Source: Lentisphaera araneosa HTCC2155 (GTDB taxonomy: Bacteria > Verrucomicrobiota > Lentisphaeria > Lentisphaerales > Lentisphaeraceae). From it: a stretch of DNA of 64,000 bases. Below are positions 1 through 64,000 of the stretch, piece by piece (position 1 is the stretch's first letter; each line of letters starts with the position of its first letter). The DNA is taken from NCBI RefSeq assembly GCF_000170755.1, contig NZ_ABCK01000004.1, positions 62,001 to 126,000 of the forward strand, in the 5' to 3' direction. The notes beneath the pieces are model-generated. The model was not told the origin of the DNA. It did no database searches and worked only from the letters and a program-made list of their open reading frames with translations. Both the position numbers and the translations under genes were made by a program.

Positions 1-607
1 CATAGAGGCTTAAAGAACGGGATGTGGGAATGCCTAGTGCATGCATGTATTCTTGGGCGAGGAACTCGCGTACACTTGAACGCAAGACCGCACGACCATC
101 ACCACCACGGCAATAAGGTGTCGTTCCACTGCCTTTTAACTGCATTTCCCAGCGCTTGCCCTTAGAAACTAACTCAATGATTGAGATGGCTCGCCCATCG
201 CCATAGCCATTGCCAGTACGAAAGGGGCATTGATGTGTGTATTCTCTGCCATAGATCGAAAGGGCATAGCCCGTTGCCCAGCCATATGGACGCATAGGTT
301 CACGAGCTACAGATAGATCACCAGAAAACATTTGACAGAACTCTTTATTGTGGGCCATGTCATTACTGAGTCCGAGTTCTTCAAACAAAGTAGAACTATG
401 ACTTATATATTCGGGGTTTGGGAGTGGGGTAGGAGTGACCGGTACATAGTGTCCTGAAAAGACTTCACGAGCATGGTGGTTTTCGCCATTTGGCTTGGCA
501 TCAGGATCGGCATTTAACTTATCCATGAGGGAGTAGTCTGCTAAACGAATAAAGTCGTCGAAGGATGTGATATTTTCTTTGCTAGACGATGTTAATGGGT
601 CTGTCAT
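1..607 (-). CDS. selO: SelO (protein adenylyltransferase), 5' part only, second copy cut by window edge
   Basis: Reading from the ATG at 605-607 leftwards, this frame encodes about 202 N-terminal residues of a SelO/YdiU protein and is still open at the window edge, so the gene may be whole or truncated beyond it. It is nearly identical to the N-terminus of the intact selO at 8141-9844. I count ten base differences over the 707-bp shared block, all substitutions, so the frame is undisturbed. The family transfers AMP from ATP to Ser, Thr or Tyr of target proteins. Identity stops at position 707, 100 bp upstream of the start codon. Whether this is a functional paralogue or a duplication fragment cannot be told from here. 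Confidence 0.7.
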
Positions 608-707
608 TCTCGTGAAACCTATGATTGTTATGAAACTTCGTGGAAGTATGGATTTGCTAAATTTTCTTGAGGAAGTTTATATCTTAGGTTCTGTAAGTTC
701 AATGTGC
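1..707. repeat. Long direct repeat, copy A (5' end of selO and its upstream region)
   Basis: Positions 1-707 match 9238-9944 in the same orientation with about ten mismatches and no gaps (offset 9237). The left limit is unknown because it reaches the window edge. The right limit is sharp: after the shared GTTCAATGTGC the sequences become unrelated. The near identity points to a recent segmental duplication. Confidence 0.9.
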
Positions 708-1012
708 TTTTTTATTATCCATGAATAAGTAGAGAAAGGTATTTAGTCAAATGAATAGTAAATATAGTTTGTTTTACAAAGAGCATGTTATTTTATAGGA
801 TGAATTTACTACAAAATAAGCGTATGGGAGCTCAATAATTATGTAAGTTTATAGCAACTATGATAAGGGAGTTAGTTAAGTCTTTTGAAAAATTCCAATA
901 TCATATTCCATACAAAATACATCAGCGAGTAATCTTAATAATTAATCCTTATACATTAACTAAGCTAAAGTAAAAAATGGAGTTTAAGAATAAACTATAC
1001 TTTATTGGTGAC
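608..1012. other. Non-coding spacer between the selO copy and the exosortase locus
   Basis: The first 100 bp still belong to the selO duplication. The remainder (708-1012) is AT-rich. I see no gene, no convincing hairpin terminator and no known RNA in it. Confidence 0.5.
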
Positions 1013-1861
1013 TTAGGAGTATTGCATATTTTTAAATAAAATGTCTCTATGGTTTTGAATTAAATACTTCCCAAGAAAAATCAAGAATATGCACATGATT
1101 AAAACCTCTTCTGGCTCAGGAACTAAAGCAGAGTTTTCAATTAATTCTTGTACGTTAGCGGTACCAATATCAACGGCAAAAAGTAAATCATCATAATCTT
1201 TGTCACCACCATTATATAGATCTTCAAAACCAAGAAAAAGATAGGACGAATCTTCTAATGCAAAACTTACAACATGTTGTAATCCATCTGGATTAGTGTC
1301 CGTATCTGTTGAGTAGATGTGAGAACCACCATTTGCACCATTACCAATCAAGAAAAAATCCAAATCTGTACCTGCGCTAAAATTACCTAATTCTACATAG
1401 TCACCTACATTTAATGGATAAGCTTCGCTATTATGCCAATTTAAGCTACTAGCATCTGGGAATATGAGTTGTGGATTACCTGTATTTATTCCATTGCCAT
1501 CAGGGTTATAACCTAGACTATTATGGTATCCAGCACCTTCACTAACAAAATAAACACGTATGTCGGAATCATAATTCAAATTAAGTTTTGTCGGATCCAG
1601 AGCCAAGCTTGTAACTGCGTCTGTACTTAAAGCAACACCGGAAGCTAGGTTGTTTTGTACTATTTCCTGGATTTCAGGCAAATAATTAGTTTGAAAATCA
1701 ATTGAGTCGGTATCTGAAGCAGCAGTATATACTTGACCCACAATATCTAAGCCAAAAGGTCTGTCAATTGATTGATAGGGAGATATAGTTCCCTCTGCTT
1801 GGGCGTTTCCAGCTATAATTGATGATAAGATAAGTAAGCTTACCTTTATTTTATTTTGCAT
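1013..1861 (-). CDS. Secreted DUF4114 protein with VPEP-type C-terminal sorting signal
   Basis: A 282-residue protein with a signal peptide (about residues 1-22, ending AQA-E). A DUF4114-like region near residues 195-235 contains the acidic motif GFEDLYNGGDKDYDD, which resembles Ca2+-binding loops. The C-terminus has a PEP-CTERM-like tripartite tail: VPEPEE, a hydrophobic stretch, then a basic stretch (KYLIQNHR). DUF4114 domains are known from PEP-CTERM proteins. It is the last gene of an operon with a paralogue and an exosortase directly upstream, so it is very probably an exosortase substrate exported to the envelope or surface. The role of the mature protein is unknown. It is clearly paralogous to its neighbour 1886-2758 over the whole length. 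Confidence 0.85.
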   Translation of the reverse strand: MQNKIKVSLLILSSIIAGNAQAEGTISPYQSIDRPFGLDIVGQVYTAASDTDSIDFQTNYLPEIQEIVQNNLASGVALSTDAVTSLALDPTKLNLNYDSDIRVYFVSEGAGYHNSLGYNPDGNGINTGNPQLIFPDASSLNWHNSEAYPLNVGDYVELGNFSAGTDLDFFLIGNGANGGSHIYSTDTDTNPDGLQHVVSFALEDSSYLFLGFEDLYNGGDKDYDDLLFAVDIGTANVQELIENSALVPEPEEVLIMCIFLIFLGKYLIQNHRDILFKNMQYS

Positions 1862-1885
1862 TTTTCCTTCTCCAAAACTACTTTC

Positions 1886-2758
1886 TCAGTAATTTATTTG
1901 TTTTTTGTTTTCTTGAAATGAAAGGGCAAGGTGCCGAATCAAAAATAATAAAAATATCACAATAAGAACTATTTCTTGAGCTTCGGGAACCAAAGCAGAG
2001 TTTTCAATTAATTCTTGAACATTTGCAGTACCAATATCGACTGCGAAAAGTAAATCATTAAAATCCATATCCCCACCATTGTAGAGATCTTCAAAACCTA
2101 TTAGTAAATATGATGAGTTTTCGATGGCAAAACTTACAACATGTTGAATGCCATCAGGGTTAACATCTTCATCAGTTGAGTAAACGTATTGACCACCATA
2201 TGCACCATTAGCAATTAAAAAAAAGTCGAGTTCAGTACCTGCAGAAATTGTACCTAAATTAGCAAAATCACCTTGTGCTAGCGGAGTACCACTAGTTCTA
2301 ACTGTTGGAGTGTTTGGGTTTAAATAGTCTGATGAAGTAGATGCGTCAGGGAAAATTAATTGTGGATCTCCAGAGGTGACACCTCCACCTTCCGTGTTAA
2401 AACCTAAGGTATTGTGATAACCTGCACCTTCTCCGACAAAATAAATTCTAAGATCAGAATCATTCGATAAAGAAAGTTTAGACGAATCAAGTGCAACACT
2501 ATTTAAATAATCAGTATTTAAACTTAAGCGTTCATTAAGGTTAGAATCGATTATTTGGTTGAGTTCAGGTAAATAATTTTCATAAAAATCTGTAGATTTA
2601 GTGTCTGAATCTGCCATGTAAACAAAATCAACTATATCTAGTCCAAAAGGTCTTGCATTTGCCTGTACAGGTGAAATTGTCGCTTCAGCATAGCCGTAAA
2701 AAGATAAACAAAGGCTTATAATTATCATCCAGCTTAATGATATTTTTTTAACTTTCAT
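1886..2758 (-). CDS. Secreted DUF4114 protein with VPEA-type C-terminal sorting signal
   Basis: Paralogue of the 1013-1861 product (290 residues). It has a signal peptide (residues 1-26, cleavage near YAEA), the conserved block RPFGLDIV..VY.A.SDT just after it, the DUF4114 acidic motif GFEDLYNGGDMDFNDL, and a C-terminal tail VPEAQE followed by a hydrophobic helix and basic residues. Unlike its sister it has VPEA in place of VPEP, so a strict PEP motif is apparently not needed here. The start codon overlaps the end of the exosortase gene by 11 bp, which indicates translational coupling. A loop of about ten residues near residue 150 is the main length difference from the paralogue. Confidence 0.85.
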   Translation of the reverse strand: MKVKKISLSWMIIISLCLSFYGYAEATISPVQANARPFGLDIVDFVYMADSDTKSTDFYENYLPELNQIIDSNLNERLSLNTDYLNSVALDSSKLSLSNDSDLRIYFVGEGAGYHNTLGFNTEGGGVTSGDPQLIFPDASTSSDYLNPNTPTVRTSGTPLAQGDFANLGTISAGTELDFFLIANGAYGGQYVYSTDEDVNPDGIQHVVSFAIENSSYLLIGFEDLYNGGDMDFNDLLFAVDIGTANVQELIENSALVPEAQEIVLIVIFLLFLIRHLALSFQENKKQINY

Positions 2759-4397
2759 GATCGAACTCCTTCAAGTTTGTTTTTATAGATTCTGTGAGAT
2801 TTATATAATCATTTTGATAAATATAATGATTGATGAAATTCATTATTTGTTCTTTATTCTGACCTTTAATTCTTGTGAGTTGCCAATTCCTTGGTTGACC
2901 TCTGAGCCTTAATGATATGTCTTTGCTCAAAACATCTATCATATCCGTATAAAACTCTTCGTTTTGCGCAAACCAATATGCATAATATCTTGTTTGAGTT
3001 CCACGACTTACATTAATGAGTTTTATATTAGATTTATTATTCAAGGTTAATATTTCAGATTGAGTTATTTTCCAGTTGGCACCTTTTAAACAATATTCTG
3101 GGGAGTGCATGCTGTGACGTTCATTATTATGAACAGAGATCATGAGCTGCACAGCTTCTTCCCCCGATTTGTATTCGCGACAGATAACTTGGCCATTTTC
3201 AAAAAAATTGCTGAGATATAATGGTATTTGTTGTTTTTCACCTGTCCAAGGTCCTATTACATAGCTTGGTTTTATTTGAGTTTTTTCATTCACACCATTG
3301 TGAAGAATTAAGCTTGAAACTGCAAATATTAGAATAACTAAGTAAGAATGTTTAATCCTCTTTAAATTTTGTCTTAGGGGCAATTGTTTATGTAAGTTTA
3401 ACGGAAGGAATAAATAGCTGATGGTCATCAATATACATAGAGCAAATTTAACCACCAAAGGGTCTGATTGTAAATTTGACGGGAGTGGCCCATAGGTAGT
3501 AATTAAGTATGAGCTTACAGGGAAGGCACAAAATAAAACCATTAAAGCGGGCAAGAAAAGGTGTAAATTAACGAGACCTTTTAACTGAATGATATAAGTA
3601 CATATGAGCATAATAAATGCCATGAACCAGATAGCGTTAATATCAAAAAATAAAGAATTGACGATTAAAATTTGAACAATTAGGAAAGCTACGCTTGGTA
3701 CATTTTTTTTGTTTTTTTTGTACTTCACTCTCACCAAGGTTGTTTTGATTAAGAAGCAAGACATGATAAAAAATATCCATGAATGTTTATCTAAAGGAGA
3801 ATTTACCCATGCCTCTAAAGTATCTATTAAAAAAGATGAAAAGATTATGAAGTAGATGATTCCGAGACAAATCTCTTTTCTATTTCCTTCATTTTGTGGT
3901 GTCAATTTCTGCTTATTACTAAATCGAAGGAATAAGTGGATGCTCATCATACTTATTGTAAACCAAATCATTCCAACAATACTGTGACTTAAACCTTCTA
4001 TGGGATTGGAAGTAATAATTCCCATAATAATTAGTGTTGAAATTCTTAAAGAATTAAAACATACCGCCATAAAGACAAGTGATATGAAACAGTAAGAGAA
4101 TTTTCTAATTGATAGACAATTGGAGAGTACACATAGAATGGTGCCAAAAGATAAAATATATTTTAGAGTGGAAGAACCACTGCAAGCTGGGACTACATCA
4201 AATTTAATTCCATGAGAGATAATGATGGTGCCATTTATTTCTATATCTGAGATAAATAACTGCAAGAAAGCGTATGAGAAATTACTTGAGAATTGTCTTA
4301 GAGGAAAGTTTATAAGTGGTTCAAAAACACTCATAAATAAATACATTAACACGCCACATGTTAATGCACTTAATAGTTTTGAGTTCCTCTTAATCAT
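2748..4397 (-). CDS. Exosortase fused to a C-terminal EpsI (DUF3485) domain
   Basis: A multi-pass membrane protein of 549 residues. The N-terminal part carries the exosortase catalytic pattern: Cys72 in PACSGSS, Arg118 in FNSLRIS and His138 in GLSHSIVG, all near membrane helices. Exosortases are proposed to be cysteine transpeptidases that process PEP-CTERM proteins. After further membrane helices, residues from about 375 form a soluble EpsI-type domain with the hallmark HSPEYCLKGANW at 431-442. The gene starts directly after the TAA of the TPR gene (TAAATG) and overlaps the first DUF4114 gene. The two downstream genes encode its likely substrates. Subtype (which Xrt class) is not assigned. 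There are no polysaccharide-synthesis genes beside it, unlike the classic epsH loci. Confidence 0.88.
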   Translation of the reverse strand: MIKRNSKLLSALTCGVLMYLFMSVFEPLINFPLRQFSSNFSYAFLQLFISDIEINGTIIISHGIKFDVVPACSGSSTLKYILSFGTILCVLSNCLSIRKFSYCFISLVFMAVCFNSLRISTLIIMGIITSNPIEGLSHSIVGMIWFTISMMSIHLFLRFSNKQKLTPQNEGNRKEICLGIIYFIIFSSFLIDTLEAWVNSPLDKHSWIFFIMSCFLIKTTLVRVKYKKNKKNVPSVAFLIVQILIVNSLFFDINAIWFMAFIMLICTYIIQLKGLVNLHLFLPALMVLFCAFPVSSYLITTYGPLPSNLQSDPLVVKFALCILMTISYLFLPLNLHKQLPLRQNLKRIKHSYLVILIFAVSSLILHNGVNEKTQIKPSYVIGPWTGEKQQIPLYLSNFFENGQVICREYKSGEEAVQLMISVHNNERHSMHSPEYCLKGANWKITQSEILTLNNKSNIKLINVSRGTQTRYYAYWFAQNEEFYTDMIDVLSKDISLRLRGQPRNWQLTRIKGQNKEQIMNFINHYIYQNDYINLTESIKTNLKEFDHES

Positions 4398-7283
4398 TTA
4401 ATCAGCCTCAATACTTGCGATATAGTTTTTTACATTTTGTATAGAAACAATATTTGTATTTAAATCACTTTCTGATATGTGGCCTAAACAAGCTTTATAA
4501 GTAGAGAGTGCTTCATCATTACGATTTAAGTTTCTATAACTTTCAGCTAAATTAAATAGTAATTTAGGACTATTTGATTTTTTAAAAAACTCATTTTGTT
4601 TCAACAAACTAATAGTTTGCTCGTAAAGTTTATTAGCATTTAAAATTGAACTGTAGGTATGTAATATTTTATCATTATGAGGTGATATATCATAGGCTAT
4701 TCGAGCATCTTTGATGGCAGCATCAAATTGACCGTCTAGATATAAATTCCATGCGATATTATTATGAATTTGAGCGTTTTTTTCTTGCTTATTAAGTGTA
4801 ATTCTGTAAAGTTTTACTGCTTCACTATGAAGTTTTAAAGATTCACAAATTATGGCTAAACGAGTAAGGTCATTTACGTCAATATTTAATAGATTTATTT
4901 TTTTCTCAAAATCATCAAAACGTCCAGTTTTTATCATAGCCTCTGACCAATAGTAGAGAGCATTAGGATTATCTAGTTTATTATTTAAGATTTTTATGAT
5001 ATTTGAATGCTTTTCTAAATGTCTATCAATGGCAACTTGGGCAAGAAGCAACTGAATATCATCACTACTCCCTAGACTAGATTTAATTATTGCTTTGGCT
5101 TTACTGGGCTTATTATTTTTTATGGAATTTTGTATGGCCATGTAGCTTACTATTGGTGGAGAATTAAACTCGAGTTCATTGTCCTCAATATAGGACATCG
5201 CCATATTAAATTGTTTTAAGCGGATATAGCATTCTGCAAGTAGAAGTTTTTCTCGCCTGGTCTTGCAAAGTTGATTATTATTGTAATGAAGAAGGTTTGT
5301 CGCTTGAGTCCATTTTTTTTGTAACATCAATGCTTTTATAGTGAGTATGTTGATGTCTCGATTGGACCTAAAATATAATGGGAGCGAATTTATAAGGCTC
5401 ATGGCTTTATCACCACCTTCATCATTTAAGGCAAATGTAATTTTAAGAATATTAAAGTTAATTGATTTTGGGTCATTATATTTAATTTTTTCATACAAAA
5501 CTTTTGCGTCAGCAAATTTATCACTTTGTAATTTTGCTATGCAAAGTCCAATAGTCGCTTCTTCAAATAAATCTTTGTTTTGACTTAAGTTTTTAAAGAT
5601 TTCTGATGCAACATTTATGTTATTAGAATCCAAATAACGATAGGCAATTGCAATGGCAAGTAGATTATTTTCTAGACAGGCTTTTTTGAACTCTGAGCTT
5701 ATGTCATTTACTTCAATCTGATCAATGACCAAAAGTTTTAGTTGATCAAGTCTATTTGTATTTAATTCCACTACTTCAAATAATTTTAATACCTTCGAAA
5801 AATTTTGATTAATTATTTCCTCATAGAGGTTTACTTCTTGTGGATTAAAATAACTTGTTTTCTCATCTAAAAGTTTTTTTGCTAATTCAAAATCTTTAGC
5901 TTTTAAATGCACAAGGATAAGGTCTTCTAAAGCATTTTTATCTGAGGGGAAATATTTTATTTTTAGTTCCTTAATCCTCCTAAGGCTCTGAGGTTTTTTA
6001 TTGAGAGTGTAAATCATGGCTAACTGATCGAAATAAGCTTTTGTGTATAATCCTCTTGCAAATTGTCTCTTGATCAACTCCTCAGCAATGAGGTGCTGGT
6101 TCTCAATTAGTGCGGAACTTATCCAAAGTTTAGTAAGTAGGGGACTCAGTTTTATTGTAGAATCTGCAATGGTATTAGAATACTCTAATACCTTGTTATG
6201 TTTATTTTGAGAGTGATAAAACTGTACTATGAGTAATTGACTTAAAGGTAACTTAGGCAATAACCGCGAGATTTTATTTACTGGAAGATCGTGTTTGAGG
6301 ATATTGTTTGATAAATAATTATAGAGTAAAATTTCGCCCTCTATTTTTGGGTCATCTGAATAAACTTCGTCAATTAATTGTTCGATGGATTTTAAATCTT
6401 TTTGAATGTAATAAATATTTGCTTGTAATAACCTTTTGTTTATTAAGTGATTATCATTATCCTGTAGGTTAAAATCATCCATTAACTTTAATGTCTTGAG
6501 ACTTTGAGCATAATTATTCATTAAAAAATCACAGTATGCACTTTCAAGTAATACGTTTTTTGATTCAGGATAAATGATTCTTGCTTTTGATAAAACGATT
6601 TTAGCAGCATCGTAGCGTCCGGCTAAAAAATATAACCTAGAGTATGTGAGAAGACCTTTCTCTTTTAGTAGTTCTTTGCGATAACAATCCGCCAGGAAAT
6701 TAATACCTCCTAAATAATCTTTTTTTATAATGTAACAGTTGGCAATTCGTTGAGCGATTATAGAGCTTGGTTTGTTTTCAAAATATTTTCTCCATAAATC
6801 CCACGCTTCATTGAATTTATTAAATTGAATTAGTAGATCGCCATGAGTCAAAACTCTGTCTTCATTTGAACTTAGCTGATAAGCCATTTTTAGTAGTTTA
6901 TCTTGTTCACTAAAATTTGAACGAGCATAGCTCTTTCTTAATGAGTAAATCCTGAGTATGATATCTCGAGTCTTTAGACCATTATCCCAAGCTTTTTTAG
7001 CAAACGATATGCTTTCGGCATTATTAGAAATTATTTGAGCAGTGGAACTAGCTTGCCATAATAATTTTGAGTCATCCGGTTTGATTTTAATGGCTGCTTT
7101 TATTGCTCTGTGTGCATGATGATAATGACCCAAATCAGTAAATTTATCATAATCATTAACATGGTCTTCAAAAGTTTTTGGTTTTTGAATTTCTTTTTGT
7201 TTTAATTGACTGTGAACCAAATAGCAGCACATAGCTACTAAACTTATTGATACAATCACTAAATATTTTTTCTTTATCATCAC
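4398..7283 (-). CDS. Large membrane-anchored TPR-repeat protein of the exosortase locus
   Basis: A 961-residue protein with a basic N-terminus and one membrane segment (about residues 6-24), then almost entirely helical tetratricopeptide-like repeats; the most regular lie near the C-terminus (for example NNIAWNLYLDGQFDAAIKDARIAYDISP). TPR proteins are a recurrent part of PEP-CTERM/exosortase loci and are thought to act in export or assembly. No convincing lipobox is seen (VAMCC lacks a small residue before Cys), so it is more likely anchored by an uncleaved helix. It is the first gene of the operon, followed without a gap by the exosortase. Confidence 0.8.
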   Translation of the reverse strand: MMIKKKYLVIVSISLVAMCCYLVHSQLKQKEIQKPKTFEDHVNDYDKFTDLGHYHHAHRAIKAAIKIKPDDSKLLWQASSTAQIISNNAESISFAKKAWDNGLKTRDIILRIYSLRKSYARSNFSEQDKLLKMAYQLSSNEDRVLTHGDLLIQFNKFNEAWDLWRKYFENKPSSIIAQRIANCYIIKKDYLGGINFLADCYRKELLKEKGLLTYSRLYFLAGRYDAAKIVLSKARIIYPESKNVLLESAYCDFLMNNYAQSLKTLKLMDDFNLQDNDNHLINKRLLQANIYYIQKDLKSIEQLIDEVYSDDPKIEGEILLYNYLSNNILKHDLPVNKISRLLPKLPLSQLLIVQFYHSQNKHNKVLEYSNTIADSTIKLSPLLTKLWISSALIENQHLIAEELIKRQFARGLYTKAYFDQLAMIYTLNKKPQSLRRIKELKIKYFPSDKNALEDLILVHLKAKDFELAKKLLDEKTSYFNPQEVNLYEEIINQNFSKVLKLFEVVELNTNRLDQLKLLVIDQIEVNDISSEFKKACLENNLLAIAIAYRYLDSNNINVASEIFKNLSQNKDLFEEATIGLCIAKLQSDKFADAKVLYEKIKYNDPKSINFNILKITFALNDEGGDKAMSLINSLPLYFRSNRDINILTIKALMLQKKWTQATNLLHYNNNQLCKTRREKLLLAECYIRLKQFNMAMSYIEDNELEFNSPPIVSYMAIQNSIKNNKPSKAKAIIKSSLGSSDDIQLLLAQVAIDRHLEKHSNIIKILNNKLDNPNALYYWSEAMIKTGRFDDFEKKINLLNIDVNDLTRLAIICESLKLHSEAVKLYRITLNKQEKNAQIHNNIAWNLYLDGQFDAAIKDARIAYDISPHNDKILHTYSSILNANKLYEQTISLLKQNEFFKKSNSPKLLFNLAESYRNLNRNDEALSTYKACLGHISESDLNTNIVSIQNVKNYIASIEAD

Positions 7284-7543
7284 ACCACTCGATTTCTATA
7301 TATTTTAAGTTAGAAAGTCTAAAGCAATATTGAGGATATTATTGGTATGATTTTATATAAACATATAAATTATAATGATTTAAATTTTTTATATATTTTT
7401 TCAATGATCCTGTTGTGCGGATTACTTTACAGGTTTGTCTGAACAATGAAACACCCTTATTAATAAAGAATGTATTTAAATTTATGTTATATGCTTAGAG
7501 ATTCTTTGATTTAGACGTATAAATATTTTTTTCTAACACTAGC

Positions 7544-7629
7544 AAATTCAGAGGGCCAGAAATGAGTAAGAGGGCGGTAATAAGGGTGGAGAAAACTCCA
7601 AGGAAAATACTAATTTTAGCAGCTAAACC
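7544..7629. repeat. 86-bp exact duplicate of an internal piece of the membrane-protein gene at 11690-12136
   Basis: Positions 7544-7629 equal 11859-11944 base for base and in the same orientation. The source copy is coding (minus strand, a hydrophobic segment of the membrane protein). The copy here abuts the point where the DUF1501 remnant begins (7632), so it marks a rearrangement joint. Confidence 0.9.
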
Positions 7630-7631
7630 AC

Positions 7632-8075
7632 CGTGGTTGGGATCATCATGATGGCATTCGCAAGTATATGCCAATTTGTGCAGAAGCAGTGGATCAGGGT
7701 ACAGCCGCATTAATTAAAGACCTCAAACAGAGAGATATGTTGAAAGATACACTCATTGTCTTTGCGGGAGAATTTGGGCGTACGCCCATGTCGCAAACGA
7801 CAAAAAAGACGGGTCATGCTGGTCGTGATCACCACATGAAATCAATGTCATACTTTATGTGTGGTGGCGGGATTAAAGGCGGGGTTTCTGTTGGTGAAAC
7901 AGATGAACTCGGTTACAAGCCAGTTGAGGATGCTCATCATATTCGCGATATGCATGCCACAATGCTTCATCTACTCGGTATCAACCACAAAAAGCTCACG
8001 GTACGTTTCCAAGGTCTCGATAATCGCCTCACAGGTGTGGAAGAAGCTCACCTGATTAAGAAAGTTCTTGCGTAG
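7632..8075 (+). pseudogene. DUF1501 protein, C-terminal fragment
   Basis: An open frame from 7632 encodes RGWDHHDGIRKYMPICAEAVD and then the typical end of a DUF1501 (sulfatase-fold related) protein: DTLIVFAGEFGRTP, GRDHH, a CGGGIKGG segment and the C-terminal LLGINH...FQGLDNRLTG. DUF1501 proteins are usually 400-500 residues and exported, and are paired with DUF1549/PSD1 cytochromes. Only about 148 residues are left here, with no start region. The break coincides with the 86-bp duplicated segment just upstream. The first ATG available (7668) would give a 135-residue product unlikely to fold as the family does. Confidence 0.85.
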
Positions 8076-8140
8076 CTATGATTAAGGGGGGAGTTTAATT
8101 CCCCGCACTTTCTAAATAGACAGGGTTGTTCACCGGTCTT

Positions 8141-9844
8141 TTACGATGAGCAGCTGTAGTGCGAGACTCCACCGGTATTGAAGAATTCTTTAGGTTTGAG
8201 GCGGTAGTACTTATCTTCAATTTCTTTGGATTGCTCTTCATATGGTTTGAGCAAGACTTCTTGAAGCTCTTTAACTAAGGAGTAATCACCTTTTGCCGCT
8301 TGTTCGTAGGCTGGAACCACTAACCATTCACGCCAAGCGTACTTGGGGTTCACTCCTTTCATTTGTTCGGAGATTTCACTCAGCTCACCATTCTCAGAAA
8401 CAAGTTTACGCCAAGTTTTGAGCCAAGTTTGCCATTGCTCAAGAAGGTCTTTCGATGCGGGAATATAAAAACTTTTTTCTAAGGTAGAAACGTCCTCGGG
8501 GATGTGGCAGAGTTCTCTGAAAAAGATTGTGTAATCGACTTTAGTATTCATCATCAGTGCCATTAACTGACTAAATAATTCGGCATTGAAGGTCTTAAGG
8601 CCGAGTTTGGCTTCCCACATCTTCTTGATCTCATTTTTAATGAGTTCCGAGAAGTCGGCACGGACTTGTTCGAGTTTCTCGAGTGCTTGGGGATCATCTC
8701 CAAGAAGGGTACAAAGAGCTGTGTAAAACATGTGGAAGTTCTTTTCTGCAGCTGCGTGTTGGTTGAAGAATTCAAAGTGATTACCCCCACCAGTCCACGG
8801 CTGGAATTCGGGATCAAAAACTTCACAAAAACCAAAGGGGCCATAGTCGAGTGTGTAGCCACCTACGGGGCAGTTATCACTATTGAAATTGCCCTGGCAA
8901 AAACCAACGCGGAGCCAATTGGCTACTAAGGAGCTGAGACGAAGGCTAAAGAGTTTGGCTAATTCAAGGACTTGATCTGCCAAGGGGTCTGATTGATCGA
9001 TTTCTTGCTTATATTCTCTGTCAATCAAATGAGTGACAATCATGCGTAACTCTTCGAGGACCTCGGGATGGGCATGGCTTCGAGCACGGCGAGCAAAGAG
9101 TTCCACTTGACCAACGCGCAGAAAAGAGGGTGCCACACGAGTAGAAATTGCCACTGGATTATCCACATGTATATCTGGGTTGACGGAACCAGAATCCTCG
9201 GAATACCAGGGACGACTAACCGTTTCTGATTTCGATACATAGAGGCTTAAAGAACGGGATGTGGGAATGCCTAGTGCATGCATGTATTCTTGGGCGAGGA
9301 ACTCGCGTACACTTGAACGCAAGACCGCACGACCATCACCACCACGGCAATAAGGTGTCGTTCCACTGCCTTTTAACTGCATTTTCCAGCGCTTGCCCTT
9401 AGAAACTAACTCAATGATTGAGGTGGCTCGCCCATCACCATAGCCATTGCCAGTACGAAAGGGGCATTGATGTGTGTATTCTCTGCCATAGATCGAAAGG
9501 GCATAGCCCGTTGCCCAACCATATGGGCGCATAGGTGCTCGAGCTACAGATAGATCACCAGAAAACATTTGACAGAACTCTTTATTGTGGGCCATGTCAT
9601 TACTGAGTCCGAGTTCTTCAAACAAAGTAGAGCTATGACTTATATATTCGGGGTTTGGGAGTGGGGTAGGAGTGACCGGTACATAGTGTCCTGAAAAGAC
9701 TTCACGAGCATGGTGGTTTTCGCCATTTGGCTTGGCATCAGGATCGGCATTTAACTTATCCATGAGGGAGTAGTCTGCTAAACGAATAAAGTCGTCGAAG
9801 GATGTGATATTTTCTTTGCTAGACGATGTTAATGGGTCTGTCAT
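8141..9844 (-). CDS. selO: SelO/YdiU protein adenylyltransferase (AMPylase)
   Basis: A full-length 567-residue SelO. The family has a pseudokinase fold that binds ATP in flipped orientation and transfers AMP to Ser, Thr or Tyr hydroxyls; in bacteria it is linked to redox stress. Visible family motifs are [20 protein letters not shown] and [20 protein letters not shown] in the N-terminal half, and [20 protein letters not shown] with the metal-binding Asn and Asp. The C-terminus ends in SCSS; eukaryotic and some bacterial homologues have selenocysteine near this end, here it is Cys. The upstream 100 bp and the 5' third are duplicated at 1-707. Confidence 0.93.
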
Positions 9845-9944
9845 TATCGTGAAACCTATGATTGTTATGAAACTTCGTGAAAGTATGGATTTGCTAAATT
9901 TTCTTGAGGAAGTTTATATCTTAGGTTCTGTAAGTTCAATGTGC
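9238..9944. repeat. Long direct repeat, copy B (within intact selO and its upstream region)
   Basis: This is the partner of 1-707. It covers the first 607 bp of selO and 100 bp upstream. Confidence 0.9.
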
Positions 9945-9992
9945 ATGATTCTGATAAAGATGAATAAGCAAAAAATCATGCTTAAAGCTAAC

Positions 9993-11531
9993 TTATTTCT
10001 TGGTTGTTGAATAATATTTTGGTGTCGCACCTTTCACGGGTTCTTTCATTTGAGAACGCCACTTTGCGTAGACTTGTTTCATCGCCTCGGCTTTTTCTGG
10101 CATTTGCGAAATTAGGTCTTTAGTTTCACCTGAATCATTCACGAGGTCGAAGAGTTGGAGTTTATTCTTTAGAGTAAGCAGTTGAAACTGATCTTTAACG
10201 AGTCCTTGTTCATCAAGTTGATATTTTTGATATTGCTTGGCTTCGGGGAGAACGAGTTTATGATCTTTTTGACGAATGGCCCAACTTTTCTTTTTTCCCA
10301 TATCCCAAATCAGATAATCGTGAACGTCGGCTTGCGCACCTTTGAGATGCGGTATGAGGGAGAGCCCATCGAGTTTATTCTTAGGACTCAAGCCAGTAAG
10401 ATCTGCGATAGTCGCAAAGATATCCATGTGAGATACGAGCGCATCAGATTTGTTGGCCTTAGGGAGCTTAGCGGGATAAGAAACAAGGAAAGGCACATGA
10501 AGAGCTCCATCCATCACCGAATACTTAAAGGCATTTAAATGACCATTGTTAGCGTAGGATTGATGAGAGCCACCATTGTCTGAAGAAAAGAAAATCAAGG
10601 TATTATCTCTAATTTGCTGTTCATCTAAAGTCTTCAAAATCTTGCCAATGGCTTGATCTATCATTTCTAAATGGATTAAGTACTTGAGACGACCATAGGG
10701 GTCAGGATTTTGTAAATGGCAAACTTGTTTGTACCACTCATTATACTTCAAAGTTTTAGGATCCCACAAAGGATACTCCCAGGTGCTGGCATTGGGATCC
10801 CATTTGGGCTGCTTAATACCGTGCTTTTTCGCCAGCTCTTCGGGAACTAAATGCAGTGGTGTATGAACGGCATTGAAAGAAAGCCTCAGATAAAAAGGCT
10901 CATCCTTATTTTCAACAATAAACTTCTGAGCTTCCACGGTGAAAACGTCGGTGATATTTGTGTCTTTAAATGAAGCATTCTTCTCATATCCACGCATGAG
11001 AGGTCCAAGGAATTTTATATTGCCTTTATGACCAGCCTTTTTCGCTCTTTTTTTGTAAGCATCCAAATGTTCTTGGCTCAACATAAAGAAATCCCAAGAA
11101 TGATCAATAAATCCAAGAAAATCATCAAAGCCGTGATCCATAGGGTGTTGTTTAAAACCCTTATTCATATGTGTTTTACCGACTTTCATGGTTTTATAGC
11201 CAATAGATTTTAAAGCTTCGGCAATAGTTTGTTCTTCTTTGGGTAAACCTCCCTCGCCATAATAATAGGCTCCCCAGCGTTGCTGATAGCGCCCAGTAGA
11301 AAGGCCCAAGCGCGATGCGCTACAAATTGGTGAAGTTGAGTAAGCATTGCTAAACCATGTGCCACTGCTGGCTAATTTATCGAGCTCAGGAGTTTTGACA
11401 TCAGCTTCAGTATAGTCATGAAAACCCACATCGGCATAACCTAAGTCATCGGCGAGAATGATAATAATATTAGGCTTATCTTGTGCGCAAAGACTTAGAC
11501 TGATTAAGAGAAAAAGAAGTAATTTATACAT
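9993..11531 (-). CDS. Secreted type I sulfatase
   Basis: A 512-residue protein with a signal peptide (MYKLLLFLLISLSLCAQ). Metal-binding Asp pair LADDLGYADVGF (residues 26-37) and the formylglycine motif C70-S-A-S-R74 are in place, as is a second metal site SSDNGG. Type I sulfatases hydrolyse sulfate esters after Cys is converted to formylglycine by an FGE or anSME maturase (none in this window). The substrate is probably a sulfated polysaccharide but cannot be deduced. Signal peptide and motif order are complete and the length is normal, so it should be active. It stands alone between selO and a small membrane-protein gene on the same strand. Confidence 0.92.
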   Translation of the reverse strand: MYKLLLFLLISLSLCAQDKPNIIIILADDLGYADVGFHDYTEADVKTPELDKLASSGTWFSNAYSTSPICSASRLGLSTGRYQQRWGAYYYGEGGLPKEEQTIAEALKSIGYKTMKVGKTHMNKGFKQHPMDHGFDDFLGFIDHSWDFFMLSQEHLDAYKKRAKKAGHKGNIKFLGPLMRGYEKNASFKDTNITDVFTVEAQKFIVENKDEPFYLRLSFNAVHTPLHLVPEELAKKHGIKQPKWDPNASTWEYPLWDPKTLKYNEWYKQVCHLQNPDPYGRLKYLIHLEMIDQAIGKILKTLDEQQIRDNTLIFFSSDNGGSHQSYANNGHLNAFKYSVMDGALHVPFLVSYPAKLPKANKSDALVSHMDIFATIADLTGLSPKNKLDGLSLIPHLKGAQADVHDYLIWDMGKKKSWAIRQKDHKLVLPEAKQYQKYQLDEQGLVKDQFQLLTLKNKLQLFDLVNDSGETKDLISQMPEKAEAMKQVYAKWRSQMKEPVKGATPKYYSTTKK

Positions 11532-11689
11532 AGAAGGGCTCTTTCATTAATGATTGATTCTGTATGTTTTAAACTCAATCATAGTGGGGAGATCTAAACA
11601 GTAGAAGCAATATAAGTTTCGTAAAAGATCTCATTAGCCCCATCTTGATGATGGTCGACTAAGAGCTACAAAATCTACTGCTTAGCTCA

Positions 11690-12136
11690 TTACTTGCCTA
11701 AAAGCAGGTAGAAGGCTAAGCTCATTGTGTAGCCGCCGAGGCCAATGATGAGGCAAATGGAGGCATAGTGGTAGGTCTTGGTTCTTTGATCGCGACGTCG
11801 AATGAGTTCTTGAAGTGTTTCTTCAAGGGTGTCGGCTCGGTATTGGCTCAACCACTGTAAATTCAGAGGGCCAGAAATGAGTAAGAGGGCGGTAATAAGG
11901 GTGGAGAAAACTCCAAGGAAAATACTAATTTTAGCAGCTAAACCGGATTCGGCGATCTTGATGCCAGAAAAACCTGTTATAGTCAAACAAATGGTAACCA
12001 GACCAATGAGCATTTGTGAACGAGTTTGTAAGACATTAAAGCTCTCGCGCAGGAGGGCGTATGTTTTTTCTAGCTTGGGGTCGGAATGTAATTCATTTAG
12101 GAAATCAATTTCGCTTTTCGTATCGAGTTTTTTCAT
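11690..12136 (-). CDS. Small three-helix membrane protein, function unknown
   Basis: 148 residues. An N-terminal soluble helix (about 1-38) is followed by two adjacent membrane helices (about 40-60 and 68-92), a charged connector with RADTLEETLQELIRRRDQRTK (shown by positions about 98-118), and a third hydrophobic helix at the C-terminus. I do not recognise a family with confidence; the layout resembles small Pycsar/CBASS-effector-like or SLATT-type membrane proteins, but this is only a shape similarity. Part of this gene (11859-11944) occurs as an exact 86-bp copy at 7544-7629. The next gene upstream (12167-12391) is 30 bp away on the same strand. Confidence 0.65.
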   Translation of the reverse strand: MKKLDTKSEIDFLNELHSDPKLEKTYALLRESFNVLQTRSQMLIGLVTICLTITGFSGIKIAESGLAAKISIFLGVFSTLITALLLISGPLNLQWLSQYRADTLEETLQELIRRRDQRTKTYHYASICLIIGLGGYTMSLAFYLLLGK

Positions 12137-12166
12137 GATTCATATTCCTATTTTATTCAGTTCAAA

Positions 12167-12391
12167 TTAACTTGTTGATCTATATAGATCGTTAAAGTAG
12201 TCTTTCAAAATTTCATCTCGTAATTTTCTGGCTTCTGTGAATGAACGAGTTCGAAGCGAGCGACGGACACGTTCTTTTGTCACTGGAGTGGGATAAACTG
12301 TGTATTGTAAAAACCAAACACCATTATTATTCCACATGTGATGATTGAGATTAGTTTTATTGCTTCGCGTCATTTCTTTGATGGGATGCAT
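12167..12391 (-). CDS. Small protein resembling the N-terminal DNA-binding domain of a tyrosine integrase
   Basis: A 74-residue basic protein. Its middle (NNNGVWFLQYTV...RVRRSLRTRSFTEARKLRDEIL) follows the pattern of the AP2-like arm-binding domain at the start of many phage-type integrases: an aromatic strand, a basic S-L-x-T strand, then a helix with EAR-x-x-RDE. No catalytic domain follows. It could be an integrase remnant, a free-standing arm-binding or excisionase-like protein, or a chance ORF. Codon pattern and pattern match make a real gene or remnant likely. No att site was identified. Confidence 0.5.
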   Translation of the reverse strand: MHPIKEMTRSNKTNLNHHMWNNNGVWFLQYTVYPTPVTKERVRRSLRTRSFTEARKLRDEILKDYFNDLYRSTS

Positions 12392-12445
12392 GAATTCACC
12401 TTCAAATGTTATATGGATTATTCGTAAAGAGGGAGGAGCTCTTTA

Positions 12446-12525
12446 TCGCCTGGTCAAGGAAAGGCATTTCCTAGCAGGGGAGTTCGAGGGGACAGCGTCC
12501 CTCTCGTATGATGGAGTACATCATG
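12446..12525. repeat. Dispersed structured repeat, copy 1 (TCGCCTGG... family)
   Basis: About 80 bp related to 17944-18025. Three stem-loops can be drawn: AGGAAA-GGCA-TTTCCT, GAGGGGAC-AGC-GTCCCTC and ATGATG-GAGTA-CATCAT. Compared with the second copy, the stems differ by paired changes (AGGAAA/TTTCCT against AGGATT/AATCCT), which supports a conserved structure. Probably a REP-type intergenic element. Confidence 0.6.
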
Positions 12526-12609
12526 TCCTTTTTCTAGTTAATCGTGATTATTAAAACCCTGACTCAGATAACTAAAACTAAGTTCGAAAGACTGAGCCAG
12601 GGTAATAAA

Positions 12610-14697
12610 TTAGTGTTTAAAACCGTCTTGGTAGATGGCTTCTGTTAGGTAAGGCGCCCAGTTCTTTTCAAAGAAAATTTTTCCAGGGTCTTCCATCTCA
12701 CGAAGGGCATCAATACGCGTTACAAAGTCATTAGTTTTTGGATCGAGACCAATGACAATTTTCTCCTCTTTGTGCTCTTCCTTTTCAGTGATGAAACGGT
12801 ATTCATTGAGCTCGCCGAGGCGTGTTTCAGGTACATCTTGTCCATCCTTGGCACAGAGTGCACGCGCACCGCGACTGCCGCCACCATTTTTGATGTAAAG
12901 TGTGAGACAGTTCAATACTGCTTCTGCAGAGAGTGCCGTTTGGCGCCATTGGAAATAACTTGCAGCGTGACGTGAAGTTTTGATACTTAATCCCTTTTCG
13001 AGCTTGCGATTGAGAGTTTGCGTATCGAGCAAAGCTTTGAGAACATCATCGCGCTGACAAATGAATCCGGCTTTATCACTCATTCTATTTTGAATGATAT
13101 CGCGAACTTCTTCGCAACTCGGTTGTGAATCATCTTCGACAGCTTTTTTAAGTTCAGCAAAGACACTAGTAATTGTTTCTTGGTGTTGATCTAAGTTGCT
13201 GATCTCAGGTGTTTCCGCACCTTGGCTCGCAATATGTTCTGCACACCGCGTGCCAAAAACTTGACCTGCGTTGAGAGCCGCGCCACCTGGACGAGTGACA
13301 CCATGTGTGCCGGCAACCTCACCTATAGCATAACAAGAATTGAGTGAACTTTGTGACCAAATATCTACGTCAACGCCGCCATTCATGTGTTGGTTAGAAA
13401 CATTGAAGGGAAGGGGATCTTTGCCAATGTCGTGACCATGCATTTTATAGAGTTCAATTGCAAGTGGATTCATTTGACGCAAGCGGTCAATTGGGAGTTC
13501 CTGTAGAGCTTCATTATTTACGAGGTAATCACGAACATCATCATCGAGCCTTTCGAGACTAAAATCTTGTTCATTGGGAACGGCTTCAGGATTTCTATTG
13601 AAGTCCATGAGGATTGTACGCCCCTTTTGACTCTCGATATAAATGGCTAAGTCAACTAAGCTGGAGCCATAATCTAACATGCGCGTTGCATGGAAGGGCC
13701 ATTGATAACCCTTGCGGAAAACATTTGACACGAGTTCTTGAGTCGTACGGTAGTACTCAGCTAAGAAATTATGTTCATTGCCATCTTTATCTAAAGAATA
13801 GATGTAGGGCAAGACTTGAACGTAAGTGCCTGAAAGATTCCAAGGAAACTCAGTTCGTCTCGTGCCAATACCGAATTGACTCTCAGTAAGGTTAGTAGCT
13901 TCGACACCGGCTTCTAAAGCCATGCCTAAAGAACCAAAACAGTTTTTTGGGTAAACGCTATCGCGATAGAGTTCACCAGGCCCGCCAGTGGCGAGAATGA
14001 GTTTGTCACAGAGAATAACAATGAGACCAAATTCATTCGTCTCATCAGTACGATTAATCGCAATTAAGCCTGAGCAGACTTCTTCACCATTTTTCTGACT
14101 CTTGAGAATTTGCACACCCGTGGTGCCTTTGAGAAAGTCGACACCTAAACGAATCGCTTCCTCACAGAGAACTTTAACCATGAGACGCGATGTGCGAGGT
14201 CCGCAACTCGTCGCACGACCCACTTCATCGTGATCCGTTTGATAACGCAAAACCGCACCAAAACGGTCCTGAGGAAGCGGGAGACCCATGTATTGCAGGC
14301 TATTGAAAGCGCGGAGTGAATCCACCCCCTCGATATAGGCGGTATCTTTGTCCATGCCACCGCCAGAACTAATATCTTGCCCGAGCTTAACAAAGTCATC
14401 GCCGCGATTACTCGTTCCAGCTGTATGGAGAGTTTGTTTATCTGAGCCAGAACATGCCGAAGTACCACCAAACATTGCACTACTAGCTACCGTGACATCA
14501 ACATTTTTGCGTTTGAGTTCTACGGCAGCTCGCAAGCCGGCAGCACCACTACCAAGTACAAGTGAACTTGTCGTGTAAACGGGAACTTGCATGCCAGCAA
14601 TTTCAATAATTTGATGACTCTGACGTTCACTGGCGCCACCAGGCATTTTGACCCGTGTGAGTGAATCGAGGATGTGTTGTGGGATACTTTGGCTCAT
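12610..14697 (-). CDS. FAD-dependent oxidoreductase, succinate dehydrogenase/fumarate reductase flavoprotein type
   Basis: A 695-residue soluble protein of the FAD_binding_2 family. The dinucleotide-binding motif LGSGAAGLRAAVELKRK lies near residue 46, followed by the fumarate-reductase-like GGTSACSGSDKQT. A second FAD contact region sits near GEVAGTHGVTRPGGAALNAG. No signal peptide, so it is cytoplasmic. It is the last gene of a four-gene operon with an SDR, a Gfo/Idh/MocA oxidoreductase and a TIM-barrel isomerase, which suggests oxidation of a sugar, inositol or similar polyol. The electron acceptor and exact substrate are unknown. Spacing to the upstream SDR gene is 9 bp. Confidence 0.85.
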   Translation of the reverse strand: MSQSIPQHILDSLTRVKMPGGASERQSHQIIEIAGMQVPVYTTSSLVLGSGAAGLRAAVELKRKNVDVTVASSAMFGGTSACSGSDKQTLHTAGTSNRGDDFVKLGQDISSGGGMDKDTAYIEGVDSLRAFNSLQYMGLPLPQDRFGAVLRYQTDHDEVGRATSCGPRTSRLMVKVLCEEAIRLGVDFLKGTTGVQILKSQKNGEEVCSGLIAINRTDETNEFGLIVILCDKLILATGGPGELYRDSVYPKNCFGSLGMALEAGVEATNLTESQFGIGTRRTEFPWNLSGTYVQVLPYIYSLDKDGNEHNFLAEYYRTTQELVSNVFRKGYQWPFHATRMLDYGSSLVDLAIYIESQKGRTILMDFNRNPEAVPNEQDFSLERLDDDVRDYLVNNEALQELPIDRLRQMNPLAIELYKMHGHDIGKDPLPFNVSNQHMNGGVDVDIWSQSSLNSCYAIGEVAGTHGVTRPGGAALNAGQVFGTRCAEHIASQGAETPEISNLDQHQETITSVFAELKKAVEDDSQPSCEEVRDIIQNRMSDKAGFICQRDDVLKALLDTQTLNRKLEKGLSIKTSRHAASYFQWRQTALSAEAVLNCLTLYIKNGGGSRGARALCAKDGQDVPETRLGELNEYRFITEKEEHKEEKIVIGLDPKTNDFVTRIDALREMEDPGKIFFEKNWAPYLTEAIYQDGFKH

Positions 14698-14706
14698 AAA
14701 ATTCTC

Positions 14707-15495
14707 CTAGAGGTGTCTGATTTGGAAGCCACCATCAACATCAATGACGGTACCAGTAGAGAAGGGGAAATCTCCGTCGATGAGTGATCTAGTGGCGAGG
14801 CCGAGGTCTTTTGCCGTACCCCAGCGTTTTTGAGGCACGAGGCCATCTTCAATTAAAGCGTCATACTTCGAAGTAACGCCTGCAGTCATATCTGTCTTCA
14901 TGATACCAGGGCGCAATTCGTACACTTGGATATTCTCATCTGCTAAGCGCTGAGCCCAAAGCTGGACGGCCATCGAGAGACCCGCTTTCGAGATACAATA
15001 ATCGCCTCGACTAATGGAAGCGGTGTGAGAAGATATTGAGGTAACAAATACGATGCGGAAACCACCTTTGAGTGCTTCTGGCTTTTCCTTGAGCCAGTAA
15101 TTGGCAACTTCCTGAGTCAAGAAGTAGGGCCCCATAAGGTTAGTTTTGATCAATGATTCGAAAGATTCTTCACTCGCCTCAGTAATATCGGCGCGTACAC
15201 TTGGTGCGATCCCCGCATTATTTACCAGTGAATCCAAGCGTCCAAATTTATCGAGGACGGCTTTAAGCATCGCCGAACGCGATTCTGAACAGGAAATATC
15301 ACCACGTACAGGGAAGAATTCTTGATTATCGTTTGGCGCCGCTTGGCGACAGAGCTCAGCAGCCTCTTCGGCTGCGACCTGATTGCCTGCGTAGTTAATG
15401 GCTACTGAGTAACCACTAGCGGCGAGTTCGATGGCTATACCGCGGCCGAGGCCACGGCTTGCACCAGTTACTAATACAACAGCTGCTTCGCTCAT
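14707..15495 (-). CDS. Short-chain dehydrogenase/reductase (SDR)
   Basis: 262 residues of classical SDR form. The cofactor motif TGASRGLGRGIA is at about residues 10-21, NNAG at about 92, and the catalytic Ser with YCISK (Tyr and Lys) near 168. The C-terminal PFSTGTVIDVDGGFQI is typical of 3-oxoacyl-ACP reductase or sugar dehydrogenase-like members. It probably uses NAD(P)H to oxidise or reduce a hydroxyl or keto group of the substrate handled by this operon. It lies 9 bp from both neighbours on the same strand. Many SDR entries carry a fatty-acid label (FabG-like); here the sugar-type neighbours make that unlikely. Confidence 0.9.
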   Translation of the reverse strand: MSEAAVVLVTGASRGLGRGIAIELAASGYSVAINYAGNQVAAEEAAELCRQAAPNDNQEFFPVRGDISCSESRSAMLKAVLDKFGRLDSLVNNAGIAPSVRADITEASEESFESLIKTNLMGPYFLTQEVANYWLKEKPEALKGGFRIVFVTSISSHTASISRGDYCISKAGLSMAVQLWAQRLADENIQVYELRPGIMKTDMTAGVTSKYDALIEDGLVPQKRWGTAKDLGLATRSLIDGDFPFSTGTVIDVDGGFQIRHL

Positions 15496-15504
15496 CTTCT
15501 GACC

Positions 15505-16659
15505 TTAACCTAACTCTGGGACGTCAACCCAACGTCTTTCTTTGTGGGAATCAAGGCTGAGCTCAGCGAGTTGAACACCTTTGGCACCTTCGAGAAGTGA
15601 CCAGCGGAAATCTTCGTCGAGTTCAACGTGACGGATGAATTTTTCCCATTGGATTTTGAAAGCGTTATCGTAGAAACCTGCGTCAGGGACTTCATGCCAT
15701 TGGTCGAGGTAGTTAATTGGAGAATCAATATCTGGGTTCCAAACGGCTTTAGGAGTGATTGAGTGAGGCTGAACGAGACATTTACGAAGACCAACAATTG
15801 CTGAGCCGTGTGTGCCATCGACTTGGATCGTGAGTAAGTCGTCTTTGCGAACGCGAGTGTTCCAGCTCGAGATCATTTGAATGTGCATGCCATTTTCGAG
15901 TTCGAAAGTTGCATAAGCAGTATCATCCGCCGTACATTTGTAGGTCTCACCATTTTCATCCACACGCTCGTCAAGAATGGTAGCTGCGCGACAAGATACT
16001 GATTTAACTTCGCCAAAGAGATTGTCGAAAACATAACGCCAATGACAGTGCATATCGATGATCATACCACCACCATCTTCTTCGCGGTAGTTCCAGCTTG
16101 GACGCTGAACAGGCTGATCTTCTACTTTACCATCAAATACCCAGTAACCGAAGTCACCTTTGATAGAGAGGATGTCGCCAAAGAAACCTTGTTCTTTGAG
16201 CATAGAGAACTTACGGAGTCCAGGCAACCAAAGTTTATCTTGAACAACGCCATTTTTAAGTCCTGCTTCAGTACAAAGTGTGTAGAGGTAGAGTGCTTCA
16301 TCAGTAGTGATTGCCGTTGGCTTTTCGCAGTAGATTGCTTTGCCAGCTTTCACAGCCATTTCAACGAACTTACGACGGAATTGAGTTCCTGAAGAGTCAA
16401 AGAAAATTTTGTAGTAGGGATCATCGAGAACGGACTGAAGATCAGTTGTGAACTTTTCGACGCCGTACTTTTCAGCTAGAGCTTTGATTTTGTTTTCGTT
16501 ACGACCTGTAAGAACGGGATCAGGCATAAGAGTGAGATCGTTATTGATCTTGATACCACCTTCCTGCATAATAGCGTGAATAGAACGCTCTAAGTGTTGG
16601 TTAGTACCCATACGGCCAGTGACGCCGTTCATGATGATTCCGATTTTTCTGATTTCCAT
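15505..16659 (-). CDS. Gfo/Idh/MocA family oxidoreductase
   Basis: 384 residues. The N-terminal Rossmann fold begins IGIIMNGVTGRMG, slightly unlike the usual GxGxxG, and the EKP motif (CEKPTA, about residue 111-116) that carries a catalytic Lys in this family is present. A GGGMIIDMHCHWRYVFDNLFG segment (positions about 195-216) gives the conserved D-x-x-x-H. These enzymes use NAD(P) to oxidise or reduce sugars, inositols and related compounds. It is the second gene of the operon, after the TIM-barrel isomerase (195 bp apart, with a REP-like hairpin between). Specific substrate unknown. Confidence 0.9.
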   Translation of the reverse strand: MEIRKIGIIMNGVTGRMGTNQHLERSIHAIMQEGGIKINNDLTLMPDPVLTGRNENKIKALAEKYGVEKFTTDLQSVLDDPYYKIFFDSSGTQFRRKFVEMAVKAGKAIYCEKPTAITTDEALYLYTLCTEAGLKNGVVQDKLWLPGLRKFSMLKEQGFFGDILSIKGDFGYWVFDGKVEDQPVQRPSWNYREEDGGGMIIDMHCHWRYVFDNLFGEVKSVSCRAATILDERVDENGETYKCTADDTAYATFELENGMHIQMISSWNTRVRKDDLLTIQVDGTHGSAIVGLRKCLVQPHSITPKAVWNPDIDSPINYLDQWHEVPDAGFYDNAFKIQWEKFIRHVELDEDFRWSLLEGAKGVQLAELSLDSHKERRWVDVPELG

Positions 16660-16742
16660 GGTGTTATCCTTGTAGTTTTTTATTTATTCTTTAGTAAAAT
16701 TGTATGTAGTTCACATTTCAGTGTGAGTTTTGCTTTTTGAGT

Positions 16743-16760
16743 GCCAAGCAGGAGCTTGGC
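16743..16760. repeat. REP-like hairpin GCCAAGC-AGGA-GCTTGGC
   Basis: A perfect 7-bp stem with a 4-base loop, followed by GTTCCC. It has the same build as the GCAGGCA...TGCCTGC hairpins at 20.5, 21.8 and 33.7 kb, so it is likely a member of the same intergenic repeat class. The following 80 bp contain three near-copies of ACCTG(AAA/TTA/TCA) phrases. Confidence 0.55.
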
Positions 16761-16854
16761 GTTCCCGGGTTTTCGTTCCCATTTTAGCTGTGAGTTAATT
16801 AGATGACCTGAAATTTTCACCTGTTACCTGAAAGCTTTTACCTGTCACCTTTTC

Positions 16855-17682
16855 TTAATATTTAAGTTGCTTGTAGGATTCGATGATCTTATTGAGATAT
16901 TCTTTTTGATCCATTGCCCAATAGCGATTAGAGAAAATTTCGACTTCGTGGAAGCCATCAAATCCGGCTTCGCCAACCCATTCACTTATGCGATCAACGG
17001 GAATAATGCCTTCTCCCATTAGCCCACGGTCATTGAGCATATCTTCGGCATTCGTTTTCCAATCACAGATATGGTAAGAAAAGAGATTGCCGTTTTTTCC
17101 ACAGCGCAATAATTCGCTTCTCAAGTGCTCTTCCCAATAGAGGTGAAAGACATCGACTGTAACGCCTACGTGAGAGTGATTAAGGCCTTCAGCGAGTTCA
17201 TTAGCTGAACGCATCGAACTAATTGAGGAGCGCGTATCTGCATACATGGGGTGAAGGGGTTCAATACCAAGTTTGACCCCAGCTTGTTCAGCATGAGGTA
17301 GTAGGGCGGCAATTCCATCGCGAATTTGTTGGATGTTTTGTTCAACAGTTTGGCCTGGACTTGCACCACAGACTAAAACGACGAGTGGGGCGTCAATTGC
17401 TTGCGCTTCATCAATAATGATTTTGTTTTCATCAATCGCCGCTTGACGATCACCTTGACTTTCACCAGTGAAAAAGCCACCACGTACTAAGGAAACTGGT
17501 TTTAAGCCCGAGTTCTTGATGTCGCGATTCACTTGCTGTAAATCTTTACCTTCAATTACGTTGCGCCAGACGGATATACCACCAATGCCAGCTTGTTCAT
17601 AATTGCTAAGACATTCATCTAAAGTCCATGGCTTATTGGTCATGGTATGAATGCATAATTTACTGAGATCTTTCTGAGACAT
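16855..17682 (-). CDS. Sugar phosphate isomerase/epimerase (xylose isomerase-like TIM barrel)
   Basis: 275 residues matching the AP_endonuc_2 TIM-barrel fold. Likely metal ligands can be seen in GIEPLHP (Glu, His), VTVDVFHLYWE (Asp, His), SYHICDW (His, Asp) and GFHEVEIFSN (Glu). Family members isomerise or epimerise sugars, keto-inositols or hydroxypyruvate; inositol catabolism enzymes are close in layout. It is the first gene of the operon and begins 22 bp downstream of twin palindromic operators, so the whole operon is probably substrate-induced by a LacI- or GntR-type regulator encoded elsewhere. Confidence 0.88.
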   Translation of the reverse strand: MSQKDLSKLCIHTMTNKPWTLDECLSNYEQAGIGGISVWRNVIEGKDLQQVNRDIKNSGLKPVSLVRGGFFTGESQGDRQAAIDENKIIIDEAQAIDAPLVVLVCGASPGQTVEQNIQQIRDGIAALLPHAEQAGVKLGIEPLHPMYADTRSSISSMRSANELAEGLNHSHVGVTVDVFHLYWEEHLRSELLRCGKNGNLFSYHICDWKTNAEDMLNDRGLMGEGIIPVDRISEWVGEAGFDGFHEVEIFSNRYWAMDQKEYLNKIIESYKQLKY

Positions 17683-17704
17683 TTGTGCAATCCTTATTCG
17701 TTAT

Positions 17705-17743
17705 TTATTGCGTGCAATAATTAATTATATTTGCATGCAATAA
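17705..17743 (-). promoter_or_regulatory. Twin palindromic operators upstream of the isomerase operon
   Basis: Two copies of a palindrome lie 23 bp apart centre to centre: TTATTGCGTGCAATAA at 17705-17720 and TTGCATGCAA at 17731-17740 (in TTTGCATGCAATAA). Dyads of the TTGCRTGCAA kind suit a LacI or GntR-type repressor. The position, 22-60 bp upstream of the start codon at 17682, fits promoter occlusion. No cognate regulator is in the window. Confidence 0.65.
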
Positions 17744-17881
17744 AAAAACAAATGTATTTCACGAAAATTTTAACAAATATTTAAAATTAAGCTGGGATGA
17801 GACGAGAAATATAATTGGCGGATTTACCATTAAAGAACATATTTGAATAAATACATTATTTTATTTCATAGAAAAGTTGCA

Positions 17882-17910
17882 TAAAAAAAGACTGCCAATT
17901 AAGGCAGCCT
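17882..17910 (-). terminator. Rho-independent terminator after the beta-helix gene
   Basis: On the minus strand CTGCC-TTAATT-GGCAG is followed by TCTTTTTTTAT. It lies 134 bp past the stop codon of 18044-20320, with a repeat element between. Confidence 0.7.
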
Positions 17911-17943
17911 TTTGAAGCTTTGATGAAATAGCAAGGTATTGAG

Positions 17944-18025
17944 TCGCCTGGTTAAGGATTGGCAAATCCTTACAGGGGAACTCGAGGGGGCAGTGTCCCG
18001 CTCGTATGAACTAGCGTATGCTCGT
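17944..18025. repeat. Dispersed structured repeat, copy 2 (TCGCCTGG... family)
   Basis: Related to 12446-12525. The first hairpin is AAGGATT-GGCA-AATCCTT with compensatory changes relative to copy 1, the second is based on CGAG...CTCG around GGG/CCC, and the third on AGC-GTAT-GCT. Confidence 0.6.
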
Positions 18026-18043
18026 TAAATTATATCTAAAGAA

Positions 18044-20320
18044 TCACTTCTTTTTAATGTCTGTGGGTTTATGTGGGTTCTTGGTTTGGATCATTTTACC
18101 TGCAGGGTCGTGAATGAGGTTTAGGTCTTTATCTGAATCAAGTTCCATCAAACGAGCTGGGTAGCTATCTTTGCGAATACCAAAACTCTCGCGGCGGGTA
18201 TCGAAGGGCTTGAAGCCCAACTTGAGTGCCGGTGAATCTGGGCTGAGGGTGAAGTCGCCATTTGCGGGGTCCGCAAAAAGTGGGTCGGCGATGAGGCTCT
18301 CATCATTGGCGCCCTTCTTTTTGTGGCGCGCAATACCTTTTTCAGCATCAGCAAAGAAGTAGACATTATCTTTAAAAGTGGATTCCTCGAGAATACCGCC
18401 ATAGCGTTTGGCATCGACGACAATATTGCGGATAAACTGCGCGTCTACAAAGCTCTCTTGCTTGGGGTAAGGACGGTTAGTGATCATTTGCCCAACATTA
18501 TAAACGATGTTGTTGATGAAGTTATTGCGATCCTTAAGAACGAAGGCACGACCGTGAACATTATTCATCACAATGTTATTCATGATCAGTGTATCGCGTT
18601 GCCAGTCATCAGTACGAATACCCACGAGATTGTGACGAACGAGATCACGAACCATGTTGTGACGAACGATATTGCCTTTTCCCGCGCCAGATATATTGAG
18701 TGCTGAGCCATCATTGAGGCGACGGAGTGCATTGATGATGAGGTTATCTTCAACGAGGTTATTGCGAGCGTGGAGGAAAGGCGCACAGCGTTCAGCATAG
18801 ACGCGATTATCATTTAGATTAAGATCTTCACCGAGGAAGTCTTTAATCTCATGCCAACGAATTGTTTGGCAGCCTTCATCCCACCATTTTTCGGGAGCCA
18901 TGAACATTTGACAGCGCACACCACAGAGGCCAATACCCTTGCGTGGGACATCGTGAATGGTGTTATTAATAATTTTATTATTACCTGATTGCCAAGCAAA
19001 AATGCCGTGGCCATTCCAAATGATTTCGCCAACGTGATGAATGATATTATTGCGAATGAGGTTGTTGCGATTCACATCTTTAGTTCCGGGACCGTAACCA
19101 CAGAGTAGGATGCCCATGTGACCCGTGTAGGAAATAAGGTTATTATTGATGTCGTTGTTTTGCGCGTGGAGGTCGAGGCGCAGGGCTGAACCACCCGTTG
19201 CAGTGAAATGACATTCGCTCACATCGCAATTCTCTGTGCCGCGGAAGCGTACGAGAGCATTATCGAAGTCGAAAGTATCCCAGTCGTGTTGAATGCCCCA
19301 GCCCTTACGATCTTTGTACCAATCTCCGCGCTTGGCGTGTTTAAAAGTGATACCTTTAAAAGCAATATTGCGAACGGGTGTATCAACCGGACCTTCATAG
19401 TCAATATCACCCTCGACTTTAACGAGAACATCGAGTGAGGGGAAAGTCATTTTGCCCGGCTTATCACCCTTAGGCCAATAATAAACTTTGCCCGTCTTGG
19501 TGTTTGTCGCCCAATTGCCTGGCTCGGAAATGAAGTCGACGCTATTTTCTAGCCAGTTGGTACAGAAATTCTTTTTGCCGTAGGCCGCTGCGTTGGCATG
19601 GAAAGTCATAGTTAAGTAGCGTTCTTTGACGTTGATTTCTTTGAGTTGAATCAGCGACATGGTCCAAGGCACGGGAACCAGTGCACATTCAATATCCTCA
19701 ACATTCTCCCATTGACGGAAGATATGATCGTACTTGGCATCCCAAGGAACTTTTTTGCAGGTCCAAAGATCTTTTTCATGGAGTGGACCCAGTGAATCGG
19801 CACGTTCGTGATCATAAGGCTCACCCAAGAAGCTCTCAGAATTGGAACGCGGCTGCCAAACATCACCATCAAAGAGCACGCGCGGGTTTTTAATTCCTGC
19901 AGGAATATCTGCCACCCAAACTTTACCCTGAGCCTTTTTATTGAGGTGAGGAATATTGGAAGCTTTTTTCCATGCACTGATTGCAGTAGCTGAACTCAGT
20001 ACAGGGACTTCGTTTTTATAGGCGGCATAAGTCGTTTTGAAGCCATCCAAAGCACTGTCTTGTGTGTTGAGTACAAAAGTCTTGGAGAGCTTATAATGAC
20101 CCCCACGCAGGTAGACATTGATATCCTCTTGTTTTTCTTGGAGAGATAGTGAGCGAATTGAATCTCGAGCTTGCTCTAAACTGGCAAAAGGTTTGGCTAA
20201 AGTACCTGGGTTGCTATCTGAACCCTGCGGCGAGATGAAGTAGTCTTTAGCTTGTAGGCCAATTGAAAGGCCGAGCCCCATTAAGCCAAAAGCTAAACGA
20301 TTGAGTTTACTTTTTGTCAT
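18044..20320 (-). CDS. Secreted right-handed parallel beta-helix protein
   Basis: About 758 residues from the start chosen here. The start at 20320 (MTKSKLNRLAFGLMG) is preferred over the in-frame ATG at 20353 because AAGGA precedes it at good spacing and a signal peptide follows directly (ending LQA-K). After it comes YFISPQGSDSNPGTLAKPF, the typical opening of DUF1565-like or pectate-lyase-type beta-helix proteins. Residues about 330-640 hold many N-N-x-I/V-x-N coils (NNDINNNLISYTG, NNKIINNTIHDV, NNLVEDNLIINAL). Such proteins are often polysaccharide lyases or carbohydrate binders, which fits the sulfatase-rich setting. Catalytic residues cannot be assigned. Confidence 0.85.
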   Translation of the reverse strand: MTKSKLNRLAFGLMGLGLSIGLQAKDYFISPQGSDSNPGTLAKPFASLEQARDSIRSLSLQEKQEDINVYLRGGHYKLSKTFVLNTQDSALDGFKTTYAAYKNEVPVLSSATAISAWKKASNIPHLNKKAQGKVWVADIPAGIKNPRVLFDGDVWQPRSNSESFLGEPYDHERADSLGPLHEKDLWTCKKVPWDAKYDHIFRQWENVEDIECALVPVPWTMSLIQLKEINVKERYLTMTFHANAAAYGKKNFCTNWLENSVDFISEPGNWATNTKTGKVYYWPKGDKPGKMTFPSLDVLVKVEGDIDYEGPVDTPVRNIAFKGITFKHAKRGDWYKDRKGWGIQHDWDTFDFDNALVRFRGTENCDVSECHFTATGGSALRLDLHAQNNDINNNLISYTGHMGILLCGYGPGTKDVNRNNLIRNNIIHHVGEIIWNGHGIFAWQSGNNKIINNTIHDVPRKGIGLCGVRCQMFMAPEKWWDEGCQTIRWHEIKDFLGEDLNLNDNRVYAERCAPFLHARNNLVEDNLIINALRRLNDGSALNISGAGKGNIVRHNMVRDLVRHNLVGIRTDDWQRDTLIMNNIVMNNVHGRAFVLKDRNNFINNIVYNVGQMITNRPYPKQESFVDAQFIRNIVVDAKRYGGILEESTFKDNVYFFADAEKGIARHKKKGANDESLIADPLFADPANGDFTLSPDSPALKLGFKPFDTRRESFGIRKDSYPARLMELDSDKDLNLIHDPAGKMIQTKNPHKPTDIKKK

Positions 20321-20399
20321 GTGAATCCTTATTTTGATTAATGTATGAATCAATACAAAGCAAAGACGGAGCTTTTAACTCGGATTAGACATTCTAATA

Positions 20400-21060
20400 A
20401 TTTTTATTTGTAATTTTATCAAGATCGCTACGCTGAAAGACCAGTCACTTCGTTCCTTGTAAGATCGGCTACGCCTGCAGATCGTTCGCAAGCTCACTGC
20501 AGTGAGATGAAAGTGGACAGTTATCAGGTTTCAGTTGGCAGATAAAAAATGTTTTTGTTGCTGGGAGCGCAGGCATCCTGCCTGCATAATCATTAAAGTT
20601 GGCAGTTATCAGATCGCTCATTTCATTTGCTGCAGATCGTTCGCAGGCTCACTGCAGTTAAGGGAAGTTTTGAAACCATTTAAAGTTTATAATTCAAAAT
20701 TAAGTATGCCCGGCGATGGCTGGCAAGCCTCGCAGGGAAGGGGACTGCGTCCTTAGAGTTCAGATTTATGTCTAAGTCTAACTTTTCTCGCTAAGGCGCC
20801 AAGACATTAAGTTTTTGTTTGGATTTTGTGGGTGTTTATCACGCAGAGTCGCTGGGGCGCAGAGGAAAGGAAGTTACAAGATCGCTCATTTCATTCGCTG
20901 CAGATCGGCTTCGCCTGCAGATCGTTCGCAGGCTCACTGCAGTTAAGGGAAGTTTTGAAAGCATTCAAAATTTAAAATTTATAATTCAAATTAAGTATGC
21001 CCGTCGATGGCTGGCAAGCCTCGCAGGGAAGGGGACTGCGTCCCTAGACTTCTGATCAGA
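20400..21060. repeat. Intergenic repeat block with REP-like hairpins
   Basis: This 740-bp gene-free stretch is built from recurring phrases: CAGATCGTTCGCAGGCTCACTGCAG (near 20480, 20632 and 20914, given here as one 25-bp motif with key palindrome CTGCAG at its ends), the hairpin GCAGGCATCCTGCCTGC (20570-20586) after GCTGGGAGC, CGATGGCTGGCAAGCCTCGC twice (20711, 21004), and a piece near 20786-20870 (GGCGCCAAGACATTAAG, GAGTCGCTGGGGCGCAGAG) that is the reverse of the repeat family at 33.1-33.6 kb. The ORFs across it are by-products of the repeats. Confidence 0.75.
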
Positions 21061-21095
21061 GATTTCTTTTGATTCCTAGATCATCTGAAATGTTT

Positions 21096-21362
21096 TCATT
21101 CGTAATGAGTCCACATACGTAGGACTTTGATTGTGTGTTGATTTTCGATGACTTCGTAGACCAAGCGATGTTGAATATTGATTCGTCGTGAATAAGCACC
21201 ACTCAAATCCCCAATTAGTTTTTCATAGGGTGGGGGAGTTTTATAGGGATCTTCTTTAATGAGATCAATGAGTTTTAAAATTTTATCTTTTAGTCCAGAG
21301 CTAGCGGCCTTTTTAGCGTCTTTTTGAGCATGTTTTGTGTAAACAATTTCCCAGCTCACCAA
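21096..21362 (-). CDS. yoeB: YoeB/Txe-family toxin (ribosome-dependent mRNA interferase)
   Basis: 88 residues, normal for YoeB. Features are a start WEIVYTKHAQKDAKKA, the central PPPYEKLIGDLSGAYSRRIN with the conserved G-x-x-S-R, HRLVYEV with the Arg used in catalysis, and the C-terminal His-Tyr (MWTHYE). YoeB cleaves mRNA at the ribosomal A site when freed from YefM. The gene overlaps the upstream antitoxin by 7 bp, the usual arrangement. It sits between two repeat blocks, as is common for mobile toxin-antitoxin pairs. Confidence 0.92.
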   Translation of the reverse strand: MVSWEIVYTKHAQKDAKKAASSGLKDKILKLIDLIKEDPYKTPPPYEKLIGDLSGAYSRRINIQHRLVYEVIENQHTIKVLRMWTHYE

Positions 21363-21598
21363 TCAAGTTCCTCGCTGCACTCGGCGACTGAAGTTTCTAA
21401 ACCATCTTTTATGGATTCAGTAATGCCCGCAATAGATGTCAGCATTAATGTTTCCTGAATTGAGCTCCAATCTTCTTCTGAAATTAATACGGCGGAATGC
21501 CTTTTTCCCGTTATATGAATGGGATCATGTGACTCGTGAACGGCATCAACTAATTTATATAGATTAGTTCTCGCTTTTGTTACTGAAATTGTTTTCAT
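21356..21598 (-). CDS. yefM: YefM/Phd-family antitoxin
   Basis: 80 residues. The N-terminal Phd/YefM DNA-binding fold reads TISVTKARTNLYKLVDAV, followed by ITGKRHSAVLISEEDWSSIQETL as in YefM. The C-terminus is acidic (SVAECSEELDW) and would wrap the toxin. It is expected to neutralise YoeB and to repress its own promoter. It starts 58 bp from the repeat-rich DNA upstream. Confidence 0.92.
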   Translation of the reverse strand: MKTISVTKARTNLYKLVDAVHESHDPIHITGKRHSAVLISEEDWSSIQETLMLTSIAGITESIKDGLETSVAECSEELDW

Positions 21599-21620
21599 GT
21601 TTTTTAACCCCTGTCTAATG

Positions 21621-21638
21621 CGTACGTTTTAAAGTACG
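21621..21638 (-). promoter_or_regulatory. Possible antitoxin operator
   Basis: CGTAC and GTACG arms are separated by 8 bp, about 23 bp upstream of the antitoxin start. YefM-type operators contain TGTACA-like dyads, so GTAC cores are plausible, but this is a single site seen by eye. Confidence 0.4.
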
Positions 21639-21714
21639 TTATTTTTACGAAGTTTCAAGTTTTATTAGGTTCAGAGTTATCAGATCGCTTATTTCATTCG
21701 CCTGTAGGCCTGCT

Positions 21715-22110
<396 letters not shown>

Positions 22111-22155
22111 TATTGCCATTAAATAGACTGGATTAAGTATAGGCATATTTATTAT

Positions 22156-22899
22156 TCAAAAATCTTGCTTCTCCAGATCAAGTATTTCCTTAACATTAAC
22201 TTGTAATATTTTAGCAATATCTAAAGCCGTTCTAAAGTAAACTTTAACACCCGCTTCAGCTCTTTTGATGGTCGATTTAGAAATATAACATTTAGAGTCT
22301 TGGCTTTTACTCACAAACATATCCATACTCATAAGATGTGAATTTCTCAATTTTTTTATCTTATTTCCATCAAGATACACTCTTCCATTAGTTATAATTT
22401 TGTTTTCTTCTGCTAATTCTTTAGCTTCTTTTTGTAAGGCTCTTATTAAATTTAAATTCTTCTTTGAATCGGCTTCCTGTATAGCCTTTAAAAAAATCAT
22501 ATCTAGGGTTTGATCGAAAGGTTCAAAGTTCTGTAATTTTATTTTTTCAGCAACTTCAGGGTCATGAACAGAAATACTTGGACAAAAAAGTAGTTGACTT
22601 GGTTCAGAAAAAAAATATGACTTCCCCTTTAATGTAAAAGAATCATTTTTTTCTTTAAAAATGGTTTCATCATCGCAGTCATTCTGGATGAACTCAAAAG
22701 TCAACTTTTTAAAAACGTACAAGGGTTTAAAGTACGCTTCTGGTATGTCTCCTTTTGAAATTGAAACCTGCATCCAAGCAAAACCAGGACCCATATCTAA
22801 AATTGTATTTTCCTTAGAAATGATTAAGTAAAAAGGAAAGATTTTATTTAACCATTCGGAACTTATACCATAGGTTGAAATATATTTATCTTTTTGCAT
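22156..22899 (-). CDS. HNOBA (H-NOX-associated) domain fused to an XRE-type helix-turn-helix regulator
   Basis: 247 residues. Residues about 15-140 match the heme-NO-binding-associated domain (PAS-like, as in soluble guanylate cyclase): FPFYLIISKENTILDMG near the start, then LKGKSYFFSEPSQLLFCPSI. Residues about 140-166 form the signalling helix (KKNLNLIRALQKEAKELAEEN). Residues about 176-241 are an HTH_XRE fold (LDGNKIKKLRN, STIKRAEAG, RTALDIAKILQVNVKEIL). In known systems HNOBA is joined to cyclases or kinases; here the output is DNA binding. The gene starts 5 bp after the H-NOX gene, so the two proteins very likely form a complex. The target promoter is unknown; self-regulation is plausible. 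Domain calls are by eye. Confidence 0.8.
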   Translation of the reverse strand: MQKDKYISTYGISSEWLNKIFPFYLIISKENTILDMGPGFAWMQVSISKGDIPEAYFKPLYVFKKLTFEFIQNDCDDETIFKEKNDSFTLKGKSYFFSEPSQLLFCPSISVHDPEVAEKIKLQNFEPFDQTLDMIFLKAIQEADSKKNLNLIRALQKEAKELAEENKIITNGRVYLDGNKIKKLRNSHLMSMDMFVSKSQDSKCYISKSTIKRAEAGVKVYFRTALDIAKILQVNVKEILDLEKQDF

Positions 22900-22904
22900 A
22901 TCAT

Positions 22905-23441
22905 TTATGAGTAGATAGTTTTAAAAATGGTTTTTTCAGCATCTTTACTTAAAACAGTTATACTAATTTTTTTGTTAAATTTAATTCCTAATGCCTCAAT
23001 TAAACCAATAACCATAGGTTCTAAATCACTTCTGGCAGACCTGTAAATTAAATCTAATTCTTCTCCGGTATCATTGACTACTTGAAAATGAGGAGGTTGT
23101 AATTTTGGGAAAGAACTTGCGACATACATATGCAGCTTGTTTAAATTTTTAAGAAAATCTACAAATGAAGTCCCACCTAATTTATAGGCATTGCCATATC
23201 CTTCAGAAATGGCAAAATCCACCCAATAATGACCGAATTTTATAAGTACATCCGCTACACTCACTCCTAATTCATTACTTATTTCATGAACTAATTTAAA
23301 AATCATACTGTCGTCATAGCAATCCGTTTTTATGAAATCTCTTTCAGAAAAATCAGCTCTTTGGCTTATACGATCCCAAGCACTTGAACCTAACTCTATT
23401 TCTACTAATTTTTTTATTCCTACACCAATTAAGCCATACAC
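22905..23441 (-). CDS. H-NOX heme domain protein, predicted NO sensor
   Basis: Stand-alone H-NOX of 178 residues from the GTG at 23439-23441. This start is preferred to the ATG at 23492 because GGAGG lies 8 nt upstream and VYGLIGVGIKKLV matches the usual H-NOX N-terminus. The proximal heme ligand is His104 in NKLHMYV (sGC His105), and the Y-x-S-x-R heme-propionate motif is YRSAR (Tyr133, Ser135, Arg137). The residue aligned with the distal-pocket Tyr of O2-binding H-NOX is Met143 (MVIGL), which suggests an NO-selective, non-O2-binding heme. It forms an operon with the downstream HNOBA-XRE gene. Confidence 0.9.
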   Translation of the reverse strand: MYGLIGVGIKKLVEIELGSSAWDRISQRADFSERDFIKTDCYDDSMIFKLVHEISNELGVSVADVLIKFGHYWVDFAISEGYGNAYKLGGTSFVDFLKNLNKLHMYVASSFPKLQPPHFQVVNDTGEELDLIYRSARSDLEPMVIGLIEALGIKFNKKISITVLSKDAEKTIFKTIYS

Positions 23442-23816
23442 AGTTTTATCCTCCAAGTAGTATTGATGTGATTTATTAAAATCACGCTTCAAATAATCAT
23501 TTAATATATGATTAGAAATATATATACAAAGAAAAAATAGTCTTGATACAATTAATTAAATAAATATTTCATTTATTTCTCGGAAATTTAACTTAAGGCA
23601 AAGGTTTATTCATTTTTAAGTGAAAAAATTCTATTTCAGAAAAGACATAACACCGTCAAAATATTTATAGGTAAATCAAATAATATAATAATAATACTTT
23701 TCTGTTTATTTATTTTATATCCATTTTAATCATTAAACAAAGAATTTACTCGTCAAGCTTTTATCTCTATATTCGATAAACCCTCTTAGGAACAAGCTTA
23801 TTTGTCGATAAGCTAA
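23442..23816. other. AT-rich spacer upstream of the H-NOX operon
   Basis: Very AT-rich DNA with no gene. It should hold the H-NOX operon promoter; no clear dyad was picked out with confidence. Confidence 0.4.
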
Positions 23817-24084
23817 TGTGATTATAATGATGACCGATGATCAGGGCAATAATCGCGGCTATGAGGGCAACGCCTATGTGCGGACTCTGCATATAAATTG
23901 CGTAGAAATGAATTCAGTTTGTTCAGGCAGCTTTCACCAAATACTCATGAGATCAGCATCGCGTGTCGCTTTGAGGGTAGGTAAAAACTCAGAGTACACA
24001 GGTGCTCCCCGGATAAGGAGTTATGGACGCACGCTGATGAGAGGGGATAATTACCCCATGCGCTCCCATAAAAAAAGCCCTTAA
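23817..24084 (+). pseudogene. Sulfatase N-terminal remnant
   Basis: From 23817 the frame reads VIIMMTDDQGNNRGYEGNAY, which is the metal-binding opening of a type I sulfatase (compare the MMTDDQGYGDTGF of 27278-28801). The typical continuation to the CxPxR site is lost; downstream there are only scattered sulfatase-like fragments. No signal peptide precedes it. It is a decayed or recombined fragment. Confidence 0.7.
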
Positions 24085-24210
24085 CTGCAGTGAGCTTGCG
24101 AACGATCTGCAGCGAATGAAATGAGCGATCTTTAAGCGAAGCAATCTTTCCGGACGAAGTCCGATCTTTAAGCGAAGCGATCGTACAATGAACGCAGTGA
24201 GTGGTCTAGC
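24085..24210. repeat. REP-like repeats after the sulfatase remnant
   Basis: CTGCAGTGAGCTTGCGAACGATCTGCAG is the reverse of the 20.5/21.8 kb phrase (28 bp; ends CTGCAG on both sides). It is followed by two copies of GATCTTTAAGCGAAGCRATC with TCCGGACGAAGTCCGA between them. Confidence 0.65.
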
Positions 24211-24216
24211 TAAAAA

Positions 24217-24825
24217 TCACAAAGTGATTTTTAGCTGACGGATATGTTTTTGGAGGGCATCTTTAACTGCTTTTTTGTGGACGTAGACGGTGGATTCCGT
24301 GATGCTGAGTTCTTTGGCAATTTCTTCGGTACTGCGGCCCTCGAGGCTCATAAGGAAAGCGTTGACCGTGCTAGAGCTCAGACTCTCTTTTACTTTGTCT
24401 AAAGCGAGGTTGGTGATATGCAGATGCCATTCATTATCAATGATTTCATCGATGTCTGATTTGCTGATTTTATCGATGTAGGGCAGGAGGCTCTCTTTGT
24501 TATTGACCGTAAGTTTCTCTCGAATCATTTTTTGACGATTAAAGTAATTGGTGATATGATTTTTGATCATGGTTTTGAGCCAGGCACGAAAGGAACCTTT
24601 AACAGTGCGAATATCGAGATCAGGAAGCTTTTTCCAGAGTTTAACTAAAATTTCCTGGGTGAACTCCTCGGCTTCGTTATGCTGAAGCTTACTGCGTTTA
24701 CAGATGTTATAGATATACTTTTGGTAGGTTAGCATAAATTCCTCCCAAGATTTTTCATCGTGCTGATCCTTGAGGCGGTGGAGGAGTGTGTGGCGTGTTG
24801 ACCAGGTATTAAATTCTTCATTCAT
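24217..24825 (-). CDS. ECF-type RNA polymerase sigma factor
   Basis: 202 residues. Region 2 reads SWEEFMLTYQKYIYNIC...EAEEFTQEILVKLWKKLPDLD, and region 4 is an HTH (GRSTEEIAKELSITESTVYVHKKAV). It has the length and linker of the planctomycete/verrucomicrobial sigma-70 subfamily. It should direct RNA polymerase to a dedicated set of promoters. The start codon overlaps the end of the kinase gene by 8 bp, so kinase and sigma factor are translated together and the kinase is the obvious candidate for controlling it. No anti-sigma gene is present. Confidence 0.9.
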   Translation of the reverse strand: MNEEFNTWSTRHTLLHRLKDQHDEKSWEEFMLTYQKYIYNICKRSKLQHNEAEEFTQEILVKLWKKLPDLDIRTVKGSFRAWLKTMIKNHITNYFNRQKMIREKLTVNNKESLLPYIDKISKSDIDEIIDNEWHLHITNLALDKVKESLSSSTVNAFLMSLEGRSTEEIAKELSITESTVYVHKKAVKDALQKHIRQLKITL

Positions 24826-27040
24826 GGGAAGGCTCCAGTACTTTAACTTCGATATTTCGAGATCTGAGTTGATTAATTTGCCCCTGAGTAAAAGTCTTTG
24901 GGGATAAAGTGAGTGCCTCTAGTTTTTTGAGTTTATTAATGGCCTGAAAATCATTGATATTTGAAAAGGCAATATTGAGCTCTTTTAGTTTGGGCATTTT
25001 CGAGAGGAAGTGTTTTTTATTGAGTTGCGAACCTTCCATATCCAAATGAGTCAGAGTGGAGAGCTTTCTGAAGTCAGCGATAACAAAGAGATTCTTCATA
25101 CGGAGTTGCTGCAAACCAATATTATACAGGGGTGTGAGGTCATTGACTAAAGTATTCGAAATATCGAGTTTCCTTAGAGGGCAGCGACGAAGGTAGCGAA
25201 TATGTAAGACCTGACTAGAGTTCAAATTCATTTCACTTAGGGGAAAGCCGGTAAAGGGGCTCAAGCGTTTGATCTTCGTATGGGAGAAGTCGGCTGCATA
25301 CGTTCCATCGGCTAAAACTTTGAGGGAATCATTGAGCTCTAAATCATTCATCTTAGCCAAAGCTTTATTCACAAAACGTAGCTTATTAAAACCAGTTATT
25401 TCTCCCGTATTGAAGCGTAAACTGGCATAAGCAATGATGTGTTCGTAGGGGACGTAGTCAATCAGGCGCTGAGTCTTTTTTGCCATGTTAGCCTTTTCAA
25501 GTTTGAAATCAGCATGAAGTCTTTTCGAAGCTTCTAAAAGCTCATTTTCGCGCTCGAGAAAGGGGTAGCCAAATTCTTTGCTTTTTTCAAAATGTTTAAT
25601 GGCTTCTTCAAAACGCAGTTCACTCATATATAAGCGAGCTAATTCCATATTGCCCTTGGGATCTTCTGGGGTGAGTTCCAAGAAAGTGTGGAGCAGTTTA
25701 CGTGCAGTCTCATATTGCAAGTCGACTTGGTAGAGGTGCTGGCCATTGAGGATGATAGGAGCGGATTCTCGCAGGAGTTTGTTTTTTTCACGACGTACTT
25801 GCTGACGTTCCTCACGGGCAGATTCAAAGCGTTTTAAGTTGCCCACAGCCTCTTTTTCGTGTTCCCGAGCTTCTTGCTCATGGGCACGAGCTTGTTGTTC
25901 ACTATCCTGTAGCTGAATGATGAAAAGACTACTTAAGACAATGATCAGTAATAGGAAGAATCCAGCCAATTGAAAACGTCCACGATTACGCTTGTAGAGT
26001 AGGTAGAGATTTTGTAGAAGGTTTGCTTGCTCAGCTTCAGTGGCATAGCCCGCTAAAAAGGCCTGGATCTCCTTGATTAAACTGTGCACACTCGGATAAC
26101 GTTGCTGTTTATCTTTAGCCATGGCTTTACAAACAACGGCGTTAAGTGCGAGTGGAATAGGGAGCTTAGGGCAGCGTTCAAGTGGTGAAACAAAAGCAGG
26201 GAGCAGGGTTTCTTTAATGATCTCTGCACTCTCAGTAGCTAAGCATGGACGCTTTAAAGTGAGCATTGAGTAAAGGATGGCACCAAGGGCATAGATATCG
26301 GATGAAGCCCTAAGTTCAGTTCGACCTGCGCTGATTTGCTCGGGAGCCATGTAACCTGGAGTTCCACAAAGTGTGGTTTCACTGAGCTTGAGCATTTTGT
26401 TTAACTGCTCAAAAGCATGTTCTTCCTTGCCATCTTTTAATTCAGCGGCTAAGCCCCAGTCAACGACAAAGACTTCGCCAAATTCTCCAATATGAATATT
26501 TTCGGGCTTGAGGTCTAAATGTAAAACATTTTGAGTGTGAGCGTATTCGACAGCGTAACAAATTTTACTGAAAATATCGAGTAAACGAAAGAGGGGGTAG
26601 GATTTTTTATACTGAGAATCGCCTTGGCTCAACTTTGCCAAAATATCAGCGAGGTTTTCACCTTTGAGTAACTTCATGGTGAAAAAAGGTTCGTCAGAGG
26701 GACTACAACTTATGTCGTGTATGGGCACGATATTGGGGTGCTCCAATCGAGCTGTTAGACGAGCTTCATTAATAACTTTTGCTCGATCAAGTGCGGAGCT
26801 CTCATCAACTTTAAGTTCAGCCATGGCCAACTCACGCCCAGTATGCTTATCGAGCATCTTATAGATGTTTTTAACTCCACCAGTATCAATTTTTTCGAGG
26901 AGTTCATAGCGCTCGCTATTTTTTAATAAGTTGGCGACTTCCGCAAAAACTTCTTCAAGAGCAAGTTCTTCGTCATCGACTTCACGACTCAAATCAATGA
27001 GTTGGTTTTCTAAATCGCTGAAGTCGATTTTTGAGTTCAT
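24818..27040 (-). CDS. Membrane Ser/Thr protein kinase with WNK-like lysine placement, TPR and LRR-like C-terminus
   Basis: 740 residues. Kinase domain about 45-330 with HLDLKPEN (Asp176), DWG in place of DFG (Asp194) and GTPGYMAPEQ. The usual VAIK lysine is Ala74 (ELAMAELK), while the glycine loop has Lys57 (TGGVKNIYK). That is the WNK-kinase arrangement, where the loop lysine replaces the missing one. One membrane helix lies about 355-376, followed by an extended charged coil (EQEAREHEKEAV...), TPR-like helices and then leucine-rich-like segments (LRKLDISNTLVNDLTPL, LTHLDMEGSQL). So a cytoplasmic kinase is linked to an extracytoplasmic sensor. It overlaps the ECF sigma gene. Confidence 0.88.
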   Translation of the reverse strand: MNSKIDFSDLENQLIDLSREVDDEELALEEVFAEVANLLKNSERYELLEKIDTGGVKNIYKMLDKHTGRELAMAELKVDESSALDRAKVINEARLTARLEHPNIVPIHDISCSPSDEPFFTMKLLKGENLADILAKLSQGDSQYKKSYPLFRLLDIFSKICYAVEYAHTQNVLHLDLKPENIHIGEFGEVFVVDWGLAAELKDGKEEHAFEQLNKMLKLSETTLCGTPGYMAPEQISAGRTELRASSDIYALGAILYSMLTLKRPCLATESAEIIKETLLPAFVSPLERCPKLPIPLALNAVVCKAMAKDKQQRYPSVHSLIKEIQAFLAGYATEAEQANLLQNLYLLYKRNRGRFQLAGFFLLLIIVLSSLFIIQLQDSEQQARAHEQEAREHEKEAVGNLKRFESAREERQQVRREKNKLLRESAPIILNGQHLYQVDLQYETARKLLHTFLELTPEDPKGNMELARLYMSELRFEEAIKHFEKSKEFGYPFLERENELLEASKRLHADFKLEKANMAKKTQRLIDYVPYEHIIAYASLRFNTGEITGFNKLRFVNKALAKMNDLELNDSLKVLADGTYAADFSHTKIKRLSPFTGFPLSEMNLNSSQVLHIRYLRRCPLRKLDISNTLVNDLTPLYNIGLQQLRMKNLFVIADFRKLSTLTHLDMEGSQLNKKHFLSKMPKLKELNIAFSNINDFQAINKLKKLEALTLSPKTFTQGQINQLRSRNIEVKVLEPSHE

Positions 27041-27277
27041 GTAAGCCCCGAAAGATAATAAATCATGATGAATTTTAAAGTACTACCGATAAATCATTAA
27101 AAGTTTAACTCATTTAATACCGAAATGATAGAATTAGACTTAAATTCTTACGCAGAAATTTCCAAAAAATATAGAAATGGTGGACTTATTTATTGAAACT
27201 TAAATTTCTTTAGTGTGCGCCAAAGATTGTTCGTTTTTGACTGTTTAACTGATTAGAATGAATTAAGGAAAACATTT

Positions 27278-28801
27278 ATGAAACAATTTATCTTTATACT
27301 TGTCTTGGCTTTTATCTGCCATGGCTCAGAAAAACTCAATTACGTTTTTATGATGACAGATGATCAGGGCTATGGCGACACAGGCTTTAATGGTCATAAA
27401 ATCATTAAAACACCTCATCTTGATCAAATGGCCAAAGAGGGGGCAAAACTCACTCAGTTTTACGCCGGCGGGCCGGTATGCTCCCCCACACGAGGCACTT
27501 ACTTGACTGGTCGTCATTATTATCGTTATGGTATTTGGGGTGCCAATGTGGGTCATTTACCCAAAGAGGAAATCACTTTAGCAAGCGTCTTAAAACAACA
27601 GGGCTATGTTACGGGGCACTTCGGTAAATGGCATTTGGGTACACTTAATAAAGACTACTCGACAAAAGGTGAAAGTCGTAAGCCTACGGAGAACTTTGCT
27701 CCACCTTGGGAACGTGATTACGATGAAAGTTTTGTTGTTGAGTCCTCGGTCTCGACTTGGGATCCCGCTAGTGAGAAAAATCCTTTTTATATCAATGGGG
27801 TGCCGATGAAGGGCACAGAGGAGAGCCTTTATGGTGGTGCGGCTCGCGTGGTCGTGGACAAGGCGATTCCCTTCATGGAACGAGCCGTCAGTGAAGGCAA
27901 TCCTTTTTTGGCCGTAGTGTGGTTTAATGCTCCTCACGAACCGATTAAAGCGGGACCTAAGTATTTAGAAATGTATAAAGAACATGGTGAAGCAGCACAT
28001 TATTATGGTTGCCTCACAGAAATGGATGAGCAAGTCGGACGCATTCGTGCCAAACTTCGAGAAATGGGCGTCGAGAAAAATACAGTTCTGTTTTTTTGTT
28101 CTGATAATGGTCCAGAAGGCAAGAAAGCGAAAGGGGCCAAAGCGGGGACAACGAGTGGTCTTCGCGGCCGTAAACGCAGTCTCTATGACGGAGGTGTTCG
28201 CGTTCCTGCTTTAGCCGAATGGCCAGGAAAAATTCAAGCTGGTTCAGTCATTGATGCGGCCATGTCGACTTTAGATTACCTGCCCACGGTAATCGCTCTA
28301 CAAAATCATCAAATGCCCGATGAACGTCCTTTAGATGGTGAGAATATCTTAGCTTTGTTGACGGGTGAAGAGTCACAAAGAAAACGTGGAATTCCTTTTA
28401 TCCATCGTGGTAAAGCAGTGCTTAATCGCGGCGATTATAAGCTGGTTTATCCGAAAGAACTCTATGCACTCAGTAATGATTGGTCGGAAGAAAATAATAT
28501 TGCTTCGCAGTACCCGGAAATCGTAGCAGAGATGAGCAAAGAACTCGAGGCTTTTGTCTTGAGTATGAAAGAGAGTCATGCGGGAGCTGATTATGGTCTT
28601 GCTAAGTACAAGGCTTTAGATCCTTGGTCAGGCGTCAAAGGAATTGCGGAGGCGACGGTAGAGAATTCTAAGTCAGATAAGCTCAAAAAACGTGCCGATA
28701 AAAGCAAGAAGCGTAATAAGAAAAACAAGAAGAATTCGAATGAGACTCAAGTGAGTGAAAAGCATAAGCCCTTAGCTCAAAATGAGCGTATAGACATTTA
28801 A
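27278..28801 (+). CDS. Secreted type I sulfatase with Lys-rich tail
   Basis: 507 residues with a signal peptide (MKQFIFILVLAFICHG). Metal site MTDDQGYGDTGF, formylglycine motif C68-S-P-T-R, later FCSDNGPEG and the substrate-side His in APHEP are in place. The last 40 residues are strongly basic (KKRADKSKKRNKKNKKN), beyond the normal sulfatase end; a similar tail is found on the next sulfatase. The tail may bind polyanions or the cell envelope (inference). It is 237 bp downstream of the divergent kinase gene and 58 bp upstream of the next sulfatase, probably co-transcribed. Confidence 0.92.
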   Translation: MKQFIFILVLAFICHGSEKLNYVFMMTDDQGYGDTGFNGHKIIKTPHLDQMAKEGAKLTQFYAGGPVCSPTRGTYLTGRHYYRYGIWGANVGHLPKEEITLASVLKQQGYVTGHFGKWHLGTLNKDYSTKGESRKPTENFAPPWERDYDESFVVESSVSTWDPASEKNPFYINGVPMKGTEESLYGGAARVVVDKAIPFMERAVSEGNPFLAVVWFNAPHEPIKAGPKYLEMYKEHGEAAHYYGCLTEMDEQVGRIRAKLREMGVEKNTVLFFCSDNGPEGKKAKGAKAGTTSGLRGRKRSLYDGGVRVPALAEWPGKIQAGSVIDAAMSTLDYLPTVIALQNHQMPDERPLDGENILALLTGEESQRKRGIPFIHRGKAVLNRGDYKLVYPKELYALSNDWSEENNIASQYPEIVAEMSKELEAFVLSMKESHAGADYGLAKYKALDPWSGVKGIAEATVENSKSDKLKKRADKSKKRNKKNKKNSNETQVSEKHKPLAQNERIDI

Positions 28802-28859
28802 TCAAAGAAATAAACTTTTGACTTGTTTCATTAAATAATTTAAAAACAGGAACTCAATT

Positions 28860-30497
28860 ATGAAAAGAATTTTTAGCCTTTTAGTATTAGCTTTTCTCAT
28901 AAATACGAAAGCGGATGATCGCCCCAATATTATTATGCTCTTAACGGATGATCAGCGTTACGATACTTTGGGATGCATGGGCAATGATCAGGTAAAAACA
29001 CCCCATATTGATAAATTAAGTGAACGCGGTGTGACTTTTGACTCGCATTATACTAATACGCCGATTTGTCTGGGCAGCCGTGCGAGTACCATGACGGGAA
29101 TGTATGAGTATACGAACGGCTGTAATTTTTCTCATGGCTTTTTGAGTCAAGAACTTTGGGATGAAATGTCTTACCCGGTTATTCTGAGAAACAATGGCTA
29201 CTTTACGGGTTTTATCGGGAAGTTTGGTTTTCCGGTCAATGCTAAAAATTATCATGAGTATGAAAATTTACCTATCGATAGTTTTGACCGTTGGTATGGT
29301 TGGACTGGTCAAGGATATTTTGATACAAGTAAAAATAAGTACATGGTGAAATTTGCAAAAGAATACCCTCACGTCACGCTGGCAACAGCAGAGGCGGCTT
29401 GTGAGTTTATTGATGAGGCGCAAAAACAGGATAAGCCTTTTTGTCTTTCTTTGAGTTTTAAAGCTTCGCATAAACCCTTCAGTCCTGACCCCGCTTATGA
29501 TGATGTTTACAAAGATACGGTTTGGAAAAAGCGTGCGAATTACGATGAGGGTGGCGCACGTAAGCTTCCACCGCAAGCCAAGCTCGGCCGACAGTATCTG
29601 ACAATCGATGATTTCGCTCCAGAAAAGTATCAAGAATCCATGCGCAAATATAACCAACTGATTTACGGTATTGATCAGGCAGTGGGCAAAATAGTTGAGA
29701 AACTCGATCAAACAGGACTTTCAAAAAATACGGTAATAATCTATGCCACTGATAATGGCTATAGCTGTGGTTCTCACGGTTTTGGAGGGAAAGTTCTTCC
29801 TTACGAAGGACCGGCTCGAGGCCCCATGATTATTATGGATCCACGTAGTGATCAAACTGGAAAACGTTCAAAAGGTGTGAGTGGCAACGTCGATATTCAT
29901 CCAACTATTTGTGACTTAGCAGGAATTGCGATACCCGCAAAAGTAGATGGCAAGAGTTTGCTTCCCGTTTTAAAAGATAGTGAAATACGGGTTCGAAAAG
30001 CCATGCCGGTATTTAACTTTTGGGGTTCAGCAGCAACTCATGAAATGACTATGGTGACGGAAGATTACAAGTATATTTATTGGTACTTTGAGGGTGATGG
30101 TATGGTTGCGGCTGAAGAGTTGTACCACCGTCATAAAGACTCTGCAGAAATGAATAACTTGGTGAATAATCCTGAAATGGCTCTCAAACTGGAAGAAATG
30201 CGTCAGCTCTTTGATGCTCAGGTTCAGCACATTCGCGATCATGCCATGGCTGATCGCAGCTACACGGAATACGGCAAACTCCTTGATCGCACACTTGCCT
30301 GGGAAGAAAAACAAAAGCATGTGCAAAAATCATTCATGAAGAGCTATATCCAGATGAAGGATATTGTCGAGAACGGTCAAACAAAGAAGCCGAAGAAAGA
30401 AAAATCAGCGAAAGAAAATAAGGCTAAAGTCGGTAAAGAGCGCGTTCGCAAAGCAAAAGATTCGCGCGAACCCCGTAAAGCTAAAGAATCTGCCTGA
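28860..30497 (+). CDS. Secreted type I sulfatase, CLGSR variant, Lys-rich tail
   Basis: 545 residues with a signal peptide (ending KA-DDRPN). Metal site LLTDDQRYDTLG and active-site motif C70-L-G-S-R74, where Gly stands in place of the usual Pro or Ala. Such CxGSR variants occur in some polysaccharide sulfatase subfamilies, so activity is expected. A second metal site is YATDNGYSCG. The C-terminus (about 505-545) is Lys/Arg/Glu-rich, like that of the upstream sulfatase. A strong terminator follows. Confidence 0.92.
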   Translation: MKRIFSLLVLAFLINTKADDRPNIIMLLTDDQRYDTLGCMGNDQVKTPHIDKLSERGVTFDSHYTNTPICLGSRASTMTGMYEYTNGCNFSHGFLSQELWDEMSYPVILRNNGYFTGFIGKFGFPVNAKNYHEYENLPIDSFDRWYGWTGQGYFDTSKNKYMVKFAKEYPHVTLATAEAACEFIDEAQKQDKPFCLSLSFKASHKPFSPDPAYDDVYKDTVWKKRANYDEGGARKLPPQAKLGRQYLTIDDFAPEKYQESMRKYNQLIYGIDQAVGKIVEKLDQTGLSKNTVIIYATDNGYSCGSHGFGGKVLPYEGPARGPMIIMDPRSDQTGKRSKGVSGNVDIHPTICDLAGIAIPAKVDGKSLLPVLKDSEIRVRKAMPVFNFWGSAATHEMTMVTEDYKYIYWYFEGDGMVAAEELYHRHKDSAEMNNLVNNPEMALKLEEMRQLFDAQVQHIRDHAMADRSYTEYGKLLDRTLAWEEKQKHVQKSFMKSYIQMKDIVENGQTKKPKKEKSAKENKAKVGKERVRKAKDSREPRKAKESA

Positions 30498-30541
30498 ATA
30501 GTTACAGAGTTAAATTTCTTAGAGATAATCAAAAAAATCCT

Positions 30542-30571
30542 AAGCACGAAGAAGAGTCTTCGTGCTTTTTT
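30542..30571 (+). terminator. Rho-independent terminator after the two-sulfatase operon
   Basis: AAGCACGAAGA-AGAG-TCTTCGTGCTT forms an 11-bp stem followed by TTTT. It lies 45 bp past the stop of 28860-30497. Confidence 0.85.
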
Positions 30572-30740
30572 ATGTTTCGATAAGGGTATCAATTTAAAAT
30601 TGAAACTCTTTTATCAATCTACCGTTAAGGCACTTCATCTGTTTGCGTAATTATACTTGTATAGCGTTTCATTACTTAGCTTGAGTTCAACAAAAGTTTT
30701 GATTTCGCTCAGTCGGAAATTATGAAATATGTTTGTTGAT

Positions 30741-31335
30741 ATGAAGTTTTTTATTAGGTTATTATCACTTTTAGCTATGGGGGCGCTGGCTGAGGGAGTT
30801 GTTGTAACTGCGAGTTCAATGCAGCGAGAAATTGCTAAATTTAATCCTGCCAATGTACTAGATGGAAAGTTAAATTCACGCTGGAGTTCCAAATTTGAAT
30901 TTCCCCAAAATTTGGATATTAAACTCTCGCAAAATATAGATTTGAAGAGTCTTGAGATAATTTGGGAAGGGGCTATTGCTAAGTATTACACGGTTAAAGT
31001 CTCAGAAAATGGAAAAGACTGGGAGACCATTCTTGTTGAGAAAAATAAAACTAGTAAAGATGCTAAACTCATTGAACTTAATGAGGCGCTAGCCGTGAAG
31101 TACCTACGTTTTGATTTTATAGAAAAAAGGAACTCGTTACGGGGCCTCTATCTATGAGCTTAAGTTCAATTGTAAATTCTTTACTGAACTTTATTCTGAT
31201 TCGGTCACAAGCGAAGTTGTGTCTTCTACAAGTTCTCCGATAAAAGTACCGGGAAATGTTGCGCCTAAATTAGAAAAGCATCAAAAACCTGAAGTTCAAA
31301 AAATCAAAAAGACAGACAAACGTATTTATATTTGA
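30741..31335 (+). pseudogene. Secreted F5/8 type C (discoidin) domain protein, frameshifted
   Basis: Signal peptide MKFFIRLLSLLAMGALA from the ATG at 30741 (an in-frame ATG at 30729 is also possible). A discoidin-like domain follows: VVTASSMQ, NVLDGKLNSRWSS, LEIIWEGAIAKYYTVKVS, KYLRFDF. The frame is lost in an A6 run at 31123-31128. Removing one A restores GTRYGASIYELKFNC, the usual end of the domain, and a Lys-rich tail to the TGA at 31333-31335. So this is either a fresh mutation, a sequencing error or a phase-variable site. Such domains bind carbohydrate. It lies between sulfatase genes. Confidence 0.75.
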
Positions 31336-31493
31336 GAGCTAACTTTGTGCATGGAGGGGAATCAGTGAAATTAGATTATCGTCTAAAATAATAAATATCT
31401 TTTTTATTTGTCATTAATGTCATCCACTGCAGTTCTGTTTAGTAATGAAAGCTGATAAGGTTTTTTATTTACAAACAATAAAAGAGATTCTCT

Positions 31494-32876
31494 ATGTTAA
31501 GGAAAAGCAATTTTTTATATTTCACCCTATGTCTATTCTTCAATATGAGCCTGTGGGCGAGTAACCGTCTCAATTTTGTTTTGATTTTGGCAGATGACCT
31601 GGGCTACGGAGACGTGGGATTTACGGGAAGTAGTCAAATCAAGACTCCTCATATTGATAGATTAGCAAAAGATGGAGTGATTTTTTCTCAAGGCTATGTT
31701 TCTTCGTCAGTTTGTGGTCCCTCACGCGCAGGTTTGATGACGGGGAAGAACCAAGTTCGCTTTGGTTTCGATAATAATTTAACTAACTATTTACCGCAGT
31801 TTAAAGATGAGTTTCACGGTTTGCCTATAAGTGAAAAAACACTCGCTACACGTTTAGCAGAAAAGGGTTACGTCAATGGTTTAGTAGGTAAGTGGCACTT
31901 AGGAGATAAAGAGCAGTATCACCCACTTAAGCGTGGCTTTCATGAGTTTTGGGGCTACCTCGGAGGTGGGCACCATTACTTTAGATCAAAACCCAATGGC
32001 AAAGGCTATGATTGTCCAATTGAATGCAATTATAAAACTCCACAGCCTATAAGCTATATCACTGACGATAAGGGTGATGAGTGTGTAGACTTCATTCGTC
32101 GTCATAAGGACGAGCCCTTTTTTCTTTTCGCCTCTTTCAATGCTCCCCACGCCCCCATGCACGCTAAGGAAGAAGATTTAAAGCTTTATTCACATATAGA
32201 GGGTGAGAAGCGTCGTGCTTATTGTGCCATGACTCATAATCTGGATCTGAATGTCGGTAAGATCGTTGCGGAATTAAAAGCTCAGAATATTTATGATAAT
32301 ACAGTCGTGGTTTTTCTCAGTGATAATGGTGGGCCCACGCCCAACAACGCTTCCTTGAATGCGCCTCTTCGCGGTGGAAAAGGCATTTTGTTAGAAGGAG
32401 GGATTCGCGTTCCTTTTACCATGACCTGGCCAGCAAAAATCCAAGCGGGTTCAAGTTTCAATAAGGCTGTGAGCTCAATAGATTTAGCCGCTAGTTTCAC
32501 TGAGCTTGCAGGCGCTAAATTTAGAGCAGAAGAGATGGATGGTGTGAACTTAATTCCCTATATCACTGGAGAAAAACCTGGTCAGCCCCATGAATCGCTT
32601 AAATGGCGTTTTACCATCAGTGCGGCCATGGTGAGTGGCGACTGGAAACTCGTACGCTTACCTGATCGTTTGCCCGTGCTCTACAATTTAAAAGATGACC
32701 TTGCCGAACAGAATAACCTTGCGTTTGAAGAAAGAGACCGTCTTGAAAGCATGCTGAAAGAATTAGGTGATTGGGATGTTCGACTCCCACACCCGATTTT
32801 TATGGAAGGTGCACGTTGGAAAAAGGAGCAGCTCAAACTCTACGACCGTGATTGGAGTTTAGTTCAACCCAAATAG
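31494..32876 (+). CDS. Secreted type I sulfatase
   Basis: 460 residues with a signal peptide (through about residue 22, LWA-SN). Metal site LADDLGYGDVGF, formylglycine motif C74-G-P-S-R, second metal site LSDNGGP, and GKWHLG, which supplies catalytic Lys and His. Length and order are standard, with no Lys-rich tail. It belongs to the large arylsulfatase A/galactosamine-6-sulfatase-like group; the substrate is unknown. It follows the discoidin-domain gene by 158 bp on the same strand. Confidence 0.93.
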   Translation: MLRKSNFLYFTLCLFFNMSLWASNRLNFVLILADDLGYGDVGFTGSSQIKTPHIDRLAKDGVIFSQGYVSSSVCGPSRAGLMTGKNQVRFGFDNNLTNYLPQFKDEFHGLPISEKTLATRLAEKGYVNGLVGKWHLGDKEQYHPLKRGFHEFWGYLGGGHHYFRSKPNGKGYDCPIECNYKTPQPISYITDDKGDECVDFIRRHKDEPFFLFASFNAPHAPMHAKEEDLKLYSHIEGEKRRAYCAMTHNLDLNVGKIVAELKAQNIYDNTVVVFLSDNGGPTPNNASLNAPLRGGKGILLEGGIRVPFTMTWPAKIQAGSSFNKAVSSIDLAASFTELAGAKFRAEEMDGVNLIPYITGEKPGQPHESLKWRFTISAAMVSGDWKLVRLPDRLPVLYNLKDDLAEQNNLAFEERDRLESMLKELGDWDVRLPHPIFMEGARWKKEQLKLYDRDWSLVQPK

Positions 32877-33781
32877 TTTCTAGCAACTTCTTTAAACTGC
32901 AGTGAGCCTACAAAAGAGTCTTTGAGTGCCGAAGGCATGGTATAACATAGCCCAATGGCGTAAGCCTTGGTGGAAATGGATAATGATATTTTGTGAATGC
33001 CGAAGGTATGATATAGAGCCCTATGTCGTTCCTCCAGAACTCATGTTTTCATTGATTTTTTTACCTAGTTCTCACGAACTAGGCTTAGTTATGGCGTGCC
33101 TTCAGCACTCAAAACAAGACTAAAAGTTTTAATCCTCTGCGCCCCAGCGACTCTGTGTGATATGAAATATACCATAGGCAAGATTCCTACGAGCCCTAAA
33201 ACAGCAAGCCCTTAAGCCTGTAACTTCTCGGTGTTCTCTGTGCAATCTGTGGTGAAATTTTTCTTGAAACATAAGTACTAATCAAAAACTTAGTGTCTTG
33301 GCGCCTTCGCGAGGGAAACCTAAGAATAACTCCCATGTGCTAGTTCACAAAAAACATTATTATCACGCCAAGACGCTAAGTCGCCAAGAAGGACAATTTG
33401 AATTATTTCAGAATGAAACAAGTCAAAAGCGATGTTTTAACTCTGCGCCCCAGCGACTCTGCGTGATATGAAATATACCATAGGCAAGATTCCTACGAAG
33501 CCCTACAACAACAAACCCTTAACCCTCTAACTTCTCGGTGTTCTCTGTGCACTCCGTGGTAAAATTTTTCTTAAAACATAAGTACGGATCAAAAACTTAG
33601 TGTCTTGGCGCCTTCGTGAGAAAAATCTAAGGCTAACTCGAAGAACTCAAATAGGAAATATAGGGACGCCGTCACCGACCCTACGAGGCTTGCCAGCCAT
33701 CGACCGGCAGAATAAGAAGGAAGTTATTAATGCAGGCAAGATGCCTGCGCTCCCAGCAAAAAACTATTTACTCTGCCAACT
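32877..33781. repeat. Repeat block: two 180-bp 'CTCTGCGCCCCAGCGACTCTG' elements plus REP hairpin
   Basis: There is no gene in these 905 bp. A 180-bp sequence occurs at 33135-33316 and again at 33441-33620 at roughly 90% identity. Both run from CTCTGCGCCCCAGCGACTCTG through CATAGGCAAGATTCCTACGA and TCTCGGTGTTCTCTGTGCA to CTTAGTGTCTTGGCGCCTTC. A reverse phrase (CGCCAAGACGCTAAGTCGCC) lies between them. Near 33686 CGAGGCTTGCCAGCCATCG and at 33725-33745 the hairpin GCAGGCAAGATGCCTGC appear, both shared with the 20-22 kb blocks. At 32900-33120 two short segments share GTGCCGAAGG/GTGAATGCCGAAGG phrases. Confidence 0.75.
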
Positions 33782-34657
33782 TTACTTTATAAAGAGTGAA
33801 CGCTGCTTTTCTCTGCCAAAACCTTGGACCAGAATGCTTTCTTGATTCAATTTTATTATGGCGTAGGTATTCTCGGGAGTATCCACCATGCCCTTGAGTG
33901 TGAGGTAATGTATGCCTTGTTTCTCTGCGTAATTCCCCTTGTGGTTGTGACCGTTGATATAAGCTTTGACGCAAGGATAATCTTCTAACAGAGCGACGAG
34001 TTCTTTTGCATTCCATAAATTATGTGGGTCTTTTGGATAAACGGGGAAATGAGAAAAGAGAATGACTTGTTGATTGCCTTCTTGTGATTCTTGAAGCAGG
34101 GTTTCTAACCACTTCATTTGTTCTTCACCTACCGCACCATTCCATTTTGGGCTAGTGATCTTTTTTGTTTTGTAATACTCAGCGGCATATTTGTATTCAG
34201 GACTCTCTTTGGGGTAGGCATGAAAGCTCACATCGTTACCATCGAGTATGATAAAGCGCCAGTTCGCTTTATCGAAGTAATGATATTTTGAGTCCATCCC
34301 CATTTTTGTGGGCACATCTTTTTTGAGTTCATCGGCAACATCAAAGTCGTGATTGCCTAGGGCATGATAATGATCAGCTTTCAGACTATTATAAATGGGT
34401 AAGACCACGTCAAAACTTTTAAAATCTTTATCAATGAGATCGCCTAGATGAATGACAAAATCTAAGTCCTCTTTGTTGAAGTGTTCTACACATTGAGCAA
34501 GCTTTTTATGAGAGCTCGAGTATTTGCGAACTCCGCGACTTTTTTGATCACAGTACTGGCAGTCAGCCACGGCACCAAAAGTGAGTTTTTTTGTGTTCGT
34601 GCTTGAACAGGAGCTCAGAATTAAGCATAAAATGAGAAAAGCTGAAAATTGTTTCAT
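33782..34657 (-). CDS. Metallophosphoesterase lipoprotein, ADPRibase-Mn-like
   Basis: 291 residues with a lipoprotein signal peptide (lipobox LSSC, Cys17). Calcineurin-like metal motifs in order: ADCQYCD, HLGDLID, ALGNHDFD, FSHFPV and NGHNH. The spacing, and the segment VRKYSSSHKKLAQCVEHFN between the first two, resemble Mn-dependent ADP-ribose/CDP-alcohol diphosphatase (ADPRM). The protein likely cleaves a phosphodiester or pyrophosphate outside the cytoplasm, where nucleotide scavenging would make sense. It is a single gene, 159 bp from the MoaD gene and on the same strand, so it may be read through from the long operon. Confidence 0.85.
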   Translation of the reverse strand: MKQFSAFLILCLILSSCSSTNTKKLTFGAVADCQYCDQKSRGVRKYSSSHKKLAQCVEHFNKEDLDFVIHLGDLIDKDFKSFDVVLPIYNSLKADHYHALGNHDFDVADELKKDVPTKMGMDSKYHYFDKANWRFIILDGNDVSFHAYPKESPEYKYAAEYYKTKKITSPKWNGAVGEEQMKWLETLLQESQEGNQQVILFSHFPVYPKDPHNLWNAKELVALLEDYPCVKAYINGHNHKGNYAEKQGIHYLTLKGMVDTPENTYAIIKLNQESILVQGFGREKQRSLFIK

Positions 34658-34816
34658 AGATTTACCGAGTTATCACAGTGAGGGTTAAAAATAAGCTGAG
34701 TTTTGATTTACTTATTAACTAAGTTTAAGAAAGAAAATCTCAACAAGTATAAAGATTATAAGCTTTACTTTGTTATTATTTAATGGTCGGAATAAAATTA
34801 AAAAAACATAGCTTTC

Positions 34817-35092
34817 TTAGCCACCAGCAATAGGGCTCATGAAAGTGATCGGGTCCGATTTCTTGATAGGGCTTTGCTTGTCATGTTCATACTGATTATC
34901 ATTCACAAAAATTAATATCGAGGGATGGATAGAGCTGGACGACTTGAGAAGGACTTCACTGAGAGATGGCTCCATTTCACATATACGGAGGACGATATCT
35001 TGTATATTGAGTTCTTCAATGGATTCCATATGAATAAATTCTTTCCCAGCTTTTTGCTTGAGCTGGCCCCATAACTTAATTTTATAATTCAT
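34817..35092 (-). CDS. MoaD/ThiS-like small sulfur-carrier protein
   Basis: 91 residues with a beta-grasp pattern (YKIKLWGQLKQKAG at the start) and the C-terminal Gly-Gly (FMSPIAGG) that is adenylated and thiocarboxylated in MoaD and ThiS. It is the last gene of the PQQ-ABC operon and overlaps the ModC gene by 11 bp. No MoaE, MoeB or ThiF is beside it. The link to a ModABC-like transporter argues for molybdenum cofactor supply, but a special sulfur-carrier role in this operon cannot be ruled out. Confidence 0.85.
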   Translation of the reverse strand: MNYKIKLWGQLKQKAGKEFIHMESIEELNIQDIVLRICEMEPSLSEVLLKSSSSIHPSILIFVNDNQYEHDKQSPIKKSDPITFMSPIAGG

Positions 35093-35750
35093 ATGATTTA
35101 TGACTCTCCTTAGGGATATTAATAATTCTCCCTTTTGATAATTTAAAAATGATTGAGCCCAAACTTTGCGCTTCTCGCATACTATGAGTGATGTGTAAGA
35201 CAGTTAGTTTTTTTAACTTAACTAATTTGGCAAGAAGCTGGCTGATTTCATCATGAAGTTCTTCATCTAAAGCTGATAAGGGTTCATCAAAACATAAAAC
35301 TTCGGGTCCCATAGCTAGAGCTCGAGCTAAGGCAACGCGTTGCTTCTCTCCACCACTTAAAGTATTGGGATAAGAGTTGAGGACTGAAGTGATTTCCATT
35401 AGTTCGGCAAGTTCAGTAACAGTTTTATTGATTTCATTGCGAAGTGTTTTTTTAATGGTGAGGGGAAAAGCAATTTGTTCACCAGCACTTAAGTGGGGAA
35501 AAAGTGCCCCATCTTGGGGGACATAGCCAATTTTTCGATCCCAGGGATCCATGTGGCTTATATTTTTGTCATTGATGAAAATGGCCCCTGAACTTATTTT
35601 GCGCAGTCCGCAAAGCGCTTCCATTAAAGATGTTTTTCCCGTTCCACTGCCCCCCATCAGAACCGCATAGGCTTGTGATGGAATGGTGAGGTTGATGTCC
35701 TCTAATGAAAAGTCACCTTGTTGGATATGTATTGCTTCCATTTTAATCAT
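35082..35750 (-). CDS. ModC-like ABC transporter ATP-binding protein
   Basis: 222 residues. Walker A GGSGTGKTS, Q-loop YVPQDGALFPHLS, signature LSGGEKQRVALARAL, Walker B VLCFDEPLSALD and H-loop HITHS are all intact. The Q-loop and signature are those of the molybdate/sulfate importer class. It lacks the C-terminal MOP (TOBE) domain of full ModC (about 350 residues), so it is a short form. Start overlaps the permease gene by 4 bp (ATGA). Confidence 0.9.
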   Translation of the reverse strand: MIKMEAIHIQQGDFSLEDINLTIPSQAYAVLMGGSGTGKTSLMEALCGLRKISSGAIFINDKNISHMDPWDRKIGYVPQDGALFPHLSAGEQIAFPLTIKKTLRNEINKTVTELAELMEITSVLNSYPNTLSGGEKQRVALARALAMGPEVLCFDEPLSALDEELHDEISQLLAKLVKLKKLTVLHITHSMREAQSLGSIIFKLSKGRIINIPKESHKSYEL

Positions 35751-36766
35751 TTGCGAATACTCTCCCCGGAAGCAAATAGGCGTGTAATGATCAATATAAT
35801 AATGGATAAGAAAATCATCATTAGCGAGATGACCAAAGTCCCTTTTAAACTACCTGATTGGAGCTCGAGAAAGACAGAAGTGGGCAGTACTTCTGTACGA
35901 AATGAGGTGGAACCAGCAAAGACGAGAATAGGGCCAAATTCTCCAAGTGACCTAGCCCAGGCTAAAGTGAGTGCGGTGATTATACCATAGCGAGCTTGGG
36001 GTAAAATGACGAGAAAAAAAGCTTGAGTTCGATTACAGCCTAGAGTGAGTGCGACATTTTCAAAACGAGTTGGAATGCGTTCAAATGTGACACGTAATGT
36101 TCTGACCGCAAAGGCGCAGGCTACAGTAAATTGAGCAATTATGACGGCTGGGATCTCGAAAACAATCCATTGACTGACCCAGGAGAAGGGCGCTAAATTA
36201 AAGAGTGCTAATAGACTGATACCAATAACCAAAGGCGGAAGGATAATGGGGATGTCCAGGACTGCATCAACAAACTTTTTAGCGGGGAACTTATGGTGCG
36301 ACATGATGTAAGCAATGGGAATGGCAACCCAAATAGAAAGGATAGAAGATAGCGAGCAGCTCAGGAGACTCAAAATGAGTGAATAGCGAATCTCCGGGGA
36401 ATAAAAAATGTTGAGAAAGGCGTCGGTTCCACTAAGTTCCGCCATCGTCAACCTCTCACCCTTTCTTATCATGTCGCCATCTTCAACAATGACTGTTTCA
36501 TAATGTAGGGATTCAGGATTTCGCTCAATAAAAAAAGTTTCTTGATTATCCTCGCTTTCGATACCTATGGAATTATCTCCCCCATGTAGCCAGTTGAGTG
36601 TGACCTTTCCTCCATGGCGACTGATCAAGCCAGCTTTTCCTTGAGGTTCTTTCACAAGGTAGAGGAAATCTGCAGCAATAAATAAGATAAGCATGAGAAA
36701 ATAAAAAGTACTTATCGTCCATAAACTGAGCCTAAATACTTTATCAACTTGTTGCTTATTGATCAA
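35747..36766 (-). CDS. ModB-like ABC permease with an inserted extracytoplasmic segment
   Basis: 339 residues, longer than ModB (about 225). One N-terminal membrane helix (about 12-34) is followed by about 95 soluble residues (HGGKVTLNWLHGGDNSIGIE...) before the usual five-helix permease core. The core has the EAA-like loop FENVALTLGCNRTQAFFLVILPQA that docks the ATPase. The extra segment would lie outside the membrane and could contact the double binding protein encoded just upstream; this is inference. Overlaps both neighbours by 4 bp. Confidence 0.88.
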   Translation of the reverse strand: MINKQQVDKVFRLSLWTISTFYFLMLILFIAADFLYLVKEPQGKAGLISRHGGKVTLNWLHGGDNSIGIESEDNQETFFIERNPESLHYETVIVEDGDMIRKGERLTMAELSGTDAFLNIFYSPEIRYSLILSLLSCSLSSILSIWVAIPIAYIMSHHKFPAKKFVDAVLDIPIILPPLVIGISLLALFNLAPFSWVSQWIVFEIPAVIIAQFTVACAFAVRTLRVTFERIPTRFENVALTLGCNRTQAFFLVILPQARYGIITALTLAWARSLGEFGPILVFAGSTSFRTEVLPTSVFLELQSGSLKGTLVISLMMIFLSIIILIITRLFASGESIRK

Positions 36767-38310
36767 AGCTCACCCTGCCATTGAAAGCCCGCTTTGAGAA
36801 AGCGCTGACGTGACTTATCGGACTTTAATGTTCTTATTAAGCGTCCCATGAGAAGGGGGTATTTTGATTTTTTATTTATGCTAATATTTTGTATTGCAGT
36901 TGCTAAAGGATGTTGAATGGGGATAAGCTCATATTCTTGGTTGAGTAGGGCACAGTTGGCGGTATAAACTAGTGCAGCATCCAATTTGTCGTGGGCAGAA
37001 AATGCGGTTAATAACTCGTGTGCTGTGGGAGTCGTGACAATAGCATTTTGTTTAGCTTGTTCTTCTATTTTTAGTTCTCTAAGCATTTTCCAGCTGAGGT
37101 AGCCAAGAGTACTTTTTTTGGGATTAGTGGTGCCAAATTTTATCCCTTCATTTTGTAGGTCACTTAAAGCTTTAATGTTTTTTGGATTGCCTTTTCGAAC
37201 GAGGATGACAATCTCTGTGGAAGAAACATCTTTGGCTGCGATGAAATCATTTTTGACTTTGTCGTAATAGCTCGCATCACAAGTCATGAACCCATCTGGC
37301 CCTTGCAGGGAGTCGGCTTTGATAGAGGCGACTAAGGTGCCGCAACCAGCATATGAAGTACTGATCTTTACGCCCTCTCGTTCTTCAAATTCTTTAATGG
37401 TTTTACTGACGGCATTTTTATTAACGCCTCCACAATATAGGTTCAGGGCCGGCTGACTGGCCCATGAATCACCCGAATTAGGAGTGAAAGCATACTTTTC
37501 GAAAATATGTGCTGACTCAGGTGCAGATAGGTAACGAGCTAGGTGTAAGGCAGTGGAGGGTTTGGCATTATTACTAATTAAATTTACTGAAATCTCGGCG
37601 CGTGAATTATTTAATTCCTCTAAGTCAATGATTCTTAGATCAAATTGTTTAGCGGTGGTATCCCATATAATGCCAGCACGAATATCCTGGGAACTTTTTA
37701 TTGAGGCAGCGCATTCAGTAACTTTTGAATGAATAACTTTGGCATTAGCTTTGAGCTTATCCCATAGCTCGTGGGGCATGAGGGTGTCTTTCGTTTTTTT
37801 TCCGGCTCCAGCGCGTTCATTGCAAATAGCTAGCTTGATGTTTTTTTTGAATAAATCATCAAAAGAATTGATCTTTATAGGGTCATCTTTTTTAAGGGCA
37901 AGAACGAGACGAAAACTCGCGAGGGGGAGCTGCTCAGCACTTAGTTTTTTGGCTAAAGTCCTGTCGGTAAATGAATTGTCAGCAGGGATGTAGAGGTCAG
38001 TTCTGCTTTTGTTGAATTGGGCATCTTGTTGGATTTTACTCTCTAGCTCCCCGCTAGAGCCATACTCGATCTGAACTTTCACTCCGGTCTCATTTTCATA
38101 GTTTTGACATATTTCTTTGATGGGCATTCGTATCCCTGCTGCGCAGTAAACGAGTAATTCATCATCTTGAGAAACCGTGTTCTCATCATTCATTTTAAAA
38201 ATGGCGAGACCAAGAACAAAGACCACGATTACCGAGATGAAAAAGTTTCGTAAGCCATGTTGTTGAGAATGTTGAAATAAATTTTTATCTGTGTTGATTT
38301 TTTTAGCCAT
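36763..38310 (-). CDS. Membrane-anchored double ModA-like substrate-binding protein
   Basis: 515 residues. One membrane anchor (about 24-42) precedes two tandem ModA-type binding domains: the first begins ELLVYCAAGIRMPIKEICQNY and has the GSSGELESKI anion-loop pattern, and the second begins LNLYCGGVNKNAVSKTIKEF with AGCGTLVASIK. ModA proteins bind molybdate, tungstate or related oxyanions through such loops. Two fused domains on one anchor are unusual. Whether both bind the same ligand is unknown; the anion-binding Ser residues are kept in the first but changed to CGT in the second. Confidence 0.85.
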   Translation of the reverse strand: MAKKINTDKNLFQHSQQHGLRNFFISVIVVFVLGLAIFKMNDENTVSQDDELLVYCAAGIRMPIKEICQNYENETGVKVQIEYGSSGELESKIQQDAQFNKSRTDLYIPADNSFTDRTLAKKLSAEQLPLASFRLVLALKKDDPIKINSFDDLFKKNIKLAICNERAGAGKKTKDTLMPHELWDKLKANAKVIHSKVTECAASIKSSQDIRAGIIWDTTAKQFDLRIIDLEELNNSRAEISVNLISNNAKPSTALHLARYLSAPESAHIFEKYAFTPNSGDSWASQPALNLYCGGVNKNAVSKTIKEFEEREGVKISTSYAGCGTLVASIKADSLQGPDGFMTCDASYYDKVKNDFIAAKDVSSTEIVILVRKGNPKNIKALSDLQNEGIKFGTTNPKKSTLGYLSWKMLRELKIEEQAKQNAIVTTPTAHELLTAFSAHDKLDAALVYTANCALLNQEYELIPIQHPLATAIQNISINKKSKYPLLMGRLIRTLKSDKSRQRFLKAGFQWQGEL

Positions 38311-38313
38311 AAC

Positions 38314-38967
38314 TTATACGAGTTCTCCGTTTTTCATTGAGTATTGTTTATTACTATATGAGTGAATTCTCTGGTCGTGGGTAACCATGAGAACCGCCCC
38401 GCCAGATTGACAAAATTGACTGAGGTTATCCATAAGGATTTTGGTGTTTTCATCATCGAGATTGCCCGTGGGTTCATCTGCAAAAATAAGTGATGGAGAA
38501 GTCACTAGAGCTCGTGCTGCAGCGACGCGTTGTTGCTCGCCAACACTGAGCTGAGACGGTTTATGTTTGAGGCGATGGCTGAGTTGAAAGCTATCAATGA
38601 GTTTGAGTGCCTTTGCCTTGATATTGGGTATCTGAATATTAGCTGAAGGTAGGGTGATGTTCTCTAAAATATTGAGATAGGGAACTAAATGAAATTGTTG
38701 GAAAATGAAGTTTAAGTGCAGTGCTCGGAAGCGGGTCCGTTGACCAGAGTTCATTTCGTAGAGGTTTTGATTTTGGATGATGACTTCACCACTATCGGGA
38801 GTGAGTAGGCCAGCACCCATCATGAGCAAAGTCGATTTGCCACAACCACTAGGGCCGTGGATAGAAAGAAAATCACCAGATTGAGCATGGAGGTTGAGCT
38901 CTTTAACGGCCTTTACTGAAGAACTTTGCCCATCATAGGATTTACTTATTTGTTTGATTTCAATCAT
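38314..38967 (-). CDS. LolD/MacB-type ABC transporter ATP-binding protein
   Basis: 217 residues. Walker [11 protein letters not shown]-loop [18 protein letters not shown], signature [15 protein letters not shown], Walker [13 protein letters not shown] and H-loop MVTHD. The Q-loop and EPTGNLD are typical of the LolD/FtsE/MacB class that pairs with FtsX-type permeases, and the FtsX gene lies 5 bp upstream. The signature has LSVGE rather than LSGGE. The pair probably moves a lipid, lipoprotein or peptide, or does mechanical work on the envelope, rather than importing a small solute. Confidence 0.92.
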
Positions 38968-38972
38968 AATAA

Positions 38973-40343
38973 TTAATCCTGTTTTAAGAGTGTGGCGGGG
39001 TCAGTGGATAATGCTTTGGCACTAGCCGGAAATGCGGCCACTAAAGCGATAAGAGGACCAAAGATAAAAACAGACAGTATTTCTTGGAAGAATAAAACCG
39101 GGGGATGCTGGCTATTGAGTACAGGATCGAAAGGAGTGTTGAAACAGCTCAGGACTAAGAAGAGGCAAAGGCAGGAGGCTAAAAGGCCTGATAGGCAACT
39201 TCGACTGAGGAAGATGAGAAAAACCTTGCTCTTTGAAAAGCCGTTGGCTGAGTAAATTCCCAGCTCATTTCTCCGTTCCCTAAGGTTGTGCATAGATAGG
39301 ATAAGGATAGTTAAAATAGCTAAAGAAAGCGAGGAACTCATAATGATAAGAGAATTTTTTCTAAGGCCTGAACGTAAAACTTGGCGTTGGTTTTTTATTC
39401 CCTTAAGCTCATCGCTTGCTTGCACTTTTAATAAACTTAATTGTTCCTGACGGGCCTTGGCGGCATTGACGCGCGCTTCGGCTCGAGCCAATGCAGAACT
39501 TTGTTTTTCTATGACCTTGGTGCCAGGTAAAATAGCTTGAACTTCCGCCCGTACTTCACCGAGACGGTCGAGGCTTGCACAATTGCAGTTCAGAGCGAGA
39601 ATGGAACTGATTCTACCTTCGAGATTGAAGAGCTCTTGGCAATCTTTGAGGTTGATCCAGACAGAAATATCATCTTTTGATCCACGTTGCTCATGGCATT
39701 TTACAATGGTGAACTCCTTCCCTTGTAACTTAATCTTTGAATTGACTTTTAATCCGATCTGTCGATGAAGTTCGTATCCTAAAACAATTTCGCCACTTGT
39801 GACTGGGTCGAGCAAGGCTCCTTTGATCCTACCCTTGTCATCAGTGACTAAACCGCGATGGGCAATGGGAACTTCGCCACGTGTACCAATGACAATGATA
39901 TTTCTTTTTTGCTCAGTCCAATCAATTTTTCTGACCAGGCGTGGCAGTAGGTGGTTGATTTTGGCCAAGCTTTTTGTTTGCGCTAACTTATTCACATAAT
40001 TTTCAGGCATGGTTTTACTAGCGAAGCCACGGTCGTGAACATCAGCTAAGTTTTGCCCTTCGGGAAAAATGAAAATGTTAAAGCCCAAGCCTTTCATGTT
40101 TTTGCGTATTTGATCCTCGAGCTTTGTAATGATGGCTTGAGTTTCCTCTTGGTGCTTTTTGTTAGTTTGGTACCAAGTTTCTTCATTGATTCTCAGTGTC
40201 GAATTGGTCTCGCTATCAAAGCTTCTTAAAGAAATGATACTGATTAACAGACTGAATAATCCTGTTGCCATGAGCAAAGTTGAGCTTAGGAAGGCAAGTT
40301 TACGATACATGACTTCCCTAATAATGATTTTAAAACAAGACAT
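38973..40343 (-). CDS. FtsX/MacB-like ABC permease
   Basis: 456 residues. One N-terminal membrane helix (about 14-36), a large extracytoplasmic region (about 37-320) that includes a coiled stretch (ARAEARVNAAKARQEQLSLL), then three C-terminal helices with the FtsX motif RRNELGIYSANGFSKSKV on the cytoplasmic side. The last residues SADPATLLK-like (STDPATLLKQD) are typical of MacB-type permeases. It is in an operon with the LolD-type ATPase and probably acts together with it. Confidence 0.9.
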   Translation of the reverse strand: MSCFKIIIREVMYRKLAFLSSTLLMATGLFSLLISIISLRSFDSETNSTLRINEETWYQTNKKHQEETQAIITKLEDQIRKNMKGLGFNIFIFPEGQNLADVHDRGFASKTMPENYVNKLAQTKSLAKINHLLPRLVRKIDWTEQKRNIIVIGTRGEVPIAHRGLVTDDKGRIKGALLDPVTSGEIVLGYELHRQIGLKVNSKIKLQGKEFTIVKCHEQRGSKDDISVWINLKDCQELFNLEGRISSILALNCNCASLDRLGEVRAEVQAILPGTKVIEKQSSALARAEARVNAAKARQEQLSLLKVQASDELKGIKNQRQVLRSGLRKNSLIIMSSSLSLAILTILILSMHNLRERRNELGIYSANGFSKSKVFLIFLSRSCLSGLLASCLCLFLVLSCFNTPFDPVLNSQHPPVLFFQEILSVFIFGPLIALVAAFPASAKALSTDPATLLKQD

Positions 40344-40354
40344 GATACAGGGGC

Positions 40355-41698
40355 TTATTTAAAGCAGTAGATATGACCTGCATCAGTACTAACCACCAAG
40401 GACTGATCAATAATGGCTAAACCGTAAGCTCTACCATTGACTTGTAGTTTTTGTTTGAGCTTCCCATTGTGTGCATCCATAATCAAGACGGCGTTATCAC
40501 TGCCACCGATTAAGGAGTCTCCGGCCTTAATCCATGAAATGGGTGTTTCTGCATCGACTTTCCAGAGGGTAGTCGACTGAATATTCTTATTAATGACAAC
40601 AAGTTCTTTATCAATTTCCTTTGTGCGTACTAAATCTTCGGCAGTAGGCTTGCGCTTTTTAGCCGTAAATGAATTCTTTTCTTTGATTAATTTATCTCGC
40701 TGCATGGTGTGTTTTGAATAGTTTATTCGGTTGATGCAATGCAGTTGCCCATTCTTGTGATAAAAGGCTTTTTCTTTATCAATGATCATGCGGTCAGTGC
40801 CATCTAAGGTCACCATATTGGTTTTTGACTTTGTATTGGTCATCAGCACGACATCATTTTTGTTTTTTTGGTTTCTGGGCCCAGAAATTAACATGTCATC
40901 TTCACTCACGAGTAGGAAAGTGGAACCTGCATTTCCCAAGGAGCCATTGCGTTGACCCGTATTTTGTTTAAATAGAAGGGCGGAGGCTCTCCCCTGGGGG
41001 ATGATGAGTTGATCTGAGGCTGATAATATAGCGCCCTCGAGGGTGGCCTTGCTATATTCTGTTTTATAAATTTCAGAGCCATCTTCGGCGTTTACACAGC
41101 ATATATAAGAGGTCTCCCAAGGGACTAAGGAATTCGCAAAATATGCTTTGCCATTTTCCACAATGACTCCCGTACGGCAAGGCCACATGGAGATGAATTT
41201 GCCATTGCTGGGGATGGTACGTCCATTGTTGACAGCCGCATATTTCCACAGCAGTTCACCCTTTAGATTGATGCAGTAGACAAAACCATCATCAGAACCA
41301 AAATAAAGTTTGTTTTGACTAATAGTAGGGGGGAAGCGAACAGGGGCATTGGTGAAGAAAAGCCAATCTTCTATTCCCGTTTTAAGGTCGAGGCAGTGTA
41401 CGGCATTATCAATGGAAGATGAAAAGTAAACTTTACCATTTTGACCCGTGACAAAAAAAGCGGGATCAAAATTACGTAGTGATTGAAGCCCTGTGTTTGC
41501 CGCCCAGGCATCCCATTTTGCCGGAGCACTCCAAGCTGTTTGTGGGCGTGTTTCTGAAAGTCGTTTCCACATGGGTTTGAGTTGAGAGGATATTATGTCG
41601 GAGCTCACGCCACTTCGTCTATAATCGTGTTTGTAGGTAGGCCAGTCTTTTGCTTGAATGAAGCTACTGATGCAGAGTAAGGTGAATAAAAGTTTCAT
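40355..41698 (-). CDS. Secreted PQQ-like beta-propeller protein
   Basis: 447 residues from the ATG at 41698, which overlaps the upstream TAA by one base (TAATG); the longer frame to 41713 adds only MGDKI before the signal peptide. Signal peptide MKLLFTLLCISSFIQA. WPTYKHDYRRSGVS is the standard opening of a PQQ-enzyme-repeat propeller, and blade motifs recur (VHCLDLKTGIEDWLF, VYCINLKGELLWKY, CVNAEDGSEIY). The last blade closes with GHIYCFK. No quinoprotein catalytic residues are evident, so it is more likely a BamB-like scaffold or binding protein than a dehydrogenase. Confidence 0.85.
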   Translation of the reverse strand: MKLLFTLLCISSFIQAKDWPTYKHDYRRSGVSSDIISSQLKPMWKRLSETRPQTAWSAPAKWDAWAANTGLQSLRNFDPAFFVTGQNGKVYFSSSIDNAVHCLDLKTGIEDWLFFTNAPVRFPPTISQNKLYFGSDDGFVYCINLKGELLWKYAAVNNGRTIPSNGKFISMWPCRTGVIVENGKAYFANSLVPWETSYICCVNAEDGSEIYKTEYSKATLEGAILSASDQLIIPQGRASALLFKQNTGQRNGSLGNAGSTFLLVSEDDMLISGPRNQKNKNDVVLMTNTKSKTNMVTLDGTDRMIIDKEKAFYHKNGQLHCINRINYSKHTMQRDKLIKEKNSFTAKKRKPTAEDLVRTKEIDKELVVINKNIQSTTLWKVDAETPISWIKAGDSLIGGSDNAVLIMDAHNGKLKQKLQVNGRAYGLAIIDQSLVVSTDAGHIYCFK

Positions 41699-44436
41699 TA
41701 TTTTGTCTCCCAAGGGCTAAAGCCCAAAGATGTTTCAATCCATCCACCGCAAGAGCAGCCAGCACCACCTTCCGGTACTAAAAGCATGCCAGAAGCCGGA
41801 ATCATGCTTAACCAGCAACTCGGTCTGAGTCTAGACCAGGTACTTGTTTTACCTGTTTCTTTTGACCATATAGAGATCTGGCGGCTAGTGCCCCGAAAGA
41901 CAAGGCCCTGTTTGATTCCCACATAATTGTGGCAGCCTTCTCGTTTGCCGATTCCTTTGCGGATTTGTTTACCAGAAATGATATTATAGGCCATGGGCTC
42001 TTGGTAAATAGTATTATCGACAATAACGGGGTGGAGCATATGACCGGAATGGTGACTACTTGGCCAATTGTGATTCACCTCCCATACTGGCTTGCCGTTT
42101 TTAATGTCAAAATTATAGATATAATACTTTTTATTTTTGCTGTTACTTAAACTAATGAGTAGACTTTTATCTGTGCTTTGCATGTAAAAAACAATATCTC
42201 CATCAACGGTGTCAATGTCCTTCTCCCAGACAACTTTACCACTTTTGGCGTTGAGACAAACGAGGAATTGATTGTTCCAAAGTTGTTCTTCAGTAATTCT
42301 GGAATCTTCGAGCTGAAGGACTTCAGGGTTTCGAGTCTCGACAAAATAAATGAGTTCATTTTGGTAGCAGATACTCGTGTTAATAATGAGACCCAACTTG
42401 TAGGTCCATAGCCTTTCTCCTTTTTTACTTAAAGCAAAGAAGCTTTCACTGCATACTTTACCAGTGCTTTTATCATTGAGATTATCATACCATTGATTGT
42501 TGCCGTAATACTCTTTGTAAATGGATTCAGGACGTACAGAGGAGCCATAAATTCGATCTTTATCTTGACCGATGAAGCCCCATTCGTAGTTCTTCATACG
42601 CTCTTTCATCTCAAGGCTATAGTGATTGATGACCTTGCCATCTTTGGCATTAATTAATAAGATATGATCATTGATAGCGGTGTATACGATTTCGCCATCC
42701 GTACACCAGTTTGACGCATCGCGAGGGATGTTGACACGACGGAGTTTGGGGATTTCTAGGGTCCATAAAATACTTCCGTTATGGGCATCAAGTGCGGCCA
42801 TGCGATTCATGCCTTGGTGGAATAGTCGGCCATTGGCAGATAGGGGGGCGGGCATTCTCGGGTTGCGATCAATTCCGAAATCGCCACCAGGTCGTCCGAT
42901 CCATTGCAGTTTCAGGTTTTCACTACTACTCATATTATTTAAGCTTTCCCCAGAGTATGTACTGTTGTTTCCTGATCCATATTGCGAAAGCCATTGCCCT
43001 TGGCCCTTAAGTTCCATTTTCTTGGCAATTGAAAACTTTTTATGGGCAATAGTTTTGAAATCGGCATGAGGGGGGATTTTACTCGTGCTTATAAGGACTC
43101 CAGATGGTTTCACATGTTTCACAAGCTTTTCAATGGTGGATGATTTTACGCCGCTCAGTAAAAGGGTGTTGAAAATGTTTTGGCTTAAACTTAAGTTTTT
43201 TAAGTCTTTATAATAATAGGCGTTTATACGTGAGCCATAAAGTTTATTCTTGTATAGTGAGAGACGCAGTTTGTTGACTAGAGCATCATTATCGTGGAAA
43301 TAAGAGATCTGCATCTTGCTTTGCGCCGCAAGAGCCAGCAGTAATGACTCAGAGGTTTTTCCAAAAATGGCTAGGTGACCATGGGAGTTTTTACTGAGCT
43401 TAAGGATTTCTTGAGCTGATTGAAGTGCAAGAGAACTTTTCGTTTCTAGGGGAATAGGGGCGTAATTAACATTGCTCTCCAATTCGAATAAAGGGTTTTT
43501 GAACTCTTGGCCAGATTTGTTGCTAGCAATGATTTTATATTTGTATTTGTAGCCTTTATTCAAGTTTTTTAAAATGAATTTTTGTTGCTTAGAGCTTGAG
43601 CCTTTATATATTTCCTTAGTTCCGGAGTGATGGTAAAGTTCGACATGACAATTCATTGGCTCAAAAAGGTGGAAGTTAAGTTCGGCACTACTTGGTGAAA
43701 GGAATTGTAAAATGGGCGTTCTGTCAAACGGAAGTTCCTTGGGGAGAGCCTTGATAGATGCGTCTGAAAGGGACTGGATTTGTGATTGATTTAAAGCTTT
43801 ATTTTGAAAACCAGCACTGATCATTAAGCCATTTAGAGGAGTTCTTTCATCTTTGTCTTTATAAGCACCTACAATGAGCTCACCAAAATCAGCATAGAGA
43901 ATGCTACCCGATAGGTCTCTGCGACCAGTGAGCTTACCATTGATATAGATTTTAATTTCTTTTCCATCATAGACACCCGCTACATGATAAAGAGTGTTTT
44001 TCTTAAACTTCTCACTACTTTGTACATAGCTGAGTCGCCCTGAAGTCGCCACGGCAAAGTTGAAGTTGCCTTCGTTATAACCCAGTAACCAACCTTTTTC
44101 GTAACTTCCGTTATCTTGGAAATGGCCAATGATGGAACCCCACTTTGTCCCTTCTTTTAAAGAGACAATGGCTTGAGCACTGACTTTCTCCCTAGGTAGT
44201 CGTTCAAGAGTTATTTTCGGGAAACTCAGTACATTCCCACTAGCTTGCCAACCATATCCATCAATATTGGGAAGTTCTTCAAATTTTCCTTGTTCCTTAG
44301 CGCTTGAAGAAATAATGCTTTTCCCTTTGATCATTTCTTTATTGAACTTTACGGAGAACTCTTCAATTACCTCCGAGTGAAGTTGAGCCGCTAAGGGAAT
44401 GAGGAGGAGGGTGAGAAACTTGTAGCTTATTTTCAT
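41698..44436 (-). CDS. Secreted LamG - degenerate methyltransferase - PQQ-like propeller protein
   Basis: About 912 residues from the ATG at 44436, chosen because AGGAA precedes it and the signal peptide MKISYKFLTLLLIPLAAQLHS follows; the ATG at 44472 would add 12 residues. Domains in order: LamG/concanavalin-like (about 70-210), a short FN3-like stretch, a Rossmann-like segment resembling a class I methyltransferase without a clear SAM loop (HGHLAIFGKTSESLLLALAA), then a PQQ-type propeller beginning LKLQWIGRPGGDFGIDRN and ending near GGAGCSCGGWIETSLGF, which has a Cys-rich CSCGG motif. It is the first gene of the eight-gene operon. Propellers with such a degenerate methyltransferase piece recur in Planctomycetes. 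Confidence 0.82.
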   Translation of the reverse strand: MKISYKFLTLLLIPLAAQLHSEVIEEFSVKFNKEMIKGKSIISSSAKEQGKFEELPNIDGYGWQASGNVLSFPKITLERLPREKVSAQAIVSLKEGTKWGSIIGHFQDNGSYEKGWLLGYNEGNFNFAVATSGRLSYVQSSEKFKKNTLYHVAGVYDGKEIKIYINGKLTGRRDLSGSILYADFGELIVGAYKDKDERTPLNGLMISAGFQNKALNQSQIQSLSDASIKALPKELPFDRTPILQFLSPSSAELNFHLFEPMNCHVELYHHSGTKEIYKGSSSKQQKFILKNLNKGYKYKYKIIASNKSGQEFKNPLFELESNVNYAPIPLETKSSLALQSAQEILKLSKNSHGHLAIFGKTSESLLLALAAQSKMQISYFHDNDALVNKLRLSLYKNKLYGSRINAYYYKDLKNLSLSQNIFNTLLLSGVKSSTIEKLVKHVKPSGVLISTSKIPPHADFKTIAHKKFSIAKKMELKGQGQWLSQYGSGNNSTYSGESLNNMSSSENLKLQWIGRPGGDFGIDRNPRMPAPLSANGRLFHQGMNRMAALDAHNGSILWTLEIPKLRRVNIPRDASNWCTDGEIVYTAINDHILLINAKDGKVINHYSLEMKERMKNYEWGFIGQDKDRIYGSSVRPESIYKEYYGNNQWYDNLNDKSTGKVCSESFFALSKKGERLWTYKLGLIINTSICYQNELIYFVETRNPEVLQLEDSRITEEQLWNNQFLVCLNAKSGKVVWEKDIDTVDGDIVFYMQSTDKSLLISLSNSKNKKYYIYNFDIKNGKPVWEVNHNWPSSHHSGHMLHPVIVDNTIYQEPMAYNIISGKQIRKGIGKREGCHNYVGIKQGLVFRGTSRQISIWSKETGKTSTWSRLRPSCWLSMIPASGMLLVPEGGAGCSCGGWIETSLGFSPWETK

Positions 44437-44671
44437 GAAAATTCCTGGTTTGTATAAGGCTGATTCAAGCAAGGGCTTAGGTGATATTTGTTATTTAATG
44501 TTATTTGATATAGATATTAGCTGTTGGAAGACACCGCTTCAAGCTTGCAAAGTGTGGGTTTTTTTCAACATATTAACGAAGTTTTATTTGTCTTTTGGGT
44601 TTGCATTCAGCGGATGTCTGAATAATGCTATAAACATAATCGTTTGAAAAAGAAAAGTTTAGGAAAAAAGA

Positions 44672-45799
44672 ATGATGATGAAAAAAATATGGCTATGTTT
44701 CCTTATTGTATTAAGTTCGAATGCATGTGAAGTTCCTGTTTTTCGTTTTGCTCTAGAGCGTTGGGCTGCGGATAAATACACTTTGCAATTTGATGAAGGT
44801 TTAGCTCTAGCTACAGATCCTAAAAGGCTTGAGCTTATCGATAAATTAAATAGCTTGGGCGAAAGTAAAGCTAACATAAAAATTCTTCGTCAAAAATCTA
44901 ATCAGCAGTTTTCTTCTCTTAGCTTATATGAACCAAATAAAGGAATGTTACAAGCTAAGGCAGTTTGGGAAGGTTTTTTTAATCATGAGAACTTAAATCA
45001 TTTGGTCGAATCACCTGCGAGGCAAAAGTTAGCAGACTATTTATTGTCGGGAGCTTCAGTTGTTTGGGTCATTGTTGAGTCGGGTGATAGCGAGAGGGAT
45101 GCTGAGTTTGAAAAGCAATTAAGAGCTCATGTTGCTAAGGCACAAAAAGCTTTGAGTTTATCCGATGAAATAATTTTGATGGATGATCAGGAAAAGATAG
45201 ACTCCGCTTCGACCAAAAAAGAGTTGGATAATATGATAAAGTCATCAATACCTTTAAAAATTGATTTTTCTTATCTCCGAATTTCCAAAGACGATCCTGC
45301 AGAGGAAGTTTTCTTGAGCATGCTATTTGCCAAAATGCCACCCTCTGAAAGACTCAATGAAGCTTTTGCCTTTCCCGTTTTTGGTCGAGGGCGAGTCATT
45401 AATGGAGTGCCTGAGTCAAAATTAAATGAGGCAGGGGTTGTTGAGATGTGCCAGTACCTCTGTGGTCGATGCTCTTGTACAGTGAAATCTGAAAACCCTG
45501 GCATGGATCTTTTGATGAATATTTCTTGGGATCAGTATGTTGCAGAGGGGAGTATGCAGGTACGTGAAATATTGCCTCCTCTAAGTGGTGTCTTAGAGTT
45601 AGATGATTCTCCGGAGAAGCAAGAACTCGATTCTAAAACTTCGAATGAAAGTCAAGACTTAGATCCTCAAGTCACATCACCAGTGACAAAGCAAGAAGTC
45701 TTAAAGCCAGTTACCTTTAAGTCCTTGTGGATCACAATCGGAGTCTTTGCTTTCGTCTTGGTATTATCGACTATGTTTTTGCTCAAAAAAAATAAATAA
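44672..45799 (+). CDS. Secreted/membrane protein with ACEVPVFRFALERW motif, function unknown
   Basis: 375 residues. Signal peptide followed at once by CEVPVFRFALERW, then an acidic, helix-rich ectodomain with possible thioredoxin-like secondary structure (VVWVIVESGD at about 130). A second motif has three Cys in QYLCGRCSCTVK (about residue 268-279). A C-terminal membrane helix (about 349-371) is followed by KKNK. It is divergent from the PQQ-ABC operon across 235 bp, and I associate this CxVPVFRxALERW family with planctomycete loci holding the same transporter set. A role in that system is therefore likely, the activity unknown. Confidence 0.75.
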   Translation: MMMKKIWLCFLIVLSSNACEVPVFRFALERWAADKYTLQFDEGLALATDPKRLELIDKLNSLGESKANIKILRQKSNQQFSSLSLYEPNKGMLQAKAVWEGFFNHENLNHLVESPARQKLADYLLSGASVVWVIVESGDSERDAEFEKQLRAHVAKAQKALSLSDEIILMDDQEKIDSASTKKELDNMIKSSIPLKIDFSYLRISKDDPAEEVFLSMLFAKMPPSERLNEAFAFPVFGRGRVINGVPESKLNEAGVVEMCQYLCGRCSCTVKSENPGMDLLMNISWDQYVAEGSMQVREILPPLSGVLELDDSPEKQELDSKTSNESQDLDPQVTSPVTKQEVLKPVTFKSLWITIGVFAFVLVLSTMFLLKKNK

Positions 45800-45819
45800 C
45801 TGTTCATAGGACCTTTGTT

Positions 45820-46563
45820 ATGATTGAAATAAAAAAGCAATTAATGGAAGTGGGCTTATCCTCTAAGGAAGTTGAAGTCTATTTGAGCATTTTAAAAATG
45901 GGCTCATCAACGGTGATGGAACTTTCTTATGAAAGTGGAGTGAATCGCTGCACGGTATACGATATTTTAGAATCTCTAAAGAAGATGGGCTTAGTGACTC
46001 AAACATATAAAGGCAAGCGTCGTGTCTTTATGGTTCAGCACCCAGAGAGTTTAAATTTAATGCCGCGCAAAGCTTTGGATGTCATTGGTGAGATTATGCC
46101 CGAACTCAACTGCCTCTATAACAAAGCTATGCATAAGTCCCGCATTGAGTATCATGAGGGCTATGAGGGGATAGTTTATGCCAACGATAAGCTCTTGGAA
46201 GTGACAGAGAAAGAATATTATTACTTTGGTTCTGTAGAAGAGATGACTCGACTTATTGGTTCTCGTTATTTAGAGAAATTTGTGAAAAAGCGGGTCTCTT
46301 TAGGGATTTGGTCGAATGCGGTTCGGATTCGCGGTAAAGAAACAGATCTAGACTTTATGCAGGGGGACGATAAAAATTTGCGGCGGGTAAAGTACTTTCC
46401 TCGTTCGATAAGTGAAGATTTGGCTGCTTTATATGTGACTGATAGCCATGTATTTATAATCTCATCTCTCAATGAAGGTTATAGTATTATTATTGAAAGT
46501 TTTGAACTGGTGTCTTTGATGAAAACAGTTTGGAACATCATTTGGGCTGTAGCAGAGGATTAG
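45820..46563 (+). CDS. TrmB-family transcriptional regulator
   Basis: 247 residues. The N-terminal winged helix is of TrmB type (LSSKEVEVYLSILKMGSSTV, then VNRCTVYDILESLKKMGLV). The C-terminal part (about 110-240) has the TrmB effector-domain pattern, including a phospholipase-D-like GYEGIVYANDKLLEV segment. It is 20 bp after the CEVPVFRFALERW gene and in the same operon. It probably controls the divergent PQQ-ABC operon. TrmB proteins usually sense sugars; what this one senses is unknown. Confidence 0.87.
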   Translation: MIEIKKQLMEVGLSSKEVEVYLSILKMGSSTVMELSYESGVNRCTVYDILESLKKMGLVTQTYKGKRRVFMVQHPESLNLMPRKALDVIGEIMPELNCLYNKAMHKSRIEYHEGYEGIVYANDKLLEVTEKEYYYFGSVEEMTRLIGSRYLEKFVKKRVSLGIWSNAVRIRGKETDLDFMQGDDKNLRRVKYFPRSISEDLAALYVTDSHVFIISSLNEGYSIIIESFELVSLMKTVWNIIWAVAED

Positions 46564-46688
46564 AACTATTTCTTATGCTTAGCTTTTCACGATTAAGGCT
46601 TAATTTTGAAAAGGCACGAGCGGCTTATTTTAAGAGAAGCGGTCTGGAGCCGATATATAGCTAGGCGAAAATAAATCCTGATTTATAG

Positions 46689-46714
46689 GGCTCACGAATG
46701 TGAGTCTTTTTTTT
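46689..46714 (+). terminator. Rho-independent terminator after the TrmB gene
   Basis: GGCTCAC-GAAT-GTGAGTC stem-loop followed by eight T. It lies 126 bp past the stop codon. Confidence 0.85.
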
Positions 46715-46812
46715 ATGAATATTTATATGAAAAGTAAGTATTCTTGAAGGTTATAAATGTCACTTTGACGAAGCTTTGTAAGTCGTCATATTGTAGAGGA
46801 TTTGAGCTCCGA

Positions 46813-47229
46813 TTATGACTTCTTAGCCATGAAATCAGTCCCGTCTTTCAGGAGATAGGGATCATCCGTTTTGGGTGCACTGCATTTAGAGCTGACCACT
46901 ATGTCGCCTTCTTGAAAAGTGCCCAAGTATTGATTAAGTGCTTTGATTAAGATACTAGATTTATCGGCATTGTATCTACCAGTGCCTTTTTGTCCGACCC
47001 AAAGTGTTTGACTACTATTGTGTAGGGGGTAGATGTTATCATTATCATTATCATTATCGTTATCGACATAAATACATTTTAAGGCATAGCCGTTTTGTCG
47101 CTGTTTATTTATGCAGTCCGCATTAAGGGTAGTTTTGCGTGCTTTTCCTAAAGCTGGCAATAAAAGTGATGCTAAAATGCCTATGATTGCTATGACTGCT
47201 AAAAGTTCTAACAAGGTGAATTTTTTCAT
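46813..47229 (-). CDS. Type II secretion pseudopilin-like protein (prepilin N-terminal methylation motif)
   Basis: 138 residues. The N-terminus MKKFTLLELLAVIAIIGILA is a type IV prepilin/pseudopilin signal with Glu5 of the mature helix, in the form common to the very numerous DUF1559-like or 'prepilin-type cleavage' proteins of Lentisphaerae and Planctomycetes. The globular part is short. It contains (DN)x5 encoded by a hexanucleotide repeat ATTATC at about 47036-47063, which may expand or shrink in frame. A further Cys pair (NADCINK, SSKCSAPK) is seen. It stands alone. Confidence 0.85.
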   Translation of the reverse strand: MKKFTLLELLAVIAIIGILASLLLPALGKARKTTLNADCINKQRQNGYALKCIYVDNDNDNDNDNIYPLHNSSQTLWVGQKGTGRYNADKSSILIKALNQYLGTFQEGDIVVSSKCSAPKTDDPYLLKDGTDFMAKKS

Positions 47230-47591
47230 GTTTTCATATCTCCTTTGAGCTTTTTAATGATTGTTGATCCTTAGTAAAATAGGCTTAAGCTAATGATCTG
47301 ACAATTCTTAAAAATGGGGGGTATTTCACCATTTTATCTTCTTTTAGGGTATGGAGGATCCTATCTTTGTTTTTTTGATACATCATTGCGTGTTCTGAGG
47401 GTGGGGTTGTTTTTTGTTAGATTTAAATGAACTTAGAAAGTTTTAGTGTTGGTTTTTATATCTGACTTGAATAGCTGTAATAACTTTCCTCAGTATAAAG
47501 TATTGAAATATACCCACATTCTTAGGCGTTGTTAGCTTTAGTTCTTAATAGTATGCTTGCTTACAATTATAAATAATTAGACTCAGATTTT
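47230..47591. other. Non-coding spacer
   Basis: 362 bp, AT-rich, with no gene, repeat or clear terminator visible. Confidence 0.5.
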
Positions 47592-48227
47592 ATGATAGAC
47601 TATAAAGGATGTGGCGATCAGGCAGTGGCGTATGAATTTGGAATTTCACCAAATGAAGAGCTACTTCGAATACAGAGTGAATACCGTAAAAAGAAACTTA
47701 AGGAGTCTCTATTAGGTCCTATAATTTCGACGACTGTACATATCATTTTTATTATAATTGCGAGCCTTTTTAAAGGCAAAGCTCGAGTAGCGGCAGCAAG
47801 TGCCGCAGCTCAAAAGCTTGGCGACCTTACGGCTCAGTATGATTTGAAACTCTTAGAATGGACGAGTGATAAAAAAGGTGATGCACGTTTTGTTATGTAC
47901 TGGATGTATTATGCTACTCAGGTCATGTTTCAGCGCGGTGGTAGAGAGTGGAAAGTTTGGAATAAAAAGTTTCAATCCCTACTCATGAAAAATCAGCATC
48001 CGGATGGCTACTGGTTAACTCTAGCGATTCAAGGGGTTGAAACTCACGGCTGTGACATGTCTGATGTAGATAATAAAATATACTCGACCACACTCTCCGC
48101 TCTGTAGCTCACCGTTTATTATCGTTATTTACCTTCCTCAGTTGTGAAAAAGTCTACGATTGCGAGTCAAGTCAGTCATGAAGCTCCAGGGAAAGATCAG
48201 GGCGAGGAAGTCATCGATATCTTTTGA
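47592..48227 (+). pseudogene. Prenyltransferase/squalene-cyclase-like repeat protein, internally deleted remnant
   Basis: The frame 47592-48107 encodes an N-terminal soluble segment, one hydrophobic helix (about 50-66), then suddenly DARFVMYWMYYATQVMFQRGG and KKFQSLLMKNQHPDGYW, which match the terminal alpha/alpha-toroid repeats of planctomycete squalene-cyclase-like proteins. An in-frame TAG at 48105-48107 interrupts the usual ending; reading through gives LTVYYRYLPSS, the family's typical end, with the next stop at 48225-48227. The family is much longer, so most of the middle is missing. Deletion plus nonsense codon make it a pseudogene. Confidence 0.7.
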
Positions 48228-48459
48228 TGACGAACACACTGCAGTACACACCTTGTTCATGGCGCGATAAATAAGACCTATGTGATGAAAAATTTAATTT
48301 CATGCATGGGCCTACTGGGCTTCCATGAACATAAAAAGAAAAATTTGCATCGCAGCCTTCAGTAAGATTAATTACTGTCGAAAATATCTAACACTTTACA
48401 CCCTTGTCGATTATACGTGAAGCACTAATTTTACTCACATCACTAATTATGGATTATTA

Positions 48460-49698
48460 ATGAATTACAAAAAACTACAAATTCGCATCTTTACATTAAG
48501 TTGGCTATCCTATGCTTTTTACTATGTGAGTCGCAAAAACTTTTCAGTTGTTAAGTCAACTCTTCACGAGGACCTCGGCTTCTCAATGGTACAATTAGGG
48601 ACAATAGAAACCCTCTATGCGGGAAGCTATATGTTAGGACAATTTATTTCCGGAGCTTTAGGAGATAAGTTGGGGCCGCGAAAATTATTAACCTTTGGAA
48701 TGTTCGGCTCTGCCATTACTTCAATTATCATGGGGCTAAGCGTCGCCTATAGCATTTTTGCCTTTTCTTTGGTTTTTAATGGGCTTTTTCAATCGACGGG
48801 TTGGGCTAATAATTTAAAGGCAATGACTCCTTGGTTTAATCAAGAAAGTAGGGGGAAGGTTACCGGTTTTTGGTGTACTTGTTATACAGCAGGTCCCATT
48901 ATTGCCACTGCAACAGCAACTTATTTGCTGGTCAATTACAGTTGGCAAACAGCCTTTATTATTCCTGGGATTTTGGTTATGGCAGTAGGGGCATTAGTAT
49001 TTTTCTTTCTGATCGATTCTCCAGAAAAAGCGGGGTTTGAATCAAGTGAAGTGACCCCTTCGAGGGAAATTAATGAGAAGTCAAAAACGCCATTTATGCA
49101 GATGATTACTCATCCAACAGTGATTGTTTACGGCATTGCCTATGCCTTTATTAAGTTCGTGCGCTACAGCTTCACTTTTTGGCTTCCTTGGTATTTATAC
49201 GAGCGTTTAGGCTTTTCTAAAGGTGATTCGGGTTATGTGTCGGTGGCGTTCGAAATGGGCGGATTTTTTGGGGTTATTGGAATAGGGGTCCTATCAGATA
49301 AATACTTCAGTAAAAACCGTGCCAAGATTGTTGTGATATGCATTATGGCCATGGCAGGGGCGCTTTACTTGTATCAGCTTTTTGGTGGGGCAGACATGCT
49401 ACTCAACGTACTTTTACTCGCCCTTATTGGCTTTATGCTTTTTGGTGGAGATTCGGTTCTTTCGGCGTCGGCGACACAGGATATTGGCGGTAAAGAAGCG
49501 ACGGCATCGGCAGTTGGTATAGTGAATGGTATAGGTTCATTAGGAGGTGTCTGTGGTGGTGTAATCCCAGCTTTGATTACGCAAAGATTTGGTTGGTCAG
49601 CACTATTTTATTTTTTAATTTTCTCAACAATTTTCGCTGGGGTTTTACTCTCGGTTTGTACTCAAAAAAAAGGAACTCGAATTGATAGACAAAACTAA
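48460..49698 (+). CDS. MFS transporter of the organophosphate:phosphate antiporter (GlpT/UhpT) family
   Basis: 412 residues with 12 predicted membrane helices. The family motif FYYVSRKNFSV near the N-terminus holds the substrate-phosphate Arg, and GLFQSTGWANNLK and GDKLGPRK are typical of GlpT-like OPA transporters. Known members exchange glycerol-3-phosphate, hexose phosphates or glycerophosphodiesters for phosphate. It is the first gene of an operon with a HAD phosphatase, an aldehyde dehydrogenase and EutBC, so phosphoethanolamine or glycerophosphoethanolamine is a reasonable substrate (inference). Confidence 0.88.
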   Translation: MNYKKLQIRIFTLSWLSYAFYYVSRKNFSVVKSTLHEDLGFSMVQLGTIETLYAGSYMLGQFISGALGDKLGPRKLLTFGMFGSAITSIIMGLSVAYSIFAFSLVFNGLFQSTGWANNLKAMTPWFNQESRGKVTGFWCTCYTAGPIIATATATYLLVNYSWQTAFIIPGILVMAVGALVFFFLIDSPEKAGFESSEVTPSREINEKSKTPFMQMITHPTVIVYGIAYAFIKFVRYSFTFWLPWYLYERLGFSKGDSGYVSVAFEMGGFFGVIGIGVLSDKYFSKNRAKIVVICIMAMAGALYLYQLFGGADMLLNVLLLALIGFMLFGGDSVLSASATQDIGGKEATASAVGIVNGIGSLGGVCGGVIPALITQRFGWSALFYFLIFSTIFAGVLLSVCTQKKGTRIDRQN

Positions 49699-50332
49699 AC
49701 TTTTTATTTTCGACATGGATGGAACCTTAGTTGATACTGAGAGATTATATATGAAATCACTCATGAAGGCCTGTGGAGCTCGAGGTTTTAAACTTGATCT
49801 AAGTTCATCAAGTAAAATGGTTTATGGTAAGGCATGGACCAGTGTATTTGAGGATGTAGATGGATTAAAACCCAATTTATTTGAATCGAGTAAAGAATTG
49901 GAAAAAGATTGCGCAATTTACTTTGATGAATATATAAAAAATTATACCCCCGCTATAGCAAGTTCAGTGTCTTTACTCAAAGAGCTTGCTCAAGATAATC
50001 CAGTTTGCATTGTTTCGGGTTCATCTCGCCAGCACATAGCTCATTTTATTGATAAGCTTGAGATAAAAAACGAGGTAGACTTTTATCTGGGGAATGAAGA
50101 TTATAAAATAGGTAAGCCCCACCCAGAATGTTACTTGAAAGCAGCACTTAAAATGAAAGTAGATACCAAAGACTGTGTGGTTTTTGAAGATTCCACTGCA
50201 GGAGTGAGCGCAGCTAAGAGTTCGGAAATGTTTTGTGTGGCCTTCAAAAATGAGGATAATCCCCAAGATCTTTCTCATGCCGATTTGGTTTTAACTTGCC
50301 TCAGCCAGTTTTCATCAATGAGTACGATTTAA
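49682..50332 (+). CDS. HAD-family phosphatase (beta-phosphoglucomutase-like)
   Basis: 216 residues starting with TTG at 49682, preceded by AGGA; it overlaps the transporter gene by 17 bp. HAD motifs: [11 protein letters not shown] (nucleophile Asp), [15 protein letters not shown] (Lys) and [13 protein letters not shown] (Asp). The small helical cap follows the beta-PGM/phosphatase pattern. In this operon it would take the phosphate off the imported organophosphate, for example phosphoethanolamine to ethanolamine (inference). A sugar-phosphate substrate remains possible. Confidence 0.87.
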
Positions 50333-50364
50333 AGAAGTATATTAATACAAATAAAGGTAGAAAA

Positions 50365-51881
50365 ATGATTTATTCAGCACCGACACAGGATAGTTCCATT
50401 GTAAGCCTCAAAAGTCAATATGAAAACTTTATCGGAGGTGAGCACTTACCTCCAGTAGAAGGAAAATACTTTGATAATGTCTCTCCCGTCAATGGAGAAG
50501 TTTTTTGCCAGGTGGCACGCTCATCTGACAAAGACGTTGAGAAAGCTCTTGACGCAGCGCATAATGCCTTCCCATCCTGGGAGCAAAGTTCCGTGACCGA
50601 AAGAGCCAATATATTGCTAAAGATCGCTGATCGTATAGAAGATAATCTAGAGAAGTTGGCTCTCGTAGAAACTTGGGATAATGGCAAACCCATCAGAGAA
50701 ACTCTAGCAGCAGATGTCCCTTTGGCTGCCGATCATTTTCGCTATTTTGCTGGCTGTATTCGAGCGCAAGAAGGCGGCATCTCGGAAATCGATCACGATA
50801 CGGTAGCTTATCATTTTCATGAACCCATCGGTGTAGTGGCCCAAATTATCCCTTGGAATTTCCCCTTGTTGATGGCTGCGTGGAAATTGGCGCCGGCTTT
50901 AGCCGCAGGTAATTGTGTGGTTCTAAAACCTGCAGAGCAAACGCCTTTATCGATTTCAGTCCTCATTGAATTAATAGAAGATTTAATTCCCCCAGGAGTC
51001 CTTAATTTGGTGCATGGCTTTGGTACTGAAGCAGGAAAAAGTCTAGCAAGTAATTCACGCATTGCCAAAGTCGCCTTTACGGGTTCGACCCCCGTAGGCA
51101 AGCAAATTATGTCTTATGCCAGTGAAAATATTATCCCCATAACTCTCGAATTGGGAGGTAAATCCCCAAATATATTCTTTGAGGACATTATGGATCATGG
51201 CGATGATTTTATTGACAAAGCTATAGAAGGTATGCTCTTAGGATTCTTTAATCAGGGCGAAGTCTGTACTTGTCCGTCCCGTATTCTAATACAGGAAAGT
51301 ATTTATGATGAATTTATTCAACGCGTCATACTTAGAGCTAGAAAAATTGTTCAAGGAAACCCCTTAGATACAGAGACCATGTTGGGTGCTCAGGCATCAC
51401 AGCAACAGTTGGATAAAATTCTCTTTTACGCCAATGTCGCGGAAGAAGAGGGGGCTCAGTGCCTCATCGGAGGTGAGCGCAATATGGATGATGAATTAGC
51501 CAAGGGCTTCTATATAAAACCAACTCTTTATAAAGGCGATAATTCCATGCGCATTTTTAAGGACGAGATCTTTGGCCCAGTTCTTTCAGTAACAACATTT
51601 AAAAGTGAAGAAGAAGCTTTGGGAATTGCCAATGATACGGAATATGGTTTAGGCGCAGGTATTTGGACAATGGATATGAATCGTGCCTATCGTTTCGGAC
51701 GTCAATTCAAGCGGGACGAGTATGGACCAATTGTTATCATTTGTACCCAGCACATGCGGCTTTCGGTGGTTATAAAAAGTCAGGTATTGGTAGAGAAACT
51801 CATAGAATGATGCTCGATCATTATCAACAAACTAAAAATATATTGACTTCTTATTCAACTAAAGCACTGGGCTTCTTTTGA
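50365..51881 (+). CDS. NAD(P)-dependent aldehyde dehydrogenase, frameshifted near the C-terminus
   Basis: The start ATG at 50365 follows AAAGGTAG. ALDH motifs: [38 protein letters not shown] and catalytic Cys in [11 protein letters not shown]. After FGR near 51702 the frame breaks. The next frame carries the proper end [22 protein letters not shown]...STKALGFF to 51881, so one base is missing relative to the family. The EutBC genes next door are intact, so either the mutation is recent or the base was lost in sequencing. The enzyme should oxidise the acetaldehyde released by EutBC to acetate. The short-frame product would end at 51810 with a wrong tail. Confidence 0.85.
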
Positions 51882-53269
51882 GTCAATATAAGTTCACTTT
51901 AGCGAATCACATTTACTGTTTTTCTGATTTAAAAGAACTCTTGGCAAAGGCAAGTGCTGTTAAATCGGGGGATTACTTAGCAGGCGTGGGAGCGAGTTCA
52001 GAAGAGGAACGAATGGCGGCGCGCTTTGCTTTGGCAGACTTACCTTTAAAAACTTTCTTAAAGGAAGAACTCATTCCTTTTGAAGAAGATGAAGTGAGTC
52101 GCTTAATAGCGGAGCAACATGACGAAATTGCTTTTGAAACTATAAGTCACCTGACTGTTGGAGGCTTTCGCGATTGGCTCTTGTCGTATGAAGTGGGGGC
52201 GGAAGACTTAAAGAAAGTTTCTAGAGGACTGACTCCAGAAATGGCCGCCGCAGTTTCAAAACTAATGAGAAACCAGGACTTGGTTTTAGTTGCTTCAAAA
52301 ATTGAAGTCATTAGTCGCTTCAGGACTAGTATTGGCTTAAAGGGTCATTTGGCCACACGCCTTCAGCCAAATGATCCGACAGATGACCCACGTTCAATTG
52401 CAGCAGGTGTTTTAGATGGTTTACTCAACGGTAGTGGGGATGCTGTCATTGGCATTAACCCAGCGACTGATAATGTTCAGTCCGCGACAATGCTACTCAA
52501 TCTATTAGATGAATTACGCCAAGCCTACCAGATCCCCATGCAATCCTGTGTATTGACTCACATCACGAATGCGATGATGATAATGGAGAAAAATGGACCT
52601 GTAGATTTGGTGTTCCAATCAATTGCGGGGACTGAAGTAGCTAATTCGAGTTTTGGTATCAATATTAATTTATTGCGCGAGGCCTACGAAGCCGCTCTAA
52701 GTTTGAAACGTGGAAGCATTGGTGAAAATGTGATGTATTTCGAAACTGGGCAGGGCAGTGCTCTGTCAGCCAATGCTCATCATGGTGTAGATCAACAGAC
52801 AGTAGAAGCCCGAGCCTATGCACTTGCGCGTGAATTCAAACCTTTACTAGTTAATACCGTAGTGGGTTTTATCGGTCCCGAATACCTCTATGATGGTAAA
52901 CAAATTATACGTGCCGGACTTGAGGATAATTTTTGTGGGAAGCTCTTAGGGCTACCAATGGGCTGTGACATTTGTTACACGAATCATGCCGAGGCAGATC
53001 AAAATGATATGGATAATCTCTTGAGCCTCTTGGGACTTGCGGGAACTAATTTCATTATCGGTGTTCCAGGTGCTGATGATATAATGCTCAATTATCAGAG
53101 TACTTCATTTCACGATGCAAATTACCTGAGGCAGGTTTTGGGGCTTAAACGTGCGCCAGAGTTTGAGCAATGGTTAATTAAAATGAATTTATGTGATGAG
53201 CAGGGCTATTTGTTACCTTTAAAAAACAGCGCTTTTTTATATAAAGGTTTGGAGGATATACGTTCATGA
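51878..53269 (+). CDS. eutB: Ethanolamine ammonia-lyase large subunit
   Basis: 463 residues starting with TTG at 51878, overlapping the ALDH stop by 4 bp (TTGA). It matches EutB throughout: [20 protein letters not shown], the central [37 protein letters not shown] and the active-site region with [21 protein letters not shown]. With EutC it uses adenosylcobalamin to turn ethanolamine into acetaldehyde and ammonia in the cytoplasm. No microcompartment shell genes (eutM, eutN, eutL, eutK) are near, so this is the free-enzyme form seen outside enterics. Confidence 0.95.
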
Positions 53270-54051
53270 AAAACGAAGTCGAAAGCAATAAAGCTTTGCA
53301 AGCCTTAAAGGCTTTGAGTGCAGCACGCTTGGGTTTGCAACGAGCAGGCTCAAGTATTTCTACTCGTGATATCCTTAAATTTGATTTAGATCATGCCCGG
53401 GCAAGAGATGCGGTTCACTTAGCCTTTGATATAGCTAAAATGAAAACTCAATTAAAAGATTTGGGTTTGGAACTTCTTGAGCTTCAAAGTGCGGCAAGCG
53501 ACCGCAGTACCTACTTACAGCGCCCAGATTTAGGGAGGAAATTAGCTGAGCGATCAGTGGAGGATTTAAAGAATTTTCAGAGTACAAAATCTCAGACTTA
53601 TGATCTGGGAATCTTTATTGCGGATGGCTTATCATCGCGTGCCATTCATACGAATGCGCTTCCCTTTCTTAGGGATTTTCTGCCTTTGGCAGAAAATAAT
53701 AATTGGACTTGTGCGCCACTAACTATAGTCAATCAAGGACGTGTGGCTATTGCGGATGAGATTGGTGAAATTCTAAAAACACGCCTAAGTATCATCTTAA
53801 TCGGAGAAAGACCAGGCTTGAGTGCCGCCGATAGTATGGGGATCTATATAACTTATGAACCACGTGTGGGACGCAATGATTCCGAACGAAATTGCTTGTC
53901 AAATATTCGTCAGGGTGGTTTAAGCTCCTTGTTAGCCGCAGAAAAATTAGAGAAGCTGATTCAAAATATCTTTTGCATGGGAGTCTCGGGTGTCGATGTC
54001 AAAGAAGGCGCAGACACACTGATAGATCATAAAACTAAACTAAATGATTGA
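53266..54051 (+). CDS. eutC: Ethanolamine ammonia-lyase small subunit
   Basis: 261 residues overlapping eutB by 4 bp (ATGA). EutC signatures: LGLQRAGSSISTRDILKFDLDHARARDAVH, here cut to RAGSSISTRDILKFDLDHAR as the key stretch, YLQRPDLGRKL, FIADGLSSRAI, IGERPGLSAADSMGIYITYEP and NCLSNIRQGGL. It binds the nucleotide loop side of adenosylcobalamin. No reactivating factor EutA is in the window. It is the last gene of the operon. Confidence 0.95.
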   Translation: MKNEVESNKALQALKALSAARLGLQRAGSSISTRDILKFDLDHARARDAVHLAFDIAKMKTQLKDLGLELLELQSAASDRSTYLQRPDLGRKLAERSVEDLKNFQSTKSQTYDLGIFIADGLSSRAIHTNALPFLRDFLPLAENNNWTCAPLTIVNQGRVAIADEIGEILKTRLSIILIGERPGLSAADSMGIYITYEPRVGRNDSERNCLSNIRQGGLSSLLAAEKLEKLIQNIFCMGVSGVDVKEGADTLIDHKTKLND

Positions 54052-54143
54052 GAGCCATAGGTTAAAAAGTACCTTTGAGAACTGTATAACTATTAAAGAC
54101 AACTACTTCTGTGTGATCAAATTAAGCTAAATACACAAGTTCT

Positions 54144-55092
54144 TTGGCTGGGGATAAGTGCCATGTCTTAAATTTACAGAACGGCCAAGCAGATAGAGGC
54201 TTGTCAGTTGACGAAGAATGGGGCTACCTTGGTTTAAGTGGTGACTACCTTGTCGGCACAGAAGTGCCCAAAGGTTCCACGCGACGTGAGGAAAGTCAGG
54301 AAGCTACTTTTACCATTACACACAAAGATTACGTACCTGTACAATCAGAATTTGAATTCAACTGCTATTCATCATCAAAAGGCGATAAAAAGTGGATTTA
54401 TCAGAGTGCGGGAGGAATTATGCACCCCACCATTACACTTCTGGATGGTGCTGTATACTTTATTGAAGGTACGCAATTGCCATCGCGAGCTGAGTTGTAT
54501 CAAGTAAAGGAGTACGTCAAATCATCTTTCCTTGTGGGTATTGATTTATCTACAGGTAAAGAAACGTTTCGTCAGCCAGTGCAATCAAAATCTAGGCATA
54601 ATATCTTTATGGCGGGCTCCAAGGGACGTCTCGTCTTAGTGGGAACGTTCAATATTAATGAACGTTCTCCTGGTATTCATCGAGCTAGTAATGGTATTTT
54701 AGTTTATGAACTAAAGTGCTTTGATATTAATTCAAAAAATGGCTTTGGCAAAAAGAACACTTGCCCAAACTCAAGGGCGGTAAAGGCCATGGTGAGGGAG
54801 ATCGTCGCCCAGTAATCATTGACGAAACACTCTATTGTGACCCCTTTGCTTATGAAATTTCTACAGGTGAGCTAGATGAATCTTTCGCTTGGAAAACTGT
54901 GAAGCGCAAGGGCTGTGGGCAGAACTCAAAGATATTGATGCCGAATATCCACATATAGCGAAAGTCATTGAAAAAATTTTGGGAAGGAAACGAAGAAGCA
55001 GCTGCAGTTATTTCTAAGAAATTAGCTGCTGAGGGGCTCAATAATGGCAAAGAGAAAAGGCAGAAACAAAAGAAGGATAAAAACAAGTCTTA
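54144..55092 (+). pseudogene. PQQ-like propeller fragment joined to a Lys-rich (sulfatase-like) tail, multiply frameshifted
   Basis: From 54144 (TTG, no proper start) the frame gives propeller blades (KKWIYQSAGGIMHPTITLL, VGIDLSTGKETFR). Near 54745 the frame shifts; the other frame continues HLPKLKGGKGHGEGDRRPVI and LYCDPFAYEISTGELD, which parallels the VDNTIYQEPMAYNIISGKQ of the propeller gene at 41698-44436. After RKGCG the similarity stops and LWAELKDIDAEYPHIAKVIEKIL follows, the kind of ending seen on sulfatases, with a further shift and a Lys-rich tail to 55092. It is a mosaic of remnants, not a gene. Confidence 0.7.
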
Positions 55093-55120
55093 AAACTTTG
55101 TTATAAAGTTAAAAAAAAAC

Positions 55121-56575
55121 GCCTCTTCGTAATTATCTGTAAATTATTATAGTTGCCGCTCGGTCTTTAGGTTAGGTAGATCAATTATTTTGAGTATGAG
55201 GTACTCTTCATCTCTATATCCATATGCTTGTCTAGTTAACCATCCGATTTTATTATTAAAACCTTCCATGACTGCAGAAGTAATTTTAGTTTTCCAAAAT
55301 GCTAAAATACCTGAGTAGTGTTTTCGGATTGTTTTTGCCATAGAAATGAGTTCTGGTACTTTGCTACAATGCGCTTTTTCGCACCAGTAAGTCAAAGCGT
55401 TTTCAACAAACGCAAGATCCTTGATTTTATTTATTCTTCTGAGCGCTTCTTTTAAGGCGTAAGTTGCTCCCAATTCTGTAAATATTGAGCAGCATTCATT
55501 TATTTCACTTTGTGCAGTTGGTTCAAGGTCTTCATTATTCCGATTAAACTTCTATCTTAAACCTTTAATTTCTCCCTTATCTTCATGGTCAAGCTCCCTG
55601 GTGATACGCCTACGAACTTTATTCAGACGGTCATTCATAAGCTTGATGACATGAAAGTGATCATCAACAATTGTTGCATCAGGTAAATTCTCCTTGATCC
55701 ATGAAGTGAATGAGGGGGCGAGGTCCACAGCTACAAATTCAATAACACTCTTACTTGATTTGAGCTTTTGAAGTAATGGTTTTAATGACTTCGAACTTTT
55801 TCCTTTGCCGACAAATAAAGTAGCTCCAGTGCTTAAATCTCGTACAATCGTCAAATAACCTTTGTCGCCTAGTTTTTCCCCCATATAAATCTCATCAATA
55901 CCTATGGCTGTGGTATTTGCTAAGGAGATCTTTTTATATTTCTTACGTAAGTGTGATTTCTCTACAGCTTTTACTGTGTGCCAGTTGATGTTAAAATAGT
56001 TTGCCAGACTTTGAATGCACATATGAGATCGTAATTCAATGATTTGTCGTTCTAGAACTTTTGTGATTCGGCTTTTTGGGTTTGAGATAAACGGTAGCCT
56101 TTCCATTAGATATGAACCACAATCACGACAATAAATGCGGTGCATTTGTACACTAAACGACGTCTTTTTCGTTCCGCATGGCAGAGACTTTATTAAACGC
56201 TGATTAACTGGAGTCGGCCGTACATTTAAACTGCCACAACTAGAGCACGTAAAGGTCTTTTTTTTCGAGATATGTGAATAATCAGTTTTTTACCTTTGTA
56301 TTCAAAGCGCTTGTGTTCGTAACCGATAATTCCGTGTGTATGTTGATGCAGACTGCTGGACATAAAATCTCCTTTTTGTAGTGATTAAAGAGGTTTAGTC
56401 TAGCAGTCTTTTTAATTTGTAACCTTTGGTTTCTGCCTGCTGGCGAAGCATTACGCTAGTAAAACAAATGAAGATCAAATAAATCTTCGTATAAAGAGTG
56501 AAGCTTGCTAACGGCTTTATGCCGAAGAACTATTTGAACGAATGCGTTAGTTTTTACAGATTTATACGAAGAACC
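55121..56575 (-). mobile_element. ISL3-family insertion sequence, 1455 bp, transposase inactivated
   Basis: The terminal inverted repeats are imperfect: GCCTCTTCGTAATTATCTGTA at 55121 (21 bp; core TCTTCGTA, ATCTGTA) and, as reverse complement of the right end, GGTTCTTCGTATAAATCTGT. Both are flanked by the 8-bp direct repeat AAAAAAAC (55113-55120 and 56576-56583), the target duplication size known for ISL3. The single transposase frame is on the minus strand with a stop codon and a frameshift. About 160 bp of non-coding DNA lie between the transposase start and the right end. Confidence 0.85.
55147..56363 (-). pseudogene. ISL3-family transposase, broken by a frameshift and an amber codon
   Basis: The ATG at 56361-56363 has a good AGGAG upstream. 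After about 29 residues (MSSSLHQHTHGIIGYEHK...) an A8 run at 56258-56265 shifts the frame; the restored frame reads TFTCSSCGSLNVRPTP and YCRDCGSYLMERLPF, the paired Cys zinc-binding N-terminus of ISL3 transposases. The DDE region includes AIGIDEIYMGEK, FVAVDLAPSF and DATIVDDHFHVIKLMNDRL. An in-frame TAG at 55552-55554 (after KGLR, where the family usually has Trp or similar) interrupts it. The rest to 55147 includes GFNNKIGWLTRQAYGYRDEEY. Two independent lesions make it inactive. Confidence 0.85.
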
Positions 56576-56653
56576 AAAAAAACTTTCAATAGCTCAAAGA
56601 TCTAATGTCTTTCTTTGTACTTGTATATGAAGAAAAATTTATGCGAGTAAAAG

Positions 56654-57684
56654 ATGACTAAACGATTTTTGAGCTTTTTAGGCTTGATGGCTACGACGGT
56701 GTGCGTCCAAGCTATTGAAAAGAACCCCCACGATTTTGAAACGAAAGTTAAACCCCTATTAGAAACTTTTTGTATACGCTGTCACGGCGAACGAAAGCAG
56801 AAAGGTGAAGTGCGTATCGATATTCTGGATCCTGATATGATAAAAGGTATGGATGCGGAGAAGTGGCACGCAGCCCTTGATGTGATTAATACCGAAGATA
56901 TGCCTCCCGAGGATGTGAAACAACCCAGTTCTGAAGAACGTCTGGTGATTGTAGATTGGATGAGTCATGAACTAAAAGTGGCTAAAGAAATGAAGCGAGG
57001 TAAGCAAAATAATGTCATGCGTCGTCTCACTAAACAGCAGTATAGCAATACCCTTCAGGACCTTCTAGGTGTGAACGCAAACTTTGGTAAAAAGCTACCG
57101 CCTGATCCTCTCTCTCACATGGGTTTTAGTAATAGTGGAGAAACTCTCTCTATGTCTCAACTTCAGTTCGAGTACTATGAACAAATAGCTCGCGAAGCTT
57201 TAGAAGCCGCAATTGGACCAGAGAAAAAACCTGTCAGCCGTCGTTATCAACTTGAGTTTGGAGATAAAATTTCTAATAAGGTTTATAACAAAATTAGCGG
57301 TTACAAAACCATCGATTTGAGTGCAAAAAATTTCCATACGCATGTCTTTGATGACCACGGAAACCTTTTAGAAGATCAGGCAAGAACCCCTCAAGGAGAA
57401 CTCGTCGAAGATGTGAAGAAAAGCATCATGGTGGATTTTCGCGGCTCGGATCGTGAACGTTTTGGCATGGCCAAAGACGGCGTGGTTCTTTATGGAGCCG
57501 TTCCCCATGTGGAAAAAGCGCCGACCTCATGGCATGGTGCGAGTCCGAATTTGAAAATGCTCATTAGAAATCATTTTCCAGAAGAGGGTCCTTTTGCTTT
57601 TAGAGTTAAAGCTTCTCACGGAGAATACCTAGAGACGAAAACGGGTTTTTTACCTGTGACAAGTAGCCAAGTAACTTATGAAAA
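56654..57684 (+). pseudogene. Planctomycete-type cytochrome c / DUF1592 protein, N-terminal part, interrupted
   Basis: Signal peptide (to VQA-I), then a PSCyt1-type heme site C-I-R-C-H (FCIRCHGERKQKGEVRID) and the DUF1587 segment MRRLTKQQYSNTLQDLLGV. The frame runs on through VTYEN up to the insertion point after TATGAAAA (57677-57684), and the run-on into the element ends at 57763. The rest of the gene resumes at 62054. Such proteins are secreted and usually paired with a DUF1552 protein; their substrate is not established. Confidence 0.9.
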
Positions 57685-57723
57685 CACGATTAACCATCCA
57701 TTTAGCCATATTTGTCAAGTAGA

Positions 57724-58155
57724 CAATAATCTATTGTATCCGTTTTTTGTTATTTTTGCTTAAAACGAAGCTTAGAATTAGCTCTTTACTTTGTGCCCAT
57801 CTTGATTTCAACTTTGTGGGTACGAGTCTTCACAAAAGTGAAGCCCTCCAGCCATCCATATAAGGTCAACGGTTTTAAAGGAACCGTGTTGATCAGTCCA
57901 ACTTTTTCTTTTAGCTGCGCTCAACGCCTTAGAAACTCCTAACGGTCATATCCTCGCCGTCCCATTCAGTTGGGTGTTAGGGCTCAGTCCTTCTCTATTG
58001 GACTGTCCAGGGTTTTAGGGGCTCGGGGAGGAGTGGGTCATCATCAGTAAATTGCTGTGAGTGTAAAGTGTACACTCAGCCATATCCTAATCAGTTAAGT
58101 TGTTTCGACGGAACAAGGGTAATCAATAGGTTCATGACTGAGGTACTAAATTTAT
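57724..58155 (-). ncRNA. Structured 3' non-coding region of IS110 copy 1, candidate bridge RNA region
   Basis: About 430 bp between the transposase stop and the element end, with no ORF but many hairpins, mirrored exactly at 61583-62014. See that entry for details. IS110/IS1111 elements carry a bridge RNA in a non-coding end; placement after the transposase would fit the IS1111 type. Confidence 0.35.
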
Positions 58156-59250
58156 TTAATGAACTTTTTTTGTGAGTCGCTCATATTTTTCTCTGCCGAA
58201 AAAATCGATAGGATCAAAAGGTTTCTTTCGTAAAAGCATAAAATAAATAGCTCGGCATATTTTATGTATAAAGATGGATCGTCCTTTGCGTTTACCGTGA
58301 CGTTGATCGAGTTCATCGGCAAAGAATTTCATTACTGGATCTGATTTTGCTAACATTGCGATTTCACCAAAGGCCCACTTTAAGTTAGGGTTGCCCATTT
58401 TTGTCCCACTATAACCATAACTTTTTCCCGCACTTTCTTTTTTGCATTTAACAACGCGACAGTAACTTGCATAATCACCTGGAGTTTTAAATCTTTGAAT
58501 ATCATGAGTTTCATAAACCAGAGTCATACCTAAAATATCTCCGATACCTTTCATTGATTTCACTATTTCAAAATCTTCTTTGAACTGAGAGTCAAGGGTG
58601 AATTTCACAAGGTCCTTATCTATTTGTTTTAACTGATCAGTAAACATCTTTAGTAAATCGGCGTTGAGTTGATAGTTTCGAGCCATAGCATGATCTTCTG
58701 GTAGGAATGTCTGAAGATCCATGAACTGAAGTGATGACTTTGCATTTCGTCGAAGCTCAGCAGAACTATGTTTTAAATTATTTTGGTCTTCGAAGAGATT
58801 AAGATAAATTGATATACCTGAGCGAATACTCACGAGCTTGATTCGACGGCGTAGTAGATCTCGGTGAGAACGAAACCGACGTGGACAAGCATACGCTTTG
58901 GGCAGGAGATTAGTTCGTAACAAATCTGTTATTTTTTTACTGTCTATTTTATCGTTCTTTGCTTTACCTCCATGAATTGCTCCCATATAAAGGGCATGGC
59001 CTAGGGCAAATTGAACGGGCTCTGTTTCACAAAAATCAGATAATTTGTACCAGTTGTAAGTAGTTTCGCAGGCAATAGTAAGGTCATCCCAATAAGGAGA
59101 GAGGATTTTCTTCATGTACTGAAAGTCATTATTTTTGATCTCTGTGTGCACGTATATTTTTCCTTCTTTGTCCATCACGCAGATATAAGACATCGATTTG
59201 TGAAGATCAATTCCGCAGTGAAATTTTGTTTTTGTAGTATACATTTTCAT
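58156..59250 (-). CDS. IS110-family transposase (DEDD recombinase), copy 1
   Basis: 364 residues. The RuvC-like DEDD N-terminal domain has Asp14 in CGIDLHKS, Glu in CETTYNW and NDKIDSKKI. The C-terminal Transposase_20 part includes SMKGIGDILGMTLVYE, YASYCRVVKCKKESAG and SYGYSGTKMGNPNLKWAF with the presumed catalytic Ser. IS110 enzymes insert site-specifically, guided by a bridge RNA. Residue for residue identical to copy 2 (60488-61582). Start follows AAAAAGGATATTGCC. Confidence 0.93.
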   Translation of the reverse strand: MKMYTTKTKFHCGIDLHKSMSYICVMDKEGKIYVHTEIKNNDFQYMKKILSPYWDDLTIACETTYNWYKLSDFCETEPVQFALGHALYMGAIHGGKAKNDKIDSKKITDLLRTNLLPKAYACPRRFRSHRDLLRRRIKLVSIRSGISIYLNLFEDQNNLKHSSAELRRNAKSSLQFMDLQTFLPEDHAMARNYQLNADLLKMFTDQLKQIDKDLVKFTLDSQFKEDFEIVKSMKGIGDILGMTLVYETHDIQRFKTPGDYASYCRVVKCKKESAGKSYGYSGTKMGNPNLKWAFGEIAMLAKSDPVMKFFADELDQRHGKRKGRSIFIHKICRAIYFMLLRKKPFDPIDFFGREKYERLTKKVH

Positions 59251-59432
59251 GGCAATATCCTTTTTTGTTTTGTGGAATTACAATTTAGGTTATTGCCATT
59301 TCTTTGCCAAATTTTGTAGATCACGTTTGACCGTGAGTACTATTGGCTAAGCGTACTATCAGTTAAGAGTGTAAAACTTGATATAGCTATCTTTTAGTAG
59401 CATATTAATTACATCTAATAAGGAGATGTATT

Positions 59433-60398
59433 ATGCCTAAGAATAAAATTCAGTTTCAAGTTGGAGTTAGTTTTCCAGAATTCATCAAAACTTTTGGAAC
59501 CGAGGATCAATGTAGTGCTTACTTGGAAAGCTGTAAGTGGCCTAATGGTTTTAAATGTGAGACATGCGATAGTGATAAGTATTACCGCTATGAATCTGGA
59601 AGCCGCACCATCTTTCAATGTAAATCCTGCCGTAAAAACCATCGTTTAACAGCGGGCACTTTATTTCATCGTACGAAAGTTCCTCTACAGAAGTGGTTCT
59701 TAGCTCTGCATCAAATAAGCCAATCAAAGAACAGTGTTTCAGCATTAGAATTACACCGCCATATTGATGTGAATTATAAAACTGCCTGGTTAATAAAGCA
59801 GAAAATCATGCAGATGATGTATGAGCAAGACAGTAAGTATAAACTTAAAGGTTTGGTTGAAATAGACGATGCTTACCTAGGTGGTCGACTGGAAGGAGGT
59901 AAACGAGGTAGAGGTTCAGAAAACAAATCTCCATTTATAGCGGCTGTGGAAACTAACGAAAATCGAAATCCAGTTTTTGTTAAACTGAATCCTGTATCAA
60001 GTTTTTCTTATGAAGTGATTAAACAATGGGCTATAGATAATCTTGAGGAGAACTGTGATACAATTTCAGACGGACTTAGAGGCTTCAGCGCCTTAAAAGA
60101 AGTAAGTAATCATAACGTTTTAGTTACTAGTAAAGCAAAGAAAGAAGAAATCGAAAGTACTTTTAAATGGGTGAATACCATTCTGAGTAATGTAAAAACT
60201 TCTATTTCTGGAACATTTCATTCACTAAAATTCGAGAAATACGGTTTCAGGTATCTTGCTGATTTACAGTTTAGGCTCAACAGAAGATTTGAACTCAGAA
60301 AAATGTTTTTTGGACTGATTTCCAAAGCTATGACTACTTCGCAAAAACCTGTAGATTACCTTAATGCATCGTTAACTGATAGTACGCTTAGCCAATAG
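59433..60398 (+). CDS. IS1595-family transposase (ISXO2-like DDE)
   Basis: 321 residues. N-terminal zinc-ribbon (WPNGFKCETCDSDKYYR, FQCKSCRKNHRLTAGT), then the DDE-type core with EIDDAYLGGRLEGGKRGRG, ISDGLRGF and the IS1595 ending SGTFHSLKFEKYGFRYLADLQFRLNRRF. AAGGAG precedes the start. Its last nine codons (60372-60398) lie inside the long inverted repeat, so the gene end is part of the element's terminal repeat. Complete and apparently functional. Confidence 0.93.
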   Translation: MPKNKIQFQVGVSFPEFIKTFGTEDQCSAYLESCKWPNGFKCETCDSDKYYRYESGSRTIFQCKSCRKNHRLTAGTLFHRTKVPLQKWFLALHQISQSKNSVSALELHRHIDVNYKTAWLIKQKIMQMMYEQDSKYKLKGLVEIDDAYLGGRLEGGKRGRGSENKSPFIAAVETNENRNPVFVKLNPVSSFSYEVIKQWAIDNLEENCDTISDGLRGFSALKEVSNHNVLVTSKAKKEEIESTFKWVNTILSNVKTSISGTFHSLKFEKYGFRYLADLQFRLNRRFELRKMFFGLISKAMTTSQKPVDYLNASLTDSTLSQ

Positions 60399-60487
60399 TA
60401 CTCACGGTCAAACGTGATCTACAAAATTTGGCAAAGAAATGGCAATAACCTAAATTGTAATTCCACAAAACAAAAAAGGATATTGCC

Positions 60488-61582
60488 ATGAAAATGTATA
60501 CTACAAAAACAAAATTTCACTGCGGAATTGATCTTCACAAATCGATGTCTTATATCTGCGTGATGGACAAAGAAGGAAAAATATACGTGCACACAGAGAT
60601 CAAAAATAATGACTTTCAGTACATGAAGAAAATCCTCTCTCCTTATTGGGATGACCTTACTATTGCCTGCGAAACTACTTACAACTGGTACAAATTATCT
60701 GATTTTTGTGAAACAGAGCCCGTTCAATTTGCCCTAGGCCATGCCCTTTATATGGGAGCAATTCATGGAGGTAAAGCAAAGAACGATAAAATAGACAGTA
60801 AAAAAATAACAGATTTGTTACGAACTAATCTCCTGCCCAAAGCGTATGCTTGTCCACGTCGGTTTCGTTCTCACCGAGATCTACTACGCCGTCGAATCAA
60901 GCTCGTGAGTATTCGCTCAGGTATATCAATTTATCTTAATCTCTTCGAAGACCAAAATAATTTAAAACATAGTTCTGCTGAGCTTCGACGAAATGCAAAG
61001 TCATCACTTCAGTTCATGGATCTTCAGACATTCCTACCAGAAGATCATGCTATGGCTCGAAACTATCAACTCAACGCCGATTTACTAAAGATGTTTACTG
61101 ATCAGTTAAAACAAATAGATAAGGACCTTGTGAAATTCACCCTTGACTCTCAGTTCAAAGAAGATTTTGAAATAGTGAAATCAATGAAAGGTATCGGAGA
61201 TATTTTAGGTATGACTCTGGTTTATGAAACTCATGATATTCAAAGATTTAAAACTCCAGGTGATTATGCAAGTTACTGTCGCGTTGTTAAATGCAAAAAA
61301 GAAAGTGCGGGAAAAAGTTATGGTTATAGTGGGACAAAAATGGGCAACCCTAACTTAAAGTGGGCCTTTGGTGAAATCGCAATGTTAGCAAAATCAGATC
61401 CAGTAATGAAATTCTTTGCCGATGAACTCGATCAACGTCACGGTAAACGCAAAGGACGATCCATCTTTATACATAAAATATGCCGAGCTATTTATTTTAT
61501 GCTTTTACGAAAGAAACCTTTTGATCCTATCGATTTTTTCGGCAGAGAAAAATATGAGCGACTCACAAAAAAAGTTCATTAA
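60488..61582 (+). CDS. IS110-family transposase (DEDD recombinase), copy 2
   Basis: Identical in protein sequence to 58156-59250 and in inverted orientation. The 5' untranslated stretch holds the complementary pair GGCAATA...TATTGCC directly before the start codon. Both copies point outward, away from the IS1595 transposase and towards the ends of the composite. Both are intact, so each could be active. Confidence 0.93.
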   Translation: MKMYTTKTKFHCGIDLHKSMSYICVMDKEGKIYVHTEIKNNDFQYMKKILSPYWDDLTIACETTYNWYKLSDFCETEPVQFALGHALYMGAIHGGKAKNDKIDSKKITDLLRTNLLPKAYACPRRFRSHRDLLRRRIKLVSIRSGISIYLNLFEDQNNLKHSSAELRRNAKSSLQFMDLQTFLPEDHAMARNYQLNADLLKMFTDQLKQIDKDLVKFTLDSQFKEDFEIVKSMKGIGDILGMTLVYETHDIQRFKTPGDYASYCRVVKCKKESAGKSYGYSGTKMGNPNLKWAFGEIAMLAKSDPVMKFFADELDQRHGKRKGRSIFIHKICRAIYFMLLRKKPFDPIDFFGREKYERLTKKVH

Positions 61583-62014
61583 ATAAATTTAGTACCTCAG
61601 TCATGAACCTATTGATTACCCTTGTTCCGTCGAAACAACTTAACTGATTAGGATATGGCTGAGTGTACACTTTACACTCACAGCAATTTACTGATGATGA
61701 CCCACTCCTCCCCGAGCCCCTAAAACCCTGGACAGTCCAATAGAGAAGGACTGAGCCCTAACACCCAACTGAATGGGACGGCGAGGATATGACCGTTAGG
61801 AGTTTCTAAGGCGTTGAGCGCAGCTAAAAGAAAAAGTTGGACTGATCAACACGGTTCCTTTAAAACCGTTGACCTTATATGGATGGCTGGAGGGCTTCAC
61901 TTTTGTGAAGACTCGTACCCACAAAGTTGAAATCAAGATGGGCACAAAGTAAAGAGCTAATTCTAAGCTTCGTTTTAAGCAAAAATAACAAAAAACGGAT
62001 ACAATAGATTATTG
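61583..62014 (+). ncRNA. Structured 3' non-coding region of IS110 copy 2, candidate bridge RNA region
   Basis: About 430 bp without a gene. Visible stem-loops include GAGTGT-ACACTTT-ACACTC, GTCC-AATAGAGAA-GGAC, ACGGTT-CCTTTAA-AACCGT and CTTCAC-TTTT-GTGAAG. IS110-family bridge RNAs have loops that pair with target and donor DNA; no such pairing was proven here. The call rests on position, lack of ORF and structure only. Confidence 0.35.
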
Positions 62015-62053
62015 TCTACTTGACAAATATGGCTAAATGGATGGTTAATCGTG

Positions 62054-64000
62054 TATGAAAATAAAAAGCTTTCAGTCCCCGATGGAGCTCAGGTTTTAAG
62101 TGCTTCAGATGCATTAATGGGTAAAAACATGACGATTAATGATGGCGTACTTGAAGGTGTAGATCGCGGTAATGTTTCTGAAGCGACCTTCAAAGTATCC
62201 ATCTCCTCTGATGGAGTGTATCAAATTGACGTTCTAAGACCAACTTTAGGGACAAAACATAAAAATGGAATTCTAGGTTTAAGGGCTGACGGCCAGGAAC
62301 ATCGTTTGAAAACTCGAAATAAAGCGAAGGCTGAAAAAACTCCTGGACTCATTTTGAGTCCCATGGTTGTCAGTGAATTCAAATCTGGGGAACATGAGAT
62401 TGAATTTTCCTCACCCAATTTTCTAGGTTTAGCTAAAGTTATTATTAGTCCTCTTGGGGGAAATAATCCATTAGAGGCCAAATTCTTAAAGGCCAAAAAA
62501 AGAGCAGAAGCTTCTCAGGCGATGTACAAAAATGAGAAGCCCTCAATCCAAGCTTTTGTGGGTGCTCGTGGTGACGATGGCATGGACCATAAAGTTTTTG
62601 ACTCATCTAAAGTTGTTAAAGGCGAAATTGGTGTCCCAGATATTTATGAGTTCCAGGGACGTTTAGAAGATCTCCCCGTACCAGTTAAGGACCTGAGCTC
62701 AGAAAATAAGCTGGCCAACATCATGATTGTCGGGCTTTATAATGATAATTTGGTTAAATCAAAAGAAGTTTTTGGTGCCCCGCTAAAAGTTCACTCAGTC
62801 GAATTTGAAGCCCCTTATTATCCTCAGTGGCCGATGGCGAGCTATACAGAGATTTTTCCCGCGGGCGAGAAGGGTTCAGAGGCTTATACCAAAGAAGTTA
62901 TTCAGAACTTCATGAATCGCGCTTTCCGCAAAACTGTTGAGCAGGAGAAAGTGGATAGGTACTTCAATTATTGGAAACAGATTAAGGACGATTATAAGCG
63001 TTACGAAGATGGCGTCAAAGAAGTGTTTGTGGCAGTGCTTTGCTCACCTGAATTTCTTTACCTTACTGAAGCCAAATCAAAGCAGCAGGTCAATGATCAG
63101 GCTCTTGCGAATCGGATGTCCTATTTTCTTTGGAATACGACTCCCGATGACCAGCTCATGCAACTCCTAAAATCAGGGAAATTGAATGAGCAACTTGACT
63201 CAGAATTGGAGAGAATGATCCATGATCCGCGCATGAAGGATTTTATTGCGCAGTTCGCAAAAGAATGGCTACGCTTAGATCGTTTAGAATCCATGAGTGT
63301 CAATGTTGATAAGTACCCAGACTTCACTCGATTTGTGAAAAAAGACATGAGATTGGAAACGCTGAGTTTCCTAGAATACTGCCTGGAAAATAACCTGCCA
63401 GTTACTGATTTTATTGATTCTGATTTCGCGATGCTCAATCAAAATCTCGCAGAATTCTATGGTATTGAAGGCGTTCGAGGCAATGAGTTTAGAGCCGTGA
63501 AAGTCAGTACAGAAAGTCATCGCGGCGGACTCCTGACTCAAGGAAGTATTCTAACTGGGCATTCAGATGGTAGTCAAGCGCACCCGATTAAGCGTGCTGT
63601 TTGGCTCATGGAGAAACTGCTCAATGATGAACCACCGCCCCCACCACCGAACGTGCCGGAACTCGATGCGGATAATCCGAGCTTTAAAGGACTGACAATT
63701 AAACAGCAGCTCGAGTTACATCGTGAGAAATCTTCTTGCGTAAGCTGCCACGAAAAAATTGATCCCTGGGGAGTCGTTTTTGAAAAGTACGATGCAGTGG
63801 GGCGTTTTAACTCCTCAGCCGATTCCAAAACTGAACTTCTCGATGGAACTGAATTGGATGGCTTAGATGAACTCAAAGTTTACGTCATGGAGAATAAAAA
63901 ACGCGACGTTCTCGAGTCAGTTACGCGGCACTTACTAGCCTATAGTCTTGGGCGAGATTTATCTTACATGGATAATGAAGATATCGATCAAATTGTCGAC
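62054..64000 (+). pseudogene. Planctomycete-type cytochrome c / DUF1592-DUF1588-DUF1585 protein, C-terminal part, interrupted
   Basis: Joining VTYEN at 57684 to the sequence after the second TATGAAAA restores the frame as YENKKLSVPDGAQ. From there the frame is open to the window edge: DUF1592 region (NFMNRAFRKTVEQEKVDRYF, VLCSPEFLYL, NRMSYFLWNTTPDDQL), DUF1588 (GLLTQGSILTGHSDGSQAHPI) and DUF1585 with a second heme site C-V-S-C-H (SSCVSCHEKIDPWG). No stop or shift is present, so the insertion is recent and precise loss of the element would restore the gene. The gene continues beyond 64000. Confidence 0.9.

Follow-up and report, generated by a model that had tools for sequence, protein, structure and literature searches.

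Within the window analysed here, a stretch of 64,000 nucleotides from the genome of Lentisphaera araneosa HTCC2155 (6,023,180 bases in 81 contigs), a gene for a stand-alone H-NOX protein is followed by a gene whose product combines an HNOBA domain with a helix-turn-helix (HTH). H-NOX proteins are known to signal via cyclases, kinases and chemoreceptors. The locus raises the question of whether an H-NOX protein could instead pass a gas signal directly to a DNA-binding protein. A preliminary description had read the pair as an NO-responsive transcription switch and this reading is supported by the results below; within it, the response to NO and the binding of DNA by the HTH are the parts that we infer. 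The features of the pair are as follows.

23450..23454, minus strand: GGAGG ribosome-binding site of the H-NOX gene, read from the sequence
22905..23441, minus strand: H-NOX gene, 178 aa with a GTG start (PF07700, Nostoc Alr2278 structure alignment, orthologs)
22900..22904, minus strand: gap of 5 bp between the H-NOX and HNOBA-HTH genes (1 nt in both relatives)
22156..22899, minus strand: HNOBA-HTH gene, 247 aa (open reading frame; orthologs in both other Lentisphaera genomes)
22564..22860, minus strand: HNOBA/H-NOXA PAS-like core, residues 14-112 (Pfam, BLASTP, hhalign, Foldseek)
22387..22512, minus strand: continuous predicted signalling helix, residues 130-171 (AlphaFold2, moderate confidence, pLDDT ~57-65)
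22180..22368, minus strand: XRE/Cro-C1 type HTH, residues 178-240 (sub-threshold Pfam, pLDDT >92, Foldseek, paralog identity)

The H-NOX reading frame runs on the minus strand from the GTG at 23441 to a stop at 22905, and both orthologs have an ATG at the position equivalent to the GTG. Comparison with PF07700 gave 139.7 bits (E 1e-40), the match covering positions 1-163 of 163, i.e. the whole domain. The proximal His104, the YxSxR motif (Y133, S135 and R137) and P116 and P117 were invariant in all five aligned H-NOX proteins. Thus the stand-alone H-NOX originally described, with His104, the YxSxR motif and a GTG start served by GGAGG, was confirmed, as was the Met placed at its distal position: in a structure-based alignment Trp73 and Met143 correspond to Trp74 and Met144 of Nostoc Alr2278. 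Alr2278 binds NO and is not known to bind O2. As judged from this alignment, the Trp/Met distal pocket of the Lentisphaera protein supports a pocket of the NO type. The partner gene does follow 5 bp later on the same strand, and a gap of this size here and of 1 nt in both relatives is consistent with co-transcription of the pair.

In the 247-aa partner protein, an HNOBA/H-NOXA PAS-like domain is followed by one long helix and then by the XRE-type HTH, after which the chain ends; no HisKA or HATPase domain was found by profile search or in the model. An N-terminal HNOBA domain had been proposed, with the significance of its profile match named beforehand as the test, and PF07701 matched residues 82-167 with 29.3 bits against a Pfam cut-off of 23.4. 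The two orthologs scored 20.0 and 18.7 bits, under this cut-off. Residues 7-168 aligned by BLASTP (E 4e-13) with the HNOBA domain of a canonical kinase adjoining its own H-NOX, the alignment taking in the entire HNOBA domain of the partner protein, and profile-profile comparison of the region using hhalign gave 97.5% probability. With the fold match given below, the proposal holds. The conserved His of the HNOBA x-H-D motif, which precedes the helix, is replaced by Phe or Tyr in all three HNOBA-HTH orthologs and is present in 6/6 aligned HNOBA-kinases, being a trait of these six sequences and not a curated family criterion. On such sequence comparison the HNOBA domain is divergent, and this counts against the switch model.

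An AlphaFold model made from a 3-row alignment of the three orthologs was poor (pLDDT 47) and was replaced by an AlphaFold2 model using a 13-row alignment with HNOBA-kinase and HTH-AAA_16 rows included. The final model (pLDDT 81) has the PAS-like domain at residues ~14-112, a predicted helix (residues 130-171) that links the HNOBA domain with the HTH, and a compact HTH with pLDDT >92; a PAS-like fold and then a signalling helix is what is expected of an H-NOXA PAS. The best Foldseek matches were human and Manduca soluble guanylate cyclase (sGC; E 4e-8), followed by the Nostoc H-NOXA PAS crystals, where 2p04 and 2p08 gave TM scores by target of 0.76-0.82 (for 2p04_B, 0.82 with an rmsd of 1.9 Å); the structure 4gj4 was also matched. 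Because of the HNOBA-kinase and HTH-AAA_16 rows in the alignment, the fold matches and the sequence homology are not entirely separate lines of evidence. The model from the three orthologs already matched XRE folds.

The XRE-type HTH proposed for the C-terminus did not stand on its Pfam score, which was below the cut-offs for both HTH_26 (21.1 bits, cut-off 22) and HTH_3 (15.9 bits, cut-off 23), but it did stand on fold and paralog evidence. The sub-threshold score is the weakest point among the domain calls. Foldseek matched the C-terminus to HipB, C.AhdI and SinR, with HipB at an rmsd of 1.1 Å over 58 columns (prob 1.00, E ~0.03), and the region is thus modelled with the four/five-helix Cro-C1 fold. 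The recognition-helix region, S-x-S-T-x-K-R-A-E, is conserved. Chance resemblance or mis-called domains, considered for the protein as a whole, were ruled out by the Pfam, BLASTP, profile-profile and fold matches.

The paralog evidence comes from a second family of proteins. The three genomes also encode large HTH-AAA_16 regulators, and over ~75 residues the HTH shares 49-53% identity with the one at their N-terminus. In L. araneosa, such a protein of 1031 aa consists of an N-terminal XRE-like HTH, AAA_16 and a C-terminal Peripla_BP_5 domain.

L070 1151-4246 (G000 contig C6): HTH-AAA_16-Peripla_BP_5 gene of L. araneosa

Proteins opening with the same HTH and ATPase, ~1,000 aa in length (about 1,030), occur in the other Lentisphaera genomes. 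The HTH-AAA_16-Peripla_BP_5 protein is itself an unusual regulator, with a sensor of the amide/urea-binding type (AmiC/UrtA-like). Such regulators are like the HNOBA-HTH protein in HTH sequence, with the HTH at their N-terminus, and differ from it in having the AmiC/UrtA-like binding domain as sensor together with the AAA_16 ATPase. Among 198 genomes of the class, the HTH was found in Lentisphaera, as an interrupted relic in one genome of the same family and as four marginal matches. From their sequences, the HTH-AAA_16 regulators are the probable source of the HTH. Most simply, the protein probably arose within Lentisphaera from an HNOBA-kinase whose kinase portion gave way to the HTH of an HTH-AAA_16 regulator already resident there.

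In each of the three Lentisphaera genomes searched, Lentisphaera marina among them, the H-NOX and HNOBA-HTH genes lie side by side, so the anticipated conservation of the pair in other genomes was found in both other Lentisphaera genomes, seemingly within this one genus only. A survey of 388 genomes of the phylum gave 20 H-NOX genes in 19 genomes. Three of the 20 precede HNOBA-HTH genes, all in Lentisphaera; the remaining 17 all adjoin histidine kinases (recognised by HisKA/HATPase motifs), five preceding HNOBA-kinases and 12 kinases lacking HNOBA. A tree of the H-NOX proteins, from which one H-NOX (L044) was left out and in which a number of long branches leave the finer placements uncertain, separated with full support (100/99) an HNOBA-partnered class from a class whose kinases lack HNOBA. 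The HTH-partnered proteins formed one clade (100/99) nested in the former, and by its sequence the H-NOX of the pair belongs with this HNOBA-partnered class. The view of HNOBA as the partner domain of H-NOX was borne out.

For the two closest orthologs dN/dS was ~0.27 for H-NOX, ~0.28 for HNOBA and lowest, ~0.21, for the HTH, values which indicate purifying selection on all three modules. Since the modules are under such selection and are intact in three species, a decaying fusion was ruled out. Beyond the phylum, one contig scan with two very narrow HNOBA peptides matched L. marina only, and a plasmid search found no HNOBA-HTH. The pair thus appears confined to one genus so far, with other phyla barely sampled.

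Taken together, the pair is probably a two-protein, phosphorylation-free, gas-responsive transcription switch in which NO is relayed from H-NOX through HNOBA and the helix to the HTH. The stand-alone H-NOX would bind NO at its ferrous heme and, by analogy with its family, would dock on the PAS-like HNOBA domain of its operon partner. H-NOX is understood to dock in this way on the HNOBA domain of HNOBA-kinases, and likewise in sGC. A ligand-dependent change would then run along helix 130-171 to the C-terminal HTH, and the paired XRE HTHs would change their grip on operator DNA; the helix probably also holds the protein together as a dimer. The gas signal could in this way switch genes directly, without a kinase or cyclase step.

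The surroundings of the pair were also inspected. No known NO-metabolism gene lies beside it, and an NO-metabolism neighbourhood was rejected. The genes around the pair differ between L. araneosa and its two relatives. The 7-9-mers shared by the upstream regions of the operons, which might represent a common operator, did not exceed the level of shuffled sequences, and an imperfect inverted repeat was present in L. marina alone. The lack of a neighbouring NO-metabolism gene and of a shared operator counts against the switch model, as do the HTH scores below both Pfam cut-offs. Promoter and terminator scans gave site numbers not above shuffles and no RNA element was found at the locus in Rfam. 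At window positions 21675-22111, directly downstream of the HNOBA-HTH gene, a 156-nt unit carrying the palindrome CTCACTGCAGTGAG is repeated in tandem ~2.5 times; related pieces lie at many sites in the genome (39 among the matches listed) and open reading frames with AGRMPALP crossing the repeats are probably spurious. Further downstream, at 21096-21598, a small two-gene unit has by eye the look of a YefM/YoeB-type antitoxin-toxin pair. A HipA-like kinase gene, also recognised by eye, is convergent near the pair in the two close relatives (L072 7143-8369 and L073 3557-4783) and was not seen beside the pair in the L. araneosa window.

Elsewhere in the L. araneosa genome there are two further loci of relevance.

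L003 677-3036 (G000 contig C13): second, canonical H-NOX / HNOBA-histidine kinase-receiver operon
L087 898-2571 (G000 contig C6): a flavohemoglobin gene and, divergent from it, a gene for an Rrf2/NsrR-like regulator

The H-NOX of the kinase-type operon is a long, divergent branch in the tree. The flavohemoglobin and Rrf2/NsrR-like genes are a probable separate NO-detoxification switch and their proximity suggests that the organism meets NO; that the flavohemoglobin gene has such a neighbour of its own also speaks against the switch model for the pair. With the HNOBA-kinase operon and the flavohemoglobin switch also in the genome, the H-NOX/HNOBA-HTH pair would be a third NO-responsive route. 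Hcp was not found in the genome, and the sole gene recovered in a COX1-family search was a cytochrome oxidase subunit, with no NorB-like second match.

These observations bear on other readings of the pair. The switch might work as described with CO, O2 or the heme redox state as its cellular ligand. H-NOX domains can take ligands other than NO, and the lack of Hcp and of a NorB-like match in the searches above agrees with such a ligand. However, the distal pocket resembles that of Alr2278, with Met and not Tyr at the distal position, and the flavohemoglobin locus points to exposure to NO, which leaves a ligand other than NO unlikely. The HNOBA-HTH protein might also act without this H-NOX, its PAS-like domain binding a ligand of its own or the H-NOX serving the HNOBA-kinase of the same genome. 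The PAS-like character of HNOBA, its replaced His and the existence of the second H-NOX and its kinase would all fit, but that kinase has its own adjacent H-NOX, the HTH pair is kept adjacent in three species and its H-NOX falls in the HNOBA-partnered class; we regard such independence as very doubtful.

It could further be argued that the HTH has ceased to act on DNA and is a protein-interaction module, through which H-NOX and NO would govern pairing with, or blocking of, another regulator such as the HTH-AAA_16 protein. The sub-threshold Pfam scores, a close likeness to the HTH carried by a different regulator of the cell and the failure to find a shared operator in the upstream regions are in its favour. 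Against this, the recognition-helix region is conserved, dN/dS is lowest in the HTH and the fold closely matches DNA-binding repressors, making an interaction module quite improbable.

Among known systems, the pair is closest to the Nostoc-type H-NOX/HNOBA-histidine kinase operons, which also have a stand-alone H-NOX of the same class followed by an N-terminal HNOBA PAS and signalling helix. Unlike the HNOBA-histidine kinases, the Lentisphaera protein is only 247 aa, has an XRE HTH as output in place of HisKA/HATPase and lacks the x-H-D His. Transduction through H-NOX, PAS and helix is shared with sGC, which provided the top Foldseek matches, but the Lentisphaera pair has no cyclase and its H-NOX is a protein of its own. 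The H-NOX/diguanylate cyclase, H-NOX/HqsK and H-NOX/HnoK systems likewise encode H-NOX with the protein it acts on; their outputs are cyclases, phosphodiesterases and kinases, with no DNA-binding protein among those listed. The PpsR repressor has the same order of PAS, helix and HTH, with weak Foldseek matches, but differs from the HNOBA-HTH protein in having several PAS domains and no H-NOX partner, and the likeness is one of order and fold, sequence homology not being shown. The partners of H-NOX named in PMC8846402, PMC3759921 and PMC6195638 are kinases, diguanylate cyclases and phosphodiesterases. In agreement with the preliminary description, no account of an HNOBA-HTH system was found in the open-access literature searched, and an earlier description may exist elsewhere.

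The HNOBA-HTH protein is accordingly filed as a new output of the known H-NOX/HNOBA sensor family. As the recognition helices are nearly the same, the HNOBA-HTH and HTH-AAA_16 regulators may share operators. It is improbable, as a combined claim, that this is the first H-NOX system acting directly on transcription, with an HTH taken from a regulator having an AmiC/UrtA-like sensor and with shared operators; were it so, these operators would join NO and organic-nitrogen (amide/urea) signals on one set of genes. If the switch is as proposed, HNOBA would be a portable receiver with exchangeable outputs, and the pair would offer the shortest route by which an H-NOX signal gets from gas to gene. 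The PAS and helix parts are the same as those in human sGC, and the hand-over of the signal from H-NOX to the PAS and helix would become measurable by a simple DNA-binding readout.

Follow-up and report, generated by a model that had tools for sequence, protein, structure and literature searches.

The gene at positions 36763–38310 (minus strand) of the window, by which we mean the whole 64,000-nucleotide stretch of DNA that was analysed, encodes a tandem substrate-binding protein of 515 amino acids, formed of a membrane helix, an N domain and a C domain. Both domains have a ModA fold, their pockets are each conserved and unlike one another, and together they represent a recurrent pair. The explanation that we favour on balance, with moderate confidence, is that this two-domain anchored binding protein works with one Mod-type importer, descends from an old paralogous pair and offers two unlike capture sites. 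Binding proteins are usually viewed as single, swappable catchers, and a recurrent pair with two distinct pockets, fused in both orders, would point to separate duties of two sites in one importer. The ModA fold and tandem-domain importers such as GlnPQ are known already; in the open-access literature, judged by titles and abstract openings, neither a tandem ModA nor this gene cluster was the subject of any paper that we found. The nine-gene neighbourhood partly recurs in Verrucomicrobiota, Planctomycetota, Lentisphaerota and Bacteroidota, cultured strains included, which makes these ideas testable.

The open reading frame is real and complete, with an ATG start and with neighbouring genes that overlap or abut it. 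PF13531 matches the protein twice, with 250 bits in total against a Pfam cut-off of 25, and TIGR01256 (modA) matches it in two stretches, with 99.7 bits for the whole protein against a curated cut-off of 62.5. An AlphaFold model built from 53 aligned sequences (mean pLDDT 93.4, pTM 0.85) consists of a helix at residues 17–42 followed by two alpha/beta domains. This helix (38185–38262, minus strand), taken from the AlphaFold secondary structure, is the sole predicted membrane helix, and it precedes the N domain (residues 50–284; 37459–38163, minus strand), which falls in a clade that we call FN, and the C domain (residues 285–515; 36766–37458, minus strand), which falls in clade FC. When the predicted model was compared with known structures using VIA-align, residues 50–278 aligned with Yersinia pestis ModA (6nio; Z 19.9, rmsd 2.4), residues 285–512 with Lmo1041 (7tav; Z 22.2) and residues 287–512 with Escherichia coli ModA (1wod; Z 21.6), and further class II binding proteins also aligned on both halves. 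The earlier note had read this protein as two ModA-like domains on a single membrane anchor, and this is borne out by the paired PF13531 matches, by TIGR01256 and by the predicted helix and folds. It had also named as refuting a half that did not resemble a periplasmic binding protein, an outcome that did not appear, as each half has the class II periplasmic binding protein fold (Z 19.9 for N and 21.6 for C against ModA structures).

The two domains are homologous yet distant (hhalign probability 99.9%, 19% identity), and they meet at a conserved joint, G-D-x-W-x-x-x-P, at residues 280–287 (37450–37473, minus strand), in which the aspartate, tryptophan and proline are found in 53/53 rows and the glycine in 52/53. 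So short and conserved a joint suggests a fixed geometry between the domains and not a loose tether. Using a crude rule on the fused ORFs from the best 80 of 167 loci (see below), 67 of 81 begin with a membrane helix, eight with a lipobox and six with neither clear, and with 67 helix and eight lipobox starts an anchor is therefore usual for tandem proteins.

Searching genome contigs with the single window protein as query returned 84 pattern-matching stretches, none of which was confirmed, while an alignment of eight tandems as query gave 167 loci in genomes of named species, of which the best 80 were analysed. These best 80 comprise 34 loci from Verrucomicrobiota, 19 from Planctomycetota, 14 from Bacteroidota, five from Lentisphaerota, two each from Kiritimatiellota, Omnitrophota and Poribacteria, and two with no phylum assigned. 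The N-C order was seen in all 81 of their fused ORFs, and a Mod-type permease accompanied the tandem in 79 loci and an ATPase in 74. Among related genomes, 13 of 59 contained any match to the tandem, and when 383 genomes of the phylum were searched with a profile, 163 gave any match and 29 a full-length tandem; none of the matches listed from that search covered the C half alone. An N-type domain without a C domain does exist (L154, L155, L156, L159 and L008). The genome that supplied the window holds a second tandem with 36% identity to the first, and the domains of these two proteins account for four of its five PF13531 hits, the remaining one being a partial hit in a 176-amino acid frame. 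The N-C tandem is thus a member of a widespread family and no local oddity. In an Opitutia MAG (L027, 3986–7563) two tandem binding-protein genes lie side by side, the first frame probably having a false start.

On the same minus strand of the window are a Mod-type permease (35747–36766) that has an additional helix at its N terminus and an extra external segment, a Mod-type ATPase (35082–35750) and a MoaD/Urm1-like small protein (34817–35092), for which Urm1 scores over its Pfam cut-off and SAMP1 and moaD_arch below theirs. Also on this strand are four recurrent neighbours, namely a LolD-like ATPase (38314–38967), an FtsX/MacB-type permease (38973–40343), a PQQ-like beta-propeller protein (40355–41713) and a LamG plus PQQ-like beta-propeller protein (41698–44472), and a divergently transcribed plus-strand gene (44672–45799) encodes a membrane-anchored protein of 375 residues with weak thioredoxin-like matches. 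Across the 38 loci flanked on each side by at least 5 kb, the permease gene was present in 38 and adjoined the tandem gene in every one, the ATPase was present in 37, a MoeB/ThiF-like protein in 28, LolD in 20, a thioredoxin-like protein in 20, FtsX in 19, and a PQQ propeller and MoaD in 17 each. By the same searches the window cluster has all of these recurrent neighbours except MoeB, and the second cluster in the same genome does include MoeB. An extra external segment on the adjoining permease had been claimed from the window sequence, and there it is indeed present, with an N-terminal segment that is absent from E. coli ModB, but it does not extend to the family, as in an alignment of 13 family permeases the long external insert occurred, among the rows listed, only in the window, L023 and L027.

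The 375-residue protein has no Pfam match, and its model (pLDDT 80.7, pTM 0.73) gave as best fold match a weak thioredoxin-like one (Z 8.2); Cys19 and the Cys267-x-Cys269 motif are invariant in 26 rows. The two beta-propeller genes of the window match different parts of single proteins of ~1400–1500 residues in L029, L035 and L045, the L029 protein also having a weak methyltransferase match below cut-off. A lipoprotein-like calcineurin-type phosphoesterase (33782–34657) comes after the MoaD gene, and since no hit to it was assigned among the best 80 of 167 loci it is probably outside the conserved cluster.

The pockets were compared at E. coli ModA positions in the 81 fused ORFs from the best 80 of 167 loci (L027 gives two). 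The earlier note had described divergent domains with unlike anion-loop residues, and this description stands: GSSGE (residues 84–88) in N and GCGTL (residues 322–326) in C both align with the loop of E. coli ModA that holds Ser39. In N domains, the residues are Gly at position 12 (80/81), Ser or Thr at 39 (73 and 8, respectively, of 81; Ser86 in the window, 38053–38055), Ala or Gly at 58 (78/81), Val at 152 (80/81) and Trp at 170 (80/81; Trp216, 37663–37665), whereas C domains have Val or Met at 12 (77/81), Cys at 39 (80/81; Cys323, 37342–37344), Cys at 58 (80/81; Cys344, 37279–37281) and Tyr at 170 (74/81; Tyr449, 36964–36966), all of these codons lying on the minus strand. Pocket columns averaged 3.74 bits of conservation against 2.56 for other columns in N and 3.60 against 2.52 in C, and they exceeded the remainder in FN, FC and two further clades, X and Y, with 0/20000 permutations doing as well in each case, although the 17 columns used were picked after the residue table had been inspected.

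The five-residue ligand set of E. coli ModA (Ser12, Ser39, Ala125, Val152 and Tyr170) is not kept whole in either domain: of its Ser/Ser/Tyr members N retains only position 39 and C only position 170. Equivalents of this set in Acinetobacter baumannii ModA are given in PMC11734730. In Pseudomonas aeruginosa ModA, the bound oxyanion is contacted by Ala79 and forms a bond with Thr60 (PMC9171197). Assuming a constant offset of 21, we infer that these residues correspond to positions 58 and 39, and so Cys323 and Cys344 of the C domain should both face the ligand. That both pockets are conserved and mutually distinct suggests, at the level of sequence, different jobs for the two domains. The suggestion in the earlier note that two ligands may be recognised fits such a pair of pockets, as would recognition of two states of one ligand. 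Its other suggestion, that a ligand may pass from one site to the other, is at most a candidate mechanism, as the present observations speak neither for it nor against it.

Domains X and Y belong to a sister system in which similar binding proteins are found as a pair. Twenty stretches had been fetched mostly for their closely spaced hit pairs and 15 more were taken later without such choice, of which L164 alone adds an intact X/Y pair. Above 250 bits, 14 of 15 X domains were accompanied within their stretch by a Y domain, at distances of up to about 1.6 kb, and 14 of 15 Y domains by an X domain; the fifteenth X and the fifteenth Y both come from genome G256, where they sit close to the ends of contigs. 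This pairing rate is a biased estimate, given how most stretches were chosen and given that most of the rows scored with the X and Y profiles had also served to build them. The two are fused as X-Y in L016, L141 and L145 and as Y-X in L144, and are separate genes in the order Y then X in L009 and L143 and X then Y in L142. Weak Y-class hits below 150 bits occur without X in L165, L175, L011 and L012, and these, together with the N domains found alone, mean that the pair is not always needed. In a further clade, Y2, a decayed partner adjoins in four of six stretches (L010, L151, L152 and L160, the last three as weak profile hits), with none seen by profile search in L161 and L162. The L010 partner (531–1595), a second binding protein that starts like a lipoprotein, is strongly decayed but still scores 28.6 bits with PF13531 (cut-off 25).

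A careful tree built from 54 domains recovered FN, FC, X and Y as one clade each and united X with FC in one clade with support of 97/82, while a quick tree of 97 rows placed N and C in separate clades and left the relation of X to FC undecided. A single clade of Y, Y2 and FN was neither shown nor rejected (p-AU 0.366). From these sequence comparisons, it seems that two unlike binding proteins were already paired on one permease before they were fused. As fusions are found in both orders, X-Y and Y-X, the old pair was fused in at least two events, and probably in three; with the p-AU value of 0.366, the history may alternatively have been a single old fusion with later splits. In the nine X/Y stretches searched, FtsX, LolD, PQQ or thioredoxin-like neighbours were close by in four (G141, G331 and G266a, and G152 with PQQ only), a weak and distant LolD hit was present in G266b, and four were without such neighbours.

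Our favoured explanation is that the membrane-anchored two-domain protein would serve one Mod-type (type I) ABC importer, and that it would descend from two paralogous binding proteins paired long ago, the primary member (FN, Y) and a partner with an altered pocket (FC, X), whose genes would have stayed clustered and undergone fusion more than once. The N domain would capture an oxyanion, which in Moco-making hosts would belong to the molybdate/tungstate class, and would be the primary delivery domain that docks on the permease. The C domain, with its two pocket thiols, would capture another ligand or ligand form and hand it to the same permease, a step modelled on the two domains of GlnPQ. 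As a more speculative extension, which we consider conceivable but doubtful, the C or X domain may bind a soft metal or thio-oxyanion at a site lined with thiols or histidine, this site being loaded or reduced by the thioredoxin-like protein and the importer taking two chemically different ligands, or a redox-gated one, by means of a pair that predates fusion.

Evidence on the cargo comes mainly from the co-occurrence of MoaA, which was found in 23 of 29 tandem genomes and in 106 of the 354 others among the 383 genomes of the phylum (Fisher p 2e-7, kinship uncorrected; 17/22 when counted by genus). MoeB lies in the cluster in 15 of the 23 MoaA-bearing tandem genomes and in none of the six MoaA-free ones, as scored in stretches of 5.8 to 17 kb with G380, whose stretch was absent, counted as without MoeB. 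The genome of the window has MoaA, MoaE and three PF00384 hits, a family that may take in relatives carrying no Moco, and has no match to PF02738 (xanthine-dehydrogenase-type molybdoenzymes). There is hence a statistical tie between the tandem and Moco synthesis, and in hosts that make Moco the cargo probably belongs to the molybdate/tungstate class. However, MoaA is below cut-off in six of the 29 tandem genomes, all six at least 90% complete, and in 11 of 13 X/Y genomes, and so molybdate for Moco is not the universal cargo. These MoaA-free genomes also count in favour of a reading in which the importer is for a soft metal or some small anion other than molybdate, its link to Moco being secondary. 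Also in its favour, FtsX/LolD and thioredoxin-like neighbours persist in the MoaA-free G168, G231 and G366, and FtsX/LolD in G077, and position 58, the site of Cys344 in the window, is His in 13/13 X domains and Cys in 80/81 C domains. The enrichment of MoaA with the fused form argues the other way, as does the lack of any other full-length PF13531 protein in the window's own genome, which has the Moco pathway, and we give this reading limited credence.

The main rival to our favoured explanation is that only N delivers and that C (or X) is a regulatory or docking domain under redox or thiol control, possibly by way of the thioredoxin-like neighbour. The occurrence of N alone, with the C half alone in none of the matches listed, would agree with this, as would the two near-invariant thiols of the C pocket and the three invariant cysteines of the 44672–45799 protein with its weak thioredoxin-like matches. 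Furthermore, redox gating of affinity by a disulfide, at other positions, is described for A. baumannii ModA in PMC11734730. None-the-less, the whole C pocket is conserved as for a binding site, including the Tyr at 170, and the thioredoxin-like gene is present in only 20 of the 38 loci with full flanks; a C domain confined to regulation or docking appears to us rather improbable.

It is also unlikely, in our estimate, that the two domains share a single oxyanion ligand, molybdate or tungstate, and that the doubling merely raises local capture as in a high-avidity ModA. Both halves do have ModA folds, both of their profiles rank molybdate-binding chains first, and MoaA and MoeB co-occur with the tandem as above. 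Likewise, P. aeruginosa ModA lacks the fifth ligand residue yet binds with nanomolar affinity (PMC9171197), and tight binding by a protein with an altered set makes departure from the E. coli set compatible with molybdate. However, simple redundancy predicts like pockets, and the Cys at 39 and 58 in C, where N has Ser/Thr and Ala/Gly, therefore count against it, as do the hosts without MoaA. A recent local duplication or an assembly artefact is ruled out by the 19% identity, the separate clades, the constant order in 81/81 ORFs and the second tandem in the same genome.

Compared with known systems, the tandem resembles ModA of ModABC (E. coli, TIGR01256) in the fold of each half, the adjoining Mod-type permease and ATPase, and a score above the family cut-off, but differs in having two domains per chain, a membrane anchor and pockets altered at 12, 39, 58 and 170. 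GlnPQ, as described in PMC8025302, has tandem domains SBD1-SBD2 of different specificity that share one translocator, and the likeness is that two unlike tandem domains serve a single type I translocator, which in our case is suggested by adjoining genes. In GlnPQ the domains bind amino acids and flexible linkers join them to the permease in one chain, whereas here a separate anchored protein has a short conserved joint and a ModA fold, and the permease is its own ORF (35747–36766). PEB3/AcfC gave the best PDB single-sequence match of the C half and has the fold in common, but these are single-domain proteins and the C-domain profile ranks molybdate-binding chains above them, so that a PEB3/AcfC relationship was not upheld by that profile search. 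The tungstate-binding proteins WtpA and TupA share a related fold (WtpA structures Z about 20) and cargo class, but the WtpA equivalog model scores 25.1 bits on the tandem protein against a cut-off of 242.75, and the 13 families listed for it include no TupA binding-protein model.

We also scanned the window and L020, L088, L064, L053, L040 and L076 for structured RNAs, and no Moco riboswitch was detected at the gathering threshold in these seven sources, the three matches being two Acido-Lenti-1 RNAs and one tRNA. The Acido-Lenti-1 RNAs (RF01687) lie just beyond both clusters of the window's own genome (window 33064–33109; L020 15012–15057), but this placement was set aside as probably chance, there being 124 matches in that genome. 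Some of these are in regular arrays (for example C2:230586–230899, with a 67-base period) and matches often lie side by side on both strands, a pattern that suggests a palindromic repeat dispersed in the genome more than a solitary sRNA gene.
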